Source: Treponema sp.
GTDB taxonomy: Bacteria; Spirochaetota; Spirochaetia; Treponematales; Treponemataceae
Direction of reading: 5' to 3'
Length of the DNA: 57,596 nucleotides
NCBI GenBank assembly: GCA_012519415.1
Contig: JAAYQG010000016.1
Span: forward strand, 1 to 57,596
Each line of letters begins with the position of its first letter. The first letter of the stretch is position 1. Below are positions 1 through 57,596 of this stretch, piece by piece. A program made the translations under genes and the position numbers. The notes below the pieces were generated by a model. That model saw only the letters and a list, made by a program, of their open reading frames with translations, searched no databases and had not been told where the DNA came from.

Positions 1-2
1 AA

Positions 3-164
3 CATAATGATGTTGCAGGTTATGTTCTTTCAGCGTTTTCAGCTGATGAGAGAATTATTTTAGATCAGGTTTTTTCTCCATTGAGCAATCTGCTTTTGTG
101 TGTTTTATGTTTTAACCCTGAATCTCTTGCAAAAGAATGGGCAAAAAAGAAGCTGAATCAATAA
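3..164 (+). CDS. 3' end of an unidentified protein (partial)
   Basis: An open frame enters from the left edge and runs 53 codons to a TAA, ending in a lysine-rich tail (AKEWAKKKLNQ). The composition, with charged residues alternating with a leucine-rich stretch, looks like real coding sequence, and the gene would be convergent with the LacI gene 17 bp further on. The fragment is too short to recognise a family. No clear hairpin-plus-T-run terminator separates the two genes. Confidence 0.45.
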   Translation, partial: HNDVAGYVLSAFSADERIILDQVFSPLSNLLLCVLCFNPESLAKEWAKKKLNQ

Positions 165-181
165 AACTAATTAAGAGTTAT

Positions 182-1174
182 TTAGCGCAAGACAATTTCT
201 ACGTCAAAATATTTGAGTTTTTCTTCCGGCATCATTCCGTTAATTATACTTAAAAGCATCTTTGCTGCGTATGTTCCCATTTTTTCAATAGGTTGTCTTG
301 CCGTAACAATTGGCCAGTCTAAAAAATCGAATATGCGACTATCATCAAAAACGCCAAGTCCTATGGATTTTGGGTCTTTCCCGCTGAGTCTTAAGACTTC
401 CATGATATTTAATACGAAATCCCCGCCGGCAGCAAGAAAAAGTGCGTCAATATCATTATTTTTTTCAAAAAAAGCAGAAGCTGTTTTTATAGTGTCTTCT
501 TTGGAATAACTTGAATAAGCGATTTTTGTATTATCAAGTTCTGATTTTTCAAGAGCTTCTTTAAATCCCTTTATGCGTTCGATTGTATAATCGTAATGCT
601 CCGGTCCTGCAATGCAGCCGATTTTTTTATGACCGCGAGTTATCAACTGTTCAACAACACAAAATGCGCCATCTTTGTTATTTACATCTACTGCAAAATG
701 TTCAATAAAAGGATTTTTTCCAATAAAAACAAATGGAATTTCTTGTATCATTACGTTCATGATTGTTTGAGATTCAATCTGTTCTGCTCCGATAATAAGC
801 CCGTCAACGCCGTGACTTTTTAGAATGCGTTCAAATGATTCGAATTTAAGTTTTTCGCCCTCTTGCGGAGATATTACCATAAGCGTGTTGTTCTGTTTGT
901 TTGCTTCTGCTGCAATTGCAGAAACTATTGCAGCCCAATATGCTCCGGAAAGTGAAAAAAGTGCGTCGTGAGGAAGAACAATGCCAATTGCACCTGTTTT
1001 GTTTTGGGCAAGTGCTCGTGCTGACGCATTAGGTTGAAAATTCACCTGTTGGATTATTTCAAGTATTCGTTGTCTGTTTGCTTCGCTTACGCCTTTTTGT
1101 CCGTTTATAGCTTTTGAAACAGTGCTTTTTGCAACATTTGCCATTTTTGCAATTTCGTTAATAGTTAATTTCAT
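182..1174 (-). CDS. LacI-family transcriptional regulator
   Basis: 330 residues, the usual length for the LacI/GalR family. The N-terminus is a classic LacI helix-turn-helix (TINEIAKMANVAKSTVSKAI) followed by the hinge helix (NFQPNASARAL). The rest matches a periplasmic-binding-protein-like effector domain. It is divergent from the sugar ABC operon that starts at 1416. The spacer between them holds a perfect 14-bp palindrome just downstream of the operon's promoter, so this protein is the likely repressor of that operon (inference). The start codon is preceded by AATAAAA rather than a Shine-Dalgarno. A strong AGGAGGG lies further upstream and appears to serve a six-codon reading frame instead. 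The inducer is unknown; context suggests a beta-mannoside or related oligosaccharide. Confidence 0.93.
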   Translation of the reverse strand: MKLTINEIAKMANVAKSTVSKAINGQKGVSEANRQRILEIIQQVNFQPNASARALAQNKTGAIGIVLPHDALFSLSGAYWAAIVSAIAAEANKQNNTLMVISPQEGEKLKFESFERILKSHGVDGLIIGAEQIESQTIMNVMIQEIPFVFIGKNPFIEHFAVDVNNKDGAFCVVEQLITRGHKKIGCIAGPEHYDYTIERIKGFKEALEKSELDNTKIAYSSYSKEDTIKTASAFFEKNNDIDALFLAAGGDFVLNIMEVLRLSGKDPKSIGLGVFDDSRIFDFLDWPIVTARQPIEKMGTYAAKMLLSIINGMMPEEKLKYFDVEIVLR

Positions 1175-1302
1175 TTTTATTGCTTATCCCATGCAAAAAT
1201 ACATGAATTTTTCAGCTCCCTCCTGATAAAAAGTATACATGAAATGATAATAACTAAACTATATCACAATATATGAAAATTGTTAAAATATCTGCAAATT
1301 TG

Positions 1303-1316
1303 AGAAAACGGTTTCG
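1303..1316. promoter_or_regulatory. Degenerate second LacI operator (candidate)
   Basis: AGAAAACGGTTTCG is an imperfect version of the 14-bp palindrome at 1360-1373. The two centres are about 57 bp apart, and this copy lies just upstream of the -35. A second, weaker operator allowing looping or co-operative binding is plausible but not shown. Confidence 0.4.
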
Positions 1317-1324
1317 TTTTTTTC

Positions 1325-1356
1325 TTGACAACTGAATAATGAAGATGTAGGATAAT
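1325..1356 (+). promoter_or_regulatory. Promoter of the sugar ABC operon
   Basis: A consensus -35 TTGACA lies at 1325-1330. The -10 is either TAGGAT at 1348-1353 (17-bp spacer) or GATAAT at 1351-1356 (20-bp spacer). Transcription would start near 1360, inside the palindromic operator, which is the usual arrangement for repression by a LacI protein. The leader to the ATG at 1416 is about 55 nt and carries a normal AAAGGAG ribosome-binding site. Confidence 0.7.
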
Positions 1357-1359
1357 TTA

Positions 1360-1373
1360 AGAAACCGGTTTCT
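1360..1373. promoter_or_regulatory. LacI operator, perfect palindrome
   Basis: AGAAACCGGTTTCT is its own reverse complement over 14 bp, with the central CG step typical of LacI/GalR-family operators. It overlaps the expected transcription start of the sugar ABC operon and lies between that operon and the divergent lacI-type gene. The identical 14-mer occurs again at 12440-12453 inside manA. Confidence 0.85.
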
Positions 1374-1415
1374 AGTGATTTTGTGTTAAAACGAAACAAC
1401 AAAAGGAGAAAAATT

Positions 1416-2738
1416 ATGAAAAAAGGGAAATCCTTTGCGCTTGCTGTATGTGCAATAGCAATTATTGCATTTTATATTACAAGTTGTGCCAAAAAGGCAG
1501 AAATTTTATCAGAAGAGAAAATTTCTGGAAATATTGTAGTTCTTCATCATCGCACCGATTCTGAAGCAAAGTTTGAAGAATATCGAAAAGCATTTAACAA
1601 TAAATATCCTGACGTAAATGTAGAATTTGAAGCAATTACAGATTTTGCAGGCACTGTGCGAACCCGTATGTCTACAAAAGAATACGGCGATGTTCTTATG
1701 GTTGTTACATCCCCGCCAACTCCGGAAGACCTTGAAAAATTTTACGAGCCGATCGGTTCAAAAGATGAAATGCTAAAAAAGTATAATTTTCTTGAATCTG
1801 CAACACAATATGTTTATGGCGAAAAAGTTTATGCTTATCCAATTAATGCAAATGCGGGTGGTTTGCTTTATAACAAGCAGATTTTCCAAAAAGCCGGAAT
1901 TACTAAATTTCCAACTTCATCAGATGAATTTTATGCAATGCTAGAACAAATCAAAGAAAAAACAGACGCTGCTCCAATTTTTATGAATTATCCGTCAAAG
2001 TGGACACTTGTTCAGTGGGAAGGCGGAATTTTGCCGTATTCTGGCGACCCGGATTGGAAGAATAAAATGATTCATATGGATTCGCCGTTTTCTAAAGGAA
2101 TGCCCCATTATGAAATGTATAAAGTTATGTACGAAGTTGTTAAACGCGGTTTGTGCGAAAAAGACTTGCTTACATCTGACTGGGAGCGTTCAAAAATTGA
2201 ATTTGCAGAGGGAAAAATTGCTGTTATGAATATCGGCTCGTGGGCTATTGGGCAATTCCGCCAAGTTGCAACTGACGCAGGATACGACCCTGATGCTGTT
2301 GTTGGTTATATGCCTTATCCTGTAAACCACAACGGAAAAGTGTATGCGGAACCATCCCTTGATTATGGTATTGGTGTCAATAAATACAGCAAAAACAAAA
2401 ATGCTGCAAAAGCTTTTGCGCAATGGTTTGCAGACGAATCTGGTTATGCAAAAGACAATCAAGCTATTCCTGCTCTAAAAGGCGGAAGTTTTCCATCTGT
2501 TCTCGATAGCTTTGATGAACTTGGCGTTATTTACCAAATGCAGAATGCTGCTGTTGAGGGCGAGGAGGGATTGTTTGATTTGATTGACAACGAAGCAGAA
2601 ATCGGTATGTGGCAAGACCCGCAGAAAGTGCGAATTGTTGACGCTGCAATGGGAACAACGAAAGAATCGTTTGATGACATTATGAACGACTGGAATGCAC
2701 GCTGGGCAAAAGCTCGTAAAACATTGAACGTAAAATAA
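1416..2738 (+). CDS. Sugar ABC transporter substrate-binding lipoprotein
   Basis: 440 residues. The start at 1416 is chosen over upstream in-frame codons because AAAGGAG sits 6-7 nt before it and a lipoprotein signal peptide follows directly: MKKGK, a hydrophobic stretch, then ITSC with Cys24 as the lipidation site. The mature part looks like an extracellular solute-binding protein family 1 (MalE/UgpB class), with EEYRKAFNNKYPDVNVEFEA near the N-terminus and a WADESGYAK-type C-terminal region. It is the first gene of an operon with two permeases and a glycosidase, under a LacI operator. No ATPase gene lies in the operon, so a shared MsmK/UgpC-type ATPase encoded elsewhere is expected. The substrate is probably a plant-wall oligosaccharide (inference). 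Confidence 0.92.
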   Translation: MKKGKSFALAVCAIAIIAFYITSCAKKAEILSEEKISGNIVVLHHRTDSEAKFEEYRKAFNNKYPDVNVEFEAITDFAGTVRTRMSTKEYGDVLMVVTSPPTPEDLEKFYEPIGSKDEMLKKYNFLESATQYVYGEKVYAYPINANAGGLLYNKQIFQKAGITKFPTSSDEFYAMLEQIKEKTDAAPIFMNYPSKWTLVQWEGGILPYSGDPDWKNKMIHMDSPFSKGMPHYEMYKVMYEVVKRGLCEKDLLTSDWERSKIEFAEGKIAVMNIGSWAIGQFRQVATDAGYDPDAVVGYMPYPVNHNGKVYAEPSLDYGIGVNKYSKNKNAAKAFAQWFADESGYAKDNQAIPALKGGSFPSVLDSFDELGVIYQMQNAAVEGEEGLFDLIDNEAEIGMWQDPQKVRIVDAAMGTTKESFDDIMNDWNARWAKARKTLNVK

Positions 2739-2761
2739 TCTAAAACGATTTTTAGTAAAAC

Positions 2762-2787
2762 GCAGACAGATTCCAAAGTCTGTCTGC
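2762..2787 (+). terminator. Intercistronic stem-loop after the binding-protein gene
   Basis: GCAGACAGA (2762-2770) pairs perfectly with TCTGTCTGC (2779-2787) around an 8-nt loop. It has no T-run, so it is probably not a full terminator. Such a hairpin between a binding-protein gene and its permease genes commonly protects the upstream mRNA 3' end or gives partial termination, raising the level of binding protein over permease. That role is inferred from position. Confidence 0.6.
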
Positions 2788-2801
2788 AAAGTTGGAAAAA
2801 T

Positions 2802-3677
2802 ATGAAAAGATTTGCAGATTTAACATATTTAAAGCAGCAGAAAGTTGTTGCTTTTCTGTTTTTGCTTTTGCCTGTTCTTTTAACTATTGTTTTTGGGTAT
2901 CTTCCGTTTGCCAGCATGATTGAATACAGCTTTTTGCGCTGGGACGGTATGGGAACAAAAAAATTTATTGGTTTTCGTAATTATGCAGACATTCTTACGC
3001 GCCCTGAAAATTATCGAGTGTTTAAAGTAAGTTTGTATTATCTTGCTGTATCAATTATTCAGATTGGAGCAGCATTGTTTTTTGCAACTATACTTTCGTT
3101 TAAATTGAAAGGAAAAGCTTTTTTTAAAGGAGTTTATTTTTTTCCGAATCTTATAAACAGTGTTGCTGTTGGTCTTATATTTCTTTATTTTTATCGAGAT
3201 ACAGGAACTCTTAATACTTTTTTGCGTTTTTTAGGAATAAAATCAGAAGTTTTATGGCTTACAGATCCAAAACTTGTAAATTGGTCAATTGCTTTTACTT
3301 CTTTATGGCGATACATGGGATACAACATGATTATGTTCCTTGGTGCAATACAGTCTATTCCTGCTGAAATATATGAAGCTGCCGAACTTGATGGTGCTAA
3401 TTGGTGGAATGTTTTTTGGCACATTATCATAAAAACAATTATTCCAATAGTAAAACTGATGATAATCTTGTCAATTACAGGTTCGTTAAGTGCTTTTGAT
3501 GCTCCATACGTTATGACTGGCGGCGGAAATGGCAGCGAAACTTTTGTTATTCGCACTGTAGATACTGCATTTAAATATAATAAGATTGGTCTTGCATCTG
3601 CAATGGCAATGGTGCTCACTGTAATTATTCTAATTGTTACAGCAATTCAGGAGAAATTCTTTAAAACTGATAATTAA
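2802..3677 (+). CDS. Sugar ABC transporter permease, MalF/UgpA type
   Basis: 291 residues with about six membrane segments. The EAA loop that contacts the ATPase is visible as EIYEAAELDGANWWNVFWHI in the C-terminal third. The first segment begins near residue 14 (VVAFLFLLLPVLLTIVFGYL), and WDGMG is the usual periplasmic motif of this family. The start at 2802 has only a weak upstream purine tract (TTGGAAAA). The gene lies 63 bp after the binding-protein gene, separated by the stem-loop at 2762-2787. It forms a heterodimer with the permease encoded at 3858. Confidence 0.92.
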   Translation: MKRFADLTYLKQQKVVAFLFLLLPVLLTIVFGYLPFASMIEYSFLRWDGMGTKKFIGFRNYADILTRPENYRVFKVSLYYLAVSIIQIGAALFFATILSFKLKGKAFFKGVYFFPNLINSVAVGLIFLYFYRDTGTLNTFLRFLGIKSEVLWLTDPKLVNWSIAFTSLWRYMGYNMIMFLGAIQSIPAEIYEAAELDGANWWNVFWHIIIKTIIPIVKLMIILSITGSLSAFDAPYVMTGGGNGSETFVIRTVDTAFKYNKIGLASAMAMVLTVIILIVTAIQEKFFKTDN

Positions 3678-3700
3678 AAAACTAGAATATGGGAGTGTCT

Positions 3701-3739
3701 AACGAAAACTTTGTCGGAAATAGCGTCAAAGGTTTCGTT
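3701..3739 (+). repeat. Extra hairpin preceding the intergenic element
   Basis: AACGAAAACTTTG (3701-3713) and CAAAGGTTTCGTT (3727-3739) are complementary at 12 of 13 positions around a 13-nt loop. It directly precedes the three-hairpin element at 3742-3850 and has no counterpart in the copy at 20078-20188. Confidence 0.55.
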
Positions 3740-3741
3740 TC

Positions 3742-3850
3742 CAAGTTTGCGTCGCAAACTTGTTTATATATTGCACTTTCTCATTTCATTGCGAAAGTGC
3801 GGTAAAAACTCAATTCGGAAGTTGAAACTTCCTCATCGAGTTTTTATAGG
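3742..3850 (+). repeat. Three-hairpin intergenic element, copy 1
   Basis: Hairpin A: CAAGTTTGC / GCAAACTTG (3742-3762). Hairpin B: GCACTTTC / GAAAGTGC (3773-3800) with a 12-nt loop TCATTTCATTGC. Hairpin C: outer arms TAAAAACTC (3803-3811) and GAGTTTTTA (3838-3846), inner arms GGAAGTT and AACTTCC around GA (3817-3832). TAGGGGA follows and serves as the ribosome-binding site of the second permease. The copy at 20078-20188 shares the order, the loops and the final TTTTTATAGG but has different, still complementary stems. It sits in mid-operon between two permease genes, so it must be read through; a regulatory or mRNA-processing role is inferred. Confidence 0.75.
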
Positions 3851-3857
3851 GGATTTT

Positions 3858-4757
3858 ATGACTTTAATTGAATCGCAAAAAAAGATTTTGCAGCAAAAAG
3901 CAGGATTTAATACTTTTGTAAAATATAACGGCTACCAGAGAGTTCTTGCTGACACTTTTAAATACATTGTTTTATGTTTTGCCGCATTAATTGTAATATT
4001 GCCCATACTTGTTATTTTTTTTGGTGCATTTAAAACAGGTGTGGAATTTAACTCAACAGGAGCTTTTGATTTGCCTCAAAGTTGGTCTATAAAAAATTTT
4101 ATTACAGTTTGGCAAAAAGGGAATATGGGCTTAGCTTTTAGAAACACAGTAATAATGATAGTACTTGCAAGTGCAGGTTCTATTATGACCGGAACAATGG
4201 CTTCTTATGCTTTGCACAGATTTAGATTTAAAGGTAAAAGTTTTATAAAGCACTTGTTTTTGTGGATTGTTCTCATACCCGGAACAACAGCGCAAGTTGC
4301 AAGATTCCAAATTGTAAATGCACTTCATTTATATAATACAATGGCATGTCCTGTTGTTTTGGCAATGGGCACAGATATTATGGCGATATATATTTACCTT
4401 CAGTTTTTAGACAGCATTCCAAGTTCTCTTGATGAATCTGCAATTGTTGATGGTGCTGGATATTTTAGGGTTTATTTTCAGATTATAATGCCGCTTCTAA
4501 AACCTGCGACAGTTACAGTTTTAATTATAAAGTCAATCGGAATGTATAATGATTTTTATACTCCATTTTTGTATATGCCAAAAAAAAGTCTTGCGGTCGT
4601 ATCGACCATATTATATAAATTTAAAGGACCGTATGGTTCTCAATGGGAATTAATTTGTGCTGGTATAGTTCTTGCAATTATTCCAACATTGATTATTTTC
4701 CTTATACTTCAAAAACAAATCTATAACGGATTGGTGAGTGGAGCGGTAAAACAATGA
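3858..4757 (+). CDS. Sugar ABC transporter permease, MalG/UgpE type
   Basis: 299 residues. The ATG at 3858 is chosen because TAGGGGAT precedes it at good spacing. The frame is open further upstream, but only through the palindromic element, so that longer version is not protein. About six membrane segments are visible, beginning near TFKYIVLCFAALIVILPILVIFFGAF. The EAA loop appears as LDESAIVDGAGYFRVYFQIIMP. It partners the permease at 2802. Its stop overlaps the next start by 4 bp (ATGA), so the glycosidase is probably translationally coupled. Confidence 0.92.
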   Translation: MTLIESQKKILQQKAGFNTFVKYNGYQRVLADTFKYIVLCFAALIVILPILVIFFGAFKTGVEFNSTGAFDLPQSWSIKNFITVWQKGNMGLAFRNTVIMIVLASAGSIMTGTMASYALHRFRFKGKSFIKHLFLWIVLIPGTTAQVARFQIVNALHLYNTMACPVVLAMGTDIMAIYIYLQFLDSIPSSLDESAIVDGAGYFRVYFQIIMPLLKPATVTVLIIKSIGMYNDFYTPFLYMPKKSLAVVSTILYKFKGPYGSQWELICAGIVLAIIPTLIIFLILQKQIYNGLVSGAVKQ

Positions 4758-5767
4758 ACAACAAAAAATGGTACGGATTTAACATGACTTGGCTTTTTGC
4801 AATGGGCGACCGCAAAGAAGTTGCACCTGCAGAAATTGTGATTAATGAAAATGAATTGGATTTTATAGCTGATATGGGCTGTAATTTTGTTCGAGTTCCT
4901 ACAGATTATCGTTTTTGGACTCGTAATTTTGATTATGAAAACCGCGATGAAAATATGCTTAAAAGACTTGATGCCTGTATTGAAGCTGTAGTTTCAAGAG
5001 GTATGCATTGTTCTCTAAATGTGCATCGTGCTCCGGGTTATTGCATTAATGGTGCAGAACTTGAAAAACATAATTTATGGGAAGATAAAGTTGCACAAGA
5101 TGCTTTTGTTTCTTTATGGAAATTCTTTGCTGAGCGCTATGCCTCCTATAATATAGACCAGCTGAGTTTTGACTTATTGAATGAACCGCCTAATATAGGG
5201 CAGTACGGCATGACTAGAGATATTCATGAACAACTTATGCGCCGTACTGCTTCGGTCATTCGGTCTGTAACAAAAAATCGGCAGATTGTACTAGACGGTC
5301 TTTGCGGCGGCAATGAAGCGATGCCTGAGCTTGCAGATTTAGGCGTTATTCACAGCACACGTGGCTATCAGCCGATGTCTGTAACGCATTATCAAGCATC
5401 ATGGTGTCCGTATGCACAAACGGGCAAAGTTCCTATTTATCCGGGCACAGAGTGGGAAGGGAAAATATGGAATAGGGATACATTACTTGAACATTATTCA
5501 CCTTGGAAAGCGCTTGCTGATAAGGGAGTAACTGTTCATGTCGGTGAATTTGGCTGTTTTGACAAAACAGATCACAAAACAGCTATGAATTGGTTTAATG
5601 ATTTATTTTCAGTTTATCGCGAGCTTGGTTGGGGATTTTCTTTGTGGAATTTTATAGGAGAATTTGGTATTATTGGTCATAACAGGTCGGGTACAATTTG
5701 GGAAAATATTAAAGGCTTTAGGGTTGATAAAGAACTTTATGAGCTTATCAAAGAATATATGGAATAA
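4754..5767 (+). CDS. Cytoplasmic GH5-family glycosidase
   Basis: 337 residues of a single glycoside hydrolase family 5 (beta/alpha)8 barrel. Family motifs: LLNEP with the general acid/base Glu144, GEFG with the nucleophile Glu265, HRAP near residue 91 and HYQASWCPY near 212. There is no signal peptide, so it acts in the cytoplasm on oligosaccharides delivered by the ABC transporter encoded just upstream. Its start overlaps the permease stop by 4 bp. GH5 includes endoglucanases, mannanases and exo-acting enzymes. The beta-mannosidase at 15917 and the shared operator in manA favour a beta-mannoside or glucomannan oligosaccharide, but specificity cannot be read from sequence alone. The A/T-rich 200 bp downstream contains only weak palindromes. 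Confidence 0.88.
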   Translation: MNNKKWYGFNMTWLFAMGDRKEVAPAEIVINENELDFIADMGCNFVRVPTDYRFWTRNFDYENRDENMLKRLDACIEAVVSRGMHCSLNVHRAPGYCINGAELEKHNLWEDKVAQDAFVSLWKFFAERYASYNIDQLSFDLLNEPPNIGQYGMTRDIHEQLMRRTASVIRSVTKNRQIVLDGLCGGNEAMPELADLGVIHSTRGYQPMSVTHYQASWCPYAQTGKVPIYPGTEWEGKIWNRDTLLEHYSPWKALADKGVTVHVGEFGCFDKTDHKTAMNWFNDLFSVYRELGWGFSLWNFIGEFGIIGHNRSGTIWENIKGFRVDKELYELIKEYME

Positions 5768-5966
5768 ATTTCAAAATTAAATATTTATTCTATAAATAAT
5801 ATCAATTTATAATATACCTATACTCAACTGTAGACAGAAATGATGTTTTTTCTATATTATTTAATATAGTCGGAGATTTTTCTCTGTTTAAATTTTGCCC
5901 CATGTACATTTTAAAGATTGCAGAAAGTCTTGCATTGGGGGATTGTAGAATCTTTTAGAGGTTTAT

Positions 5967-6578
5967 ATGAACAAAAATGTTAGAATTTGCTTAAACAAAG
6001 ATGAAGAGTTAGCAAAACAGTCGGCAGAAAAAGAAACAGATGCATTAACTGCAAAGTTTTTAAAAACGCGCCAGATTATTCTTTCCGGTGAAATCAATAA
6101 AGAGCTTGCGGAAAAGATTGCGCGTCAATTGCTTATTCTTGAAGCTGACTCTGATGAACCAATCCGCATATTTATTGATTCTCCGGGAGGAGATGCAGAT
6201 GCCGGATATGCTATGTTTGATATGATTCGTTTTATCAATGCGCCTGTGTATACTATTGGAATGGGATTAATTGCAAGTGCCGCTTCGATAGTTTTGCTTG
6301 CGGCACCCAAAGAAAGACGTTTTGCATTGCCAAACAGTCGCTACCTTATTCACCAGCCGATGAGTGGTATGCAAGGTGTTACTACAGAAATTGAGATACA
6401 CGCACAAGAACTTGAAAAAATGCGAGCAAAAATCAATGAAATGATAGCTAAAGAAACAGGCAAAGCTGTTGATGATGTTGCAAAAGACACAGATCGTGAT
6501 TACTGGCTTGATGCGCAAGGTGCAATAAATTATGGGCTTGTAAATAAAATTTGCAATCATCGCAAAGACTTAGCTTAA
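5967..6578 (+). CDS. clpP: ClpP-family serine protease subunit, divergent
   Basis: 203 residues, the usual ClpP size. ClpP forms the proteolytic barrel that degrades substrates unfolded by ClpA/ClpX ATPases. The catalytic triad can be placed: Ser104 (IASAAS), His129 (LIHQP) and Asp178 (TDRDYW). FIDSPGGDADAGYAMFD is the conserved oxyanion and strand region. The serine motif is unusual, lacking the common GQAASMGA, which suggests a second, divergent ClpP paralogue of the kind seen in spirochaetes. AGAGG 6 nt before the ATG is the ribosome-binding site. No clp ATPase gene is adjacent, and the gene appears to be monocistronic. Confidence 0.88.
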   Translation: MNKNVRICLNKDEELAKQSAEKETDALTAKFLKTRQIILSGEINKELAEKIARQLLILEADSDEPIRIFIDSPGGDADAGYAMFDMIRFINAPVYTIGMGLIASAASIVLLAAPKERRFALPNSRYLIHQPMSGMQGVTTEIEIHAQELEKMRAKINEMIAKETGKAVDDVAKDTDRDYWLDAQGAINYGLVNKICNHRKDLA

Positions 6579-6678
6579 TTAGTACGGAATGTGTAATGCC
6601 GAATGTGTCAAAAACTGAAGTGAATCATAGGTATTAAACATTATTTCAAAGATGAATATTTTGTGATAAAATACAATC

Positions 6679-7569
6679 ATGAAATTTGAATTAACTTCTG
6701 AATTGACAGATGAAATTATATATGCTATGGAAAACCAAAGTAGCTCATTTGTCTTTGATGTTGTTGATTGTGTAATTTTGCCTGAATCTGATGTTGATTC
6801 TTCTGATGAACAACGTTTTTTCAAGCTACCTGAGTGGAATTCTTCTAGCGGGTTTAGATTAATGGAACGATTTGTAGTTTCACTTAAAAATCCGCCTATG
6901 CGTGAAGAATTACGAAACATTCTAAAGAGCGGACAAGGAGTTTTTCGTAATTTCAAAGATGTTCTTAAAGCAAATCCGGACATTGAAGGTTTGTGGTTTT
7001 CTTTTAAAGAACATGAAATAAAACAAGTGATTTTAAGCTGGTTTAATGATATTAGAGAGTTGTGGGGGTTAGAGCGATTAGGGGCAGAACCCGAAGAAAG
7101 CAGCGAGCTTGTTCATGATGATTTTTTGTTTAGGCTGAAATCGAATGATGAGCGTTTAGAATCTATTTATGAAAAAGAGCTGTGCAAAGAGTTTGAAGAT
7201 TTTTATGGAGCAGATTTAGGCAAAATTTTGTCAAATCAATGGAAAAACACAAGCGATTTGCTTAAAAACGAATTCTGTACTGTTGTAATATGCGAAACTA
7301 TTTCCGGAGATCCTGCCGGTTTTCTGCATGCCTATAAAGGCAGTGCTGATTCTACTGTTCTTGTAATTTCGTCTTTGTTCATTATTCCGCAATTTCGGGG
7401 GCTTGGGCTTGGAAAAGAGCTATTGGAGTTTTTGCTTTCTAAGCTTAAAAACAGCAAAATAAATACTGTTGCTGTTTCTTGTGTGTCGGTTCCTGACTTT
7501 TTTAAAGATTTTCTTGAGAGAGTCGGTTTTTCTAAGGTTGGCTCTGTTTTTTTGTTGAGAGAGCTTTAA
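6679..7569 (+). CDS. UPF0158-like / GNAT acetyltransferase fusion
   Basis: 296 residues in two parts. Residues 1-120 resemble UPF0158: an acidic start, then MERFVVSLKNPPMREELRNI, GQGVFRNFKDVL and WFSFKEHEIKQVILSWF. Residues from about 150 end in a GNAT fold whose acetyl-CoA-binding motif A is IIPQFRGLGLGKELLEFLL near 235-255. The acceptor substrate is unknown. The ATG has no Shine-Dalgarno; a -10 TAAAAT (6667-6672) ends 6 nt before it, so the mRNA is probably leaderless. It stands alone between clpP and the RNA-binding protein gene. Confidence 0.75.
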   Translation: MKFELTSELTDEIIYAMENQSSSFVFDVVDCVILPESDVDSSDEQRFFKLPEWNSSSGFRLMERFVVSLKNPPMREELRNILKSGQGVFRNFKDVLKANPDIEGLWFSFKEHEIKQVILSWFNDIRELWGLERLGAEPEESSELVHDDFLFRLKSNDERLESIYEKELCKEFEDFYGADLGKILSNQWKNTSDLLKNEFCTVVICETISGDPAGFLHAYKGSADSTVLVISSLFIIPQFRGLGLGKELLEFLLSKLKNSKINTVAVSCVSVPDFFKDFLERVGFSKVGSVFLLREL

Positions 7570-7674
7570 TGCACTATGTTTGCTGCTTATTTACAATATG
7601 CAGCTCATTTTATTCATGTCAAAAGTGCATTGATTTTTTAGGCGCTTTTATGCGCATTTTTATGGGAGATTAAA

Positions 7675-8367
7675 ATGTCTAAAAAAGAATTTTCTTTTAA
7701 TGCTGAACAAATTTCAGCTTTGCTTAAAGAAACGGTAAATAGGGTAAAATCAGTAGAAGACCCGTTAGAAATGAATGAACTTAAAAAATTGTTCAAGAAA
7801 AATGTTCCTCTTACAATGAGATCTTATGTAGCAGCATATTTTGCAAAACAATTATCTTCAGGGTATCGCGGCGGGTATCAACGTAGAGATCGGCATTCTC
7901 GTTATTCTCGTATGTCTGATTCGTCTTTTTCACCTCGAAACGCAAATTCATTTTCAGAGAATCATTCAGGTGAAGCACCGCTGCCACGTATGCCTGTTCC
8001 GCGCGTACAAATTGCAGAAGAGTTTGCTCAGACTGTATTTGTAAGTGTAGGACGCAATCGCCGTGTTTTTGCAAGAGAACTTGTGAATCTTTTTTCAACA
8101 GTTGGCAATGTTGCTCGCGAACGTATAGGCGATATCCGCGTTTGTGATAATTATTCGTTTGTTACCTTGTTTGCAGAAGATGCTGACAGTGCAATTCAGC
8201 TTTTGGACGGCATTGAATATCGCGGAAGAAAATTGAGCGTTAGTTATTCTCGCCGTAAAGAAGCTTATACTCATTCTCAAAGTGATTTTCATGGAAATGC
8301 AACTGAATCGGAATCAAAGGAAGATGTTGAATTTTCAAATGTTGAAAAAACAGAAAGTGCAGATTAA
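7675..8367 (+). CDS. Stand-alone DbpA/CsdA-type RNA-binding domain protein
   Basis: 230 residues. The region from about 120 to 200 (FVSVGRNRRVFARELVNLF, then IGDIRVCDNYSFVTLF and IEYRGRKLSVSYSRR) matches the DbpA-type RRM normally found at the C-terminus of DEAD-box helicases such as DbpA and CsdA. Here there is no helicase. The N-terminal 60 residues are helical, and a basic Arg/Tyr/Ser/Gly-rich linker (RGGYQRRDRHSRYSR) joins the two. The tail is acidic. It probably binds structured RNA, perhaps ribosomal, as a partner or decoy of a helicase (inference). TGGGAG 8 nt before the ATG is the ribosome-binding site. Confidence 0.8.
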   Translation: MSKKEFSFNAEQISALLKETVNRVKSVEDPLEMNELKKLFKKNVPLTMRSYVAAYFAKQLSSGYRGGYQRRDRHSRYSRMSDSSFSPRNANSFSENHSGEAPLPRMPVPRVQIAEEFAQTVFVSVGRNRRVFARELVNLFSTVGNVARERIGDIRVCDNYSFVTLFAEDADSAIQLLDGIEYRGRKLSVSYSRRKEAYTHSQSDFHGNATESESKEDVEFSNVEKTESAD

Positions 8368-8402
8368 TTGAAATTATTCATTGTACTGAAATGGGAATAT
8401 GT

Positions 8403-9074
8403 ATGAAAAAAATTCTATGCTTACAAACCGGTATTTTACAAGTGAATACATACATTCTAAAACTAAACGAAACAGAAGCGATAATAGTTGATCCGGGTGG
8501 AAGTTTTTCTGAAATTAAAGAATTGCTTACAAAAGAGCAACTTTCTTTGAAAGCGTGTTTGCTAACACACACACATTTTGACCATATCGGAGCTGTGGGC
8601 GATGTTTTAAGCGAGTTTTCGGAATGCCTACTTTATGTACATAAAAACGAAGCTTTCTATATCGGAAAAAATGCAAGGCAAAACCAACTTAAAGATTTTG
8701 GAATAGGGGTAATAGGTGCTTATATAAAAAAAACCATGCCTGCATCTTTGCCAGAACCGGATGTGCTTTTGGATGGCGGCGAAATACTTTTTGAAGATTC
8801 TTCAAATTTTAACGGCGGATTTATTGTGCTTCATACTCCGGGGCATAGCGTAGGTTCAATTTGTCTTTATTGCAAGGCAGAAAACCTACTTATTTCCGGT
8901 GATACGCTTTTTGCAAATGCTTGTGGTAGAACAGACTTTAAAGGCGGTAGCGAAACTGAAATGAGAAAAAGTCTTAAAAAACTTTATGAATTTCCAAGTG
9001 AAACTATTGTTGCTTCCGGTCATGGAGAAATTTCGCTTTTGCGCGATATAACTAAAATGCAGTTTTTTCTTTAA
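8403..9074 (+). CDS. MBL-fold metallo-hydrolase, glyoxalase II-like
   Basis: About 223 residues of a metallo-beta-lactamase fold. The zinc signature THTHFDH lies at residues 55-61, HTPGHSVGSICLY supplies the third-metal region, SGDTLFANACGRTDF the bridging Asp, and ASGHGE the last His. Family members hydrolyse thioesters such as S-lactoylglutathione or have other small substrates; the size and the GRTD motif fit the YcbL/GloB-like subgroup. The ATG at 8403 is chosen by alignment length; an in-frame ATG at 8391 is an alternative, and neither has a clear Shine-Dalgarno. The gene starts about 35 bp after the RNA-binding protein gene and may be cotranscribed. Confidence 0.86.
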   Translation: MKKILCLQTGILQVNTYILKLNETEAIIVDPGGSFSEIKELLTKEQLSLKACLLTHTHFDHIGAVGDVLSEFSECLLYVHKNEAFYIGKNARQNQLKDFGIGVIGAYIKKTMPASLPEPDVLLDGGEILFEDSSNFNGGFIVLHTPGHSVGSICLYCKAENLLISGDTLFANACGRTDFKGGSETEMRKSLKKLYEFPSETIVASGHGEISLLRDITKMQFFL

Positions 9075-9182
9075 TCAGGCGAAGAGGATTGTGCAGAAAA
9101 TTCGATGCACGGCTGGCTAAACTACGCATTGCAGATATTTATGGATGTTTTTGAGAGTAAGAAATTTGCGCTGTTGAAATGC

Positions 9183-9211
9183 TTTTCAAAGCAAAAATTT
9201 TAGGATAATAT
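9183..9211 (+). promoter_or_regulatory. Promoter giving a near-leaderless mRNA (9220 gene)
   Basis: TTTTCA (9183-9188), 17 bp, TAATAT (9206-9211), then only 8 nt to the ATG at 9220. No Shine-Dalgarno lies between. Confidence 0.5.
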
Positions 9212-9219
9212 ATCTTGTT

Positions 9220-9951
9220 ATGAAACAAAAAAAAATCTTTTTTGCTGTTTTTTGCTGTTTTTTGCTACTTGCATCTTGTAAAAAAATTACGGGAAAAGTA
9301 ACTGCTGTTAATGAAAATTCAGAAATGCAGTTAAAAGTTGAAGAATCAACCGAAACATATATTAACGACATAATAGTTTTGCTTTTTGCTTATGATTACA
9401 ATTCTCCGGAATTTATTGACGATTGTCTTGAGTATCTTCAGCAGGAATATGGACTTGAAGAAAACGGCGGAATTATCCGCCCTATCGTTTTTCCCGATGA
9501 TTTTCAGAAAGGCGGTCGTACAAGAATTAGCATTTTGCGAGACTTTGTTAGAGGTGCGGATGTAAATGCTGTTATTACATTTGGAGCTCCGGAAGATACA
9601 GCTGCAACTTTGACTGTTCTTCGAGAACAAGGTTGGAAAACTCCTGTTTATACACTCTTTCCGCAAGATGAGCTGTTGCCATCAGAATATGTATCTGACT
9701 TTGTTCTTGAAAATGTGGATTTGCAACGACAAATTGATGCAGAATCTTTGTTTTTTCTTACATCAAGATTGATACGCTACACACAAACTGCCGAAGAGTT
9801 AAATGTAGCTACAATGAAAAATGTTCTTCAAAATATTGTAGGTTTTGATTGGCAGGTTTTGCCTTATACAGACACTGAAACAGGAATAAGACCAGCAAAT
9901 CATTTTGTGTTACAATCAACTTCAACAATCAGGTTTGGAACAATAAAATAA
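9220..9951 (+). CDS. Putative periplasmic-binding-like lipoprotein
   Basis: 243 residues with a lipoprotein signal: KQKK, a hydrophobic run, and LASC with Cys20. The mature part alternates hydrophobic strands and helices (IIVLLFAYDY, DVNAVITFGAPEDTAATLTVLREQGW, TPVYTLFPQDELLP), which resembles a periplasmic-binding Rossmann-like fold with a DUF3798- or BMP-like look, but I cannot name the family. No transporter genes are adjacent. The start has no Shine-Dalgarno and lies 8 nt after a -10 hexamer. Confidence 0.7.
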   Translation: MKQKKIFFAVFCCFLLLASCKKITGKVTAVNENSEMQLKVEESTETYINDIIVLLFAYDYNSPEFIDDCLEYLQQEYGLEENGGIIRPIVFPDDFQKGGRTRISILRDFVRGADVNAVITFGAPEDTAATLTVLREQGWKTPVYTLFPQDELLPSEYVSDFVLENVDLQRQIDAESLFFLTSRLIRYTQTAEELNVATMKNVLQNIVGFDWQVLPYTDTETGIRPANHFVLQSTSTIRFGTIK

Positions 9952-10019
9952 GATGATGATTCTGCCAAAATTTTGAAAAATTAACAACCTAGATGTAGCT
10001 TTATTATGATGGAGAAAAA

Positions 10020-10712
10020 ATGAACGCACTAATTCAACAGTCTTCACTTCTTGTCGGTTCGAATGAAGAAATAGAACGAATAGAAAAATTAAATTCTTGC
10101 TGTATTTTGGCTGTTTCTGATACACATGGAGCTGTTAAAGAATTAGAAGCTATATTACGCGCATTTTGTGCAGACTGTGATGCTTTTGTTTTTATGGGTG
10201 ATGGTGTAAGCGATGTTTTAGCATGTCTTGAGCGTGCTGCACAAGATGAAGAATTGCTTGAAATCCTTCCGCCTGTCGTTGCTTTTGTTAGAGGTAATGG
10301 CGATGCGGATTCATATTTTGTGAACAGAATCGAAAATGATAATATTGTACAAATTGCAATGCAAGTGCCTGATAGACAAATGTTAAAAATTGCAGGCAGA
10401 AACCTTCTTATTGTGCACGGGCACAGACATGGAGTCGATTTAGGTACAGAAACTTTAACAGCTGCTGTTGAAGCAATGGACGCTGATATTGTTTTTTTCG
10501 GACATACGCATAGACCCTTTTTTGAAGAAATAAATGCTTCTTTAATACTAAACCCGGGAAGCATTTCTCGTCCAAGGGGTGGTTTCCCGCCGTCTTTTGC
10601 TGTTGTATCATTTCCAGGAGAAACAGAAAGGTACCATACAGAGTTTTTTACCATTAAAAATTCTATTTTTGGAGGATTCTCGTTTGAGCCTTTAAGAATT
10701 CAAATGAATTAA
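10020..10712 (+). CDS. YfcE/MJ0936-like metallophosphoesterase
   Basis: 230 residues of a calcineurin-like phosphoesterase. Metal ligands are visible in order: SDTHG (residues 37-41), FMGDGVSDV, VRGNGDAD, VHGHRHG and FFGHTHRPF, ending in LNPGSISRPRGG, which is characteristic of the YfcE group. Members are Mn-dependent phosphodiesterases whose physiological substrate is generally unclear. GGAGAAAAA precedes the ATG. The first 25 residues (NALIQQSSLLVGSNEEIER) are an extension beyond the core domain. Confidence 0.88.
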   Translation: MNALIQQSSLLVGSNEEIERIEKLNSCCILAVSDTHGAVKELEAILRAFCADCDAFVFMGDGVSDVLACLERAAQDEELLEILPPVVAFVRGNGDADSYFVNRIENDNIVQIAMQVPDRQMLKIAGRNLLIVHGHRHGVDLGTETLTAAVEAMDADIVFFGHTHRPFFEEINASLILNPGSISRPRGGFPPSFAVVSFPGETERYHTEFFTIKNSIFGGFSFEPLRIQMN

Positions 10713-10887
10713 CAAATCTCTAAAAATTGTTGTTTGAAAAACTCAATATGTTTTAAGTTTCGGTTTGAAGAAACTATTAGGCACAAGATAAAAGTTTATG
10801 ATAAAAATTATAAAACATTGTTGACTTCGGTTGGCAGTCGAATAAAGAAAAATTCTTTTTGATTTTAGATTTTGTTGGAGGAAATCT

Positions 10888-11691
10888 ATGCGACTTATAA
10901 TACTAGACAATTATGCAGATTGTTCAACTTGGACTGCAAATCATATTGCACACCGAATAAATGAAGCAAAACCAACCGCGAAAAAACCTTTTGTGCTTGG
11001 GCTGCCAACAGGTTCATCACCACTTGGCACATACGAAAATCTGATAAAATTGAATAAAGCAGGAAAAGTTTCTTTTGAAAATGTTGTAACATTCAATATG
11101 GACGAATATGTAGGGTTAAATCCCGAACATGACCAGAGTTATCACTATTTTATGTGGGAGAACTTTTTTAAGCATATAAATATTAAAAAGGAAAATGTCA
11201 ATATTCTTAACGGAATGGCTTCAAACCTTGAGGCAGAATGCACTAAGTACGAATCAAAAATTGCTTCATATGGCGGAATAGAACTTTTTTTGGGCGGAGT
11301 TGGTATTGATGGTCATATTGCATTCAATGAGCCCGGTTCTTCGCTTGTTTCGCGCACACGAGAAAAAACGCTAACAAAAGATACGATAATTGCTAATTCT
11401 CGATTTTTTGACGGAAATGTAGAGCTTGTGCCGAAAACTGCGCTGTCCGTTGGTGTTGGTACAATATGCGATGCGCGCGAGGTTGTTATTATAATTACCG
11501 GTCATAATAAAGCAACTGCATTACATCATGCAGTTGAAGCTGGCATAAGCCAAATGTGGACTGTAAGCGCATTGCAAATGCATGAAAATGCGCTGATTGT
11601 TTGCGATGATGATGCAACATATGAACTAAAAGTTGGAACTGTAAAATATTTTAAAGAGGTTGAATCAAGTAATTTTAACAATTCGTTGTAA
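10888..11691 (+). CDS. nagB: Glucosamine-6-phosphate deaminase
   Basis: 267 residues, the standard NagB length. It converts glucosamine-6-P to fructose-6-P plus ammonia in the cytoplasm. Visible motifs are [20 protein letters not shown] with the catalytic Asp, [17 protein letters not shown] with the catalytic His/Glu region, and the C-terminal regulatory-site region. TTGGAGG lies 8 nt before the ATG. It is convergent with manA; both enzymes lead to fructose-6-P. A TTGACT (about 10830) with a poor -10 is a possible promoter, and the 175 bp upstream holds nothing else clear. Confidence 0.95.
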
Positions 11692-11722
11692 TCCAGTGCT
11701 CCATAGTTTTTGCTAACGAAAA

Positions 11723-12571
11723 TTACAAGGAATATGTGTCGGTGGGTTTGGGGGATATTTTGAAAAATGAAAAATTTCCGACTGCTGATATTTGGGTGTT
11801 AGGGGAAACAAAAACCGTTGAATTTTCCATTATTTTGAGTTGCTCATTTTCGCTGCTAAAAGTGCCAGAACCTTCTATTATAAAATAAGTTGCCCAACAA
11901 TTTTTTTCCAGCGGAATTATTGCAGCAGCACCGTTTACAGAACTTTTTTCAATAGAAAAATATTCACATTCAAAAAATCCGCTAAAATTGCTGATTGGCT
12001 CTGAAACAAAATTTTTAGCAACATCAAGAGATTTTTCAATATGAAGTTCTCTATTTCTGCCCCAGTCGTACATTCTGTAAGTTATGTCGCTTGCTTGTTG
12101 AATTTCAAGAAGTCTAATTCCGCCTTTTATTGCGTGAACTGTTCCTGCCGGAATAAATATAAAATCGCCTTTTTTTACAGATTTTTCTGCAAGATGCTTT
12201 TCAATTTTATTTTCTTTTATTGCAAGTAAAAGTTCGTTTTTTGTTAAATTGCCTTTCAATCCGGAAATAATTGTAGAATCTCGGTTCGCATCAAGAATAT
12301 ACCAGCATTCGGTTTTGCCATTTGAATTTTCGTAAGCGAGTGCATATTCATCATCCGGATGAACTTGAACAGACAATGTTTCATTTGCGTTTATTGTTTT
12401 AATTAGAAGCGGGTATGAAGAGCCGACTAAGGTATTTATAGAAACCGGTTTCTTTTGGTCGTAAAAAAAACTTTCAGATTTTTCCATAGTTGACACAATC
12501 CATTCTTCTCTGCCCCATATTTTTTGAGAAACGAAAGGTTCAAGCAAAAACATTTTTTGTTTGTTTTTCAT
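11723..12571 (-). CDS. manA: Mannose-6-phosphate isomerase, class I
   Basis: 282 residues. It interconverts mannose-6-P and fructose-6-P. Motifs: VQVHPDDEYA and KTECWYIL for the zinc-binding cupin, FIFIPAGTVHAI for the second metal region, and the DITYRMYDWGR active-site Arg. The ATG at 12571 begins MKNKQKMFLLEPF; TTGACA-17-TATTAT ends 7 nt before it, so the transcript is expected to be leaderless. Codons 40-44 contain the exact 14-bp LacI operator found at the sugar ABC promoter, which suggests repression by transcription roadblock as part of one mannoside regulon (inference). It is divergent from the ROK regulator with a 67-bp spacer. Confidence 0.93.
   Translation of the reverse strand: MKNKQKMFLLEPFVSQKIWGREEWIVSTMEKSESFFYDQKKPVSINTLVGSSYPLLIKTINANETLSVQVHPDDEYALAYENSNGKTECWYILDANRDSTIISGLKGNLTKNELLLAIKENKIEKHLAEKSVKKGDFIFIPAGTVHAIKGGIRLLEIQQASDITYRMYDWGRNRELHIEKSLDVAKNFVSEPISNFSGFFECEYFSIEKSSVNGAAAIIPLEKNCWATYFIIEGSGTFSSENEQLKIMENSTVFVSPNTQISAVGNFSFFKISPKPTDTYSL
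12440..12453. promoter_or_regulatory. Intragenic copy of the LacI operator in manA
   Basis: AGAAACCGGTTTCT, identical over all 14 bp to the palindrome at 1360-1373, lies about 120 bp inside the manA coding sequence (codons 40-44: KKPVS). An exact match to a 14-mer is very unlikely by chance in a window of this size, and the host gene fits the regulon. Confidence 0.65.
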
Positions 12572-12578
12572 GCGTGCA

Positions 12579-12607
12579 ATAATAGTATAGATTAAAAACC
12601 TTGTCAA
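12579..12607 (-). promoter_or_regulatory. manA promoter (leaderless)
   Basis: On the minus strand, TTGACA (12607-12602), 17 bp, TATTAT (12584-12579), then 7 nt to the ATG at 12571. Transcription should start at or within a base or two of the start codon. The -35 overlaps the -35 of the divergent ROK promoter base for base. Confidence 0.75.
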
Positions 12608-12629
12608 ATATAAAGTTGGGTGATACAAT
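12601..12629 (+). promoter_or_regulatory. ROK regulator promoter (near-leaderless)
   Basis: TTGTCA (12601-12606), 17 bp, TACAAT (12624-12629), then 9 nt to the ATG at 12639. There is no Shine-Dalgarno. It shares its -35 bases with the manA promoter on the other strand (TTGTCAA read both ways). Confidence 0.72.
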
Positions 12630-12638
12630 CAACTAACC

Positions 12639-13832
12639 ATGAAAAGTATAAATTCCCAATCCGACATAAATGTTTCAAGAATATTGCGTCTGGTTTGGCA
12701 AAAAAATGGAATTAGTCGAATAGAAATTGCAGCTCAATTAGGTTTAGACAAATCAACAGTTACTAAAATAATCGCATCTTTGCTTGAAATCGGAATCGTA
12801 ACAGAATTTGCACACGGTGTTACAGGTCCGCAAGGCGGCAGAAAACCTATTTATCTTGAAATTACAGAAAGTTTTGCAGTTATAGGTGGAATTGAAATTC
12901 AAAAAGACGGTTTTTTTTGCTGTCTTTTAAATTTGCCTGGCAAATGTCTTTTTGAACATCAAGAAAAAATGGATTCTATTGATTGCATGGAAATTTTTTC
13001 ACGCGCATATAAAATCTTAAAAGAAGAAGCTCAAAAACTAGAAATAAATTTTATCGGTATCGGTGTCGGTGTTTCTGGAATTATAAACAGCGATTCCGGT
13101 GTAATAATGCAGTCTATTCCTTTTGAAATAACGAGTCCTTTCCCATTTTCTCAAACAGCGTCTGTTCAAGCAGGAATGCCTGTGTTTATAGAAAATGATG
13201 CGCGTTGCGGCTGTTATAGCGAACGCACGTTATTGCATGATATGGGACCACAAAACAGTCTTTTTATATTGATAGAACTTCGCCAAAAAAACGGTAATTT
13301 GATTGAATCAAAATATTTGTCTGTTGGTGCAGGTCTTGTAATTAATGGAAAAATATTTAAAGGAACAGGTTTTTCAGCCGGTGAATTTCGTTCCATGTTG
13401 TGGACAGACGGACAGCAGAAGCAGTTTTTTGCAGAAAAAGAAAATCTTGAAGATTTTGGTGCTATTTCAAAAGACGACGCCAAAACAGAAGATTCCATTT
13501 TTTATGAACTTGCGAAACATATTGCTTTTTTAACAAATACATTAAATCTGGAAACTGTTTATATTGGTGGATTAGAACCTACCGTAGAAGAAAAGCTTGC
13601 AGAATTAATTAGAAAGCGAATTATTCTCCAATGGCCATATGATTCAAGTCATATAGTCGATGTACGATTATCTTCTTTAGGAAAACTAGCCGTAGCTTAC
13701 GGTGCTGCAGGAATGTTTATTGACAGATTTTTTGCACTGCCAAGCCTTGCAACACCATCTGGAAGCGGTCCTTCGATTTTAGAAGCGTTATCGCAAGTTG
13801 GCGTTACAGGTCATGCAGGTAAACTCATATAG
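12639..13832 (+). CDS. ROK-family transcriptional regulator
   Basis: 397 residues. A winged helix-turn-helix lies at residues 12-65 (ILRLVWQKNGISRIEIAAQLGL, then DKSTVTKIIASLLEIGIV), followed by a ROK (sugar kinase/ASKHA) domain with GIGVGVSGIIN and FIENDARCGCYSE. The cysteine/histidine zinc signature of true ROK kinases is missing in the GFSAGEFRSML region, so it is a NagC/XylR-type regulator, not an enzyme. It is divergent from manA and probably controls it and itself in response to a sugar or sugar phosphate (inference). The start has no ribosome-binding site and is near-leaderless. Confidence 0.9.
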   Translation: MKSINSQSDINVSRILRLVWQKNGISRIEIAAQLGLDKSTVTKIIASLLEIGIVTEFAHGVTGPQGGRKPIYLEITESFAVIGGIEIQKDGFFCCLLNLPGKCLFEHQEKMDSIDCMEIFSRAYKILKEEAQKLEINFIGIGVGVSGIINSDSGVIMQSIPFEITSPFPFSQTASVQAGMPVFIENDARCGCYSERTLLHDMGPQNSLFILIELRQKNGNLIESKYLSVGAGLVINGKIFKGTGFSAGEFRSMLWTDGQQKQFFAEKENLEDFGAISKDDAKTEDSIFYELAKHIAFLTNTLNLETVYIGGLEPTVEEKLAELIRKRIILQWPYDSSHIVDVRLSSLGKLAVAYGAAGMFIDRFFALPSLATPSGSGPSILEALSQVGVTGHAGKLI

Positions 13833-13962
13833 CACAAAGATATGTTAATCAACTAAAAAATCTTACTATTCCAAAAAACCTTATCTCGAAATTCTCGAAA
13901 ATCATATTTCGCCGTTTTTGCTGCTTGTCTATATTTGTCTACATTATATATTTCTATTTTGA

Positions 13963-13991
13963 TTTACATACCAAAAATCTTGAAGTAAAAT
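13963..13991 (+). promoter_or_regulatory. MCP gene promoter (leaderless)
   Basis: TTTACA (13963-13968), 17 bp, TAAAAT (13986-13991), then 7 nt (AAAGATT) to the ATG at 13999. Confidence 0.65.
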
Positions 13992-13998
13992 AAAGATT

Positions 13999-15858
13999 AT
14001 GAAATCATTGAAATACCAGATTGCAATTTTGTGTGCGCTTACCGCATTTCTTGTTGTTGTTGGAACCGCCGTTGTTGTTAACTATCAAGCTTCGCAAGCA
14101 CTTCTTTCTGTTTACAGAACAAGTGTGGCAGAAAATGCACAAAACATAGCATCGCTTGTCGAATCAAAGCTTTCTACGCAAGTTTCTTTGCTTGAATCAA
14201 TAGCCAGACGCCCCGCAATTATGTCGCAGGAATTTTCTATTGCAGAAAAAATCGACTCGATAAAAGAAGATGCTATTGCTGCCGAATCAATTGGTGTTTT
14301 GCGTTACGGTATTGCCGATATGAACGGAATAGCTCATATGACAAATAATGCTTCTTCAAAAGTTTATGATCGTGATTATTTCAAGGCTTCAACAAAAGGA
14401 GAAAATTTTTTTACAACTCCAATGCTTGCAAAGTCTGATCGTTCTTGCATTATGATTTGTTCGATACCTATAAAAGATTCAAGCGGAACGGTTTTCCAAG
14501 TTTTATTTGCCGTTATGAAAGGCAATCTTTTAAGTGATATTATAGCGGAAATTTCAACGGAAGAATCTGGCAAAACATGGATTGTTGATGATAATGGAAC
14601 ATACATCGGTTCTCTTGATTTTACAAAAGTTTTAAATAATGAAAATCTTTATAAATCGGCTCAAAATGACAATAGTTATGAAAATATTTTGCCTTTATAT
14701 GAAGCTGCTCTTAATGGAAAAAAAGATGCAGTTGTTTACAAAGACAATAATGATGAACGTTATTTTTGTGGTTTTACACAGATTGAAGGACGTAATTGGA
14801 TTTTGTTTTCGGAAAAGAATTATAATCTTCTCTCTGAAAAACTTTTATCTTTAACACTTGGCATTTTGGCTATTGCAATTTTAATGCTTGTTATAGCATG
14901 TATAATTGCGATTTTATTTGGTTCTTCAATAAGCAAAAAGATCAATATTGTTGAGCATGTTTTGCGACGTATGTCTGAAGGCAACTATGTTAAAACGGAT
15001 GATGAGCAAAAAGCCGTAAGTATGATTCTTAACCGTCGTGATGAAATCGGTCAAATGGCAGTTGCACTGGAAGATATGCAAAGCACAACCGTAAATTTAA
15101 TTGAAACTATTACAACTTCAGTTAATCAAATTAATGACGGAAACTCTCAGATAACTGCTTCAAGTCAAGCAATTTCTACAGGTGCAAGTCAACAAGCTGC
15201 TTCAAGCGAACATATGTCGGCGCAAGTTTTAGCCATAGGTTCAAGCATAAACAAAACTACAAACAATACTCACGGTGCTGTAAAAATTTCTGAAACTGTC
15301 GCAGAAAATGCAAATATTGGTGCTGCGGCAGTTCAAGAAACTTATAATATGATGAAAGAGATTTCAAACAAAGTTAAAATAATTGATTCTGTCGCATCTC
15401 AAACAAACCGCCTCGCACTAAATGCCGCAATAGAAGCTGCCCGTGCAGGAGAAACAGGGCGTGGTTTTGCTGTCGTTGCAAGCGAAGTAAGGAAGCTTGC
15501 GGAACGAAGCCAAGCTGCTGCAGCTGAAATTACGGAGTTAACGTCAAAAAGTCTTGCTGTAGCAGAAAGTGCAAACGAAAAGATAATCGCCGTAGCAAAA
15601 GGAATAAAAGATACTGCACATATTATTAGAGAAATCGAAAATGAGTGCGAGGCACAAAATGCAGAAGTTTATCAAATTAATAGCGGAATTCGCCAAATGG
15701 ATACAGTTATTCAACAAAATGCTTCTGCGTCAGAACAGCTCGCTTCAATGGCAGAAGAACTTTCATCGCAAACAATGTCCTTAAAAGAAACAATCTCATT
15801 TTTTCAAATAGAAGATAAAAGCATAAAATTTTCAACCAGTCGGAAACTTTTGACTTAA
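13999..15858 (+). CDS. Methyl-accepting chemotaxis protein
   Basis: 619 residues. One transmembrane helix at about 7-29, a periplasmic Cache-type sensor with YDRDYFKAS (about 121-129) and [15 protein letters not shown], a second helix at about 285-312 ([22 protein letters not shown]), a HAMP region, and a cytoplasmic signalling domain. The signalling hairpin tip is intact: [20 protein letters not shown] followed by [15 protein letters not shown]. It signals through CheA/CheW to the flagellar motor. Its position beside manA and the beta-mannosidase gene suggests a sugar or related attractant, but the ligand is unknown. The mRNA is probably leaderless. Confidence 0.93.
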
Positions 15859-15916
15859 AAAGCACAAACAGATTCCGGCCGGATTGAAAACGCAGCTAAA
15901 AAGCTTCATCTTCCGT

Positions 15917-18466
15917 TTATTTGTAAGTATCTCTTAATGATGTAATTCTAAGCAAGCGTTGCAATGTTTTTACACTTACAGGACGAGCTTTTTTGATTGT
16001 TCCTTTTTCTGTTACTTCATCTCGCAAAGTAAAATGCAGTTTTTCAGTTTTGTCGGGAAGAATTGTTAAGAAGTTTCTGTCAAACAATCCTGAAATATTT
16101 ACAGCTTCTATATTCACAAAAAAAGCCGGATTTTTACAAGAGAGTTCAATTTCAAATTCTATTGATTTTTCGGTATTTCCTTTTGAATTTACGACTGATT
16201 TTATTTCAGGTTTTTCAAGTGTCGCTTTTTTGGGTTCTTCAATGAATAAAGAAGTTCCATGCTTGTTGTTCAATTCAGCATATAAAAAACTGTCGGCTTC
16301 AAAATCAGCAACTTCCATTTCAAAAACTTTCATGCTGCTATCTTTTTCAATAACAATATTTGATTCAAACTTTTTAAGTTCTTTTCCCTTGAAGTTTATA
16401 TTTTTGAGCTGAATGTTTGCATTGTAAGGAATGTCTGTATCATTGTGCGCAAATACAAAAATTTTATTGTCTTTTTTAAAAAGGGCAACATTAATCGGAG
16501 CAAAAAAATCTTTTGCCGCATAATGCAGAAGTTTCCATTTGCCGCAGTATTCTATCGAAGACCAAGAAGCAACAGGCCACACATCATTAAGTTGCCAGAT
16601 AATTGAACCCATGCAAACAGGACGAATGCTTCTCCAATAATCTACGGCGGTTTTTATTGCAGTAGCTTGTTGTACTTGACTTAGATAAAGCATATTGAAA
16701 AAGCCTTCAGGGAAACGGTAATAACGTGAAAAATTTTCTATAATAATGGAATTCCCTCTGTTGTTTTTTTGATGAAACTCCATTACAGGGCTTGTGAGGT
16801 TGAGTTGTGTTTCGTCTGTATAACTTTTTACGCTTTCAAGTGATGGAAAAGATTGATAGCCGAATTCAGAAACAAAGCGGGGCTTTATGTCGTAATAAGC
16901 TTCAAAGGGCTTTCCCTCGTGCCAAACAGACCAGTAATGCATATCGCCTTTTCCGTCTTGGTGCCAATTGTCTGAAAAATCATTAGGTCCTGCAGACGGA
17001 GAACTTGGCCACCATGTTCTTGACGGATCTAATTCTTGTATTGTTTTGCCTAAAACGCCTTCGTTTAGTCTATCGTAATCAATCAGATAACGATCTCTAT
17101 TTTCTATTGATTCTTTGTACCAGCTAAAAGCACCAAGTAGTTCGTTGTTTCCGCACCAAATTGCTATTGAGGGGTGGCTTTGGAGTCTGCGTATTTGGTG
17201 AGCAATTTCATCTTTGACGCTTTCGCAAAATTCTTTTGTAGACGGATAAAGTGAACACGAAAACATACAGTCTTGCCAAACTAAAATGCCTTTTCTATCG
17301 CATAATTCATAAAAATAATCTATTTCGTATTGACCGCCACCCCAAACACGCACGCAGTTTTGGTTTGCTGAAACAAGATCAGACAAAAGACGCTCGTATT
17401 TTGCTTTTGTCTGTCTTGACGGAAGTGCATCGCATGGTATCCAGTTTGAGCCTTTCGCAAAAATTGCACGTCCGTTTATTTCAAAATAAAGACTTTTGCC
17501 TTCTTTATCGTTTTTTGAAACAACTTTTAAAGTGCGAAATGATATTTTTTTAATTATTTTTTGATTTGAAGTTTTAACTTCTGCATTGTAAAGGATATTT
17601 TCTTTTGGTTTTCCAAAATTATCATCATGAATTGCAGCAGTATCTTGTGCCGAACAAAATGCTACATGCCAAAGCTCAGGCTCTTTAATACATAATGTTT
17701 TTGTAATTCGGTTTTCGCCTTTTTTTAATTGAACAGAAAATGTTTCTTCTGCTTCGGGTTGAGATTCCGTTTCTTTCGTTATTTTAATTGTAAAACTTTT
17801 TTTGCAATCTTTTACAGCCGTGCATGTAAAAGTCAAAAAAGATATCCAATTTTTATTTTTCTCAGGTTCCGATGTACATTCAAGATAATCTAAAATACAA
17901 TCTGTTGTCTGTTCAATGCAGATTTTTCCGTAAATACCGAACGCCATAATACATGGCCCCCAGTCCCAGCCGCCATGACATTGAATTTTTCTAACAAAGT
18001 TTCTGTGCGGAGAATAAACCGGAGCTTTAGAATCCGGCACAACATACGGGTGGGCGGCGGCAAGTTTAGCTGCATGATTTTCTGCTGATTCGAAAATCAG
18101 TTTTATGTTGTTTGTTCCGTTTTTTAGAATAGATGTAATATCGAACCGCCATTTTTTAAAGAAATTATCGCAAAATCCAACTTCTTTATTATTCAAAATA
18201 ATGCGGACAAAAGTGTCGGCAGATTCAAGTGTTAAAAATTGGCTGCCTTTTAAAATCGAATGTTCAGCCTCAAAAGTGCGTTCCATAATCCAGTTTGTTT
18301 TTCCAACCCACTGAACTTCAAGTTCGTTTTTATCGTAATATGGATCAGGAATTTTGTTCTCTTCAATCAGTGCAGAATGTATATCGCCTGGCAGTTTTAT
18401 GTTTATATTAGAAATTCGCCCGTCGGCAGAAGAAAGGTTCCATTGTCCTTGTAAGTTTAGTATCAT
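15917..18466 (-). CDS. GH2 beta-mannosidase
   Basis: 849 residues, without a signal peptide. Glycoside hydrolase family 2 layout: N-terminal sugar-binding domain, Ig-like domain, (beta/alpha)8 catalytic barrel and C-terminal beta domains. Beta-mannosidase hallmarks are NCVRVWGGGQYE, WQDCMFSCSLYP, the general acid/base in WCGNNE and the nucleophile in RFVSEFGYQSFPS. It removes beta-linked mannose from oligosaccharide ends in the cytoplasm, feeding mannose towards ManA after phosphorylation. TCTGGAGG lies just before the ATG. Upstream are a plausible promoter (18500-18528) and three phased 11-bp repeats (18551-18583). It is convergent with the MCP gene; no strong terminator is visible in the 58-bp gap. 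Confidence 0.93.
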   Translation of the reverse strand: MILNLQGQWNLSSADGRISNINIKLPGDIHSALIEENKIPDPYYDKNELEVQWVGKTNWIMERTFEAEHSILKGSQFLTLESADTFVRIILNNKEVGFCDNFFKKWRFDITSILKNGTNNIKLIFESAENHAAKLAAAHPYVVPDSKAPVYSPHRNFVRKIQCHGGWDWGPCIMAFGIYGKICIEQTTDCILDYLECTSEPEKNKNWISFLTFTCTAVKDCKKSFTIKITKETESQPEAEETFSVQLKKGENRITKTLCIKEPELWHVAFCSAQDTAAIHDDNFGKPKENILYNAEVKTSNQKIIKKISFRTLKVVSKNDKEGKSLYFEINGRAIFAKGSNWIPCDALPSRQTKAKYERLLSDLVSANQNCVRVWGGGQYEIDYFYELCDRKGILVWQDCMFSCSLYPSTKEFCESVKDEIAHQIRRLQSHPSIAIWCGNNELLGAFSWYKESIENRDRYLIDYDRLNEGVLGKTIQELDPSRTWWPSSPSAGPNDFSDNWHQDGKGDMHYWSVWHEGKPFEAYYDIKPRFVSEFGYQSFPSLESVKSYTDETQLNLTSPVMEFHQKNNRGNSIIIENFSRYYRFPEGFFNMLYLSQVQQATAIKTAVDYWRSIRPVCMGSIIWQLNDVWPVASWSSIEYCGKWKLLHYAAKDFFAPINVALFKKDNKIFVFAHNDTDIPYNANIQLKNINFKGKELKKFESNIVIEKDSSMKVFEMEVADFEADSFLYAELNNKHGTSLFIEEPKKATLEKPEIKSVVNSKGNTEKSIEFEIELSCKNPAFFVNIEAVNISGLFDRNFLTILPDKTEKLHFTLRDEVTEKGTIKKARPVSVKTLQRLLRITSLRDTYK

Positions 18467-18499
18467 AAAACCTCCAGATAAGTTTGCTTTGTTTTTTGG

Positions 18500-18528
18500 A
18501 ACATATCATTTTATTTTATTGTATGCAA
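18500..18528 (-). promoter_or_regulatory. Candidate promoter of the beta-mannosidase gene
   Basis: On the minus strand, TTGCAT (18528-18523), 17 bp, TATGTT (18505-18500). The start would fall near 18493, giving a leader of about 27 nt with a good ribosome-binding site. The 11-bp repeats lie about 60-90 bp upstream of that start, where activators usually bind. Confidence 0.45.
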
Positions 18529-18550
18529 GGGTTTTATGCTGAATAGGAAA

Positions 18551-18583
18551 TCTGTCGTTGATCTGTCGTTGACCTGTCGTTGA
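18551..18583. repeat. Three tandem 11-bp repeats
   Basis: TCTGTCGTTGA (18551-18561), TCTGTCGTTGA (18562-18572) and CCTGTCGTTGA (18573-18583) follow with no gaps; only the first base of the third differs. The 11-bp period is about one helical turn, so each unit presents the same DNA face. They lie between the divergent beta-mannosidase and CYTH genes. The end of the array also creates TTGACA (18580-18585), a possible -35 for the CYTH gene. Confidence 0.8.
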
Positions 18584-18711
18584 CAAGGATTAATATTGCG
18601 GTTTAAAGTTTGTATTGAAATTTTAAAACTGAAAGGTGAAAAATCGCCTAGTTTTGTATTTGTTCCGTTTGTTTTTACGGGAATCGAATATTGGAACCGA
18701 AAGGTGTTGAA

Positions 18712-19269
18712 ATGTATGAAATTGAAGTGAAAGCTTGGGATACAGAAACGGAAAAAACCGAACAGATTGTTTCTTCTTTTGCAGAATACAAAGGTTTTTT
18801 TGATAAAACCGATGTTTATTACGAACAAAAAACCCAACCCAAACAAAACATAAGACTTCGTTTTGAAAAAGCTTTTCTTGAAAACAACTTGATTGCTGAA
18901 AAAAATTTAGTAACATTCAAGCAAAAAGAACTTTTTGAAAACGGAATCGAAGTAAGCAAAGAAACAGAATTTGAAGTTTCTGATAAAAACGCATTTTTTA
19001 ATATGCTTGAAAATATAGGTTTTGAATTTTCTATAAAAAAACATAAAAAAGTAAAAAGTTATTCTTATAAAGAGTTTTGTATTGAACTTGTTGAAATTGA
19101 AAACTTGGGGAACTTTATAGAAATTGAAACAATTCAGCCTGATGAAAGTGCAGAAACTATAGAAAAATCGCAATGCGCCATTTTCGAAATCCTTGATAAA
19201 TGCAACATTCCTAAAGAAAATATAGAAAAACGATATTATTTAGAATTATTAAAAGCAGCTCAACGTTAG
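18712..19269 (+). CDS. CYTH-domain protein (class IV adenylate cyclase-like)
   Basis: 185 residues of a CYTH/triphosphate tunnel fold. The N-terminal signature EIEVKAW is present, followed by the basic strand IRLRFE, AEKNLVTFKQK and EIETIQPDE near the C-terminus. The family includes class IV adenylate cyclases (CyaB), thiamine triphosphatases and polyphosphate-acting enzymes that bind triphosphate and divalent metal in a tunnel; the spacing is closest to CyaB. The ATG at 18712 is preferred because it has AAAGGTG upstream and puts EIEVK at residue 3. Confidence 0.85.
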   Translation: MYEIEVKAWDTETEKTEQIVSSFAEYKGFFDKTDVYYEQKTQPKQNIRLRFEKAFLENNLIAEKNLVTFKQKELFENGIEVSKETEFEVSDKNAFFNMLENIGFEFSIKKHKKVKSYSYKEFCIELVEIENLGNFIEIETIQPDESAETIEKSQCAIFEILDKCNIPKENIEKRYYLELLKAAQR

Positions 19270-19345
19270 AAGAAGAACGTTAGAAGGATAAATGTTTTGC
19301 TTTACGAATATTTAACTTTGTGATAAGTTTTATTATGTAAGAAAA

Positions 19346-19397
19346 TTGGGAGTTCTCCCAAAAATCATTTCGCAAGTTTTCAAAAAAAGGAAACTTG
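19346..19397 (+). repeat. Two hairpins upstream of the DUF975 gene
   Basis: TTGGGAG / CTCCCAA (19346-19361) with a 2-nt spacer, then CAAGTTTTC / GAAACTTG (19373-19397) with an 8-nt loop. The second hairpin uses the same CAAGTTT...AAACTTG arms as hairpin A of the intergenic elements at 3742 and 20078, so it may be a distant relative. It ends 16 nt before the ATG of the membrane-protein gene. Confidence 0.5.
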
Positions 19398-19412
19398 AAA
19401 ATTGGAGGAATT

Positions 19413-20063
19413 ATGTTTGATAGAGTTGCTTTAAAATTAAAAGCGAAAGAACGCTTGAAGGGCACATGGTTTCCAGTTCCGGCTGCAACACTATTTGTTT
19501 ATTTGGTTGTAGCTACTCTTCTTAGTTCAATTGCAAATAAACAAAGCACAACGATGTCGATTATTGCTATTATTTTGAATTTTATTGTTGGTGCTAGTTT
19601 TAATATTGCAATTGCTTATTTTTATATTGAATATAACAAGCTGCCACTTGGAGAAAAACCGAAGTTTAATACTTTTATAGACGGCTTTAACTTTTTTGTT
19701 AGAGGAATTCTCGGTACGCTTTGGATGGGTCTTTGGCTCTTCCTTTGGACATTGTGCTTTATAATTCCGGGAATTATAAAAGCTCTTTCTTATTCAATGT
19801 TTTTGTTTATTTTGGCAGAAAATCCTAATGTTTCTGTAAGACGGGCTTTGCGTATAAGTTCGGAAATAACAAAAGGTTATAAATTAGACATTTTTATTAC
19901 GCAGTTAAGCTTTATAGGTTGGTATATGCTTTCTGTTGTTACATTCGGCATTATTCTTTTCTGGGCTGTTCCTTATATGTATCTTACAATGGCAAATCTT
20001 TATCAGTTCTTAAAAGAAGAAGCTTTGCGCACAGGTGCAGTTAAAATAGAAGATTTTAATTAA
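19413..20063 (+). CDS. DUF975-family integral membrane protein
   Basis: 216 residues with about five membrane segments. DUF975 features are visible: an N-terminal RVALKLKAKERLKGTW amphipathic start, a middle GTLWMGLWLFLWTLCFIIPGI segment, and the C-terminal LDIFITQLSFIGWYMLSV with ILFWAVPYMYLTMANLYQF. The function of the family is unknown. The ATG at 19413 follows TTGGAGG. It lies between two hairpin clusters and ahead of sppA, with which it may form an operon. Confidence 0.85.
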   Translation: MFDRVALKLKAKERLKGTWFPVPAATLFVYLVVATLLSSIANKQSTTMSIIAIILNFIVGASFNIAIAYFYIEYNKLPLGEKPKFNTFIDGFNFFVRGILGTLWMGLWLFLWTLCFIIPGIIKALSYSMFLFILAENPNVSVRRALRISSEITKGYKLDIFITQLSFIGWYMLSVVTFGIILFWAVPYMYLTMANLYQFLKEEALRTGAVKIEDFN

Positions 20064-20077
20064 TAAGTTTTGATTTG

Positions 20078-20188
20078 CAAGTTTGTGTTGCAAACTTGTT
20101 TATTTACTGTGCTTCCTCACTGCGTTGCGGAAGCACGTAAAAAGTTACTATCGAAAATTGAAATTTTCGATAGTAACTTTTTATAGGA
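20078..20188 (+). repeat. Three-hairpin intergenic element, copy 2
   Basis: Hairpin A: CAAGTTTG / CAAACTTG (20078-20098). Hairpin B: GTGCTTCC / GGAAGCAC (20109-20136) with a 12-nt loop TCACTGCGTTGC. Hairpin C: a perfect 22-bp inverted repeat (20138-20159 with 20162-20183) around the dinucleotide GA. TAGGAG follows and acts as the ribosome-binding site of the sppA-like gene. Compared with the copy at 3742-3850, stems B and C differ in sequence yet remain fully paired, while the B loop, the GA centre and TTTTTATAGG are kept. Confidence 0.78.
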
Positions 20189-20200
20189 GTGGGTGAAAAT

Positions 20201-21442
20201 TTGACAGATGATGAAGAGAAAAAATTAAATACTGGTTCTATTATAGAAGATTCTTCTGAACATATTGCAGAGATTATTCCTGCAAAAGATGCTCCTCAGG
20301 CTGAAGGTGCAGAGAATACCAGTGAGGACGAAGTTCCTCTTGATGTTCCTGCTTTTCAAGCGCAGCCACTTGAAATTGTGGCAAAGAGTGCGACGTTTTG
20401 GAGCGATGATAATAAAAGCAGAAAAGATGCTCAAAAAAACGGAAAAAAATCTGTTGGATTTTGGGTTTTCTGTTTTTTAATTGGAGCTGTTGTTCTTGCT
20501 GCGATTGTTGGTACTTTTTTTCCGGATGAAGATTTTTCAGATGTTTTAAATAATCCAAATTTAGAAATAATTACATCAAAAAACAAAAAAAATGCACTTC
20601 CTAAATATAAGCATGATTATATTGCCCGAATTGACATCAAGGGAACAATTCAAGAGAAAAATGAAACTTATAATCATAAATGGCTTTTGAATATGATTGA
20701 TAATTTGATGAATGATAATAAAAATAAAGGACTTTTTCTTTTTGTTGATTCTCCAGGTGGTGCTATTTATGAAGCGGATGAGCTTTATCTTAAACTTTGC
20801 GATTATAAAAGCACCGGTCGGCCGATTTATTCTTATTTTTCTCATATGGCAGCTTCGGGCGGTTATTATACAGGTTGTGTTGCAGATTATATAATGGCAA
20901 ATCGCAATTGTACAACAGGCTCAATCGGTGTAATAATGGGGCCGATTTTTACTTTTAATGAGCTGTTTAAAAAATATGGTATTGAAGCTACATCTATTAC
21001 AGCCGGAAAAAATAAAAATATGCTCAACATTAACGAGCCGATTACTGCAGAACAGCGAAAAATCATGCAGGAATATATTGATGAGGCTTATGATCAATTT
21101 ACCGAAATTGTTGCAAAAGAACGCAATTTGCCGATTGAACGCGTAAGAGAACTCGCTGACGGTCGCATTTATTCAGCAAAACAGGCACTTGCTATAAAAC
21201 TCATTGATAAAGTCTGCGGTTATGATGAAGCTGTTGAATATACGAAAAGAGATTTATTTGGCAACAATGAAATTGCATTTGAATATGTAGAATATGTTCG
21301 CGAAAAAACTTTTTCAGATATATTCCCAAGTATTTTAATGAAGTTTAACAATCAAAACGGAGATGCAGTTCTTCAAAATATACTGGAAAGAATGTATGAA
21401 TCACCTAGGGGGATTTCTTATTTTTATAACGGTGCATTTTAA
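20201..21442 (+). CDS. sppA: Signal peptide peptidase SppA, short type
   Basis: About 413 residues. An acidic N-terminal cytoplasmic region, one membrane anchor (SVGFWVFCFLIGAVVLAAIVGTFF, about 85-108), then an S49 protease domain: FLFVDSPGGAIYEADELY, SHMAASGGYYTGCVADYI with the nucleophile Ser, TTGSIGVIMG, and the probable general-base Lys in ITAGKNKNM. It degrades residual signal peptides in the membrane. Two non-ATG starts are possible: GTG at 20189 is almost on top of the AGGAG, whereas TTG at 20201 has it 11 nt upstream, so TTG is preferred. Confidence 0.88.
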   Translation: MTDDEEKKLNTGSIIEDSSEHIAEIIPAKDAPQAEGAENTSEDEVPLDVPAFQAQPLEIVAKSATFWSDDNKSRKDAQKNGKKSVGFWVFCFLIGAVVLAAIVGTFFPDEDFSDVLNNPNLEIITSKNKKNALPKYKHDYIARIDIKGTIQEKNETYNHKWLLNMIDNLMNDNKNKGLFLFVDSPGGAIYEADELYLKLCDYKSTGRPIYSYFSHMAASGGYYTGCVADYIMANRNCTTGSIGVIMGPIFTFNELFKKYGIEATSITAGKNKNMLNINEPITAEQRKIMQEYIDEAYDQFTEIVAKERNLPIERVRELADGRIYSAKQALAIKLIDKVCGYDEAVEYTKRDLFGNNEIAFEYVEYVREKTFSDIFPSILMKFNNQNGDAVLQNILERMYESPRGISYFYNGAF

Positions 21443-21558
21443 TTTTAATTGTTCAATTTCCTAATGCGGAATATATAATACATTCTTTGCAATTGATTTA
21501 TTCCAACTGTAAAGGATGTATCGAAATTAATGACATATTCAAATTTTTGAGTTAGTCT

Positions 21559-22173
21559 TTAATTTTCAGAAAGTGATTCGAAAAAGCTTTTCATACTGTC
21601 TGCGACATCTTTTAAATGGAGCGGTTTTTGAAAAAACAAATCTGCTCCAAGTGATTTTACTTTTTCTTCAAGACCCGGTTCTTCTAGTGCGGTAATAATT
21701 ATGACATACGGTCTGTCAAATTCATCGGTTTGTTTTAGGCGTGCGCACAAATCAAATCCGTTAAGCTCCGGCAAATCAAGGTCAAGCAGAATGCAAAACG
21801 GATGTTTTTCAGCCATTTGAACTCCGGCATCAAAGCCGTCAAATGCTTGATATACAATCAAATCAGGAAAAACTTTTTCAAAATATTTTTTTAGAACATT
21901 ATTAAGCCCTTTGTCATCGTCAACAATAAGAATCGAATCATTTGATTTTGTACCTTCAACATCTTTTAAAAGCTCCGCAGGGATGCGCATTCCTCGGCTT
22001 TCCATAAACTGTACCAAATCATCTCTATAAACGCGGTACTGCCCGCCGGGCGTAGAAAAAGCTTTTAAGTGCCCGTTTCTAATCCAGTTGATTGCGGTTT
22101 GATTTACAACTCCACAAATATTTGCAACTTCAAGAGCAGAATAAACAACCGTTTTATTTAAATCTTTTGCCAT
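21559..22173 (-). CDS. Response regulator with N-terminal MerR/excisionase HTH
   Basis: 204 residues in reversed domain order. Residues 9-58 are a MerR/excisionase-type helix-turn-helix (SALEVANICGVVNQTAINWI, then TPGGQYRVYRDDLVQFMESRG). Residues 78-200 are a receiver domain with all key residues: the DDD acidic pocket at 85-87, phospho-acceptor Asp131 in LLDLDLPELNG, Thr in ITALEE, and Lys in FFQKPL. Phosphorylation therefore probably modulates DNA binding. No histidine kinase gene is nearby. AGAAGG precedes the ATG, and a small AT-rich hairpin (TCTCTTT / AAAAGAGA) lies just upstream. The remaining 22174-22433 spacer contains AT-rich palindromes and nothing I can name. Confidence 0.88.
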   Translation of the reverse strand: MAKDLNKTVVYSALEVANICGVVNQTAINWIRNGHLKAFSTPGGQYRVYRDDLVQFMESRGMRIPAELLKDVEGTKSNDSILIVDDDKGLNNVLKKYFEKVFPDLIVYQAFDGFDAGVQMAEKHPFCILLDLDLPELNGFDLCARLKQTDEFDRPYVIIITALEEPGLEEKVKSLGADLFFQKPLHLKDVADSMKSFFESLSEN

Positions 22174-22433
22174 TTTAACCTTCTTCTCTTTTATAAATAA
22201 AGAGATGAATTAATCTGTTTTGTTGCTGAAAATAAAGTTTTCAGTATGTATAATTTTTTATGGTATAAATCAATAATAAGTAACCTAAAATTAAACAACG
22301 AATTATAACATAAAAGCCTTAAAAAACATAGCATTATTTTAGATTATCTAAAATATATTCGTGCGGAAAATTCAAGCTCGGGACATCGCCAAAAGTAAAA
22401 GTAAAATCCGTATCGAAGTGAATTCATGTAATA

Positions 22434-23063
22434 TTACCAATTATCATTTATGTATGATTTAATATCATTCCATGAAAAGCCAAGACGAATAAGAGCTTGA
22501 AATGCTTTTTCTTTTGTTTTTCTTTGTTTTTTTAATTTGGATGCTGCTCTTGCCAAAATGTCCGTTTCATTTTTTTGCTGAAAAAAATCGTCTAAAGCTT
22601 TTTCTGCTGTTTCTCTATTTATGCCCCTCGATGCAAGCTCCGCCAAAAGGCGTGTTCTGCCTTCTGCTTTTCTGATTGACCTGTTTCTTAAAAATGCTCC
22701 TGCATATCGCTCATCTGAAAGCCAATTTCTTTTTTTTGCGAACGTTAAGACTTTTTCTATTGCATTCGGCGAATATCCTTTTGTTTTTAATTTTCTTCGC
22801 AACATTTCTGTGCTATGTTCTGCACGTTCAAGATATGCAACAGCTGTGCGTTCTACAGAAAAAAGTAAAGATGCTTCAATTATATTTTCAGAAATTTCAA
22901 AGCTTACTTGTGTGTTTGGTTTTAGATTTTCAAAATCAAAAAGAGATTCTTGTTGAAAATTAATATTCTCTTCAAGATATGATGTCCGTAAAAAAAAAGA
23001 CCCCAGCGATGTGTTTAATTTAAAAACATCTTCTGAAGTCTTTGTTATCGAATAAATTAACAT
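22434..23063 (-). CDS. recX: Regulatory protein RecX
   Basis: 209 residues from the ATG at 23063. An in-frame TTG at 23135 would add 24 residues with no better ribosome-binding site. RecX restrains RecA filaments. The three-helix repeats are visible: AVAYLERAEHSTEMLRRKLKTKGY, KKRNWLSDERYAGAFLRNRS and GRTRLLAELASRGINRETAE, with ALIRLGFSWNDIKSYI at the end. The N-terminal 80 residues are a spirochaete-type extension. It follows rpsI on the same strand, so it may be read from the rplM promoter. recA is not in the window. Confidence 0.85.
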   Translation of the reverse strand: MLIYSITKTSEDVFKLNTSLGSFFLRTSYLEENINFQQESLFDFENLKPNTQVSFEISENIIEASLLFSVERTAVAYLERAEHSTEMLRRKLKTKGYSPNAIEKVLTFAKKRNWLSDERYAGAFLRNRSIRKAEGRTRLLAELASRGINRETAEKALDDFFQQKNETDILARAASKLKKQRKTKEKAFQALIRLGFSWNDIKSYINDNW

Positions 23064-23165
23064 ATCTTTGTTGCGCTGCTGAAGATAAAATCTTTTGTTA
23101 CATAAATGATCCTCTTTTGCGACACTATGCAACAAAAACTTTGTCCATACAACAGCCTTGAAAAA

Positions 23166-23558
23166 TTAGCGTTTGCTAAACTGGAATCTACGACGAGCAC
23201 CGCGACGACCGAACTTTTTGCGTTCAATCATACGTGAATCACGTGTTAAATAACCGTTTGCTTTAAGTGCGCTATGATTTGACTGATCAATTTGGAGTAA
23301 TGCGCGAGAAATTCCATGCAGACAAGCACCAGCTTGTCCATCAAGACCGCCACCTACAACATTAATCAAAATATCATATTTATTTTCGCTTGATGTAACC
23401 ATTAAAGGCTGGCGTACAACCAAAACCTGTGCAGGTGTTGCAAAATATGTATTTAAGTCTTTGCCGTTTACAACAACTTTACCAGAACCTTCGCGAACAA
23501 AAACGCGTGCAGTTGCTGTCTTTCTTCTTCCAGTACCAATAGCAATATTTTTTACCAC
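23166..23558 (-). CDS. rpsI: 30S ribosomal protein S9
   Basis: 130 residues, the normal length. The start matches IAIGTGRRKTATARVFV, and the C-terminal tail GRRGARRRFQFSKR reaches the ribosomal P site. It is the second gene of the conserved rplM-rpsI pair, 16 bp after rplM, with AGGAG upstream of the ATG. Confidence 0.98.
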   Translation of the reverse strand: MVKNIAIGTGRRKTATARVFVREGSGKVVVNGKDLNTYFATPAQVLVVRQPLMVTSSENKYDILINVVGGGLDGQAGACLHGISRALLQIDQSNHSALKANGYLTRDSRMIERKKFGRRGARRRFQFSKR

Positions 23559-23574
23559 GATAATCTCCTAATCC

Positions 23575-24003
23575 TTATACTTCAAGTGGTTGTGGGTTTT
23601 GTGCTGCGTGCGGATGTTCTGCACCTGCATAAATCTTAACATTGGTAAGCAATCTGCGTCCCAAGCGTCCGTTAGGAATCATTCCTTTAATAGCCTCCAT
23701 TAATGGAGCTTCAGGATGACGTTCAATTAATTTTTCAAAGTTTTTGGCTTTTATACCGCCGACATAACCTGTATGGTGATAATACATCTTATCTGTTGCT
23801 TTTTTGCCTGTAACTGCAACTTTTTCAGCATTGATAATAACAACAAAATCACCCATTTCTTGGTTTGGGGTGTAAGAGAATTTGTCTTTGCCTCGCAATA
23901 CCGAAGCGGTTTTTGCAGCAACACGACCGAGCGGCTTATTTGCAGCATCAATAACATACCAGTTACGAACAGCTTCTCGTTCATTTAAAAAAATGGTTTT
24001 CAT
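23575..24003 (-). CDS. rplM: 50S ribosomal protein L13
   Basis: 142 residues, the normal length. Typical motifs are NWYVIDAANKPLGRVA, KYxHTGY-like YYHHTGYVGGIKAKN, and GMIPNGRLGRRLLTNVKIYAG. AAGGT precedes the ATG. It is transcribed from a strong promoter at 24157-24128 through a leader of about 120 nt with two stable hairpins, a likely site for ribosomal-protein feedback control. Confidence 0.98.
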   Translation of the reverse strand: MKTIFLNEREAVRNWYVIDAANKPLGRVAAKTASVLRGKDKFSYTPNQEMGDFVVIINAEKVAVTGKKATDKMYYHHTGYVGGIKAKNFEKLIERHPEAPLMEAIKGMIPNGRLGRRLLTNVKIYAGAEHPHAAQNPQPLEV

Positions 24004-24042
24004 GTATGTACCTTAAATAAAAAGATCTATTTTGCAGCTTAA

Positions 24043-27468
<3,426 letters not shown>

Positions 27469-27550
27469 GTAGATTCGCCGTAAGATGCCGTAGTTTTGCG
27501 GCACAGTTTTGTGTACTTTTAGCAAAAAAGAGGGTTTAATCGAGAAAAAT

Positions 27551-27772
27551 TTAATCGTTGGCTTGCGAGGCTTCTTCTTCTTTTTTTGCTTCTGCTTTGT
27601 CTTTTAAATCTGCAATTCCAATAAAAAAAGATACAAGACCTATTAATGCGGCAGCAATAGGCATTCCACCTTTGAGAAATGCAATTATTTCCGCTCCCCA
27701 GTCAAGACCTGCCGGCAATGTAGCAAAAACTGCAAATGCCACAAATAAAATTCCAAAAAATATTGCAAGCAT
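27551..27772 (-). CDS. Small two-helix membrane protein
   Basis: 73 residues. Two hydrophobic segments (LAIFFGILFVAFAVFATLPAG and MPIAAALIGLVSFFIGIADL) flank a short loop, followed by a charged tail (KDKAEAKKEEEASQAND). TTGGAGGA 6 nt before the ATG at 27772 makes translation likely. I do not recognise a named family; it resembles small conserved inner-membrane proteins of treponemes. It shares strand with the secreted protein gene upstream, about 60 bp apart. Confidence 0.7.
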   Translation of the reverse strand: MLAIFFGILFVAFAVFATLPAGLDWGAEIIAFLKGGMPIAAALIGLVSFFIGIADLKDKAEAKKEEEASQAND

Positions 27773-27831
27773 ATATTCCTCCAAAAAATTGGCAGATTAA
27801 TTTATATCAAAAAATACTTTTTTTGTTAGAT

Positions 27832-28434
27832 TCACTTAAATTCCAGAACGAATGATTCTGTTTGATGTTCTTTAAAATTTGTATATTTTGAATCGCAAGT
27901 TACATATGTCATTGTAACATACAATTTGCTTATGCCTGAATCTTTGACACTAAATGTCGTTGACTGTGAAACATTGTCAAAATTTTCTACGATTCGTTTT
28001 CCGACATACCAATCTCCGTCTTTTTCAACGGAATTAAATCTGTCTGTATTTTCGTTTATAAACCAATATTGCCATCTGTTTTCGTCTTCTTGTAAAAATA
28101 CATTCTTATCTATGTTGTTATTATGTTCTGCACCGCCCATCCATGCGCCGTTTGTGCTCAATAACTTTGCAAAATCAAATCTGGTTTTTGCTCTGTCATA
28201 CATAGTTTTAAATTCTGATATATTTATGTATACGCCTGTATTCATTTTCAGTTTGATATTTATTTCAAATGTGTCTTTGTCAAGAATATATTTGTCTCCG
28301 TTCGGGCTGATAGTTTTATCATTTTGTGTGATTGTATAAGAAAAACATATTTCTTCCTGCATACCATTACTAAATATTGCACCGGAAGCTAAAAACAACA
28401 TTAAAAATCCAAAAATTACTTTCGTTAGTTTCAT
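27832..28434 (-). CDS. Secreted hypothetical protein
   Basis: 200 residues with a Sec signal peptide (MKLTKVIFGFLMLFLASGAIFS, cleavage expected near SNG). The mature part is rich in polar and aromatic residues and beta-strand patterns (ICFSYTITQNDKTISPNGDK, FEINIKLKMNTGVYI, KLYVTMTYVTC), suggesting a beta-sandwich periplasmic or surface protein. I do not recognise a family. AAGGGT precedes the ATG. It may be cotranscribed with the small membrane protein at 27551. Confidence 0.7.
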   Translation of the reverse strand: MKLTKVIFGFLMLFLASGAIFSNGMQEEICFSYTITQNDKTISPNGDKYILDKDTFEINIKLKMNTGVYINISEFKTMYDRAKTRFDFAKLLSTNGAWMGGAEHNNNIDKNVFLQEDENRWQYWFINENTDRFNSVEKDGDWYVGKRIVENFDNVSQSTTFSVKDSGISKLYVTMTYVTCDSKYTNFKEHQTESFVLEFK

Positions 28435-28841
28435 ATTTAACCCTTATATCTCTTAAAAACTAATGAAAAGCTAAACGGACGCTTTCCATTGCTTTAATTT
28501 TTGCACATTTTTGCCCTGTGGTCAAATCATTTGATACATATATTTGATACAATAGAACATAAGTTTGACGGCGGCGAAGTCTTGTGTGTGTGGGATAAAT
28601 TTTTTATTAAATCTATAGAATCTTTAGAAAAGAAAGCGTAAAATACAAGAAGGTTAAACTTGGAATGTTTTGCATTTTCAGTTTTATAAAATTTGTGTGC
28701 GGAGCTAAACTTGATTGATATTCCTTATAAGAATAGTGCTGCCCGCATTAATCTAGTAATCGGCAAATTGTGTTTTTATATTTGCTGAAATCTTCATTCT
28801 TGATGTTTTTGTCGGGTGTTGATTAATTACAGGAGTTTTAT
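28435..28841. other. 407-bp gap with possible gene remnants
   Basis: No intact gene was found. On the plus strand an open stretch around 28500-28641 reads like protein near its end (HKFDGGEVLCVWDKFFIKSI, then ESLEKKA and stop). A second stretch around 28696-28772 reads IDIPYKNSAARINLVIG in another frame. These may be remains of a decayed gene or a small gene; neither has a convincing start. The right end holds the AGGAG used by the next gene. Confidence 0.35.
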
Positions 28842-29990
28842 TTGCTTTACAGAAAATTTCCTAAAATACCAAATGTTCAAGTTTCGGTGCTTGGTTTAGG
28901 TTTGATGCGTTTGCCTACAAAACCTGAAGATTCGTCTATAGATTATGAAAAAACGAAAGAGATTGTTTCTCTTTCGTTAGAACATGGGATAAATTATTTT
29001 GATACGGCATGGCCTTATCATGGCGGAACTTCTGAAGTTGTTTTTGGCAAAATAGTCAAAGAATTTGGCGTTCGGGATAAAATTTATATAGCAGATAAAC
29101 TTCCTATTTGGGACGTCGATTCAAAAGAAAAAGCTCGTTCTATTTTTAAAACTCAACTTGAACGTTTGCAGACAGACTATATAGATTTTTATCTTCTTCA
29201 TGCTTTGTCAAAAAGCCATTGGGAAAAAGTAAAAAAGCTTGACCTTTTGAGTTTGCTTGATGAATTAAAAGATGCTGGAAAAATCCGTCATCTTGGGTTT
29301 TCTTTTCATGATACGCCTGATGTGTTTGAAAAAATTATTGACGAATATCCTGCCGCTGAATTTTGCCAAGTTCAGTACAACTATATTGATGGCGATGTTC
29401 AAGGTGCTACAAAAAATATTGAATATGCTGCGGAAAGAAATATCGGAACTATTGTAATGGAACCTCTCCGGGGCGGACTTCTTGCAACGCCTCCAAAGGG
29501 AATAATTGATATATTTTCTCATGCTGAAAAACCCAGAATGCCGGCGGAGTGGGGATTGCGTTGGGTTTTAGAAAACCAAGAAGTTGTATGTGCTTTAAGC
29601 GGGATGTCTACTGCCGAGCAAGTTATAATGAACTGTGCGGCTGTTTCTAATGCAAAGCCAAATTCGATGCCATTAAGACAGCTTAAAATTGTTGAAAGAG
29701 CTGTAGAATGGTTTAAACAGCGTATTATGGTTTCTTGCACAAGTTGTCGCTATTGTATGCCTTGTCCAAAAAATGTAGATATTCCGTCTATATTTTCTGA
29801 ATGGAACCGCATGGCTATGACAGGTGCGCTAGAAAACGGTCCTGCTGTTTCTGCAATTTACAATAAAATTCAAAAAGACGGTCATGGGGCTGAACTATGT
29901 GTTGTATGTCGTAAGTGTGAATCTTTATGTCCGCAGAAAATCAAGATTGCAGATAAGCTTGCAGAAGCAAAAAAAGCTTTTAAGAGTTAA
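28842..29990 (+). CDS. Aldo/keto reductase with C-terminal 4Fe-4S clusters
   Basis: 382 residues, TTG start with ACAGGAG 7 nt upstream. Residues 1-270 form an aldo/keto reductase barrel: GLGLMRLPT, YFDTAWPYHGGTSE with the catalytic Tyr, FYLLHAL and IRHLGFSFHD. The C-terminus adds two ferredoxin-type motifs, CTSCRYCMPCPKNVDIP and CVVCRKCESLCPQKI, for two 4Fe-4S clusters. This domain pair is common in anaerobes and probably moves electrons between ferredoxin and a carbonyl or NAD(P)H; the substrate is unknown. It stands alone between the gap and the pot operon. Confidence 0.9.
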   Translation: MLYRKFPKIPNVQVSVLGLGLMRLPTKPEDSSIDYEKTKEIVSLSLEHGINYFDTAWPYHGGTSEVVFGKIVKEFGVRDKIYIADKLPIWDVDSKEKARSIFKTQLERLQTDYIDFYLLHALSKSHWEKVKKLDLLSLLDELKDAGKIRHLGFSFHDTPDVFEKIIDEYPAAEFCQVQYNYIDGDVQGATKNIEYAAERNIGTIVMEPLRGGLLATPPKGIIDIFSHAEKPRMPAEWGLRWVLENQEVVCALSGMSTAEQVIMNCAAVSNAKPNSMPLRQLKIVERAVEWFKQRIMVSCTSCRYCMPCPKNVDIPSIFSEWNRMAMTGALENGPAVSAIYNKIQKDGHGAELCVVCRKCESLCPQKIKIADKLAEAKKAFKS

Positions 29991-30045
29991 TAACTTTTTA
30001 TTTGTGCAATATTTCAGTTAAAACAGGGGTTTTTAGTATTTGGTA

Positions 30046-30074
30046 TTGACAATTAGAACTTTTTGACATAATTA
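30046..30074 (+). promoter_or_regulatory. Promoter of the potABCD operon
   Basis: TTGACA (30046-30051), 17 bp, TAATTA (30069-30074). A second TTGACA at 30063-30068 with a 17-bp spacer to TTTAAA is an overlapping alternative. The leader to the GTG at 30214 would be about 130 nt. Confidence 0.6.
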
Positions 30075-30213
30075 TCAATAATGACTTTAAATTTTAGAAA
30101 AATCATGGAATTTATTATTGTTTTTTTGTGCGTTTAAAGGCTCGTAAAAACATAACTTCGCTGCAAAGCTTTTGATTTTTCGATTTTGCATTTTTCGGAG
30201 GAACACTAACGAA

Positions 30214-31356
30214 GTGAAAGGTTGTTCTGTTTCTATTAATCATGTGTCAAAAAGTTTTGGAACATTTCATGTACTTGAAGATGTTGATTTTACTATTAAG
30301 CAAGGTGAGTTTTTTTCACTTTTAGGTCCTTCTGGATGTGGCAAAACTACATTATTGCGTATTATTGCGGGTTTTGAATTTCCTGATAGCGGTGCTGTTC
30401 TTTTTGACGGCAAAAATATAATACCGATTCCTGCAAATAAAAGGCAATCAAATACTATTTTTCAAAATTATGCTCTTTTCCCGCATCTTTCTGTTTACGA
30501 AAACGTTGCTTTTCCGTTGCGTATTCGTAAAGAAGAAAAAAAAGTAATTGACGATAAAGTGTGCGAATATTTGCACATGGTTCAGCTTGATGCGCATATG
30601 AATAAAAAACCGAATCAACTTTCCGGCGGACAGCGTCAGCGTGTTGCTATTGCGCGCGCTTTAATTAATGAACCCCATGTGCTTCTTCTTGATGAGCCAT
30701 TGTCTGCTCTTGATGCAAAATTGCGTTCAAATTTGCTTGTTGACCTAGATGAACTGCATGATAAAATCGGAATAACTTTTATTTATGTAACTCATGATCA
30801 GTCTGAAGCACTTTCCGTTTCCGACAGAATTGCTGTAATGAATCAGGGAAAAGTGCTTCAAATTGGAACTCCGTTTGATATTTATGAAAGACCCGCAACT
30901 GAATTTGTTGCTAAATTTATCGGCGAAACGAATTTGTTTGCGGCGCGTGTTGAAACTTGCACAAAAATGGAAGAAGTCGAAGATGATCAAGCCGAATACA
31001 TGATTCGGCTTGATATTCCCGAATTTGAATCTCCTGTAATGGTTACTGATTATGAAGAAACAAAGCCCGGGCAAAAAATCTGCTTTACTGTGCGTCCTGA
31101 AAAAATCCGTATTACATTAGATAAGCCAAATACAACACGTGATGATATTAATATTTTTAAAGGGGTTGTTGACGAGCCTGTTTATTCAGGGTTTCAGACT
31201 AAATTTTATGTGCGTCTTGAAAACGGCACTTTGGTAAAAGTTTTTAAGCAGCATACAAATTATCTTGATAACGGACCTGAAATTGAGTGGAAAGACAACG
31301 TTTTTGTGTCTTGGAGCGCGAATGACGGGTATATTGTGGAGGACATTGACCAATGA
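30214..31356 (+). CDS. potA: Spermidine/putrescine ABC transporter ATPase
   Basis: 380 residues from a GTG start with GGAGG 12 nt upstream; the open frame further upstream lacks a ribosome-binding site. ABC signatures: Walker A GPSGCGKTT, Q-loop FQNYALFPH, signature LSGGQRQRVAIARAL, Walker B VLLLDEPLSALDAKLR, and the switch His in VTHDQSEA. A TOBE domain follows (VRPEKIRITL). It energises polyamine import through PotBC. Its stop overlaps the potB start by 4 bp. Confidence 0.95.
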   Translation: MKGCSVSINHVSKSFGTFHVLEDVDFTIKQGEFFSLLGPSGCGKTTLLRIIAGFEFPDSGAVLFDGKNIIPIPANKRQSNTIFQNYALFPHLSVYENVAFPLRIRKEEKKVIDDKVCEYLHMVQLDAHMNKKPNQLSGGQRQRVAIARALINEPHVLLLDEPLSALDAKLRSNLLVDLDELHDKIGITFIYVTHDQSEALSVSDRIAVMNQGKVLQIGTPFDIYERPATEFVAKFIGETNLFAARVETCTKMEEVEDDQAEYMIRLDIPEFESPVMVTDYEETKPGQKICFTVRPEKIRITLDKPNTTRDDINIFKGVVDEPVYSGFQTKFYVRLENGTLVKVFKQHTNYLDNGPEIEWKDNVFVSWSANDGYIVEDIDQ

Positions 31357-32330
31357 GCGATTTTTCTTCTGCAAAACTGTTTGAAGAATCAGAAATGGAT
31401 ATTCAACCGGAAAAGAATCAAAATCCGGAAAAAATAAAAAAAGGTTTTGGTACATTTGCTTCGCGTTCTCGTAATACTGTCGGTGCTTTATATGCATGGC
31501 CGATGGGTTTATGGTTTTCTTTATTTTTTATTGTGCCTATTTTGATAATAATGCTTTACAGTTTTTTGAAGAAAGGACTGTATGGTGGCGTTGAATATAG
31601 TTTTACGCTTGATTCTTATATAAAGATGTTTAATTTGAGCTATTTCAAAGTTTTTATGCGCACTCTTTATATTTCTGCATTATCTACTTTGATTACTATT
31701 GTTTTGGCATTGCCGTGTGGCTATGCAATGGCAAGAAGTCGTCATCAAACCATTTTTCTGTTTATGATAATTATTCCGTTTTGGACTAATTCATTGATTC
31801 GCATTTTTGCATGGATGAGCATTCTTGGCAATGAAGGTTTTGTAAACCAGCTTTTTCGATTTATTGGTTTGACTGACAGTTATTTAAAGCTTCTTTACAA
31901 TCAACAGGCGGTAATTTTAGTTTCTGTTTATATGTATTTACCCTATGCAATCCTTCCGATTTTTACAGCTGTTGATAAATTCGATTTTTCACTTCTTGAA
32001 GCTGCAAATGATTTGGGTGCAGGAAAATTCACCGCTATATGCAAAGTTCTTCTGCCGAACATTAAAAGCGGAATTATAACAGCTTTGATTTTCACATTTA
32101 TTCCGATTTTTGGAGCATATACGGTGCCTCGTCTTGTAGGCGGCAAAGATTCGTATATGATAGGAAATATAATTGTTGATCAAGTGAATAAAACACGCAA
32201 CTGGCCTTTGGCTTCAGCTTTTGCAGTGATCATAACTATTATAAGCACTGCTGCTGTTTTGTGGATGATGTCTTCGTCTAAAAAAGAAGCTGCATTGAAT
32301 GCAAAAACAGCAGGAGGGTTTAAGTTGTGA
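31353..32330 (+). CDS. potB: Spermidine/putrescine ABC transporter permease
   Basis: 325 residues, with an approximately 45-residue hydrophilic N-terminal extension before the first helix (GLWFSLFFIVPILIIMLYSF). About six membrane segments; the EAA loop is LLEAANDLGAGKFTAICKVLLP. It overlaps potA and potC by 4 bp each, so the operon is tightly coupled. Confidence 0.93.
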   Translation: MSDFSSAKLFEESEMDIQPEKNQNPEKIKKGFGTFASRSRNTVGALYAWPMGLWFSLFFIVPILIIMLYSFLKKGLYGGVEYSFTLDSYIKMFNLSYFKVFMRTLYISALSTLITIVLALPCGYAMARSRHQTIFLFMIIIPFWTNSLIRIFAWMSILGNEGFVNQLFRFIGLTDSYLKLLYNQQAVILVSVYMYLPYAILPIFTAVDKFDFSLLEAANDLGAGKFTAICKVLLPNIKSGIITALIFTFIPIFGAYTVPRLVGGKDSYMIGNIIVDQVNKTRNWPLASAFAVIITIISTAAVLWMMSSSKKEAALNAKTAGGFKL

Positions 32331-33208
32331 TTAAATCACCATATCGAGCAATTATTAACAGGTTAAACAAACAAAAACCGCTAACGGAATCTGCAAGACA
32401 TGCAGAGCGAGCCGTTCAAAAAATAGATAGTGGGAAATTTTCATTTTCTAAATTTGTTCTAATTTTAACTCTTGTGTTTTTATTTCTTCCTCTTGTTATT
32501 ATTGGCGTTTATTCTTTTAGTGCGGATAAGGGTGCTGAAATTACAAGATTTTCTCTTGTTTGGTATGAAAAGTTGTTGTTTGATTCAGGCGAACTTTGGG
32601 CTGCTCTTAAAAACAGTTTTATAATTGCTTTGAGCTCTGCTGCCGTATCTACTTTGCTTGGTACTTTAGCGGCAATCGGTATTAACTGGTATAAGTTCAA
32701 AGGTCGGCTTTATATTCAGACTGTCAGTTTTTTGCCAATGGTTTTGCCCGAAGTAATTATCGGCGTTTCTATGCTTGTTTTCTTTTTCGGTGTAGGAATA
32801 AAACTTGGAATGATGACAATTTTTATTGCGCATACAACTTTTTGTTTGCCGTTTGTTTTTTTGATGGTGCTTGCGCGTCTTGACGAATTTGATTTTTCCA
32901 TTATTGAGGCTGCTCATGATTTGGGCGCAACGGAAAAACAAACGATGATTAGAGTAATTATTCCGGCAATAATGCCCGGCATTTTTTCGGGTTTTTTAAT
33001 GGCTGTAACAATGTCGCTTGAAGATTTTGTAATTACGTTTTTTGTTTCAGGGCCGGGTTCAACTACGTTGCCACTTTATGTTTTCTCAATGATTCGTTTT
33101 GGCGTTTCTCCTGTAATTAATGCGCTTTCGTTTGTAATGATTCTTATTACAATGATTATTGCATATCTTCTTAGGAATTTTCTCAAAACAATTGCTGCTT
33201 CTCATTAA
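32327..33208 (+). CDS. potC: Spermidine/putrescine ABC transporter permease
   Basis: 293 residues, GTG start overlapping the potB stop (GTGA). The PotC-type first segment is FVLILTLVFLFLPLVIIGVYSF, and the EAA loop is IIEAAHDLGATEKQTMIRVIIP. It pairs with PotB in the membrane. The N-terminal 40 residues are hydrophilic and basic. Confidence 0.93.
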   Translation: MIKSPYRAIINRLNKQKPLTESARHAERAVQKIDSGKFSFSKFVLILTLVFLFLPLVIIGVYSFSADKGAEITRFSLVWYEKLLFDSGELWAALKNSFIIALSSAAVSTLLGTLAAIGINWYKFKGRLYIQTVSFLPMVLPEVIIGVSMLVFFFGVGIKLGMMTIFIAHTTFCLPFVFLMVLARLDEFDFSIIEAAHDLGATEKQTMIRVIIPAIMPGIFSGFLMAVTMSLEDFVITFFVSGPGSTTLPLYVFSMIRFGVSPVINALSFVMILITMIIAYLLRNFLKTIAASH

Positions 33209-33242
33209 AATCATTAAAAATATTTTATGGAGGTTACGTTTT

Positions 33243-34301
33243 ATGAAAAGACGTATATTTTCTAAAAGTTTGCATTTTTGTGCTGCTTTTGTTGCTGTTT
33301 TCCTGATTGTATTGTTTTCAGGATGTTCAAAAGATGATGGAAAAACTCTTTATCTGTTTAACTGGACTTATTACATGCCTGATTCTGTTGTCAAACAGTT
33401 TGAAAATGAATTTGGTGTAAAAGTAAAAATTGATAACTATGCGTCAAATGAAGAAATGTATGCTAAGCTTAAAGCAGGTGCAAGCGGTTATGATATTATA
33501 TTTCCTTCTCAGGATTATGTTTCAATTATGATAAAAGAAGGAATGCTTAAAGAAATTGATCATTCAAAATTGACAAACAAAACCAATATAAGCGAGCTTG
33601 TTCTTGAAAAAGCTTTTTACGACCCGGGAATGAAATACAGTGTTCCGTATTGCATGGGTGCTGCTGGAATTGTTGTAAATCGTGAAAAAGTTTCAAATTA
33701 CAGTAAAAGTTGGTCAATTTTTGCAGACAAAAGTTTGAATCAACGCATGAGTATGCTTGATGATATGCGAGAAGTTTTAGGTGCTGCGCTTATCTCGCTT
33801 GGTTATTCCATAAATACAACAAACGATGCTGAACTTGCAGAAGCTGTTGAATTGATAAACAAGTCGTGGAAGCCGAATTTAATAAAATTTGATGCGGAAG
33901 GTTTTGGAAAATCTTTTGCTTCTGGAGATTTCTGGGTTGTTCATGGATATGCGGAAGCTGTTTTTGATGAAGTGCCGGAAGAAAATTGGGGAAAAATAGA
34001 TTTTTTCATTCCAGAAGAAGGCGGCCCAATGTATATTGATTCGATGTGTATTCTGAAAAACAGCAAACATTCGGATTTAGCAATGGAATTTATAAATTTT
34101 ATTCATAGACCTGAAGTTTATGCAATGTTTTTGGATCAATTTAGATTTCCTGCTGGCGTAAACCCTTCTGCTGCGCAATATACGACTGAACTGCCGCATT
34201 ATTCAGTCGAAGAGCTTTCAAAATGTGAAATTATAGATGATCTTGCTGAAAATCTTGTAAAATATTCTGAATTATGGGAAGAGATTCGGTTTGAGGACTA
34301 G
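33243..34301 (+). CDS. potD: Spermidine/putrescine-binding lipoprotein
   Basis: 352 residues from the ATG at 33243, which has GGAGGTTA upstream. Lipoprotein signal: MKRRIFSK, a hydrophobic run, FSGC with Cys28. PotD features: LYLFNWTYYMPDSVVKQFEN, KLKAGASGYDIIFPSQDYV, VPYCMGAAGIVVN and GGPMYIDSMCI. It captures polyamines in the periplasm for PotABC. The stop is followed at once by the structured tandem repeat at 34301-34543. Confidence 0.94.
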   Translation: MKRRIFSKSLHFCAAFVAVFLIVLFSGCSKDDGKTLYLFNWTYYMPDSVVKQFENEFGVKVKIDNYASNEEMYAKLKAGASGYDIIFPSQDYVSIMIKEGMLKEIDHSKLTNKTNISELVLEKAFYDPGMKYSVPYCMGAAGIVVNREKVSNYSKSWSIFADKSLNQRMSMLDDMREVLGAALISLGYSINTTNDAELAEAVELINKSWKPNLIKFDAEGFGKSFASGDFWVVHGYAEAVFDEVPEENWGKIDFFIPEEGGPMYIDSMCILKNSKHSDLAMEFINFIHRPEVYAMFLDQFRFPAGVNPSAAQYTTELPHYSVEELSKCEIIDDLAENLVKYSELWEEIRFED

Positions 34302-34543
34302 GCGTTTTGCGTTTGGGTTGGAGCTACGGTTTGGGACTAATCTGGCAAAACGCCAAGTTTTCGTGAACGAAAACTTGAAGAATGGGCGTTTGGCTGGGAG
34401 TTATCTAAAATTTTTTGGGGATTAACCTAGCGAAACCCGTAGTTTGCGGCAAGCGCAAACTACAAGGCTTTTTGTGTTATGTGGATTTAATCTACAGCTT
34501 TGGGGTTGTGTTAGCGAAACTGCCGAGTTTTGCTTTTTTACAA
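34301..34543. repeat. Degenerate structured tandem repeat, three units
   Basis: Three units of about 85 bp begin with GGCGTTT-like sequence near 34301, 34384 and 34466, and each reaches a GCrAAAC...AGTTTkCG core. In unit 1, GGCGTTTTGC (34301-34310) pairs with GCAAAACGCC (34345-34354), and CAAGTTTTCG / CGAAAACTTG (34354-34377) forms a 10-bp hairpin with a 4-nt loop. In unit 2, GTAGTTTGCG / CGCAAACTAC (34439-34463) forms the equivalent hairpin. Unit 3 keeps only AAACT-GCCG-AGTTT. The hairpin stems differ but remain paired. No protein is evident. Confidence 0.65.
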
Positions 34544-34547
34544 AATC

Positions 34548-34763
34548 TTACTCAAGGCGATAATCTGTAGTTGCTAAACTTTTATCAACTTTTACAGTAT
34601 GTCCATATAGAGTTTTATCCCAATTGGGAGTGTTTGATTCACAGAATTTGTAAAATGTGTCAGAAACAGCGATTGCAGAAATTGCTTTGCCAGCAGCTTT
34701 CGCGTCTTCAACGCTATGTTGTAATTTTGATGCTTCTTCAATAAGGTTCATATCAATTGCCAT
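34548..34763 (-). CDS. Small hypothetical protein
   Basis: 71 residues from an ATG at 34763 with CAGGAGAG 6 nt upstream. The sequence is predicted mainly helical at the start (MNLIEEASKLQHSVEDAKAA) and ends in a basic/acidic tail (KVDKSLATTDYRLE). There is no signal peptide or membrane segment and I do not recognise the family. It is monocistronic between the repeat array and the guaB terminator. The 250 bp upstream hold the guaB terminator, a CAGATT / AATCTG hairpin and no other gene. Confidence 0.6.
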   Translation of the reverse strand: MAIDMNLIEEASKLQHSVEDAKAAGKAISAIAVSDTFYKFCESNTPNWDKTLYGHTVKVDKSLATTDYRLE

Positions 34764-34929
34764 GAAACTCTCCTGTAAAAACTCGGTGTTTGTAAACAAC
34801 GCCGAACATTGATATTTTTTATTACAGATTGTAAAAAATCTGAATGATTTCCCCCGAATGCCTTAATTGTAACATGAGAATTTTTTGTTGTCATGCTTTT
34901 TTTATCTAAAAACTCCATGTGAGTAAAAA

Positions 34930-34965
34930 AACTCTGCTAAAACTGAATTTTATTTTGGCAGAGTT
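34930..34965 (-). terminator. Rho-independent terminator of guaB
   Basis: AACTCTGC (34930-34937) pairs with GCAGAGTT (34958-34965), extendable by inner A/T pairs. On the minus strand the stem is followed by seven T, as expected for termination after guaB. CCTTTTT on the other side may let it work in both directions. Confidence 0.82.
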
Positions 34966-35010
34966 CCTTTTTGTGGCGATTTAGTTTACGAACGCTATTT
35001 GTAATTCCAT

Positions 35011-36510
35011 TTATGAATGAATAGTTGTTGTTTTTACAATAACGTCGTGTGCGCTTCCTTCGTTGATTGATGCTTGAGAAACAAGCGTGATTTTAGCTTT
35101 TTCTTGTAGCTCGGGGATTGAAACAGCACCACAGTTGCACATTGTATGTCTGATTTTGCTCATGGTTGTGTTTACGTTATCATGGAGACTTCCTGCGTAT
35201 GGAACGTAAGAATCGACGCCTTCTTCAAAACTGAGTTTGTTTGCACCGCCCATATCGTAACGCTGCCAGTTTCTTGCTCGGTTTGAACCTTCTCCCCAAT
35301 ATTCTTTAACGTAATTGCCGTTTACAATGAGCTTATTTGTCGGGCTTTCATCAAAGCGGGCGAAATATCTTCCTAGCATAACAAAATCAGCCCCCATTGC
35401 GAGTGCAAGTGTCATATGATAATCATACACAATTCCACCGTCTGAACAAATCGGAATATAAATGCCTGTTTTTGCAAAATATTCATCGCGAGCTTTTGCA
35501 ACTTCTATTATTGCTGTTGCTTGACCGCGTCCAATGCCTTTTTGTTCGCGTGTAATGCAGATTGAGCCGCCGCCGATGCCAACTTTTACAAAATCAGCTC
35601 CTGCTTCAGCAAGAAACATAAAGCCATCGCGGTCTACAACGTTTCCTGCTCCTAGCTTTGTGTTTGGCCACTTAGAGTGAATATCATGAAGTGCGATGCG
35701 CTGCCATTCAGTAAATCCCTCGCTTGAGTCGAGAGTCATAATGTCAACGCCTGCTTCAAGAAGCGCAGGAACTCTTTCCATATAATCGCGTGTATTAATG
35801 CCTGCACCTACAATGTAGCGATGTTGTTTATCAAGCAGTTCAAGCGGATGTTCTTCGTGGCTAGCATAATCTTTACGAAAAACCATATATTTAAGGCAGT
35901 TGTCGCTGTCTATTATTGGCAGTGAATTAAGTTTGTGTTTCCAGATAAGTTCATTTGCTTCTGAAAGTGTAATGCCGTCTTTTCCTGTAATAAGACCTGA
36001 AAACGGTGTCATGTATTCTGAAACTTTAGCGTTCATATCAGCAAAACCGATTCTGAAATCTCTGCTTGTAATAATTCCTTTGAGTTTTCCGTTTGGAGTT
36101 CCGTCTTCTGTTACTGCAATTGTCGAATGGCCTGTTTTTTCTTTTAAGGTAACAACATCTTGTAATAAATCATCAGGGCGAACGTTCGAGTCGGAAGTTA
36201 CAAATCCTGCTTTGTGGCCTTTTACACGGGCAACCATAGCTGCTTGTTTTTCGATTGTTTGAGAACCATAAATAAAAGAAATGCCGCCTTCTTTTGCAAG
36301 TGCAATTGCAAGTTTATCGTCGGAAACAGACTGCATAACCGCAGAAACAAGCGGAATGTTCATAGAAAGTGCAGGTTTTTCGCCTTTTTTGAATTTAACA
36401 ACAGGCGTCTTTAAACTAACATTTTCTGGAATACAATCTTTTGAAGAATAATTTGGAATTAGTAAATATTCAGCAAAAGTGTGAGAAGGTTCCTCGAAAA
36501 AATATGCCAT
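35011..36510 (-). CDS. guaB: Inosine-5'-monophosphate dehydrogenase
   Basis: 499 residues from the ATG at 36510 (AAGGAG upstream). It oxidises IMP to XMP, the first step to GMP. The IMPDH barrel and two CBS domains (about 95-220) are visible. Key motifs: [18 protein letters not shown], the catalytic-Cys loop [32 protein letters not shown], and the Tyr/Arg flap around [12 protein letters not shown]. The catalytic loop reads GGGSICITR rather than the common GPGSICTTR, and the flap region is also divergent, which suggests a distinct spirochaete or bacterial IMPDH clade. It has its own promoter and terminator. Confidence 0.93.
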
Positions 36511-36617
36511 AACAACTCCTTGCAAGTGCTTCTATAAATATATTTATGGAAAAGACATTATCAGAAAATGTCCTTTGTTTTTAAAACTTAATTTTGGTTT
36601 GATGTATAATTTGGGCG

Positions 36618-36647
36618 ATTTTATCATGCTATAATTCTTTAAGTCAA
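36618..36647 (-). promoter_or_regulatory. guaB promoter
   Basis: On the minus strand, TTGACT (36647-36642), 18 bp, TAAAAT (36623-36618). The leader of about 100 nt contains a GACATT / AATGTC hairpin before the ribosome-binding site. Confidence 0.6.
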
Positions 36648-36679
36648 TGGAAATATTTGAAAAAGAGGATGTAAAAGTT

Positions 36680-38287
36680 TTACAGATTATCAAAAATCTG
36701 TTTTACGAGCTTTTTGAATGTATTGCCTCTGTCAAATTCATTTTTGAACATTCCAAAAGATGTAGCACCGGGCGAAAACACAATAACGGGTATTGCGTCT
36801 TTGTTTGTTGTTTTTGTATCAATTTTATCAAGTTCTGTTTTTAATGTTTTTAATAAACTTTCAAGATTATCAAAAGGTTTTGTTTTTATTGCTTTTGAAA
36901 CAACGCTGTTTTTTGTTGCATTTGTATTTTTTAATAATTCTATAAATTTTTGAGTTGCAGTGCCCTCAAGAAGATAAAGAGTTTTAAGTTTTTTGCTTTT
37001 TAAGTTCTCATTTATGGCTTTAACAAGAGGTTCAAACGAACATTGCTTGTCTGTTCCACCCAAAATGAGAACAACAGGTTCTTCAAACGAAGATAACGCC
37101 GCTGCCGTAGCTTCCGGTACAGTTGCTGCTGAATCATTATAAAAACGAAATGATTTTTCTTGTGATGTTTTGTATTCAAAAAAACATTCAAGTCGATGCT
37201 CAATTCCGTTATATTCACTTAAAATATTTGCTGTTTCGTAAGAACTTACACCCATTATGCTTAAAACTGCGGCAGCTATAAGCATATTTTCTTTCATGTG
37301 AATGCCTGGTACTTTTAGTTTTGCGCCAAGCACTTGATTTTCTTTCCAGTTGATGTTTTGAAATGGTTTGATTTTTCTTGTACATTCAAAAAGCGGCACT
37401 TTTAGGTTCGGTTCAAAGAAAAAACCTGAACCGTCTTTTTCAAGCCATGCACCTTTTTTATTCTGTTTTGGAAAAAATTCAGTTTGGATTACATTTGTGT
37501 CGTAAAAAACAACGCTTCCTTTTGTTTCCGTTGCAAAAATTTCTCCCCATTTATCGTTTGCTTTGCAAAGAGTTGCGTCTGATGAAGTTTGATTTTTGTA
37601 GATAAGTTTTTTGTCTGCTACATAAGGTTCCATTGCACCGTACCAATTCTGGTGATCTGGTACAATTGTTGTAAGCACTGCAATTTTTGGTTTCAGCACG
37701 TTGCGCCCGCGCAAATCTGAAAGTTGCCAGCTTGAAAGCTCAAGAACAACCGGTGTGTTGCTTGTTGTTTTTTCAAAAAATGATAATGGACTTACTGTTA
37801 TGTTGCCGCCTAAAAAGGAATTGAATCCCGCATTGCATAATCCAAAGTGAATCGCACTTGCTGTGGAAGATTTGCCTTTGCTTCCAGTAATTGCAATTAT
37901 CGGAGCCGGACTGAATCGCAAAAAAATAGATAAATCTGTTTCAATATGTTTTGCTACTGCAAGATACGGATTGTTTTCAAATTTTACTCCGGGGTTTTTT
38001 ATAACACAATCTGCTGATTTAAAATCTTCAATATCGTGCCTGCCAAGTACGAATCGAATATTTTTCATATTTACGCCGGAATATTTTATTGTTTCAATTG
38101 ACGGTGCAAGTTCCGTTTCGCTTTTCATATCTGTTATTGTAACAAAAGCATTGTAGCGTGCAAAAAATAATGCTGATGCAATTCCTCCGCCGTTTAAGCC
38201 TAAGCCCATAATTGTTATATGCTTGTTTTTAATATCGTCAATAGAGTTGAATGCGCATTTTGAGTCATAAAAATGTTCAAAGTTCAT
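36680..38287 (-). CDS. murD: UDP-N-acetylmuramoylalanine-D-glutamate ligase
   Basis: 535 residues, longer than the typical 440-450 of MurD. It adds D-Glu to UDP-MurNAc-L-Ala in the cytoplasm. The Mur-ligase P-loop is ITGSKGKSSTASAI, the N-terminal dinucleotide-like fold is MGLGLNGGGIASALFFARY, and FYNDSAATVPEATAAALSSF and LILGGTDKQCSFEPLVKAI match MurD C-terminal motifs. The extra length is mostly in the central domain (FYDTNVIQTEFFPKQNKKGA region). It is the last gene of murE-ddl-murD and overlaps ddl by 4 bp. Confidence 0.92.
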   Translation of the reverse strand: MNFEHFYDSKCAFNSIDDIKNKHITIMGLGLNGGGIASALFFARYNAFVTITDMKSETELAPSIETIKYSGVNMKNIRFVLGRHDIEDFKSADCVIKNPGVKFENNPYLAVAKHIETDLSIFLRFSPAPIIAITGSKGKSSTASAIHFGLCNAGFNSFLGGNITVSPLSFFEKTTSNTPVVLELSSWQLSDLRGRNVLKPKIAVLTTIVPDHQNWYGAMEPYVADKKLIYKNQTSSDATLCKANDKWGEIFATETKGSVVFYDTNVIQTEFFPKQNKKGAWLEKDGSGFFFEPNLKVPLFECTRKIKPFQNINWKENQVLGAKLKVPGIHMKENMLIAAAVLSIMGVSSYETANILSEYNGIEHRLECFFEYKTSQEKSFRFYNDSAATVPEATAAALSSFEEPVVLILGGTDKQCSFEPLVKAINENLKSKKLKTLYLLEGTATQKFIELLKNTNATKNSVVSKAIKTKPFDNLESLLKTLKTELDKIDTKTTNKDAIPVIVFSPGATSFGMFKNEFDRGNTFKKLVKQIFDNL

Positions 38288-39405
38288 GCACGACTCGTTT
38301 TTAATACAGCACGATTTTTAAAACGAATAATCGCAAGTTCAAACAGTTTTTCTATAAGTTCCGAATAATTAAGTCCCGAAGCTTCGCACATTTTGGCAAA
38401 CATACTTATTGAAGTAAAGCCGGGGATTGTATTGATTTCGTTTAAGTAAAAATTGTCTGTTTTTTTATCAAGGAAAAAATCTACACGAGCAAGTCCTGTA
38501 AGGTCAAGCACACGATATGCTTTTTTTGATATTTCGCGAACAGTGCGAAGGTGAGCATCATCTAAATCTGCAGGAATAAGAAGCTGTGCACCGTTTGGAT
38601 CGTTGTATTTTGCATCGTAATCGTAAAAACTATGACTTGAAACGACTTCACCGGGCGTATATGCCGTAAATTCGGTGTTTCCTGTAACAGAACATTCAAT
38701 TTCTCTAGCTTCTATAAACGGTTCAATTAAAATTTTATCGTCCCATAAAAAAGCTTCTTTTACACTATCTTGCAGTTCTTTTTTGTTTTCAGCTTTTGAG
38801 GCTCCAACTGAACTTCCTGCACAACAAGGTTTTACAAAAACAGGATAAGTAAAATCTCTTTCAACATTTTTTACGATATTCTGCCATAAATCTTCGTTTT
38901 CATATTCATAACGACGCACGCAAACGAAGGGCACAACAGGAAGTCCTGCATGAATCCAAATCTGTTTTGTTTTTTCTTTGTCCATTGAAACGGCACTTGA
39001 CATAACGCCGCCGCCAACATATGGAATATTTGCTGTTTCAAAAAGACCTTGAATAGCTCCGTCTTCTCCATATGAGCCGTGTAAAACAGGAAAAGCAACA
39101 TCGACAGGCAGGTTTTTTGCTCCAAAATTTGAACCGACAGTAATTAAACCGCCATCCGTTCCGCCGCCGGGAATAATGGAAACAACCATATCTTGATTTT
39201 GAGTTATTGAGAGAGTTTCGTTTTTGTTAGATTTGACTTTTTGTACTTCATTAGCGGACTGCAAATACCAGCGTCCTGCTTTTGTAATTCCTATAAGCAA
39301 AACGTTATGTTTTTTTGTGTCAATATTTTGAACAACAGCCGTAGCTGAACGCACCGATACTTCATGCTCGCTTGATTTGCCACCGTAAAGAATCGCAATG
39401 TTCAT
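38284..39405 (-). CDS. ddl: D-alanine-D-alanine ligase
   Basis: 373 residues. It makes the D-Ala-D-Ala dipeptide for peptidoglycan. ATP-grasp motifs: ILYGGKSSEHEVSVRSA at the N-terminus, VFPVLHGSYGEDGAIQG, VGGGVMSSAVSMDKEKTK, VFVKPCCAGSSVGASKA, and RVDFFLDKKTDNFYLNEINT followed by PGFTSISMF. The tyrosine of the VanA/Ddl omega loop (YDYDAKY) indicates the D-Ala ligase type. It overlaps murE upstream and murD downstream by 4 bp each (ATGA). Confidence 0.95.
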   Translation of the reverse strand: MNIAILYGGKSSEHEVSVRSATAVVQNIDTKKHNVLLIGITKAGRWYLQSANEVQKVKSNKNETLSITQNQDMVVSIIPGGGTDGGLITVGSNFGAKNLPVDVAFPVLHGSYGEDGAIQGLFETANIPYVGGGVMSSAVSMDKEKTKQIWIHAGLPVVPFVCVRRYEYENEDLWQNIVKNVERDFTYPVFVKPCCAGSSVGASKAENKKELQDSVKEAFLWDDKILIEPFIEAREIECSVTGNTEFTAYTPGEVVSSHSFYDYDAKYNDPNGAQLLIPADLDDAHLRTVREISKKAYRVLDLTGLARVDFFLDKKTDNFYLNEINTIPGFTSISMFAKMCEASGLNYSELIEKLFELAIIRFKNRAVLKTSRA

Positions 39406-41036
39406 AAATTTTCCTCCAAGTGTTTTGAATAGCCCATTTCTTTTAATGCTGATTTTGCTTCTTCAATTTCATTGTATGGTGTTGCTGTTTCGTTGTATAT
39501 AATAGAATTTTCATGTCCTTTGCCGAGCAGGAGCACAAGGTCGTCTTTTTTAGCAAGGCTGAATGCTTTGCGGATTGCTTTTGGTCTATTGTTTATTAAA
39601 AACAGATTCAAGTTTTCTGTTTTATTTGAACAGCCTGCGGCAATTTCTTTTAATATTGCAGTTGAATCTTCTTTTCGCGGATCTTCATCTGTTAAAATTA
39701 TTATGTCAGCATATTTTGATGCAATGCTACCTTGTTCAGAGCGTTTTTTTGTATCGCGTTCTCCTGCAGAACCAAAAAGTGCAATGATACGCCCGCTGCG
39801 AGCATGAACTTGTTTTTCTAAGGGTGCAAAAATTGTTGTAAATGAAGATGGTGTGTGCGCATAATCAACTATAACTTCAAAAGGTTGTCCCTTATCAATT
39901 ACACTCATTCTGCCTGTAACAGATTTTAATGTATTCCACCATTCAAATATTGTGCGTTCGTCAATGTTGCATGCAGAAGAAACTAAAATTGTTGCGGCAA
40001 GTGCATTATATATATTGAATGCTCCGCGCACGGAAAGTTCTGTTTGTTGTGTGTACAAAGTTTCTGTTTTAGATGCGCTTTTATGAATATGCTTGATTGT
40101 GCATTTTTCGCCGTTGTTTGTTTTTTTTATATTTTGTGCAACAAAAAAATCTGTTATTGAGCTTGGTACTTTTGGAAATTCTTTTAGAGAAAAACCTAAA
40201 ACTTTGTGATTTGTCTTTTCTGCAAAAAAACAAGCAGCTTCATCGTCTAAATTGACTGCACCTGTAGCATTTATAATTTCTTCATTTGCTGAACCGAATA
40301 ACTTTTTTTTGTGGTCATGTTTGTCTAAAGCTTTGAAAAGGTTTGCTTTATCTGATTTATATTGTTCTAATGTTCCATGAAATTCAAGATGTTCATGAGT
40401 TACATTTGTAAAAGCGACATAATCAAAAAGAATGGAACCAAGTCTGTTTGTTTTTTCAGAAAGACCGTGAGATGAAGATTCTATTACAGCGTGTGTGCAG
40501 CCGTTTTGAATCATTTCGTAAAGTTTCGCACAAATTATCGGAGCTTCTGGTGTAGTTTGATGTTCAGGATTTGGCAATGCATTTCCGCCGACAGAATATT
40601 CAACTGTGGAAATAAAACCGCATTTTTTTCCGGCTTTACGCAAAAGTTGCCATATAAAAGATACTGTTGTGCTTTTTCCTTCTGTGCCGGTAACGCCAAA
40701 AATAACAAGCTTTTTCGATGGAAAATCATAAAATGATTCTGAAATTGCAGCCATTACAAAACGGCTGTTTTCTACATGCAAAAAAACAGCATTGTTGGCT
40801 TGCTCGTTGATGTTGGTCGGAAGTTCACCTTGATAAACAACAGCTTTTGCTCCGTTTTTTAATGCAGAATCTATAAAACGGTTGCCGTTTGTATGTATTC
40901 CTGGCAAAGCAAAAAACAAATAACCATCCTTTACCGCTCTTGAGTCAAAAGCTAATCCTGTTATTTGTACATTTCTACAAGATGAGGGACAGTCAATATT
41001 TGCCGGTTCAAGTATCTGATACAATGATTTCTGCAT
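39402..41036 (-). CDS. murE: UDP-MurNAc-tripeptide synthetase MurE
   Basis: 544 residues. It adds the third stem residue to UDP-MurNAc-L-Ala-D-Glu. Motifs: GVTGTEGKSTTVSFIWQLLR (ATP), EAPIICAKLYE, YVAFTNVTHEHLEFHG, VDYAHTPSSF and GSAGERDTKKRSEQG. The amino-acid selectivity motif is DEDPR (450-454) rather than the DNPR of diaminopimelate-adding enzymes, in line with treponemes using ornithine (family knowledge plus inference). A -10 TAAAAT ends 6 nt before the ATG with no Shine-Dalgarno, so the message is possibly leaderless. It is the first gene of the mur cluster. Confidence 0.93.
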   Translation of the reverse strand: MQKSLYQILEPANIDCPSSCRNVQITGLAFDSRAVKDGYLFFALPGIHTNGNRFIDSALKNGAKAVVYQGELPTNINEQANNAVFLHVENSRFVMAAISESFYDFPSKKLVIFGVTGTEGKSTTVSFIWQLLRKAGKKCGFISTVEYSVGGNALPNPEHQTTPEAPIICAKLYEMIQNGCTHAVIESSSHGLSEKTNRLGSILFDYVAFTNVTHEHLEFHGTLEQYKSDKANLFKALDKHDHKKKLFGSANEEIINATGAVNLDDEAACFFAEKTNHKVLGFSLKEFPKVPSSITDFFVAQNIKKTNNGEKCTIKHIHKSASKTETLYTQQTELSVRGAFNIYNALAATILVSSACNIDERTIFEWWNTLKSVTGRMSVIDKGQPFEVIVDYAHTPSSFTTIFAPLEKQVHARSGRIIALFGSAGERDTKKRSEQGSIASKYADIIILTDEDPRKEDSTAILKEIAAGCSNKTENLNLFLINNRPKAIRKAFSLAKKDDLVLLLGKGHENSIIYNETATPYNEIEEAKSALKEMGYSKHLEENL

Positions 41037-41184
41037 AATAAGATTTTAGCGTTTCCGTCATGGTTTTGCTAGTAGTTATGTAGAGTTCGGTTCTAAAAAG
41101 TGAAACTTACATAAAACAGCTTTGTTCTCATAACATATCAATGTGTTGATTTTTAGAAAATAATATTTTTAGGAGTGTATTAAA

Positions 41185-41871
41185 ATGAAAAAAATTGCAA
41201 TAGGTTTGATTTTTTTGCTTGTTTGTAGCGTTGCTGCATTTTCACAAAGCAACAACCGAACGATATCTGTATCAGGCTCAGGTTCGGTAAAAGTTCCTGC
41301 TGATACGGCAAGGTTGACTTTTTCGGTTATTACAAAAGAAGCAACGGCACTTAATTCTGTTCAAAATAATGCAGTTAGAATGAACAAAGTATATGATGCT
41401 CTAAAAAATGCAGGAATTCCAGACACGAGCATTTCAACATCAAATTATAGTTTGTATCAAGAATCAGTTTACAAAGACGGAAAAAGTGAACACGGCCTTT
41501 ATGTTACGTCAAACAATATTGTTGTTATACTTGATGATGTAGAAAAATCAGGATTTGTTATTGATACTGCAATTTCTGCAGGCGTAAACAGAATGAACGG
41601 GATTTCATTTTTTGTAAAAGATTCAAATGCGGCGTTAAACGAAGCTCGTGTTTTAGCATTTAAACAAGCAAAAGAAAAAGCAGAATTATATGCAAAAGAA
41701 GCGGGTTGCAAACTTGGCAGAGTTTTGTCAATTTCGGAAAATGATAATGTTTCTTTTGCTACAAGAGAAACTATGGATGCAAAAATGTATTTATCAGAAA
41801 ATTCAACTACAATTCAAGCAGGAGAAGATAAAATCATTGCTTCTGTTTTTGTTGTTTTTGAATTGAAATGA
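41185..41871 (+). CDS. Secreted SIMPL-domain (DUF541) protein
   Basis: 228 residues with a Sec signal peptide (KKIAIGLIFLLVCSVAAFSQ). The mature part is a SIMPL/DUF541 domain, with RTISVSGSGSVKVPADTARL at the N-terminus, SISTSNYSLYQE, and QAKEKAELYAKEAGCKLGRV near the end. The family is periplasmic and its biochemical role is unclear (oxidative stress and interleukin-1-receptor-kinase signalling associations have been described for members). TAGGAG 8 nt before the ATG is the ribosome-binding site. Monocistronic. Confidence 0.88.
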   Translation: MKKIAIGLIFLLVCSVAAFSQSNNRTISVSGSGSVKVPADTARLTFSVITKEATALNSVQNNAVRMNKVYDALKNAGIPDTSISTSNYSLYQESVYKDGKSEHGLYVTSNNIVVILDDVEKSGFVIDTAISAGVNRMNGISFFVKDSNAALNEARVLAFKQAKEKAELYAKEAGCKLGRVLSISENDNVSFATRETMDAKMYLSENSTTIQAGEDKIIASVFVVFELK

Positions 41872-41927
41872 AATTTTGTCATATTTGCAAAACCGGCTAA
41901 AGTGCTGTGGTTGATGTGAGATTTTAA

Positions 41928-41956
41928 TTGCTGGTTGTTTTAATTTTTGATAGACT
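41928..41956 (+). promoter_or_regulatory. Promoter of the OmpR-type regulator (leaderless)
   Basis: TTGCTG (41928-41933), 17 bp, TAGACT (41951-41956), then 6 nt (TATCTT) to the ATG at 41963. The hexamers are moderate matches. Confidence 0.45.
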
Positions 41957-41962
41957 TATCTT

Positions 41963-42712
41963 ATGGAACAGATTTTAATTGTTGATAGCACAAACGACAC
42001 ATCTGCACAGAACCTGCTTGAAGAGTCGGGATTAAACGTTTCCGTTTTAAGAAATGTAACCCAAGCTATTGAGTGGCTTCAGCGAAATAAATGTGCTCTT
42101 GTAATTTCCGAAACAAATTTTCAAGACCATACGGGTTTTTTTCTTGTTCGTTTTATTCGCAAAAAACTTGGAGATTGGCGTATGCCTTTTGTGTTTTTAA
42201 GCACTAAGCGTTCAACAAAATATAAAGTGCATGGGTTAAAAAACGGTGCAACCGATTATATAACAAAACCATTTGTGCACGAAGAGTTTTTAGCTCGTGT
42301 TAGAGTTCAGCTTAGAATTGGGACGCTTCTCCAAAATTCCAAAAAGAAATCCGATGATAATGAACCGAAAGGACTTAATCCTGCGCTTGAGCTTAAAGAA
42401 CCTTATAATTTTGGGCCTTTTACTGTAAATTACAAGCAAGTTAAATTAGAAAAAAACGGCAAAGTTATAGCACTAACTTTACAAGAATTTAAAGTTTTAA
42501 CATATCTAATAGAAAAATCTAATCAAGCTGTAAAAAAAGAAGAACTTCTTGATAACTTATGGCAATATGATGCTGTAATTGGACTTCGTACAGTTTACAC
42601 ACATATTTCGTGGCTTCGCGACAAATTGCGCACGGATGAAAAACCGGGCGGTTACATAAAGACAATTCGACAAATTGGATATATGTTTGTTCCGGAAGGG
42701 CTCGAAAAATGA
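41963..42712 (+). CDS. Atypical OmpR-type response regulator
   Basis: 249 residues. Residues 1-118 are a receiver-like domain and 150-245 a winged helix of the OmpR/PhoB type (LTLQEFKVLTYLIEKSNQAV, then LRTVYTHISWLRDKL and YIKTIRQIGYMF). The receiver lacks the usual phospho-acceptor: the position is Glu50 in VISETNFQDHTG. The acidic pocket is reduced to Asp8 (IVDSTND), while Ser (FLSTKRS) and Lys (YITKPF) remain. It is therefore probably not controlled by phosphorylation, and the Glu may mimic the active state (inference). No kinase gene is nearby. It lies just upstream of metNIQ. Confidence 0.9.
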   Translation: MEQILIVDSTNDTSAQNLLEESGLNVSVLRNVTQAIEWLQRNKCALVISETNFQDHTGFFLVRFIRKKLGDWRMPFVFLSTKRSTKYKVHGLKNGATDYITKPFVHEEFLARVRVQLRIGTLLQNSKKKSDDNEPKGLNPALELKEPYNFGPFTVNYKQVKLEKNGKVIALTLQEFKVLTYLIEKSNQAVKKEELLDNLWQYDAVIGLRTVYTHISWLRDKLRTDEKPGGYIKTIRQIGYMFVPEGLEK

Positions 42713-42780
42713 ATAAATTATAAAAGTATCGTTCGTTTCGAGATTTCTACTTGATAGAAATGCAAAATGCTTTAAGTTCA

Positions 42781-42809
42781 TTGCAAAAAAGCAAATAATA
42801 TTCTATTAT
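42781..42809 (+). promoter_or_regulatory. Promoter of metNIQ
   Basis: TTGCAA (42781-42786), 17 bp, TATTAT (42804-42809). The leader is only about 25 nt, with GAGGAG before the ATG, leaving no room for a SAM riboswitch. Confidence 0.68.
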
Positions 42810-42840
42810 ACAGCGGCTTATTTATTTTTGAGGAGATTTT

Positions 42841-43863
42841 ATGCAAATTACTCTTGAACATTTGAAACGAACCTACACAAGCAATTCGGGGCAAGTTACT
42901 GCAGTTCAAGATATTTCACTTTCAATTCCCTCAAATACAATTTACGGAATAATCGGCAAAAGCGGTGCCGGAAAATCTTCGCTTGTGCGTCTTATAAGTT
43001 TGCTTGAAGCTCCGGATGAAGGTGCTGTGTATTATGATAATCGTCGTGTAGATAATCTTCCTAAAAAGGAACTTATAGAACAAAGACGAAAAACTGGAAT
43101 GATTTTCCAAAATTTCAATTTATTCAGTTCGCGTACAGCTGCAAAAAACATAGCTTATCCGCTTGAAATTTGTGGAACTCCTAAAAACGTAATAAAAGAT
43201 CGCGTTGAAGAAATGCTTGCTCTTGTAGGGCTTGAAAACAAAGGGAATGCACCTATAAGCACACTTTCCGGCGGACAAAAGCAACGAATTGCAATAGCGC
43301 GCGCACTTGCAGCAAAGCCCGATATTCTTTTTTGTGATGAAGCGACTAGCGCACTAGATCCTCAAACAACGCGCTCGATTCTTTCCTTAATAAAAGAAAT
43401 TCAGAAAAAAATGAACTTGACTGTTGTAATGATTACGCATCAAATGGAAGTTGTGCGCGATGTTTGCAGTCTTGTGTCTGTGCTTGATTTTGGAAAAGTT
43501 GTTGAACAAGGTAATGTTGCAGATATTTTTACAAATCCAAAATCGGCAGTTACAAAGGATTTTATTTCAACAATGCCTTCAAAAACCGAAATGATTGAAG
43601 ATGAACCTACTGTTATGCGCTGGTCTAAAGATGGTGGCAAATATACACTTCGTTTTGTCGGAAGTCTTACAGGCGAACCTATTTTAAGCAGAGTTTCGCG
43701 TAAATTCAACATAGAATATAACATACGCGCAGGCGGTATTCAGCATTTGCCCGAAAAAGATATAGGCACTTTAATCACTGATATAAATGGAACTGAAGAA
43801 GAAGTCGCAAAAGCTCTCGATTTTTTGCGCCAAGAAGGTGTTATTGTGCAGGAAGGTAAATAA
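42841..43863 (+). CDS. metN: Methionine ABC transporter ATPase
   Basis: 340 residues. ABC signatures: GKSGAGKSSLVR, FQNFNLF, LSGGQKQRIAIARAL, DILFCDEATSALDP and ITHQMEVV. The C-terminal NIL domain (about 255-340: LRFVGSLTGEPILSRV, ending in LRQEGVIVQEGK) binds methionine and inhibits transport in this family. GAGGAG lies 7 nt before the ATG. It is directly followed by metI, with no gap. Confidence 0.95.
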   Translation: MQITLEHLKRTYTSNSGQVTAVQDISLSIPSNTIYGIIGKSGAGKSSLVRLISLLEAPDEGAVYYDNRRVDNLPKKELIEQRRKTGMIFQNFNLFSSRTAAKNIAYPLEICGTPKNVIKDRVEEMLALVGLENKGNAPISTLSGGQKQRIAIARALAAKPDILFCDEATSALDPQTTRSILSLIKEIQKKMNLTVVMITHQMEVVRDVCSLVSVLDFGKVVEQGNVADIFTNPKSAVTKDFISTMPSKTEMIEDEPTVMRWSKDGGKYTLRFVGSLTGEPILSRVSRKFNIEYNIRAGGIQHLPEKDIGTLITDINGTEEEVAKALDFLRQEGVIVQEGK

Positions 43864-44520
43864 ATGAATCAGATTTTTTATTTAGTGGGTACAGCTACAA
43901 AAGAAACGCTCGCTATGGTCTTTTTTTCAACAGCTTGTTCACTCGTTTTGGGCTTTCCACTTGGAGTTTTGCTTTGTGTTACAGACTCTGTTTCCGGTAT
44001 TTCGCCGAAACCTGTCGCAAATCAAATTTTAAGCCGCATTGTAAATGTGCTTCGTTCATTTCCGTTTATAATTCTTATGATTTTGCTTTTTCCACTCTCG
44101 CGTCTTATTGTCGGAACAAGTATAGGTACTAAAGCTGCAATTGTTCCGCTTTCTATTGCAGCAGCACCTTTTGTTGCACGTATTATTGAAACTTCGCTGA
44201 AGGAAGTTGACCCCGGTGTAATTCAGGCTGCAAAAGCAATGGGCTCAACAAATATGCAGATAATTCTAAAAGTGCTAATACCTGAATCAATGCCGTCGCT
44301 TGTTTCAGGTATTACGCTTACAATAATCAACTTAATTGGATATTCTGCTATGGCTGGTGCTATTGGCGGCGGCGGTCTTGGCGATCTTGCAATTCGTTAC
44401 GGTTATCAAAGATTCCGCACGGATATAATGGTCTGTGCTGTAATTGTTATTCTTGTTCTTGTTGAATTAATTCAGCTTGCAGGAACTGCCATTTCAAACA
44501 AAATGATGAAACGTCGCTGA
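43864..44520 (+). CDS. metI: Methionine ABC transporter permease
   Basis: 218 residues with five membrane segments; the standard MetI length. Family motifs: NVLRSFPFIILMILLFPLSR, the EAA-type loop in VDPGVIQAAKAMGSTNMQII, and NLIGYSAMAGAIGGGGLGD. It starts immediately after the metN stop, using the GGAAGG in the end of metN as ribosome-binding site. Confidence 0.95.
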   Translation: MNQIFYLVGTATKETLAMVFFSTACSLVLGFPLGVLLCVTDSVSGISPKPVANQILSRIVNVLRSFPFIILMILLFPLSRLIVGTSIGTKAAIVPLSIAAAPFVARIIETSLKEVDPGVIQAAKAMGSTNMQIILKVLIPESMPSLVSGITLTIINLIGYSAMAGAIGGGGLGDLAIRYGYQRFRTDIMVCAVIVILVLVELIQLAGTAISNKMMKRR

Positions 44521-44623
44521 ATCGAAATTTGTTATAGATTCGCAGCACGAATAAATGTGCTCAAAATACAAAGCTTGCGTTGCATGCTTATATATAAAGT
44601 TCTGTTTTTTAGCAGGAGTAAAA

Positions 44624-45424
44624 ATGAAAAAATTATTAACAATTATTGCAGCTTTGTTCGCTGCGACCTTTCTTTTTGCCGCCGGTGCAAATGATACGGA
44701 TTCTTCGGTGCTTGTAGTCGGAGCAACGCCGGAACCACATGCAGAAATGCTTAAACTTATTGCTCCGGATTTATTAGAGCAAGGAATTACGCTTAAAATT
44801 GTTGAATTTACAGATTATGTAACACCAAATACAGCCGTTGAAGACGGACAGATTGATGCAAACTTTTTCCAGCATATTCCTTACATGGAAACATTCAATG
44901 CCGAAAAAGGCACAAATCTTGTTAATGCTGGAGGAATTCACATTGAGCCGGTTGCGCTTTATTCTAATAAAATATCTTCTATAAAAGATATAAAACCGGG
45001 TTCAACTATAGCAATTCCAAACGATCCTACAAACGAAGGCAGAGCTTTGCTTCTTCTTCAGGCCGCCGGACTCATTCAGCTTGATCCGGAAGCAGGTATT
45101 ACAGCAACACCGCTTGATATTACAGTTAATTTTAAGGCTATAAAGTTTCGAGAAATTGAAGCAGCTTCTTTGCCGCGAGTCTTAAAAGATGTAGATGCAG
45201 CCGTTATCAATGGAAATTATGCGATTCCGGCAGGTTTGAGTGCAGCAAAAGACGGTCTTGTTGTTGAAGGCAAAGATTCACCCTATGTTAATATAATTGC
45301 AGTAAAAGCAGGCAAAGAAAAAGATCAACGTATTGTTGCATTGGTTAAAGCTTTGCAAAGTCAAAAAATCAAAAACTTCGTTAAAGAAAGATACCCTGCC
45401 GGCGAAGTTGTGATAGTTTTCTAA
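44624..45424 (+). CDS. metQ: Methionine-binding protein of the MetNIQ transporter
   Basis: 266 residues from the ATG at 44624 (GCAGGAG upstream). NlpA/MetQ family: VVGATPEPHAEMLKLIAPDL, FTDYVTPNTAVEDGQIDANF followed by FQHIPYMETF, and AVINGNYAIPAGL. The N-terminus (KKLLTIIAALFAATFLFAAG) is a Sec signal without a lipobox cysteine, whereas most MetQ proteins are lipoproteins. The mature protein may be soluble in the periplasm or keep its N-terminal helix as an anchor. Confidence 0.93.
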   Translation: MKKLLTIIAALFAATFLFAAGANDTDSSVLVVGATPEPHAEMLKLIAPDLLEQGITLKIVEFTDYVTPNTAVEDGQIDANFFQHIPYMETFNAEKGTNLVNAGGIHIEPVALYSNKISSIKDIKPGSTIAIPNDPTNEGRALLLLQAAGLIQLDPEAGITATPLDITVNFKAIKFREIEAASLPRVLKDVDAAVINGNYAIPAGLSAAKDGLVVEGKDSPYVNIIAVKAGKEKDQRIVALVKALQSQKIKNFVKERYPAGEVVIVF

Positions 45425-45482
45425 GATTTATCTTTGTAGTTAAGATGTAAGATTATGTAAATACCTTTACCACAAACGCGGT

Positions 45483-45556
45483 AGCGAGATTCTGAATTGT
45501 AAAAACAGCTTAGCCTTGCGGTTTTACAGATGTTTTTACTCTTTCGGAATCTCGCT
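45483..45556. terminator. Nested inverted repeat between metQ and rnfB
   Basis: AGCGAGATTC (45483-45492) pairs with GAATCTCGCT (45547-45556), and inside it GTAAAAAC (45499-45506) pairs with GTTTTTAC (45532-45539). It lies between two convergent genes and could stop transcription from either side, though T-runs are short. The inner arms resemble hairpin C of the elements at 3742 and 20078. Confidence 0.5.
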
Positions 45557-45618
45557 TTTGCTATGCTGCAAAGTTGTACAAAAACTTGGCATTTCGCCAA
45601 TATGCAGTTACGAAATGC

Positions 45619-46410
45619 TTAAACCAAAGAAAGCACTTTTGTTGGACATTCCGGCACGCAGTCGCCACATGCTGTACAAAGTTCATAATCAACAACAGGA
45701 AGTCCGTCTACAATATGAATCGCATTTTTTGTGCATATGCGTTCGCATTTTCCGCATTTTATGCAGCCTCTTTTGCAATTTTTAATTATTGCAGGTTTGT
45801 TTTGCGAACGGTTTGAACAATTTACGCGCACTCCTTTTTTAGAAACAGAAACACGGGAAATTATTTTCTGAGGACATTCTACAACGCAGACTCCGCAACC
45901 TGTGCATTTTTCCTCATCAACATGAGCAATTCCATCTTCTTTTATAGAGATTGCTCCAAACTTGCACACGTTTACGCAGTCGCCAAAGCCAATACAAGCC
46001 CAGCTACACATTTTTGTGCCGTTTATGCTCTGTTTTGCAGCTGCACAAGATTTTATGCCTATGTATTCGCCTTTTACGGCAGAATATTCGTTTGAGCCGG
46101 CACAAGCGATAACTGCAACTTTTTGATCAAAGGAAGCATTTTCTCCCATTATTTTTGCAATTTTTTGAACAGTTGATGCACCGCCGGCTGTACAACCGTC
46201 AACAGGAGCAAGTTTTTTTGCACAAGCAGATGCAAATCCGTCGCAGCCTGGAAAACCGCAGCCTCCGCAATTTCCTCCCGGTAAAACAGAACGAATATTT
46301 TCAATTAGTGGATCAACAGGTACATAAAAAGCTTTCTTAAAAATGCCGAGCAAAACACCCAAAACAAACGACAGAACAAATGCAATAACAATCGTATAAA
46401 CAATAGTCAT
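45619..46410 (-). CDS. rnfB: Electron transport complex subunit RnfB
   Basis: 263 residues. One N-terminal membrane helix, the 4Fe-4S domain with LPGGNCGGCGFPGCDGFA, and then ferredoxin motifs CTGCGVCVVECP, CIKCGKCERICT and CTACGDCVPECP. RnfB is the likely entry point for electrons from reduced ferredoxin. It is the last gene of rnfCDGEAB, 10 bp after rnfA with GAGGT before the ATG. Confidence 0.96.
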   Translation of the reverse strand: MTIVYTIVIAFVLSFVLGVLLGIFKKAFYVPVDPLIENIRSVLPGGNCGGCGFPGCDGFASACAKKLAPVDGCTAGGASTVQKIAKIMGENASFDQKVAVIACAGSNEYSAVKGEYIGIKSCAAAKQSINGTKMCSWACIGFGDCVNVCKFGAISIKEDGIAHVDEEKCTGCGVCVVECPQKIISRVSVSKKGVRVNCSNRSQNKPAIIKNCKRGCIKCGKCERICTKNAIHIVDGLPVVDYELCTACGDCVPECPTKVLSLV

Positions 46411-46420
46411 TTGAATTACC

Positions 46421-46999
46421 TCACTTTATAAGTCCGGCAAATCCGCCGAAAGCCAATGACATTAAAGATGCTGCAACAAACAATATTGGCGTTCCTCTAA
46501 GAAAAGACGGAACAGGTGCGATTTTGATTCTCTCCCGAATTCCGGACATGAGAACTAATGCCATTAAAAAACCGAATGCGGAACCAACGGCATATACGAT
46601 TGATTCAACAAATGAATGTTGCTTTGATATACAGTTCAGCGTAACTGCAAGTATTGCGCAGTTTGTTGTAATGAGCGCCAGATATACGCCCATTGAACTA
46701 TAAAGAGCCGGTGCTGATTTTTTCAGATAAAACTCAACAAGTTGCACCAAGCTTGCAATAACAAGAATGAATGTTAAAGTTTGCAAAAAAGTCAATTCAA
46801 AAGGTTCCAGTACAAAATGATAAAGCGGATAAGTTACAGCAGTTGCAAGCACAATGACAAAAGCGGTTGCGAATCCCATGCCTGACGCTTTAGAAACATC
46901 TGTAGTCATTCCGATAAAAGGGCATAATGCAAGAAACTGAATAAGTACAACATTGTCTACAAGCATTGATGAAATAAAAATCTTAAAAAGCTCATTCAT
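46421..46999 (-). CDS. rnfA: Electron transport complex subunit RnfA
   Basis: 192 residues, six membrane helices, the standard length. Family motifs include NVVLIQFLALCPFIGMT, LITTNCAILAVTL and GFLMALVLMSGIRERI. RnfA and RnfE share homologous membrane halves that hold an Fe-S centre in the membrane. It overlaps rnfE by 4 bp. Confidence 0.95.
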   Translation of the reverse strand: MNELFKIFISSMLVDNVVLIQFLALCPFIGMTTDVSKASGMGFATAFVIVLATAVTYPLYHFVLEPFELTFLQTLTFILVIASLVQLVEFYLKKSAPALYSSMGVYLALITTNCAILAVTLNCISKQHSFVESIVYAVGSAFGFLMALVLMSGIRERIKIAPVPSFLRGTPILFVAASLMSLAFGGFAGLIK

Positions 47000-47598
47000 T
47001 TTCTTTCTCCTGTTACAGATTTTATAGCATTTGTAATTGCAATAAACATACCAAAAACAAAGAAGCCGCCGGCAGCTTTGCTAAAAAAACCTATACAGTA
47101 GCTTTCAGGAATAATCTGTATGCTCAAAATTGTTCCCTCGCTTAAAAGCTCGCGTACAAACGAAATACCACATAAAACCCAAGTATAGCCAAGCCCCATA
47201 CCTAAAGCATCTAAAGCAGCATTTACAGGCGGCTGACTGAATGCAAAAGATTCAACACGTCCCATAATAATACAGTTGACAACAATTAACGGAATAAAAA
47301 CCCCCATTGCAGCCGAAAGTGCAGGCAGGTATGCTTGCATAAGCAAGTCAACAATAGTTGTAAAAGATGCAATAACAACAATAAAAATCGGAATGCGGAT
47401 AGAATTTGGAATAAAACGCCTGAAAATACTAATAATTAATTCGCTCATAACAAGCACAAACGTCATTGCAAGCCCCATTCCAAGCCCATTTGTAAGTTTT
47501 GTCGTAACAGCCAAAGAAGAACAAAGTCCTATCATTAGCACAAGCAGTGGGTTTTCCGCAAGAAGACCGTTTGTAAATATTTTCATTTTTTCTTTCAT
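46996..47598 (-). CDS. rnfE: Electron transport complex subunit RnfE
   Basis: 200 residues, six membrane helices. Family motifs: NPLLVLMIGLCSSLAVTT, FIPLIVVNCIIMGRVESFA and GLGYTWVLCGISFVRELLSE. An ATG four codons inside is an alternative start, but the one at 47598 overlaps the rnfG stop by 4 bp, as in the rest of the operon. Confidence 0.95.
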   Translation of the reverse strand: MKEKMKIFTNGLLAENPLLVLMIGLCSSLAVTTKLTNGLGMGLAMTFVLVMSELIISIFRRFIPNSIRIPIFIVVIASFTTIVDLLMQAYLPALSAAMGVFIPLIVVNCIIMGRVESFAFSQPPVNAALDALGMGLGYTWVLCGISFVRELLSEGTILSIQIIPESYCIGFFSKAAGGFFVFGMFIAITNAIKSVTGERK

Positions 47599-48152
47599 TT
47601 TGCGTTCTCCTCAATAACAGCTTTTCCTTCAATTACAGCAGCTTTGACAATTTCTGCAATTCCCTTAGCGGAAATTGTAGCACCGGAAATTACGGCTATG
47701 TCTTTTCCGACAACAAAATCGTCGGAAAAAGTTTTGCCTCTATATTGATCCATGTAACCGCCTTCTTTTGCTTTTTGTCCAAAACCTGGAGTATCAGTTA
47801 ATTCGAGAATAGCTGTTCCTGTTACGGCATATGAAATATCAACGCCGACTAAAATTAAAGCTTTGTCATAAGTTGGACCTGTAGCTTCTACAACAACGCC
47901 CAAAATAGAGCCGTCTTTATTTTTTGCAAGATTTACGCTTTTAAAAACGACAGAACCGTTTTGATTCTGAAAATTTTCAACAGGTTCAAATTTTTTAGCT
48001 TCTGCAAAAACTTGCTTCATTGCAACGGCAGATTCCGTCATTTTTTTTTCTGCAATTACAGGAGCTGTCAAGCTGTTTACAAATGCAAGAGAAACGCAAG
48101 ATATAACTGAAAAAACAGCTAAAGTAAATCCTAATTTTAATGGTTCTTTCAT
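47595..48152 (-). CDS. rnfG: Electron transport complex subunit RnfG
   Basis: 185 residues. One N-terminal membrane helix and a periplasmic FMN-binding domain. The covalent FMN attachment motif is intact (VISGATISAKGI, Thr in SGAT). It passes electrons between RnfD and the other subunits. It overlaps rnfD by 4 bp. Confidence 0.95.
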   Translation of the reverse strand: MKEPLKLGFTLAVFSVISCVSLAFVNSLTAPVIAEKKMTESAVAMKQVFAEAKKFEPVENFQNQNGSVVFKSVNLAKNKDGSILGVVVEATGPTYDKALILVGVDISYAVTGTAILELTDTPGFGQKAKEGGYMDQYRGKTFSDDFVVGKDIAVISGATISAKGIAEIVKAAVIEGKAVIEENAK

Positions 48153-49132
48153 TTAGAAGCACCTCTCTTTGATGTGCCGTAAATTCGCCCTGTCAATTTG
48201 TTCAAAAAAGGCACGAGCGTATTCATTATTAAAATGCTGAACATAACTCCCTCCGGATAGCCGCTAAATTTGCGAATAAGGGCTGTAATTAAACCGCAGC
48301 CAAAACCGAAAATGATTCTGCCTTTTTTTGTAACAGGTGTAGTTGCATAATCTGTTGTCATAAAAACCGCACCAAACAAAAGTCCACCCGACATAAGCTC
48401 AAAAAGCACATTGCCGGAACAAATACCGTTTTCTCCGGAAAAAAGCCAGCCGAAAGTAACAACAGTTAAAATCATCGCTAAAGGCGCACGCCAATCTATT
48501 ATTTTTGTGAAAACAAGAAAAATAAAAGCAACAAGAATTAGCAAAGCACTTGTTTCTCCAATACAACCACCTGTCGTGCCTAAAAACAAATCTATAATAG
48601 AAACTGAATTTTCACCAAGCGCAAGCGGAGTTGCTGAAGATATTGCATCCGTAGATGTAGTTACCGTGTCTATAACAAAAGACGGATTTTTCCAAGTTCC
48701 CAATAATTTTGGAAAACTAACAAAAAGAAAAGCTCGTCCTGCTAATGCCGGATTAAAAATATTTGCACCCAAACCGCCGAAAAATTCTTTTGCAATAACA
48801 ATTGAAACAAAAGAAGCGATCATTAATATCCATAGCGGCAGCTCCGGCGGAAGCACCAGCCCCAACATAAGACCGCTTACAAGCGCAGAACAATCACTTG
48901 AACGCACCGGTTGTTTTGTCAATTTGCGGAACAAAAACTCAAAAACAACACTTGAAACACTTGTTATAAGTAGCGTTAAAAATGCATTAATACCGAACAA
49001 TACAACGCCAAAAATACATAAAGGCAAAAGTGAAAGAACAACAGTACACATGATTTTTTGAGTTGTAAGCGCAGAAGAAATATGAGGGCTTGAAGAAAGA
49101 TAAATCTCGTTTACATCAGATGGTGCACTCAT
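48149..49132 (-). CDS. rnfD: Electron transport complex subunit RnfD
   Basis: 327 residues from the ATG at 49132, which has AAGGAG 8 nt upstream and overlaps the rnfC 3' end by 17 bp; the frame is open further up but within rnfC. About nine membrane helices. RnfD features: SDCSALVSGLMLGLVLPPELPLW, NIFNPALAGRAFL and MTTDYATTPVTKKGR. The flavin-attachment region reads DAISSATPLALG, that is SSAT in place of the usual SGAT. Confidence 0.94.
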   Translation of the reverse strand: MSAPSDVNEIYLSSSPHISSALTTQKIMCTVVLSLLPLCIFGVVLFGINAFLTLLITSVSSVVFEFLFRKLTKQPVRSSDCSALVSGLMLGLVLPPELPLWILMIASFVSIVIAKEFFGGLGANIFNPALAGRAFLFVSFPKLLGTWKNPSFVIDTVTTSTDAISSATPLALGENSVSIIDLFLGTTGGCIGETSALLILVAFIFLVFTKIIDWRAPLAMILTVVTFGWLFSGENGICSGNVLFELMSGGLLFGAVFMTTDYATTPVTKKGRIIFGFGCGLITALIRKFSGYPEGVMFSILIMNTLVPFLNKLTGRIYGTSKRGASK

Positions 49133-50486
49133 TAAACGGCTCCTTTTTAGCTGAAATCTGTGCTTTTGCTTTTTCCATAGCAGCACATGCTTTTATTTTG
49201 CCTAGTCTGAAATACTGAACTAAACGTACTTTTGCAGGGCACACAAACGAACATGAACCGCATTCCATGCAATCCATTAGACCATATTTTTTAGCAGAAT
49301 CAATATCCTCAGCTTTAATGGATCTAAGCATCATAACCGGAGTTAAACCGCAAGGACATGAATTTATGCAGTTGCCGCAACCGATGCAAGGTGTTTCTGC
49401 AAGAAGCGAAACTTCTTTTTCCATAAGAAAAAGAACTCCGGATGTATTCTTCTGCACAGGGAACATAGCATTCAGCATTGAAAAACCCATCATCGGGCCC
49501 CCGCTGATTATTTTTTTTACTCCGGGGTTTAGTTTAATGACTTCAGGGATTAAATCGCCAATCAAGGTGCCGATAGGAACACGCAAATTTTTTGCAACTT
49601 CACAACCACTGCCGGAAATTGTAAGAGCTCTATCAACTAAAGGCTTTCCAAGTCGAAATGCGTCTGAAATTGCAATAAGAGTTCCGACATTTTGAACAAC
49701 ACAGCCAACATCAGCAGGCAATTTTTTTGACGGAACTTCACGTCCTAGTATTGCTTTTATAAGCACCTTTTCTCCGCCTTGTGGATATTTTGTTTCTACA
49801 AGTTGGACTTCAATATTTTGTTTTTCACTTTTTGCAATAATATTTTTCAAATGTTCAGTCGTATAAGATTTGTTATTTTCAACCGCAATAATCGCACGTT
49901 TTGCACCTGTTAAATGCATAGAAATAGAAAGACCATCTATAATTTTTTCAGCTTCTTCAATAAGCGAACGTTCATCTATAGTTAAATATGGTTCACATTC
50001 AGCTGCATTTGCAATAATACAATCAATCGGTTTTTCGGAAGGTACATTAAGTTTTACATGTGTCGGAAAAGCAGCACCGCCCATGCCGACAATTCCGCAA
50101 AGACGAATTCTGTCTATTGCTGTAGTTTTATCGCACTCAAACGGATTCAGTGGCTCAAGATAATTAGTACGCTCCGTTCCATCTGCTTCAATAATTACAC
50201 ATAATGATTCTGTATTTCCCGTTACAAGGCGAGGTTCTATTTTTTTTACGATACCGGCAATCGAAGCATGAACCGGTACGGAAAAAGCGCCTGTTCCGTC
50301 GGCTATTATTTGACCTTTGGCAACAGAATTTCCGACTGTAACGCACGGTACATTTGCAGCACCGCCTTGCGTTACAGGAATTGCAACAGTCTTTGTAGAC
50401 GGCATAGCATCTTCAATAGCATAAGCTGAAGAAAGATGCTTGTTCTCCGGCGGATGTATGCCGCCGCTAAATGTTGGTAGATTCAT
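49116..50486 (-). CDS. rnfC: Electron transport complex subunit RnfC
   Basis: 456 residues. RnfC is the peripheral NADH-facing subunit. Features: FSGGIHPPENK at the N-terminus, an FMN/NADH Rossmann region with CGIVGMGGAAFPTHVKL, GGEKVLIKAILGREVP, and two cluster motifs CIGCGNCINSCPCGLTP and CMECGSCSFVCPAKVRL. It is the first gene of rnfCDGEAB. Its promoter ends 8 nt before the ATG and there is no Shine-Dalgarno, so the operon mRNA is probably leaderless. Confidence 0.96.
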   Translation of the reverse strand: MNLPTFSGGIHPPENKHLSSAYAIEDAMPSTKTVAIPVTQGGAANVPCVTVGNSVAKGQIIADGTGAFSVPVHASIAGIVKKIEPRLVTGNTESLCVIIEADGTERTNYLEPLNPFECDKTTAIDRIRLCGIVGMGGAAFPTHVKLNVPSEKPIDCIIANAAECEPYLTIDERSLIEEAEKIIDGLSISMHLTGAKRAIIAVENNKSYTTEHLKNIIAKSEKQNIEVQLVETKYPQGGEKVLIKAILGREVPSKKLPADVGCVVQNVGTLIAISDAFRLGKPLVDRALTISGSGCEVAKNLRVPIGTLIGDLIPEVIKLNPGVKKIISGGPMMGFSMLNAMFPVQKNTSGVLFLMEKEVSLLAETPCIGCGNCINSCPCGLTPVMMLRSIKAEDIDSAKKYGLMDCMECGSCSFVCPAKVRLVQYFRLGKIKACAAMEKAKAQISAKKEPFNECTI

Positions 50487-50494
50487 GATGTTTT

Positions 50495-50523
50495 ATTATA
50501 CAACAAAATTTTATGTTTTGCAA
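50495..50523 (-). promoter_or_regulatory. rnf operon promoter (leaderless)
   Basis: On the minus strand, TTGCAA (50523-50518), 17 bp, consensus TATAAT (50500-50495), then 8 nt (AAAACATC) to the rnfC ATG at 50486. This is the clearest of the promoters that sit directly on a start codon. Confidence 0.78.
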
Positions 50524-50568
50524 AGTGTGGCTTTTTTTTAAATTTGTTCAAGAGTTTTTCTAAATTTT

Positions 50569-51753
50569 CTAAAAACGATGAAGTGTAATTGCTTCTACAG
50601 GACAAATTTCATGGCAACAAAAACAATGAAGGCATTTTTTGCGGTCAAACATATTTATGCGAGCAGTTTTTGCAGGATTTTTAAAAGGCGAGGTTTTTAT
50701 TTCATCTTCGGAAATGCCTTCTGCATATTTAGAAAATTTCAAAATATGTACAGGGCATATTTCTATGCAACGTCCGCATAATATACATTTTTTTGTATTA
50801 AAGCGTGGTGTTTTTACAAAAGCAAGCTTTGCAGCTGAATTTACAAAACCGGGTAACATTCGCTGAAGTGTAACAGTAGCGGCTGAATTTTGAACAGCTT
50901 TAAACTTTTTTGTATTAATTTTGAGTTCTTCGATATTTGCACCGACTGTAATAATTTCTTCAGGGGAATCAAGCCAACGGTGCCGGTCAAGCGCATCTTT
51001 TAGGTTTACAATATTGTTGGGGTTGTAACCTACAAGTTCTGCGCAAACCCAGTCCAAAGCAAGAATATTGTCAGAAGATGCCAAAAATCCGAGTTTTATT
51101 GGGTCGCCGTTTCCAGGTCCGCCTTGACCTTCCATGCCAACAATTGCATCCATAATGGCATATTGCGCATTTGCGGCAATGTTCAAATCTGTTAAAAAAG
51201 CACCAAAATCTTTCTTGTCGGAAAATCTATAATGAGCTTGAGCCTTTTTCAAACCGACAACAAGCCCGAACAGATTTTTCATAGCTCCGGTATAAGACAT
51301 AAATTGATGACTTTTTAATTTTGAAACAGAAACAACAATATCAGCTAAAGAAAACGCTTCGGCAAAATCTACAACTTTAACGATTTTTCCTTCAGGACAA
51401 GCAATAAGGTTCCTACCTGAAAATTCAACCCATTCACCGCCGTTATTAATAATTGCATTATACATACCTGTAGTTTTTGCTGCATAAGTCGGATTTGCAG
51501 TTGCAGGAGATTCACCTACAATAACACGTTTTGCACCAAGTTTGACAAAAGCTTTTACGCAAGCAGCAACAACAACAGGATGTGTGCATACGGCAGCTTC
51601 CGGCTTTTTAGGAGAAAGGATATTTGGTTTTAAAAGTACTGTTTTGCCTGTTACATTCGGCGGCGGTGCATATTCAAACAATTGTTGAACGGCTGCATAA
51701 ACCTCGTCAAAATTGTATTCTGCACATTTTTGTAGCGCAACTTTTTTTGTCAT
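50569..51753 (-). CDS. DUF362 protein with two 4Fe-4S clusters
   Basis: 394 residues from the ATG at 51753 (GGAGA upstream). DUF362 core: TVLLKPNILSPKKPEAAVCT, RVIVGESPATANP, LADIVVSVSKLKSHQFMSYT and GAMKNLFGLVVGLKKA. The C-terminus carries two ferredoxin motifs, CILCGRCIEICPVHIL and CLHCFCCHEICPVEAI. The role of the family is not established; an electron-transfer function fits its neighbour rnf. It has a promoter-like TTGATA-17-TATATG upstream and is divergent from metF. Confidence 0.88.
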   Translation of the reverse strand: MTKKVALQKCAEYNFDEVYAAVQQLFEYAPPPNVTGKTVLLKPNILSPKKPEAAVCTHPVVVAACVKAFVKLGAKRVIVGESPATANPTYAAKTTGMYNAIINNGGEWVEFSGRNLIACPEGKIVKVVDFAEAFSLADIVVSVSKLKSHQFMSYTGAMKNLFGLVVGLKKAQAHYRFSDKKDFGAFLTDLNIAANAQYAIMDAIVGMEGQGGPGNGDPIKLGFLASSDNILALDWVCAELVGYNPNNIVNLKDALDRHRWLDSPEEIITVGANIEELKINTKKFKAVQNSAATVTLQRMLPGFVNSAAKLAFVKTPRFNTKKCILCGRCIEICPVHILKFSKYAEGISEDEIKTSPFKNPAKTARINMFDRKKCLHCFCCHEICPVEAITLHRF

Positions 51754-51868
51754 ACAGGAAACATCTCCATTTTTTCTAGGAAGCAACATATAACATAGAA
51801 GCATGAGTTTATCAAGTATCAAATTACGACAGCTGATTGTTAAGGATTGATGATAAAGTGAAACCATG

Positions 51869-51897
51869 TTGCAAAAAGCAGAAATTTACCTCATAAT
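51869..51897 (+). promoter_or_regulatory. metF promoter (leaderless)
   Basis: TTGCAA (51869-51874), 17 bp, CATAAT (51892-51897), then 8 nt to the ATG at 51906. There is no Shine-Dalgarno. Confidence 0.65.
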
Positions 51898-51905
51898 TCG
51901 CTATT

Positions 51906-52802
51906 ATGAAAATCTCAGATATTCTCAAAAAAAAGAAATTATTGGTTTCTTTTGAAACATTTCCGCCCAAACCGTCCGCAGATGAATCTACTTACAAGTC
52001 GATTGTGGATGCGACACTTGAGCTTTCAAGCTTGAATCCCGATTTTATGAGCGTTACTTACGGAGCAGGCGGCGGCACAAGTTCAAACACAGTGGACATT
52101 GCCGCAAAAATCAACAATGAAGGCTCTGTTCCAGCACTTGCACATTTAACATGTATTTCTTCTACAAGGGAACAAGTTGCAATTGCAGTACAAAAGCTCA
52201 AAGAATCCGGCATTAAAAACATTCTCGCCTTGCGTGGTGATATTCCTCAAAATTCGGATTTTATACCGCCGAACCATTACAAATACGCATACGATTTAAT
52301 CAAAGAATTAAAAGAAACGACAGATTTTTGCATTGGCGCAGCATGCAACCCTGAAGGACATCCTGAAAGCACGAATAAAGATGTCGATCTTGATAACTTA
52401 AAGAAAAAAGCAGATTTAGGTTGTTCGTTTTTGACGACACAAATGTTTTTTGACAATAATATGCTATATAATTTTTTGTATCGCGCACAGCTTAAAGGTA
52501 TTACTCAACCTGTTTTTGCAGGCATTATGCCTGTTACAAATGCGGCTCAAATAAAGCGCATGATGGCACTTTCAAATGCATTTATGCCGCGAGAACTTTT
52601 ACATCTTATTGAGAAATTCGGTTCTTCAAACGAAGCTATGAAACAAGCAGGAATTGATTATGCAACACATCAGATTATTGACCTTATAAGCAACGACGTG
52701 CGCGGTATTCACATTTATACAATGAATAAACCGGATGTTGCGCGTTCAATTATGAATAATATTTCAAGCATTGTTTCTTCGCAAAATGATTCTACCGAAT
52801 GA
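51906..52802 (+). CDS. metF: 5,10-methylenetetrahydrofolate reductase
   Basis: 298 residues, the usual MetF length. It reduces methylene-THF to methyl-THF, the methyl donor for MetH. Motifs: VSFETFPPKP with the catalytic Glu, SVTYGAGGG, LAHLTCIS, NILALRGDIP, GAACNPEGHPES and FLTTQMFFDN with the C-terminal GIMPV. The start has no ribosome-binding site and is probably leaderless. metH follows 69 bp later on the same strand, likely as an operon. Confidence 0.95.
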   Translation: MKISDILKKKKLLVSFETFPPKPSADESTYKSIVDATLELSSLNPDFMSVTYGAGGGTSSNTVDIAAKINNEGSVPALAHLTCISSTREQVAIAVQKLKESGIKNILALRGDIPQNSDFIPPNHYKYAYDLIKELKETTDFCIGAACNPEGHPESTNKDVDLDNLKKKADLGCSFLTTQMFFDNNMLYNFLYRAQLKGITQPVFAGIMPVTNAAQIKRMMALSNAFMPRELLHLIEKFGSSNEAMKQAGIDYATHQIIDLISNDVRGIHIYTMNKPDVARSIMNNISSIVSSQNDSTE

Positions 52803-52871
52803 ATTGAATTGATTTTGATGAAAAGATGCATTTGTTGAATTTACTTTGTGCGTAAATTTAAAGGAATTTAA

Positions 52872-55379
52872 ATGAATTTTAATGATTTTTTTCAAGATAA
52901 AATAAAAAAACATCAGCCTATATTTTTTGACGGCGCAATGGGTACAGTAATACAAACGCTACAATCAGGCGAGAAAGTTTCGCTTGTCGATTATTCACTT
53001 TCTGAAGAATTGCATTATAACGCTCCTGATGAACTTTCAATTACTCACCCTAAGCTCATAAAGTCGATTCATCTTGCATATCTTAAAGCAGGCGCAAATA
53101 TTATTACAACAAATACTTTTGGTGCGACACCAATCAAACTTGAAGATTCTTCCTATGATACGGAAGAAATAATCGAAGCCGCCGTGCGCAATGCAAAAGA
53201 AGCTGTGAAACAATTCGGAAAAACCGCATTTGTTGCACTTGATGTTAGTTCCACCGGAAAGTTAATGCAGCCTATGGGGCCTCTTTCTTTTGATGAAGCT
53301 TACGAAAATTATAAGATAACTATGGTTGCAGGCGAAAAAGCCGGAGCCGATTTAATTCTTATAGAAACAATGAGCGATTTATACGAAACAAAAGCAGCAG
53401 TTCTTGCAGCAAAAGAAAACACAAATCTTCCTGTTATTGCTTCTGCAACATTTCAAAGCAATATGCGCACTCTAACAGGTGCAGATGCATTGACAGCTAT
53501 TGTCTATCTTGAAAGTCTTGGTGTAGAAGTTGCCGGCTTTAATTGCGGCGGAAGCCTCGCAGATGCAGCTGCAATTACAGAAGCAATGGCATCTTATTCA
53601 TCTATTCCACTTTTGGTACAACCAAACGCAGGTCTGCCCGTTGTTGAAAATGGGAAAACGATTTTTAAGGTTGAGCCTGAAGAATTTGCAAAAGCACAAG
53701 TTGAAAATTATAAATTAGGTGCATTTGTTTTAGGCGGTTGTTGCGGTACAACTCCATCTCATATTCAATCAATGATTGAAGAAGTTTTAAAAGAAGTAAA
53801 AAATCAAAAAACTTCCGAAAAAATTCAGTCTTTAAAGAATCACACTATAATTTGTTCATACAACGAATCTGTTGATATAGGCTCAAAAGAGAAAGGTCCT
53901 GTAATTATCGGCGAGCGAATAAATCCGACAGGCAAGAAAAAATTCAAACAAGCATTGCTTGAGCAAAATATGCAGTATATCATTGACGAAGCTGCAAGTC
54001 AGATAAATGCAGGAGCACATATTCTTGACGTAAATGTTGGGCTTCCTGATATTGATGAAAAACAAATGATGGTTGATGCGGTAAAAACTCTTCAAAGTTC
54101 TTTTAGAATACCGCTTCAAATTGATTCAAGTGAACCTCCGGTGCTGGAAAAAGCTCTGCGCTATTACAATGGAAAAGCACTCATAAATTCAGTAAACGGA
54201 AAAAAACATATAATGGAAGCGGTTTTTCCAATTGTAAAAAAATATGGCGGAACAGTTGTTGCGCTTGCGCTTGATGAAAACGGAATTCCGCCCACAGCAG
54301 AAGAACGGCTAAAAATTGTAGATTGCATATTTGAAACAGCTGAATCTTACGGAATTGAAAAACGAAATATTGTAATTGATGCACTCACACTTACAATAAG
54401 TTCACAACAAAAAGAAGCAAAAGAAACTCTTCGCGCAATTCAGCTTATAAAACAAAAGCATAAATGTAAAACTGTTTTAGGAGTTTCAAACATTTCATTC
54501 GGATTGCCGCGCCGAGAAATAATTAATGCGCATTTTTTTACGCAAGCTTTAGCAGCAGGATTAGACGCATGTATTATAAATCCACTCTCAGAAGATATGA
54601 TGGCAGCGTTTCGAGCGTTTCGAGCGATAGCCGGTTTTGATGAAAATTGTCTCGATTATATAGAAGAATATGCAAACACAGTCGCTCCGTCAGTAGTTGA
54701 TGTAAAAACAGGAGGAACACAGTTTCGCCCTAACAATGATGATGTAAAGGATTTGAAATCAATCATCATAAACGGATTTAAAGAGCGTTCCGCAGATGTT
54801 GCAAAAGAATTGCTCAAAACGAAGTCTGCAATGGACATAATAAACGAGTATATTGTTCCGGCATTGGACGAAGTCGGCAAAGATTTTGAAAGTGGAAAAA
54901 AATTTCTTCCGCAGCTTTTGCTCAGTGCGGAAACGGTTTCAAAGGCTTTTGAAGTTATCAAGGCTCATCTTGCTGCTTCAGGTGAAAAACAGGAAAGCAA
55001 AGGTACAATTGTTATTGATACTGTTCAAGGTGATGTTCATGATATAGGTAAAAATATTGTAAAGGCAATGCTTGAAAATTACGGCTATAGCGTAATTGAT
55101 CTTGGAAAAGACGTTCCGATAGATTCAGTTGTTAGTGCAGTTGAACAGAATGATATAAAGCTTGTGGGCTTGAGTGCACTTATGACAACGACTGTTGCAA
55201 GCATGGAACAAACAATACAGGCATTGCGCCAATACGAAAAAAGTACTGGAAAAACTGTAAAAATCATGGTTGGCGGTGCAGTTCTTACGGCAGATTATGC
55301 AAAAAAAATTAATGCGGATTATTATTCAAAAGATGCAATGCAAAGTGTTGAAATTGCAAAAAAGGTATTTGGTGCATGA
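52872..55379 (+). CDS. metH: Cobalamin-dependent methionine synthase, short form
   Basis: 835 residues. Domains in order: homocysteine-binding barrel (about 15-310; FFDGAMGTVIQ, GFNCGG and zinc-binding GGCCGTTP), pterin-binding methyl-THF barrel (about 345-610; ERINPTGKKKF, NVGLPDIDEKQMM, SVNGK), and the cap plus B12-binding domain (about 645-835; DTVQGDVHDIGKNIV supplies the axial His, with GLSALMTTTVASM). The C-terminal AdoMet-dependent reactivation domain of E. coli MetH (about 1227 residues) is absent. AAAGGAA precedes the ATG. It overlaps the next gene by 4 bp. Confidence 0.95.
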   Translation: MNFNDFFQDKIKKHQPIFFDGAMGTVIQTLQSGEKVSLVDYSLSEELHYNAPDELSITHPKLIKSIHLAYLKAGANIITTNTFGATPIKLEDSSYDTEEIIEAAVRNAKEAVKQFGKTAFVALDVSSTGKLMQPMGPLSFDEAYENYKITMVAGEKAGADLILIETMSDLYETKAAVLAAKENTNLPVIASATFQSNMRTLTGADALTAIVYLESLGVEVAGFNCGGSLADAAAITEAMASYSSIPLLVQPNAGLPVVENGKTIFKVEPEEFAKAQVENYKLGAFVLGGCCGTTPSHIQSMIEEVLKEVKNQKTSEKIQSLKNHTIICSYNESVDIGSKEKGPVIIGERINPTGKKKFKQALLEQNMQYIIDEAASQINAGAHILDVNVGLPDIDEKQMMVDAVKTLQSSFRIPLQIDSSEPPVLEKALRYYNGKALINSVNGKKHIMEAVFPIVKKYGGTVVALALDENGIPPTAEERLKIVDCIFETAESYGIEKRNIVIDALTLTISSQQKEAKETLRAIQLIKQKHKCKTVLGVSNISFGLPRREIINAHFFTQALAAGLDACIINPLSEDMMAAFRAFRAIAGFDENCLDYIEEYANTVAPSVVDVKTGGTQFRPNNDDVKDLKSIIINGFKERSADVAKELLKTKSAMDIINEYIVPALDEVGKDFESGKKFLPQLLLSAETVSKAFEVIKAHLAASGEKQESKGTIVIDTVQGDVHDIGKNIVKAMLENYGYSVIDLGKDVPIDSVVSAVEQNDIKLVGLSALMTTTVASMEQTIQALRQYEKSTGKTVKIMVGGAVLTADYAKKINADYYSKDAMQSVEIAKKVFGA

Positions 55380-56263
55380 AAAACCGCAAATATGAATATA
55401 AACAAGAGATGCCGAAACCTATTGAAAAGTACAGCTCATTAAAAATATATTTATTTGTGCTTGTACATCCTAAAACATGGAAATACGTTTTTAGGTTTAT
55501 CAGAACAGTTATAAAAGATTTTTTTTGGCTTCAGTTTCAGCGAAAAATGGGACTTATAAAAACACCGATAATTTATGTCGATAGCCCGCTTGATGAGTTT
55601 GTGCCTTTTAGAGCAGAAAAAATAGATATTTATCTTGATTTTATTAATTTTTGGATTAGACCGCTTGTTTTGCTAACAACATTAAGAAAGCGTAGTGCGG
55701 TAAAACATCTCACAAATTTTTTAATTTTGCTTAACAAATGTTATAAAGATGCTGCAAATTTTTATAGATTTAGAATGTCTACAACAAACAGGCCAAAAGG
55801 TTTTGCAAATAGAAAATTTATTTGGATTAAACTACTTGACCCGCATTATCTTTGCGTGCCAAGTTTGCATGTTTCTGTAATGGTTCTTACAATCACTTAT
55901 TTCAAACGTGCTTTTATGGAAGAAAATTTCACCGAAGAAGAACAAAATTTTTACAACACAGAAATTTACAACGGCGCAATTAAAATTGCTGAAACTGTAC
56001 TCTATATAAAACAACATAGCGTAAATTGTATTGCTGCTGCGCTTTATATGATGAATTGTATTCTTGAAGGAGAATTCAGTATACAAAATGCAGTGGATTT
56101 TATAAACAATATGTTCATAAAAGCGGACGATATCTCGGAAGATGAAAAAAAACTTATAAATGAACATATAAATATGCTTTTTGAACAACTTATTCTTGAA
56201 AGTTGTGCCGAATACGATTGGGTTACACCATTACGACGCTGGATAATCAAATACGAATTTTGA
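55376..56263 (+). CDS. PAP2-like membrane-associated protein
   Basis: 295 residues starting inside the metH stop (ATGA). The core has DPHYLCVPSLHVSVMVLTI (155-173) and, 40 residues on, VLYIKQHSVNCIAAALYMM (208-226), which look like the PSxH and HxxxD signatures of the PAP2/inositol-phosphotransferase group, with TTNRPKG before them. The last Asp of the third motif is replaced by Asn (HSVN), so activity is uncertain. Hydrophobic segments occur near 25-50 and 90-120. I am not certain of the family. Coupling to metH is unexplained. Confidence 0.55.
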   Translation: MKNRKYEYKQEMPKPIEKYSSLKIYLFVLVHPKTWKYVFRFIRTVIKDFFWLQFQRKMGLIKTPIIYVDSPLDEFVPFRAEKIDIYLDFINFWIRPLVLLTTLRKRSAVKHLTNFLILLNKCYKDAANFYRFRMSTTNRPKGFANRKFIWIKLLDPHYLCVPSLHVSVMVLTITYFKRAFMEENFTEEEQNFYNTEIYNGAIKIAETVLYIKQHSVNCIAAALYMMNCILEGEFSIQNAVDFINNMFIKADDISEDEKKLINEHINMLFEQLILESCAEYDWVTPLRRWIIKYEF

Positions 56264-56628
56264 GCGAATTGCTTTTTTATTATGTATAGAAACAGGAAGC
56301 TTACGCTAACGCTTCAAGGAAAATAAAATATCAATTTTAGGCATGAATTATCAAAAGTGAATATATCTATATTAGATATTCAAATATAATATAGAGCTAG
56401 AGGATTTTTAATTTTATGAAAAGGAATGTGAGAAAAAAATAGCAAATAAAGCTTGACTTAGTTGAAAACATCACCTAACATAAAAATACGCAAAAAAAGT
56501 TTTGCGCATAAAAATCGGGATTTAATCTGATAAGACAAATGTTTAATAAATGATTACAAATTTTTATTAAACGATGTTAATTCAGGTTTTATAAAAGAAA
56601 CTTTATAACATCTAATAGGAGGAATGTT
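56264..56628 (+). promoter_or_regulatory. Promoter and hairpin-rich leader of the terminal binding-protein gene
   Basis: TTGACT (56453-56458), 17 bp, TAACAT (56476-56481) gives a start near 56488. The leader of about 140 nt then holds three hairpins: CGCAAAA / TTTTGCG (56489-56506), GTTTAATAAA / TTTATTAAAC (56541-56572) and TTATAAA / TTTATAA (56589-56608), before TAGGAGG. A hairpin at the very 5' end usually stabilises an mRNA. The first 190 bp of this gap are AT-rich and show only a weak GAAGC / GCTTC hairpin. Confidence 0.6.
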
Positions 56629-57596
56629 ATGAGAAAACTGATTGCTGCATTGGTATGTGTAGCATTGATTGTTGGTTCTGTGTCAGCCAAACCAAAAAAT
56701 GACAAAAACGTAAAAGTTATCAACGTATGGTCTTTCACAGATGAAGTTCCTAGTATGGTTGAAAAATTCAAGGCAACACATCCGAACTTTGGTTATGATA
56801 TCAACGTAACAATTATTGCAACAACAGAAGGTGCTTATCAGCCAGCTCTTGACCAAGCTTTGGCAGGCGGCGGAAAAGACGCTCCAGATATTTATGCAGC
56901 AGAAGCCGCATTCGTTTTGAAATATACACAAGGCGATGCTTCTAATTATGCTGCAAAATATAAAGATCTCGGAATCAATGTAAACAAAGCTGTAAAAGAT
57001 GCTGCTATCGCTCAGTATGCTGTTGATATCGGTACTCGCGGTAGAGACCTTGTAGCTCTTCCATATCAGGCAACAGGTGGTGCTTTTATTTATCGCCGTT
57101 CAATTGCAAAAGCTGTTTGGGGTTCAGATGATCCTAAAGTTGTAAAAGAAAAGATTGGTGGTGCAACAGGCAATCTCGACAAGTTCTGGAAAGCTGCTGA
57201 AGATCTTAAAGCAAAAGGTTACAAAATCTGTTCTGGCGACGGCGACCTCTGGCACGCTGTAGAAAACTCTTCTGACAAGGGTTGGATTGTAAATAACAAG
57301 CTTTATATCGATCCAAAACGCGAAGCTTTCTTGGATTATTCAAAGAAAATGTTTGATAACGGTTATCACAACGATACACGCGACTGGACAGACGCATGGT
57401 TTGCTGATATGAAAGAAACAGGAACAGCATTCGGTTACTTCGGCCCTGCATGGCTTATCAACTATGTTATGGCTAATAACAGCGGTGGCTCAAAAATCGG
57501 TGAAGGCTCATATGGTGACTGGGCAGTTTGTGAATCTCCACTCGGATTCTTCTGGGGTGGTACATATATTCTTGCTAACAACGATACAAAATGTAA
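56629..57596 (+). CDS. Sugar ABC transporter substrate-binding protein (partial)
   Basis: At least 322 residues, running off the right edge of the window. TAGGAGG lies 7 nt before the ATG. A Sec signal peptide (RKLIAALVCVALIVGSVSA) is followed by a mature protein with no lipobox Cys. The fold looks like a family 1 extracellular solute-binding protein: VINVWSFTDEVPSMVEKFKA, DAPDIYAAEAAFVLKYTQGD, LVALPYQATGGAFIYRRSIA and WFADMKETGTAFGYFGPAW. Codon choice is unlike its neighbours, favouring AAC, GAC, ATC, TTC and GGT, as expected for one of the most highly expressed proteins. The substrate is unknown; permease genes would be expected beyond the window. Confidence 0.88.
   Translation, partial: MRKLIAALVCVALIVGSVSAKPKNDKNVKVINVWSFTDEVPSMVEKFKATHPNFGYDINVTIIATTEGAYQPALDQALAGGGKDAPDIYAAEAAFVLKYTQGDASNYAAKYKDLGINVNKAVKDAAIAQYAVDIGTRGRDLVALPYQATGGAFIYRRSIAKAVWGSDDPKVVKEKIGGATGNLDKFWKAAEDLKAKGYKICSGDGDLWHAVENSSDKGWIVNNKLYIDPKREAFLDYSKKMFDNGYHNDTRDWTDAWFADMKETGTAFGYFGPAWLINYVMANNSGGSKIGEGSYGDWAVCESPLGFFWGGTYILANNDTKC

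Follow-up and report, generated by a model that had tools for sequence, protein, structure and literature searches.

TD-1 in Treponema: a probable mobile palindromic DNA element at SD sequences rather than a dedicated regulatory RNA

Two Hairpin Repeats in Front of Genes

The window, by which we mean the whole stretch of 57,596 nucleotides of Treponema sp. DNA analysed here, contains two copies of a palindromic repeat, the first in front of an ABC transporter permease gene and the second in front of a family S49 peptidase gene, whose start may alternatively be the TTG at 20201 (table 1). Sequence and folding reveal hairpins B, C and D in both copies, with the two nucleotides GA at the centre of D, and the copies differ in stem C (GCACTTTC/GAAAGTGC versus GTGCTTCC/GGAAGCAC). 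An earlier note on this DNA had described three-hairpin elements with one stem fully paired in both; hairpins B, C and D are present as it described, but a fourth hairpin (A), lying 5' of these three and, in copy 1, outside the coordinates given there, had been missed. As for the pairing, stem D of copy 2 is a perfect 22-bp helix, but that of copy 1 is incompletely paired because it has an internal bulge. Copy 1 is complete (3691-3852), with all four hairpins in the order A-B-C-D; copy 2 is truncated on its 5' side, where the left arm of hairpin A is gone, and begins directly past the stop codon of the upstream gene. Both copies fold more stably than all of 200 shuffled sequences (z = -6.0 for copy 1 and -8.8 for copy 2), and within the window the hairpin-B pattern is matched by these two copies only (four strand matches, with 0.02 expected). 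Each copy ends, as had been proposed, in the ribosome-binding site of the next gene, with a Shine-Dalgarno (SD) sequence just before the ORF. Hairpin B of copy 1 together with TTTATATATT scores as terminator-like, but it is extremely improbable that the units are intrinsic transcription terminators of the upstream genes, because they adjoin the following gene on its 5' side, keep a fixed distance to its SD, consist of four ordered hairpins and, in a genome of the same genus (locus L062), sit between a promoter-like sequence and the gene.

Table 1. Positions of the two repeat copies, their parts and the genes that follow them in the window
Feature	Position	Strand	Basis
Copy 1, 5' junction: GGGAG, SD-like, directly upstream of the copy	3691..3695	+	sequence
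Copy 1, hairpin A	3701..3739	+	fold, alignments, covariation
Copy 1, match to Rfam TD-1 (RF03155)	3732..3851	+	model 1-120/120, 64.3 bits, E 3.3e-8
Copy 1, hairpin B CAAGTTTGCGTCGCAAACTTG, the most conserved part	3742..3762	+	pattern, fold, covariation
Copy 1, hairpin C; 12-nt loop TCATTTCATTGC at 3781-3792	3773..3800	+	fold, loop pattern, covariation
Copy 1, hairpin D (TAAAAA...TTTTTA, centre GA)	3803..3846	+	fold, covariation
Copy 1, 3' junction: AGGGG, SD of the next gene (ATG at 3858)	3848..3852	+	
ABC transporter permease gene (PF00528)	3858..4757	+	domain match
Copy 2, shortened hairpin A, right arm only	about 20067..20077	+	sequence compared with unit alignment
Copy 2, match to Rfam TD-1 (RF03155)	20069..20188	+	model 1-120/120, 61.2 bits, E 1.5e-7
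Copy 2, hairpin B	20078..20098	+	sequence, pattern, fold
Copy 2, hairpin C; 12-nt loop TCACTGCGTTGC at 20117-20128	20109..20136	+	
Copy 2, hairpin D, perfect 22-bp stem	20138..20183	+	
Copy 2, 3' junction: AGGAG, SD of the next gene	20185..20189	+	sequence
Peptidase family S49 gene (PF01343)	20189..21442	+	domain match

The Complete Unit and Its Relation to Rfam TD-1

An alignment of 22 units of this genome gives the order GGAG–A–B–C–D–TAT(A)GGAG over ~157 nt. In these units hairpin A is CGAAAACTTTG...CAAAGTTTTCG plus variants, hairpin B is CAAGTTTGCGTYGCAAACTTG, hairpin C has an 8-bp stem and a 12-nt loop, and hairpin D (TAAAAA...TTTTTA) is followed by AT(A)GGAG and then by a start codon unless another unit comes next; GGAG at both ends of the unit is the rule across copies. 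The possibility of an RNA family new to Rfam was rejected: the default search at the gathering cut-offs gave no match, but at a relaxed threshold both window copies match TD-1 (RF03155) over the full length of the model, 0.2 and 3.3 bits under its gathering cut-off of 64.5 bits, so the earlier view that no described family fits has to be given up. Six other copies of this genome exceed the cut-off (64.9-68.8 bits), and the top scores, up to 136 bits, come from genomes of the genus g15, which are complete (2.8-2.9 Mb) and belong, we infer, close to T. denticola. Judged by these matches, both window copies are best classed as divergent TD-1 elements. The TD-1 model starts within the right arm of hairpin A and so lacks the full hairpin A and the 5' GGAG. 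Because hairpin A and the 5' GGAG are found in g15 too (TAGGAGATATGATAAACAG...CTGTTTATC at L201, and nearly all of 20 sites in genome G052), the true unit consists of four hairpins flanked on both sides by GGAG, and the Rfam model covers its 3' part.

TD-1 RNA reportedly goes back to Weinberg et al. in NAR in 2017. Its Rfam entry (clan CL00124) agrees with the unit found here in hairpins B-C-D, in the TATAGGA end and in the place directly 5' of genes; it departs from our reading in its cis-regulatory type, which is a prediction, and insertion at SDs, tandem arrays and presence/absence are not in its description. TD-2 (RF03162), of the same clan, is like TD-1 a high-copy hairpin repeat in the same genomes, but has another sequence and, in TD-2-rich genomes, other sites. 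The TD-2 model finds nothing in the window at E values up to 0.05 and gives a weak opposite-strand match across hairpins A-C in L062 and L074; despite these matches, TD-2 was rejected as antisense TD-1, since TD-2-rich genomes have a different sequence at other sites. TD-2 is typed as an sRNA. Its matches are partly in tandem and number at least about 54 per genome in several genomes (e.g., G037:C1:1455410-1455807, L210-L218), and it, too, looks more like a candidate mobile repeat than like an sRNA.

Copy Number, Distribution and Mosaic Structure

The whole genome holds 51 matches to the C-loop pattern TCAYTKCRTTGC, and the reversed control gives one. A covariance model built from the 22 units of this genome finds about 120 copies in it at E <= 0.001, many of them in tandem arrays with a period of ~157 nt. 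Copies are frequent at contig ends and in arrays, and this count is therefore a lower bound. A covariance-model search for further copies had been set in the earlier note as the test that could refute its proposal; it found many, and they are not ordinary terminators. Contigs C7, C20, C44, C46, C48, C54, C58, C67 and C96 of this genome (G000) start or end within TD-1, as do C97, C135, C139, C145, C159, C164, C173 and C178; TD-1 arrays probably break up the assembly.

Among seven other genomes of the genus, the covariance model finds one copy in three and none in four. In Treponemataceae it matches 125 of 245 genomes and 12 of 20 genera, at most 12 candidates per genome being scored, and the Rfam TD-1 model matches 22 of 247 Spirochaetota genomes, all of them Treponemataceae. 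A pattern scan covered 84,980 named genomes; among the matches listed, which include Treponema berlinense, T. bryantii and T. porcinum, all are treponemes or other spirochaetes. Carriage by phages or plasmids was rejected, as no match to the unit was found in viral contigs or in phage and plasmid records.

The C stem types GCACTTTC, GTGCTTCC and GCTGTTTT are combined with the D types in all six ways in this genome, which indicates a reassortment of modules like that of BIME or BOX elements. L315 (G052:C1:1986428-1987956) holds an internally deleted unit, with the left end of A fused to the right end of D, upstream of a full unit, and at L328 in G058, the ortholog of the G052 site L309, hairpin B is precisely gone and A, C and D are kept. 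A second palindromic repeat (TTCGCTATCCGCTTTAGCGGATACGAT...) is nested at the same position of the D loop in L318 and L320 (G052) and in L349 and L352 (G058); the TD-1 copies that host it differ in their D stems, and the orthologous copy in G021 (L342) is without it.

Position Relative to Genes

Among the 90 best units of this genome, 29 precede another unit and 6 a contig edge, leaving 55 that can be tested for a following start codon (ORFs of at least 50 codons). A start codon lies 0-14 nt past the 3' end in 47 of the 55 (mode 5-8 nt), against 1 in the mirror control (5' end, other strand), a placement in the 5' region of protein genes that matches the cis-regulatory type of the Rfam entry. 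The genes downstream are functionally unrelated: besides the ABC permease and the S49 peptidase of the window, they include those for an acetolactate synthase small subunit, an aconitase C-terminal-domain protein (leuD-like), a PLP-dependent enzyme (trpB-like), a class I tRNA synthetase, a transketolase, a class II aldolase, Hsp20 and a PadR regulator. Selection could be a partial cause of the bias in strand and position.

Two genomes of the same genus each have their sole TD-1 copy upstream of the same gene (L061, G006:C368:795-948; L062, G004:C41:51723-51876). This gene (MKEVFDFIKKCGTYYLATVEGDQPRVRPFG...) is by eye pyridoxamine-oxidase-like, and a TATAAT box stands just upstream of the copy. 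The copy could have been long retained and have acquired a function, and its being shared as a single copy by G004 and G006 fits a retained function equally well.

Stem Covariation Resembles That of Palindromic DNA

We compared 26 units, 3 from this genome and 23 from others, on a fixed structure of 49 pairs. Over these units 97.2% of cells are paired, and double changes are present in 31 of the 49 pairs (204 cells against 58.5 in shuffled data, with no shuffle as high), so the observation of conserved loops with covarying stems, made on the two window copies, extends to other genomes. The pairing is lost when partners are slid, and RNAalifold arrives unaided at nearly the same structure. The changes in the stems are almost all from one Watson-Crick pair to another. 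A selected RNA is expected to tolerate G-U pairs and to favour its own strand, and tRNA controls show both signs: ten tRNAs of the fetched loci have G-U at 30 of 234 pairs (12.8%), and in 14 tRNAs folding of the sense strand is better by 4.9 kcal/mol. Neither sign is seen in the units, whose consensus helices hold 9 G-U against 15 A-C cells among 1267 (0.7% G-U) and whose sense strand is on average 1.9 kcal/mol worse than the antisense. In minimum free energy (MFE) folds of whole units the share of G-U is 4-5%, above that in the consensus helices and below that in shuffled sequence (16%). Such a pattern of covariation is what palindromic DNA gives, whether through recognition of the folded DNA or through arm-to-arm templated correction. 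Nothing positive was found for the suggestion that the structure gates translation: stem D does not include the SD next to it, the two strands are similar in fold stability and there are hardly any G-U pairs.

Presence and Absence at Orthologous Genes

A DNA-level empty site for the window locus was sought within the genus, where in other species nothing but the repeat itself matched, and the comparison was therefore shifted to the complete g15 genomes. At one 3-kb locus, across which G021 and G052 are 92% identical, both have the unit in front of a conserved gene, and in G037 the flanks are contiguous with no unit. For 20 further sites of G052, the orthologous genes in G021, G037 and G058 were located via their gene starts and compared. 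Empty sites free of any trace correspond to L304, L310, L317 and L323 in G037 and to L319 in G058, and that of L316 in G021 is similar. At the trace-free empty sites both flanks join on one SD, and at the filled sites the insert starts just past GGAG and ends in GGAG, after which the native spacer leads to the start codon. For example, with slashes at the junctions, empty AATAAGGAGAAACAAAATG stands against filled AATAAGGAGA / TACGATAAACAG...CTTTATAGGAGA / AGAAAATG, and empty TTATTAAGGGAGACTAAATAATG against filled TTATTAAGGAG / GTATGATAAAC...TATGGGAG / ACTAAATAATG. Presence and absence at orthologous genes make a REP/MITE-like mobile element the better supported of the two ideas in the earlier note. 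The "empty" sites of L306 in G021 and L312 in G037 retain a TTTTTATRGGRG trace and may be deletions or losses.

The two junctions of a unit resemble each other within a locus more than when shuffled among loci (6.0 vs. 4.7, sd 0.23; 0 of 2000 shuffles as high). The same is found without the loci that have an upstream D remnant (5.95 vs. 4.75; 0 of 2000 shuffles) and in G052 (5.85 vs. 5.14; 3 of 2000 shuffles); examples of matching junctions are TTTATAGGAGGTTTAC on both sides at C142:10200 and TTTACAGGAGATTT at C7:147. This resemblance tends to favour a target SD that was duplicated rather than one that the element brings along, although the element may itself supply the 3' GGAG. Terminal inverted repeats amount to a weak, A-rich, ATAAAA-like similarity by eye, and no parent element was found.

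A Mobile Element and Its Alternatives

We consider it probable that the unit is a mobile palindromic DNA element, non-autonomous and with the SD as its target, which has turned into a 5' leader, and not a dedicated regulatory RNA. If TD-1 were instead a cis-regulatory RNA as typed in Rfam, its leader would bind a ligand, a protein or a small RNA and control a large regulon via the adjacent SD. Such a role would be in keeping with units directly 5' of start codons that end in an SD, with structure and loops conserved across many genomes, with a promoter-like TATAAT just upstream in L062 that places the unit in the transcript, and with the one copy that G004 and G006 each retain before the same gene. 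It appears unlikely, however, for target genes that are unrelated, for copy numbers from 0-1 to about 120 within one genus, for tandem arrays and for close genomes that differ in presence at orthologous genes; moreover, the SD is not within the pairing, G-U pairs do not outnumber A-C, and folding is no better in the sense strand.

Ordinary leaders might also have spread with no transposition at all, by recombination, gene conversion and unequal crossing-over, and been lost between SD-containing direct repeats. Tandem arrays having shared linkers, the reassorted C and D stem types and the D-end trace at some empty sites (L306/G021, L312/G037) point in this direction, but several empty sites are without trace (L304/G037, L310/G037, L317/G037, L319/G058) and units stand at unrelated genes without common flanks, and we regard this explanation as having little chance of being right. 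A REP/RAYT-type system, in which a Y1 (HUH) transposase would spread hairpins with a 5' GGAG tag as single-stranded DNA, is highly improbable. The directional insertion 3' of a short tag beside hairpins is comparable to the chemistry of IS200/IS605 and TnpA-REP (PMC8266576), and mosaic high-copy palindromes recall BIMEs; yet the tag is GGAG, the SD itself, and not GTAG or CGTC, the units hold one orientation with no alternation, and Y1_Tnp (PF01797) is absent from this genome and from nine further genomes (G021, G037, G046, G047, G049, G052, G053, G058 and G059), copy-rich complete ones such as G021, G046 and G058 among them. A reverse transcriptase, suggested by apparent 5' truncations, was also rejected as the agent, RVT_1 (PF00078) being absent, at E <= 1e-8, from this genome and from the copy-rich complete genomes G021, G046 and G058.

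For the mobile element that we prefer, the following course may be proposed. A directional ~157-nt string of four palindromes would insert directly 3' of the SD GGAG, always facing the gene; the left copy of the SD would then stay by the upstream gene, and the right copy would hold the native distance to the start codon. With the native spacing kept, translation should hardly suffer and the element would join the 5' leader; a tolerated leader would also be the simplest expectation for an SD outside stem D. The element would be non-autonomous and would move by a DNA route, in which a trans-acting factor recognises folded single-stranded or cruciform DNA, and recognition of one GGAG strand would naturally give the constant orientation to the target. 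The 3' SD would arise through target-site duplication, and any effect on expression would be secondary. The more specific proposal of a mobile DNA family that uses the SD as its target, leaves an SD on each side and is moved by a so far unknown enzyme recognising folded DNA palindromes is one that we hold with middling confidence.

Relation to Known Repeats and Implications

The BOX, RUP and SPRITE repeats of Streptococcus pneumoniae, which are enriched between convergent genes, are like TD-1 small, modular, palindromic and high-copy, considered MITE-like and missing from most relatives (PMC3049150); unlike them, TD-1 is fixed at start codons and appears to insert into the SD. REP and BIME elements with RAYT are likewise mosaic, high-copy palindromes beside a conserved tetranucleotide (PMC3733652, PMC8266576), but REPs lie near gene 3' ends (PMC3733652), whereas TD-1 has gene 5' ends, one orientation, four ordered hairpins and no Y1 transposase in copy-rich genomes. 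With MITEs TD-1 shares its short, non-coding and multicopy nature and an apparent target duplication; it differs in that its target and orientation are strict, clear terminal inverted repeats are missing and no parent transposase was found. The literature search found no paper naming RF03155, RF03162, "TD-1 RNA" or "TD-2 RNA", and in the literature searched, which did not include the original TD-1 description, mobile SD-directed behaviour and the fourth hairpin were not described. The family is already known; its mobile SD-directed behaviour and fourth hairpin may be new.

If the mobile reading is true, an entry curated as a "regulatory RNA" is in fact a mobile repeat whose classification was misled by double-sided covariation alone, and other candidates of this sort could be tested cheaply for a scarcity of wobble pairs. 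Insertion at the SD with the spacing of the gene kept would explain how so many leaders came to be occupied in a genome of 2.45 Mb, and the leaders of over a hundred unrelated genes would have been colonised without silencing. Closely related treponemes also offer ready natural experiments, in the form of orthologous genes that either have or lack a leader of four hairpins.
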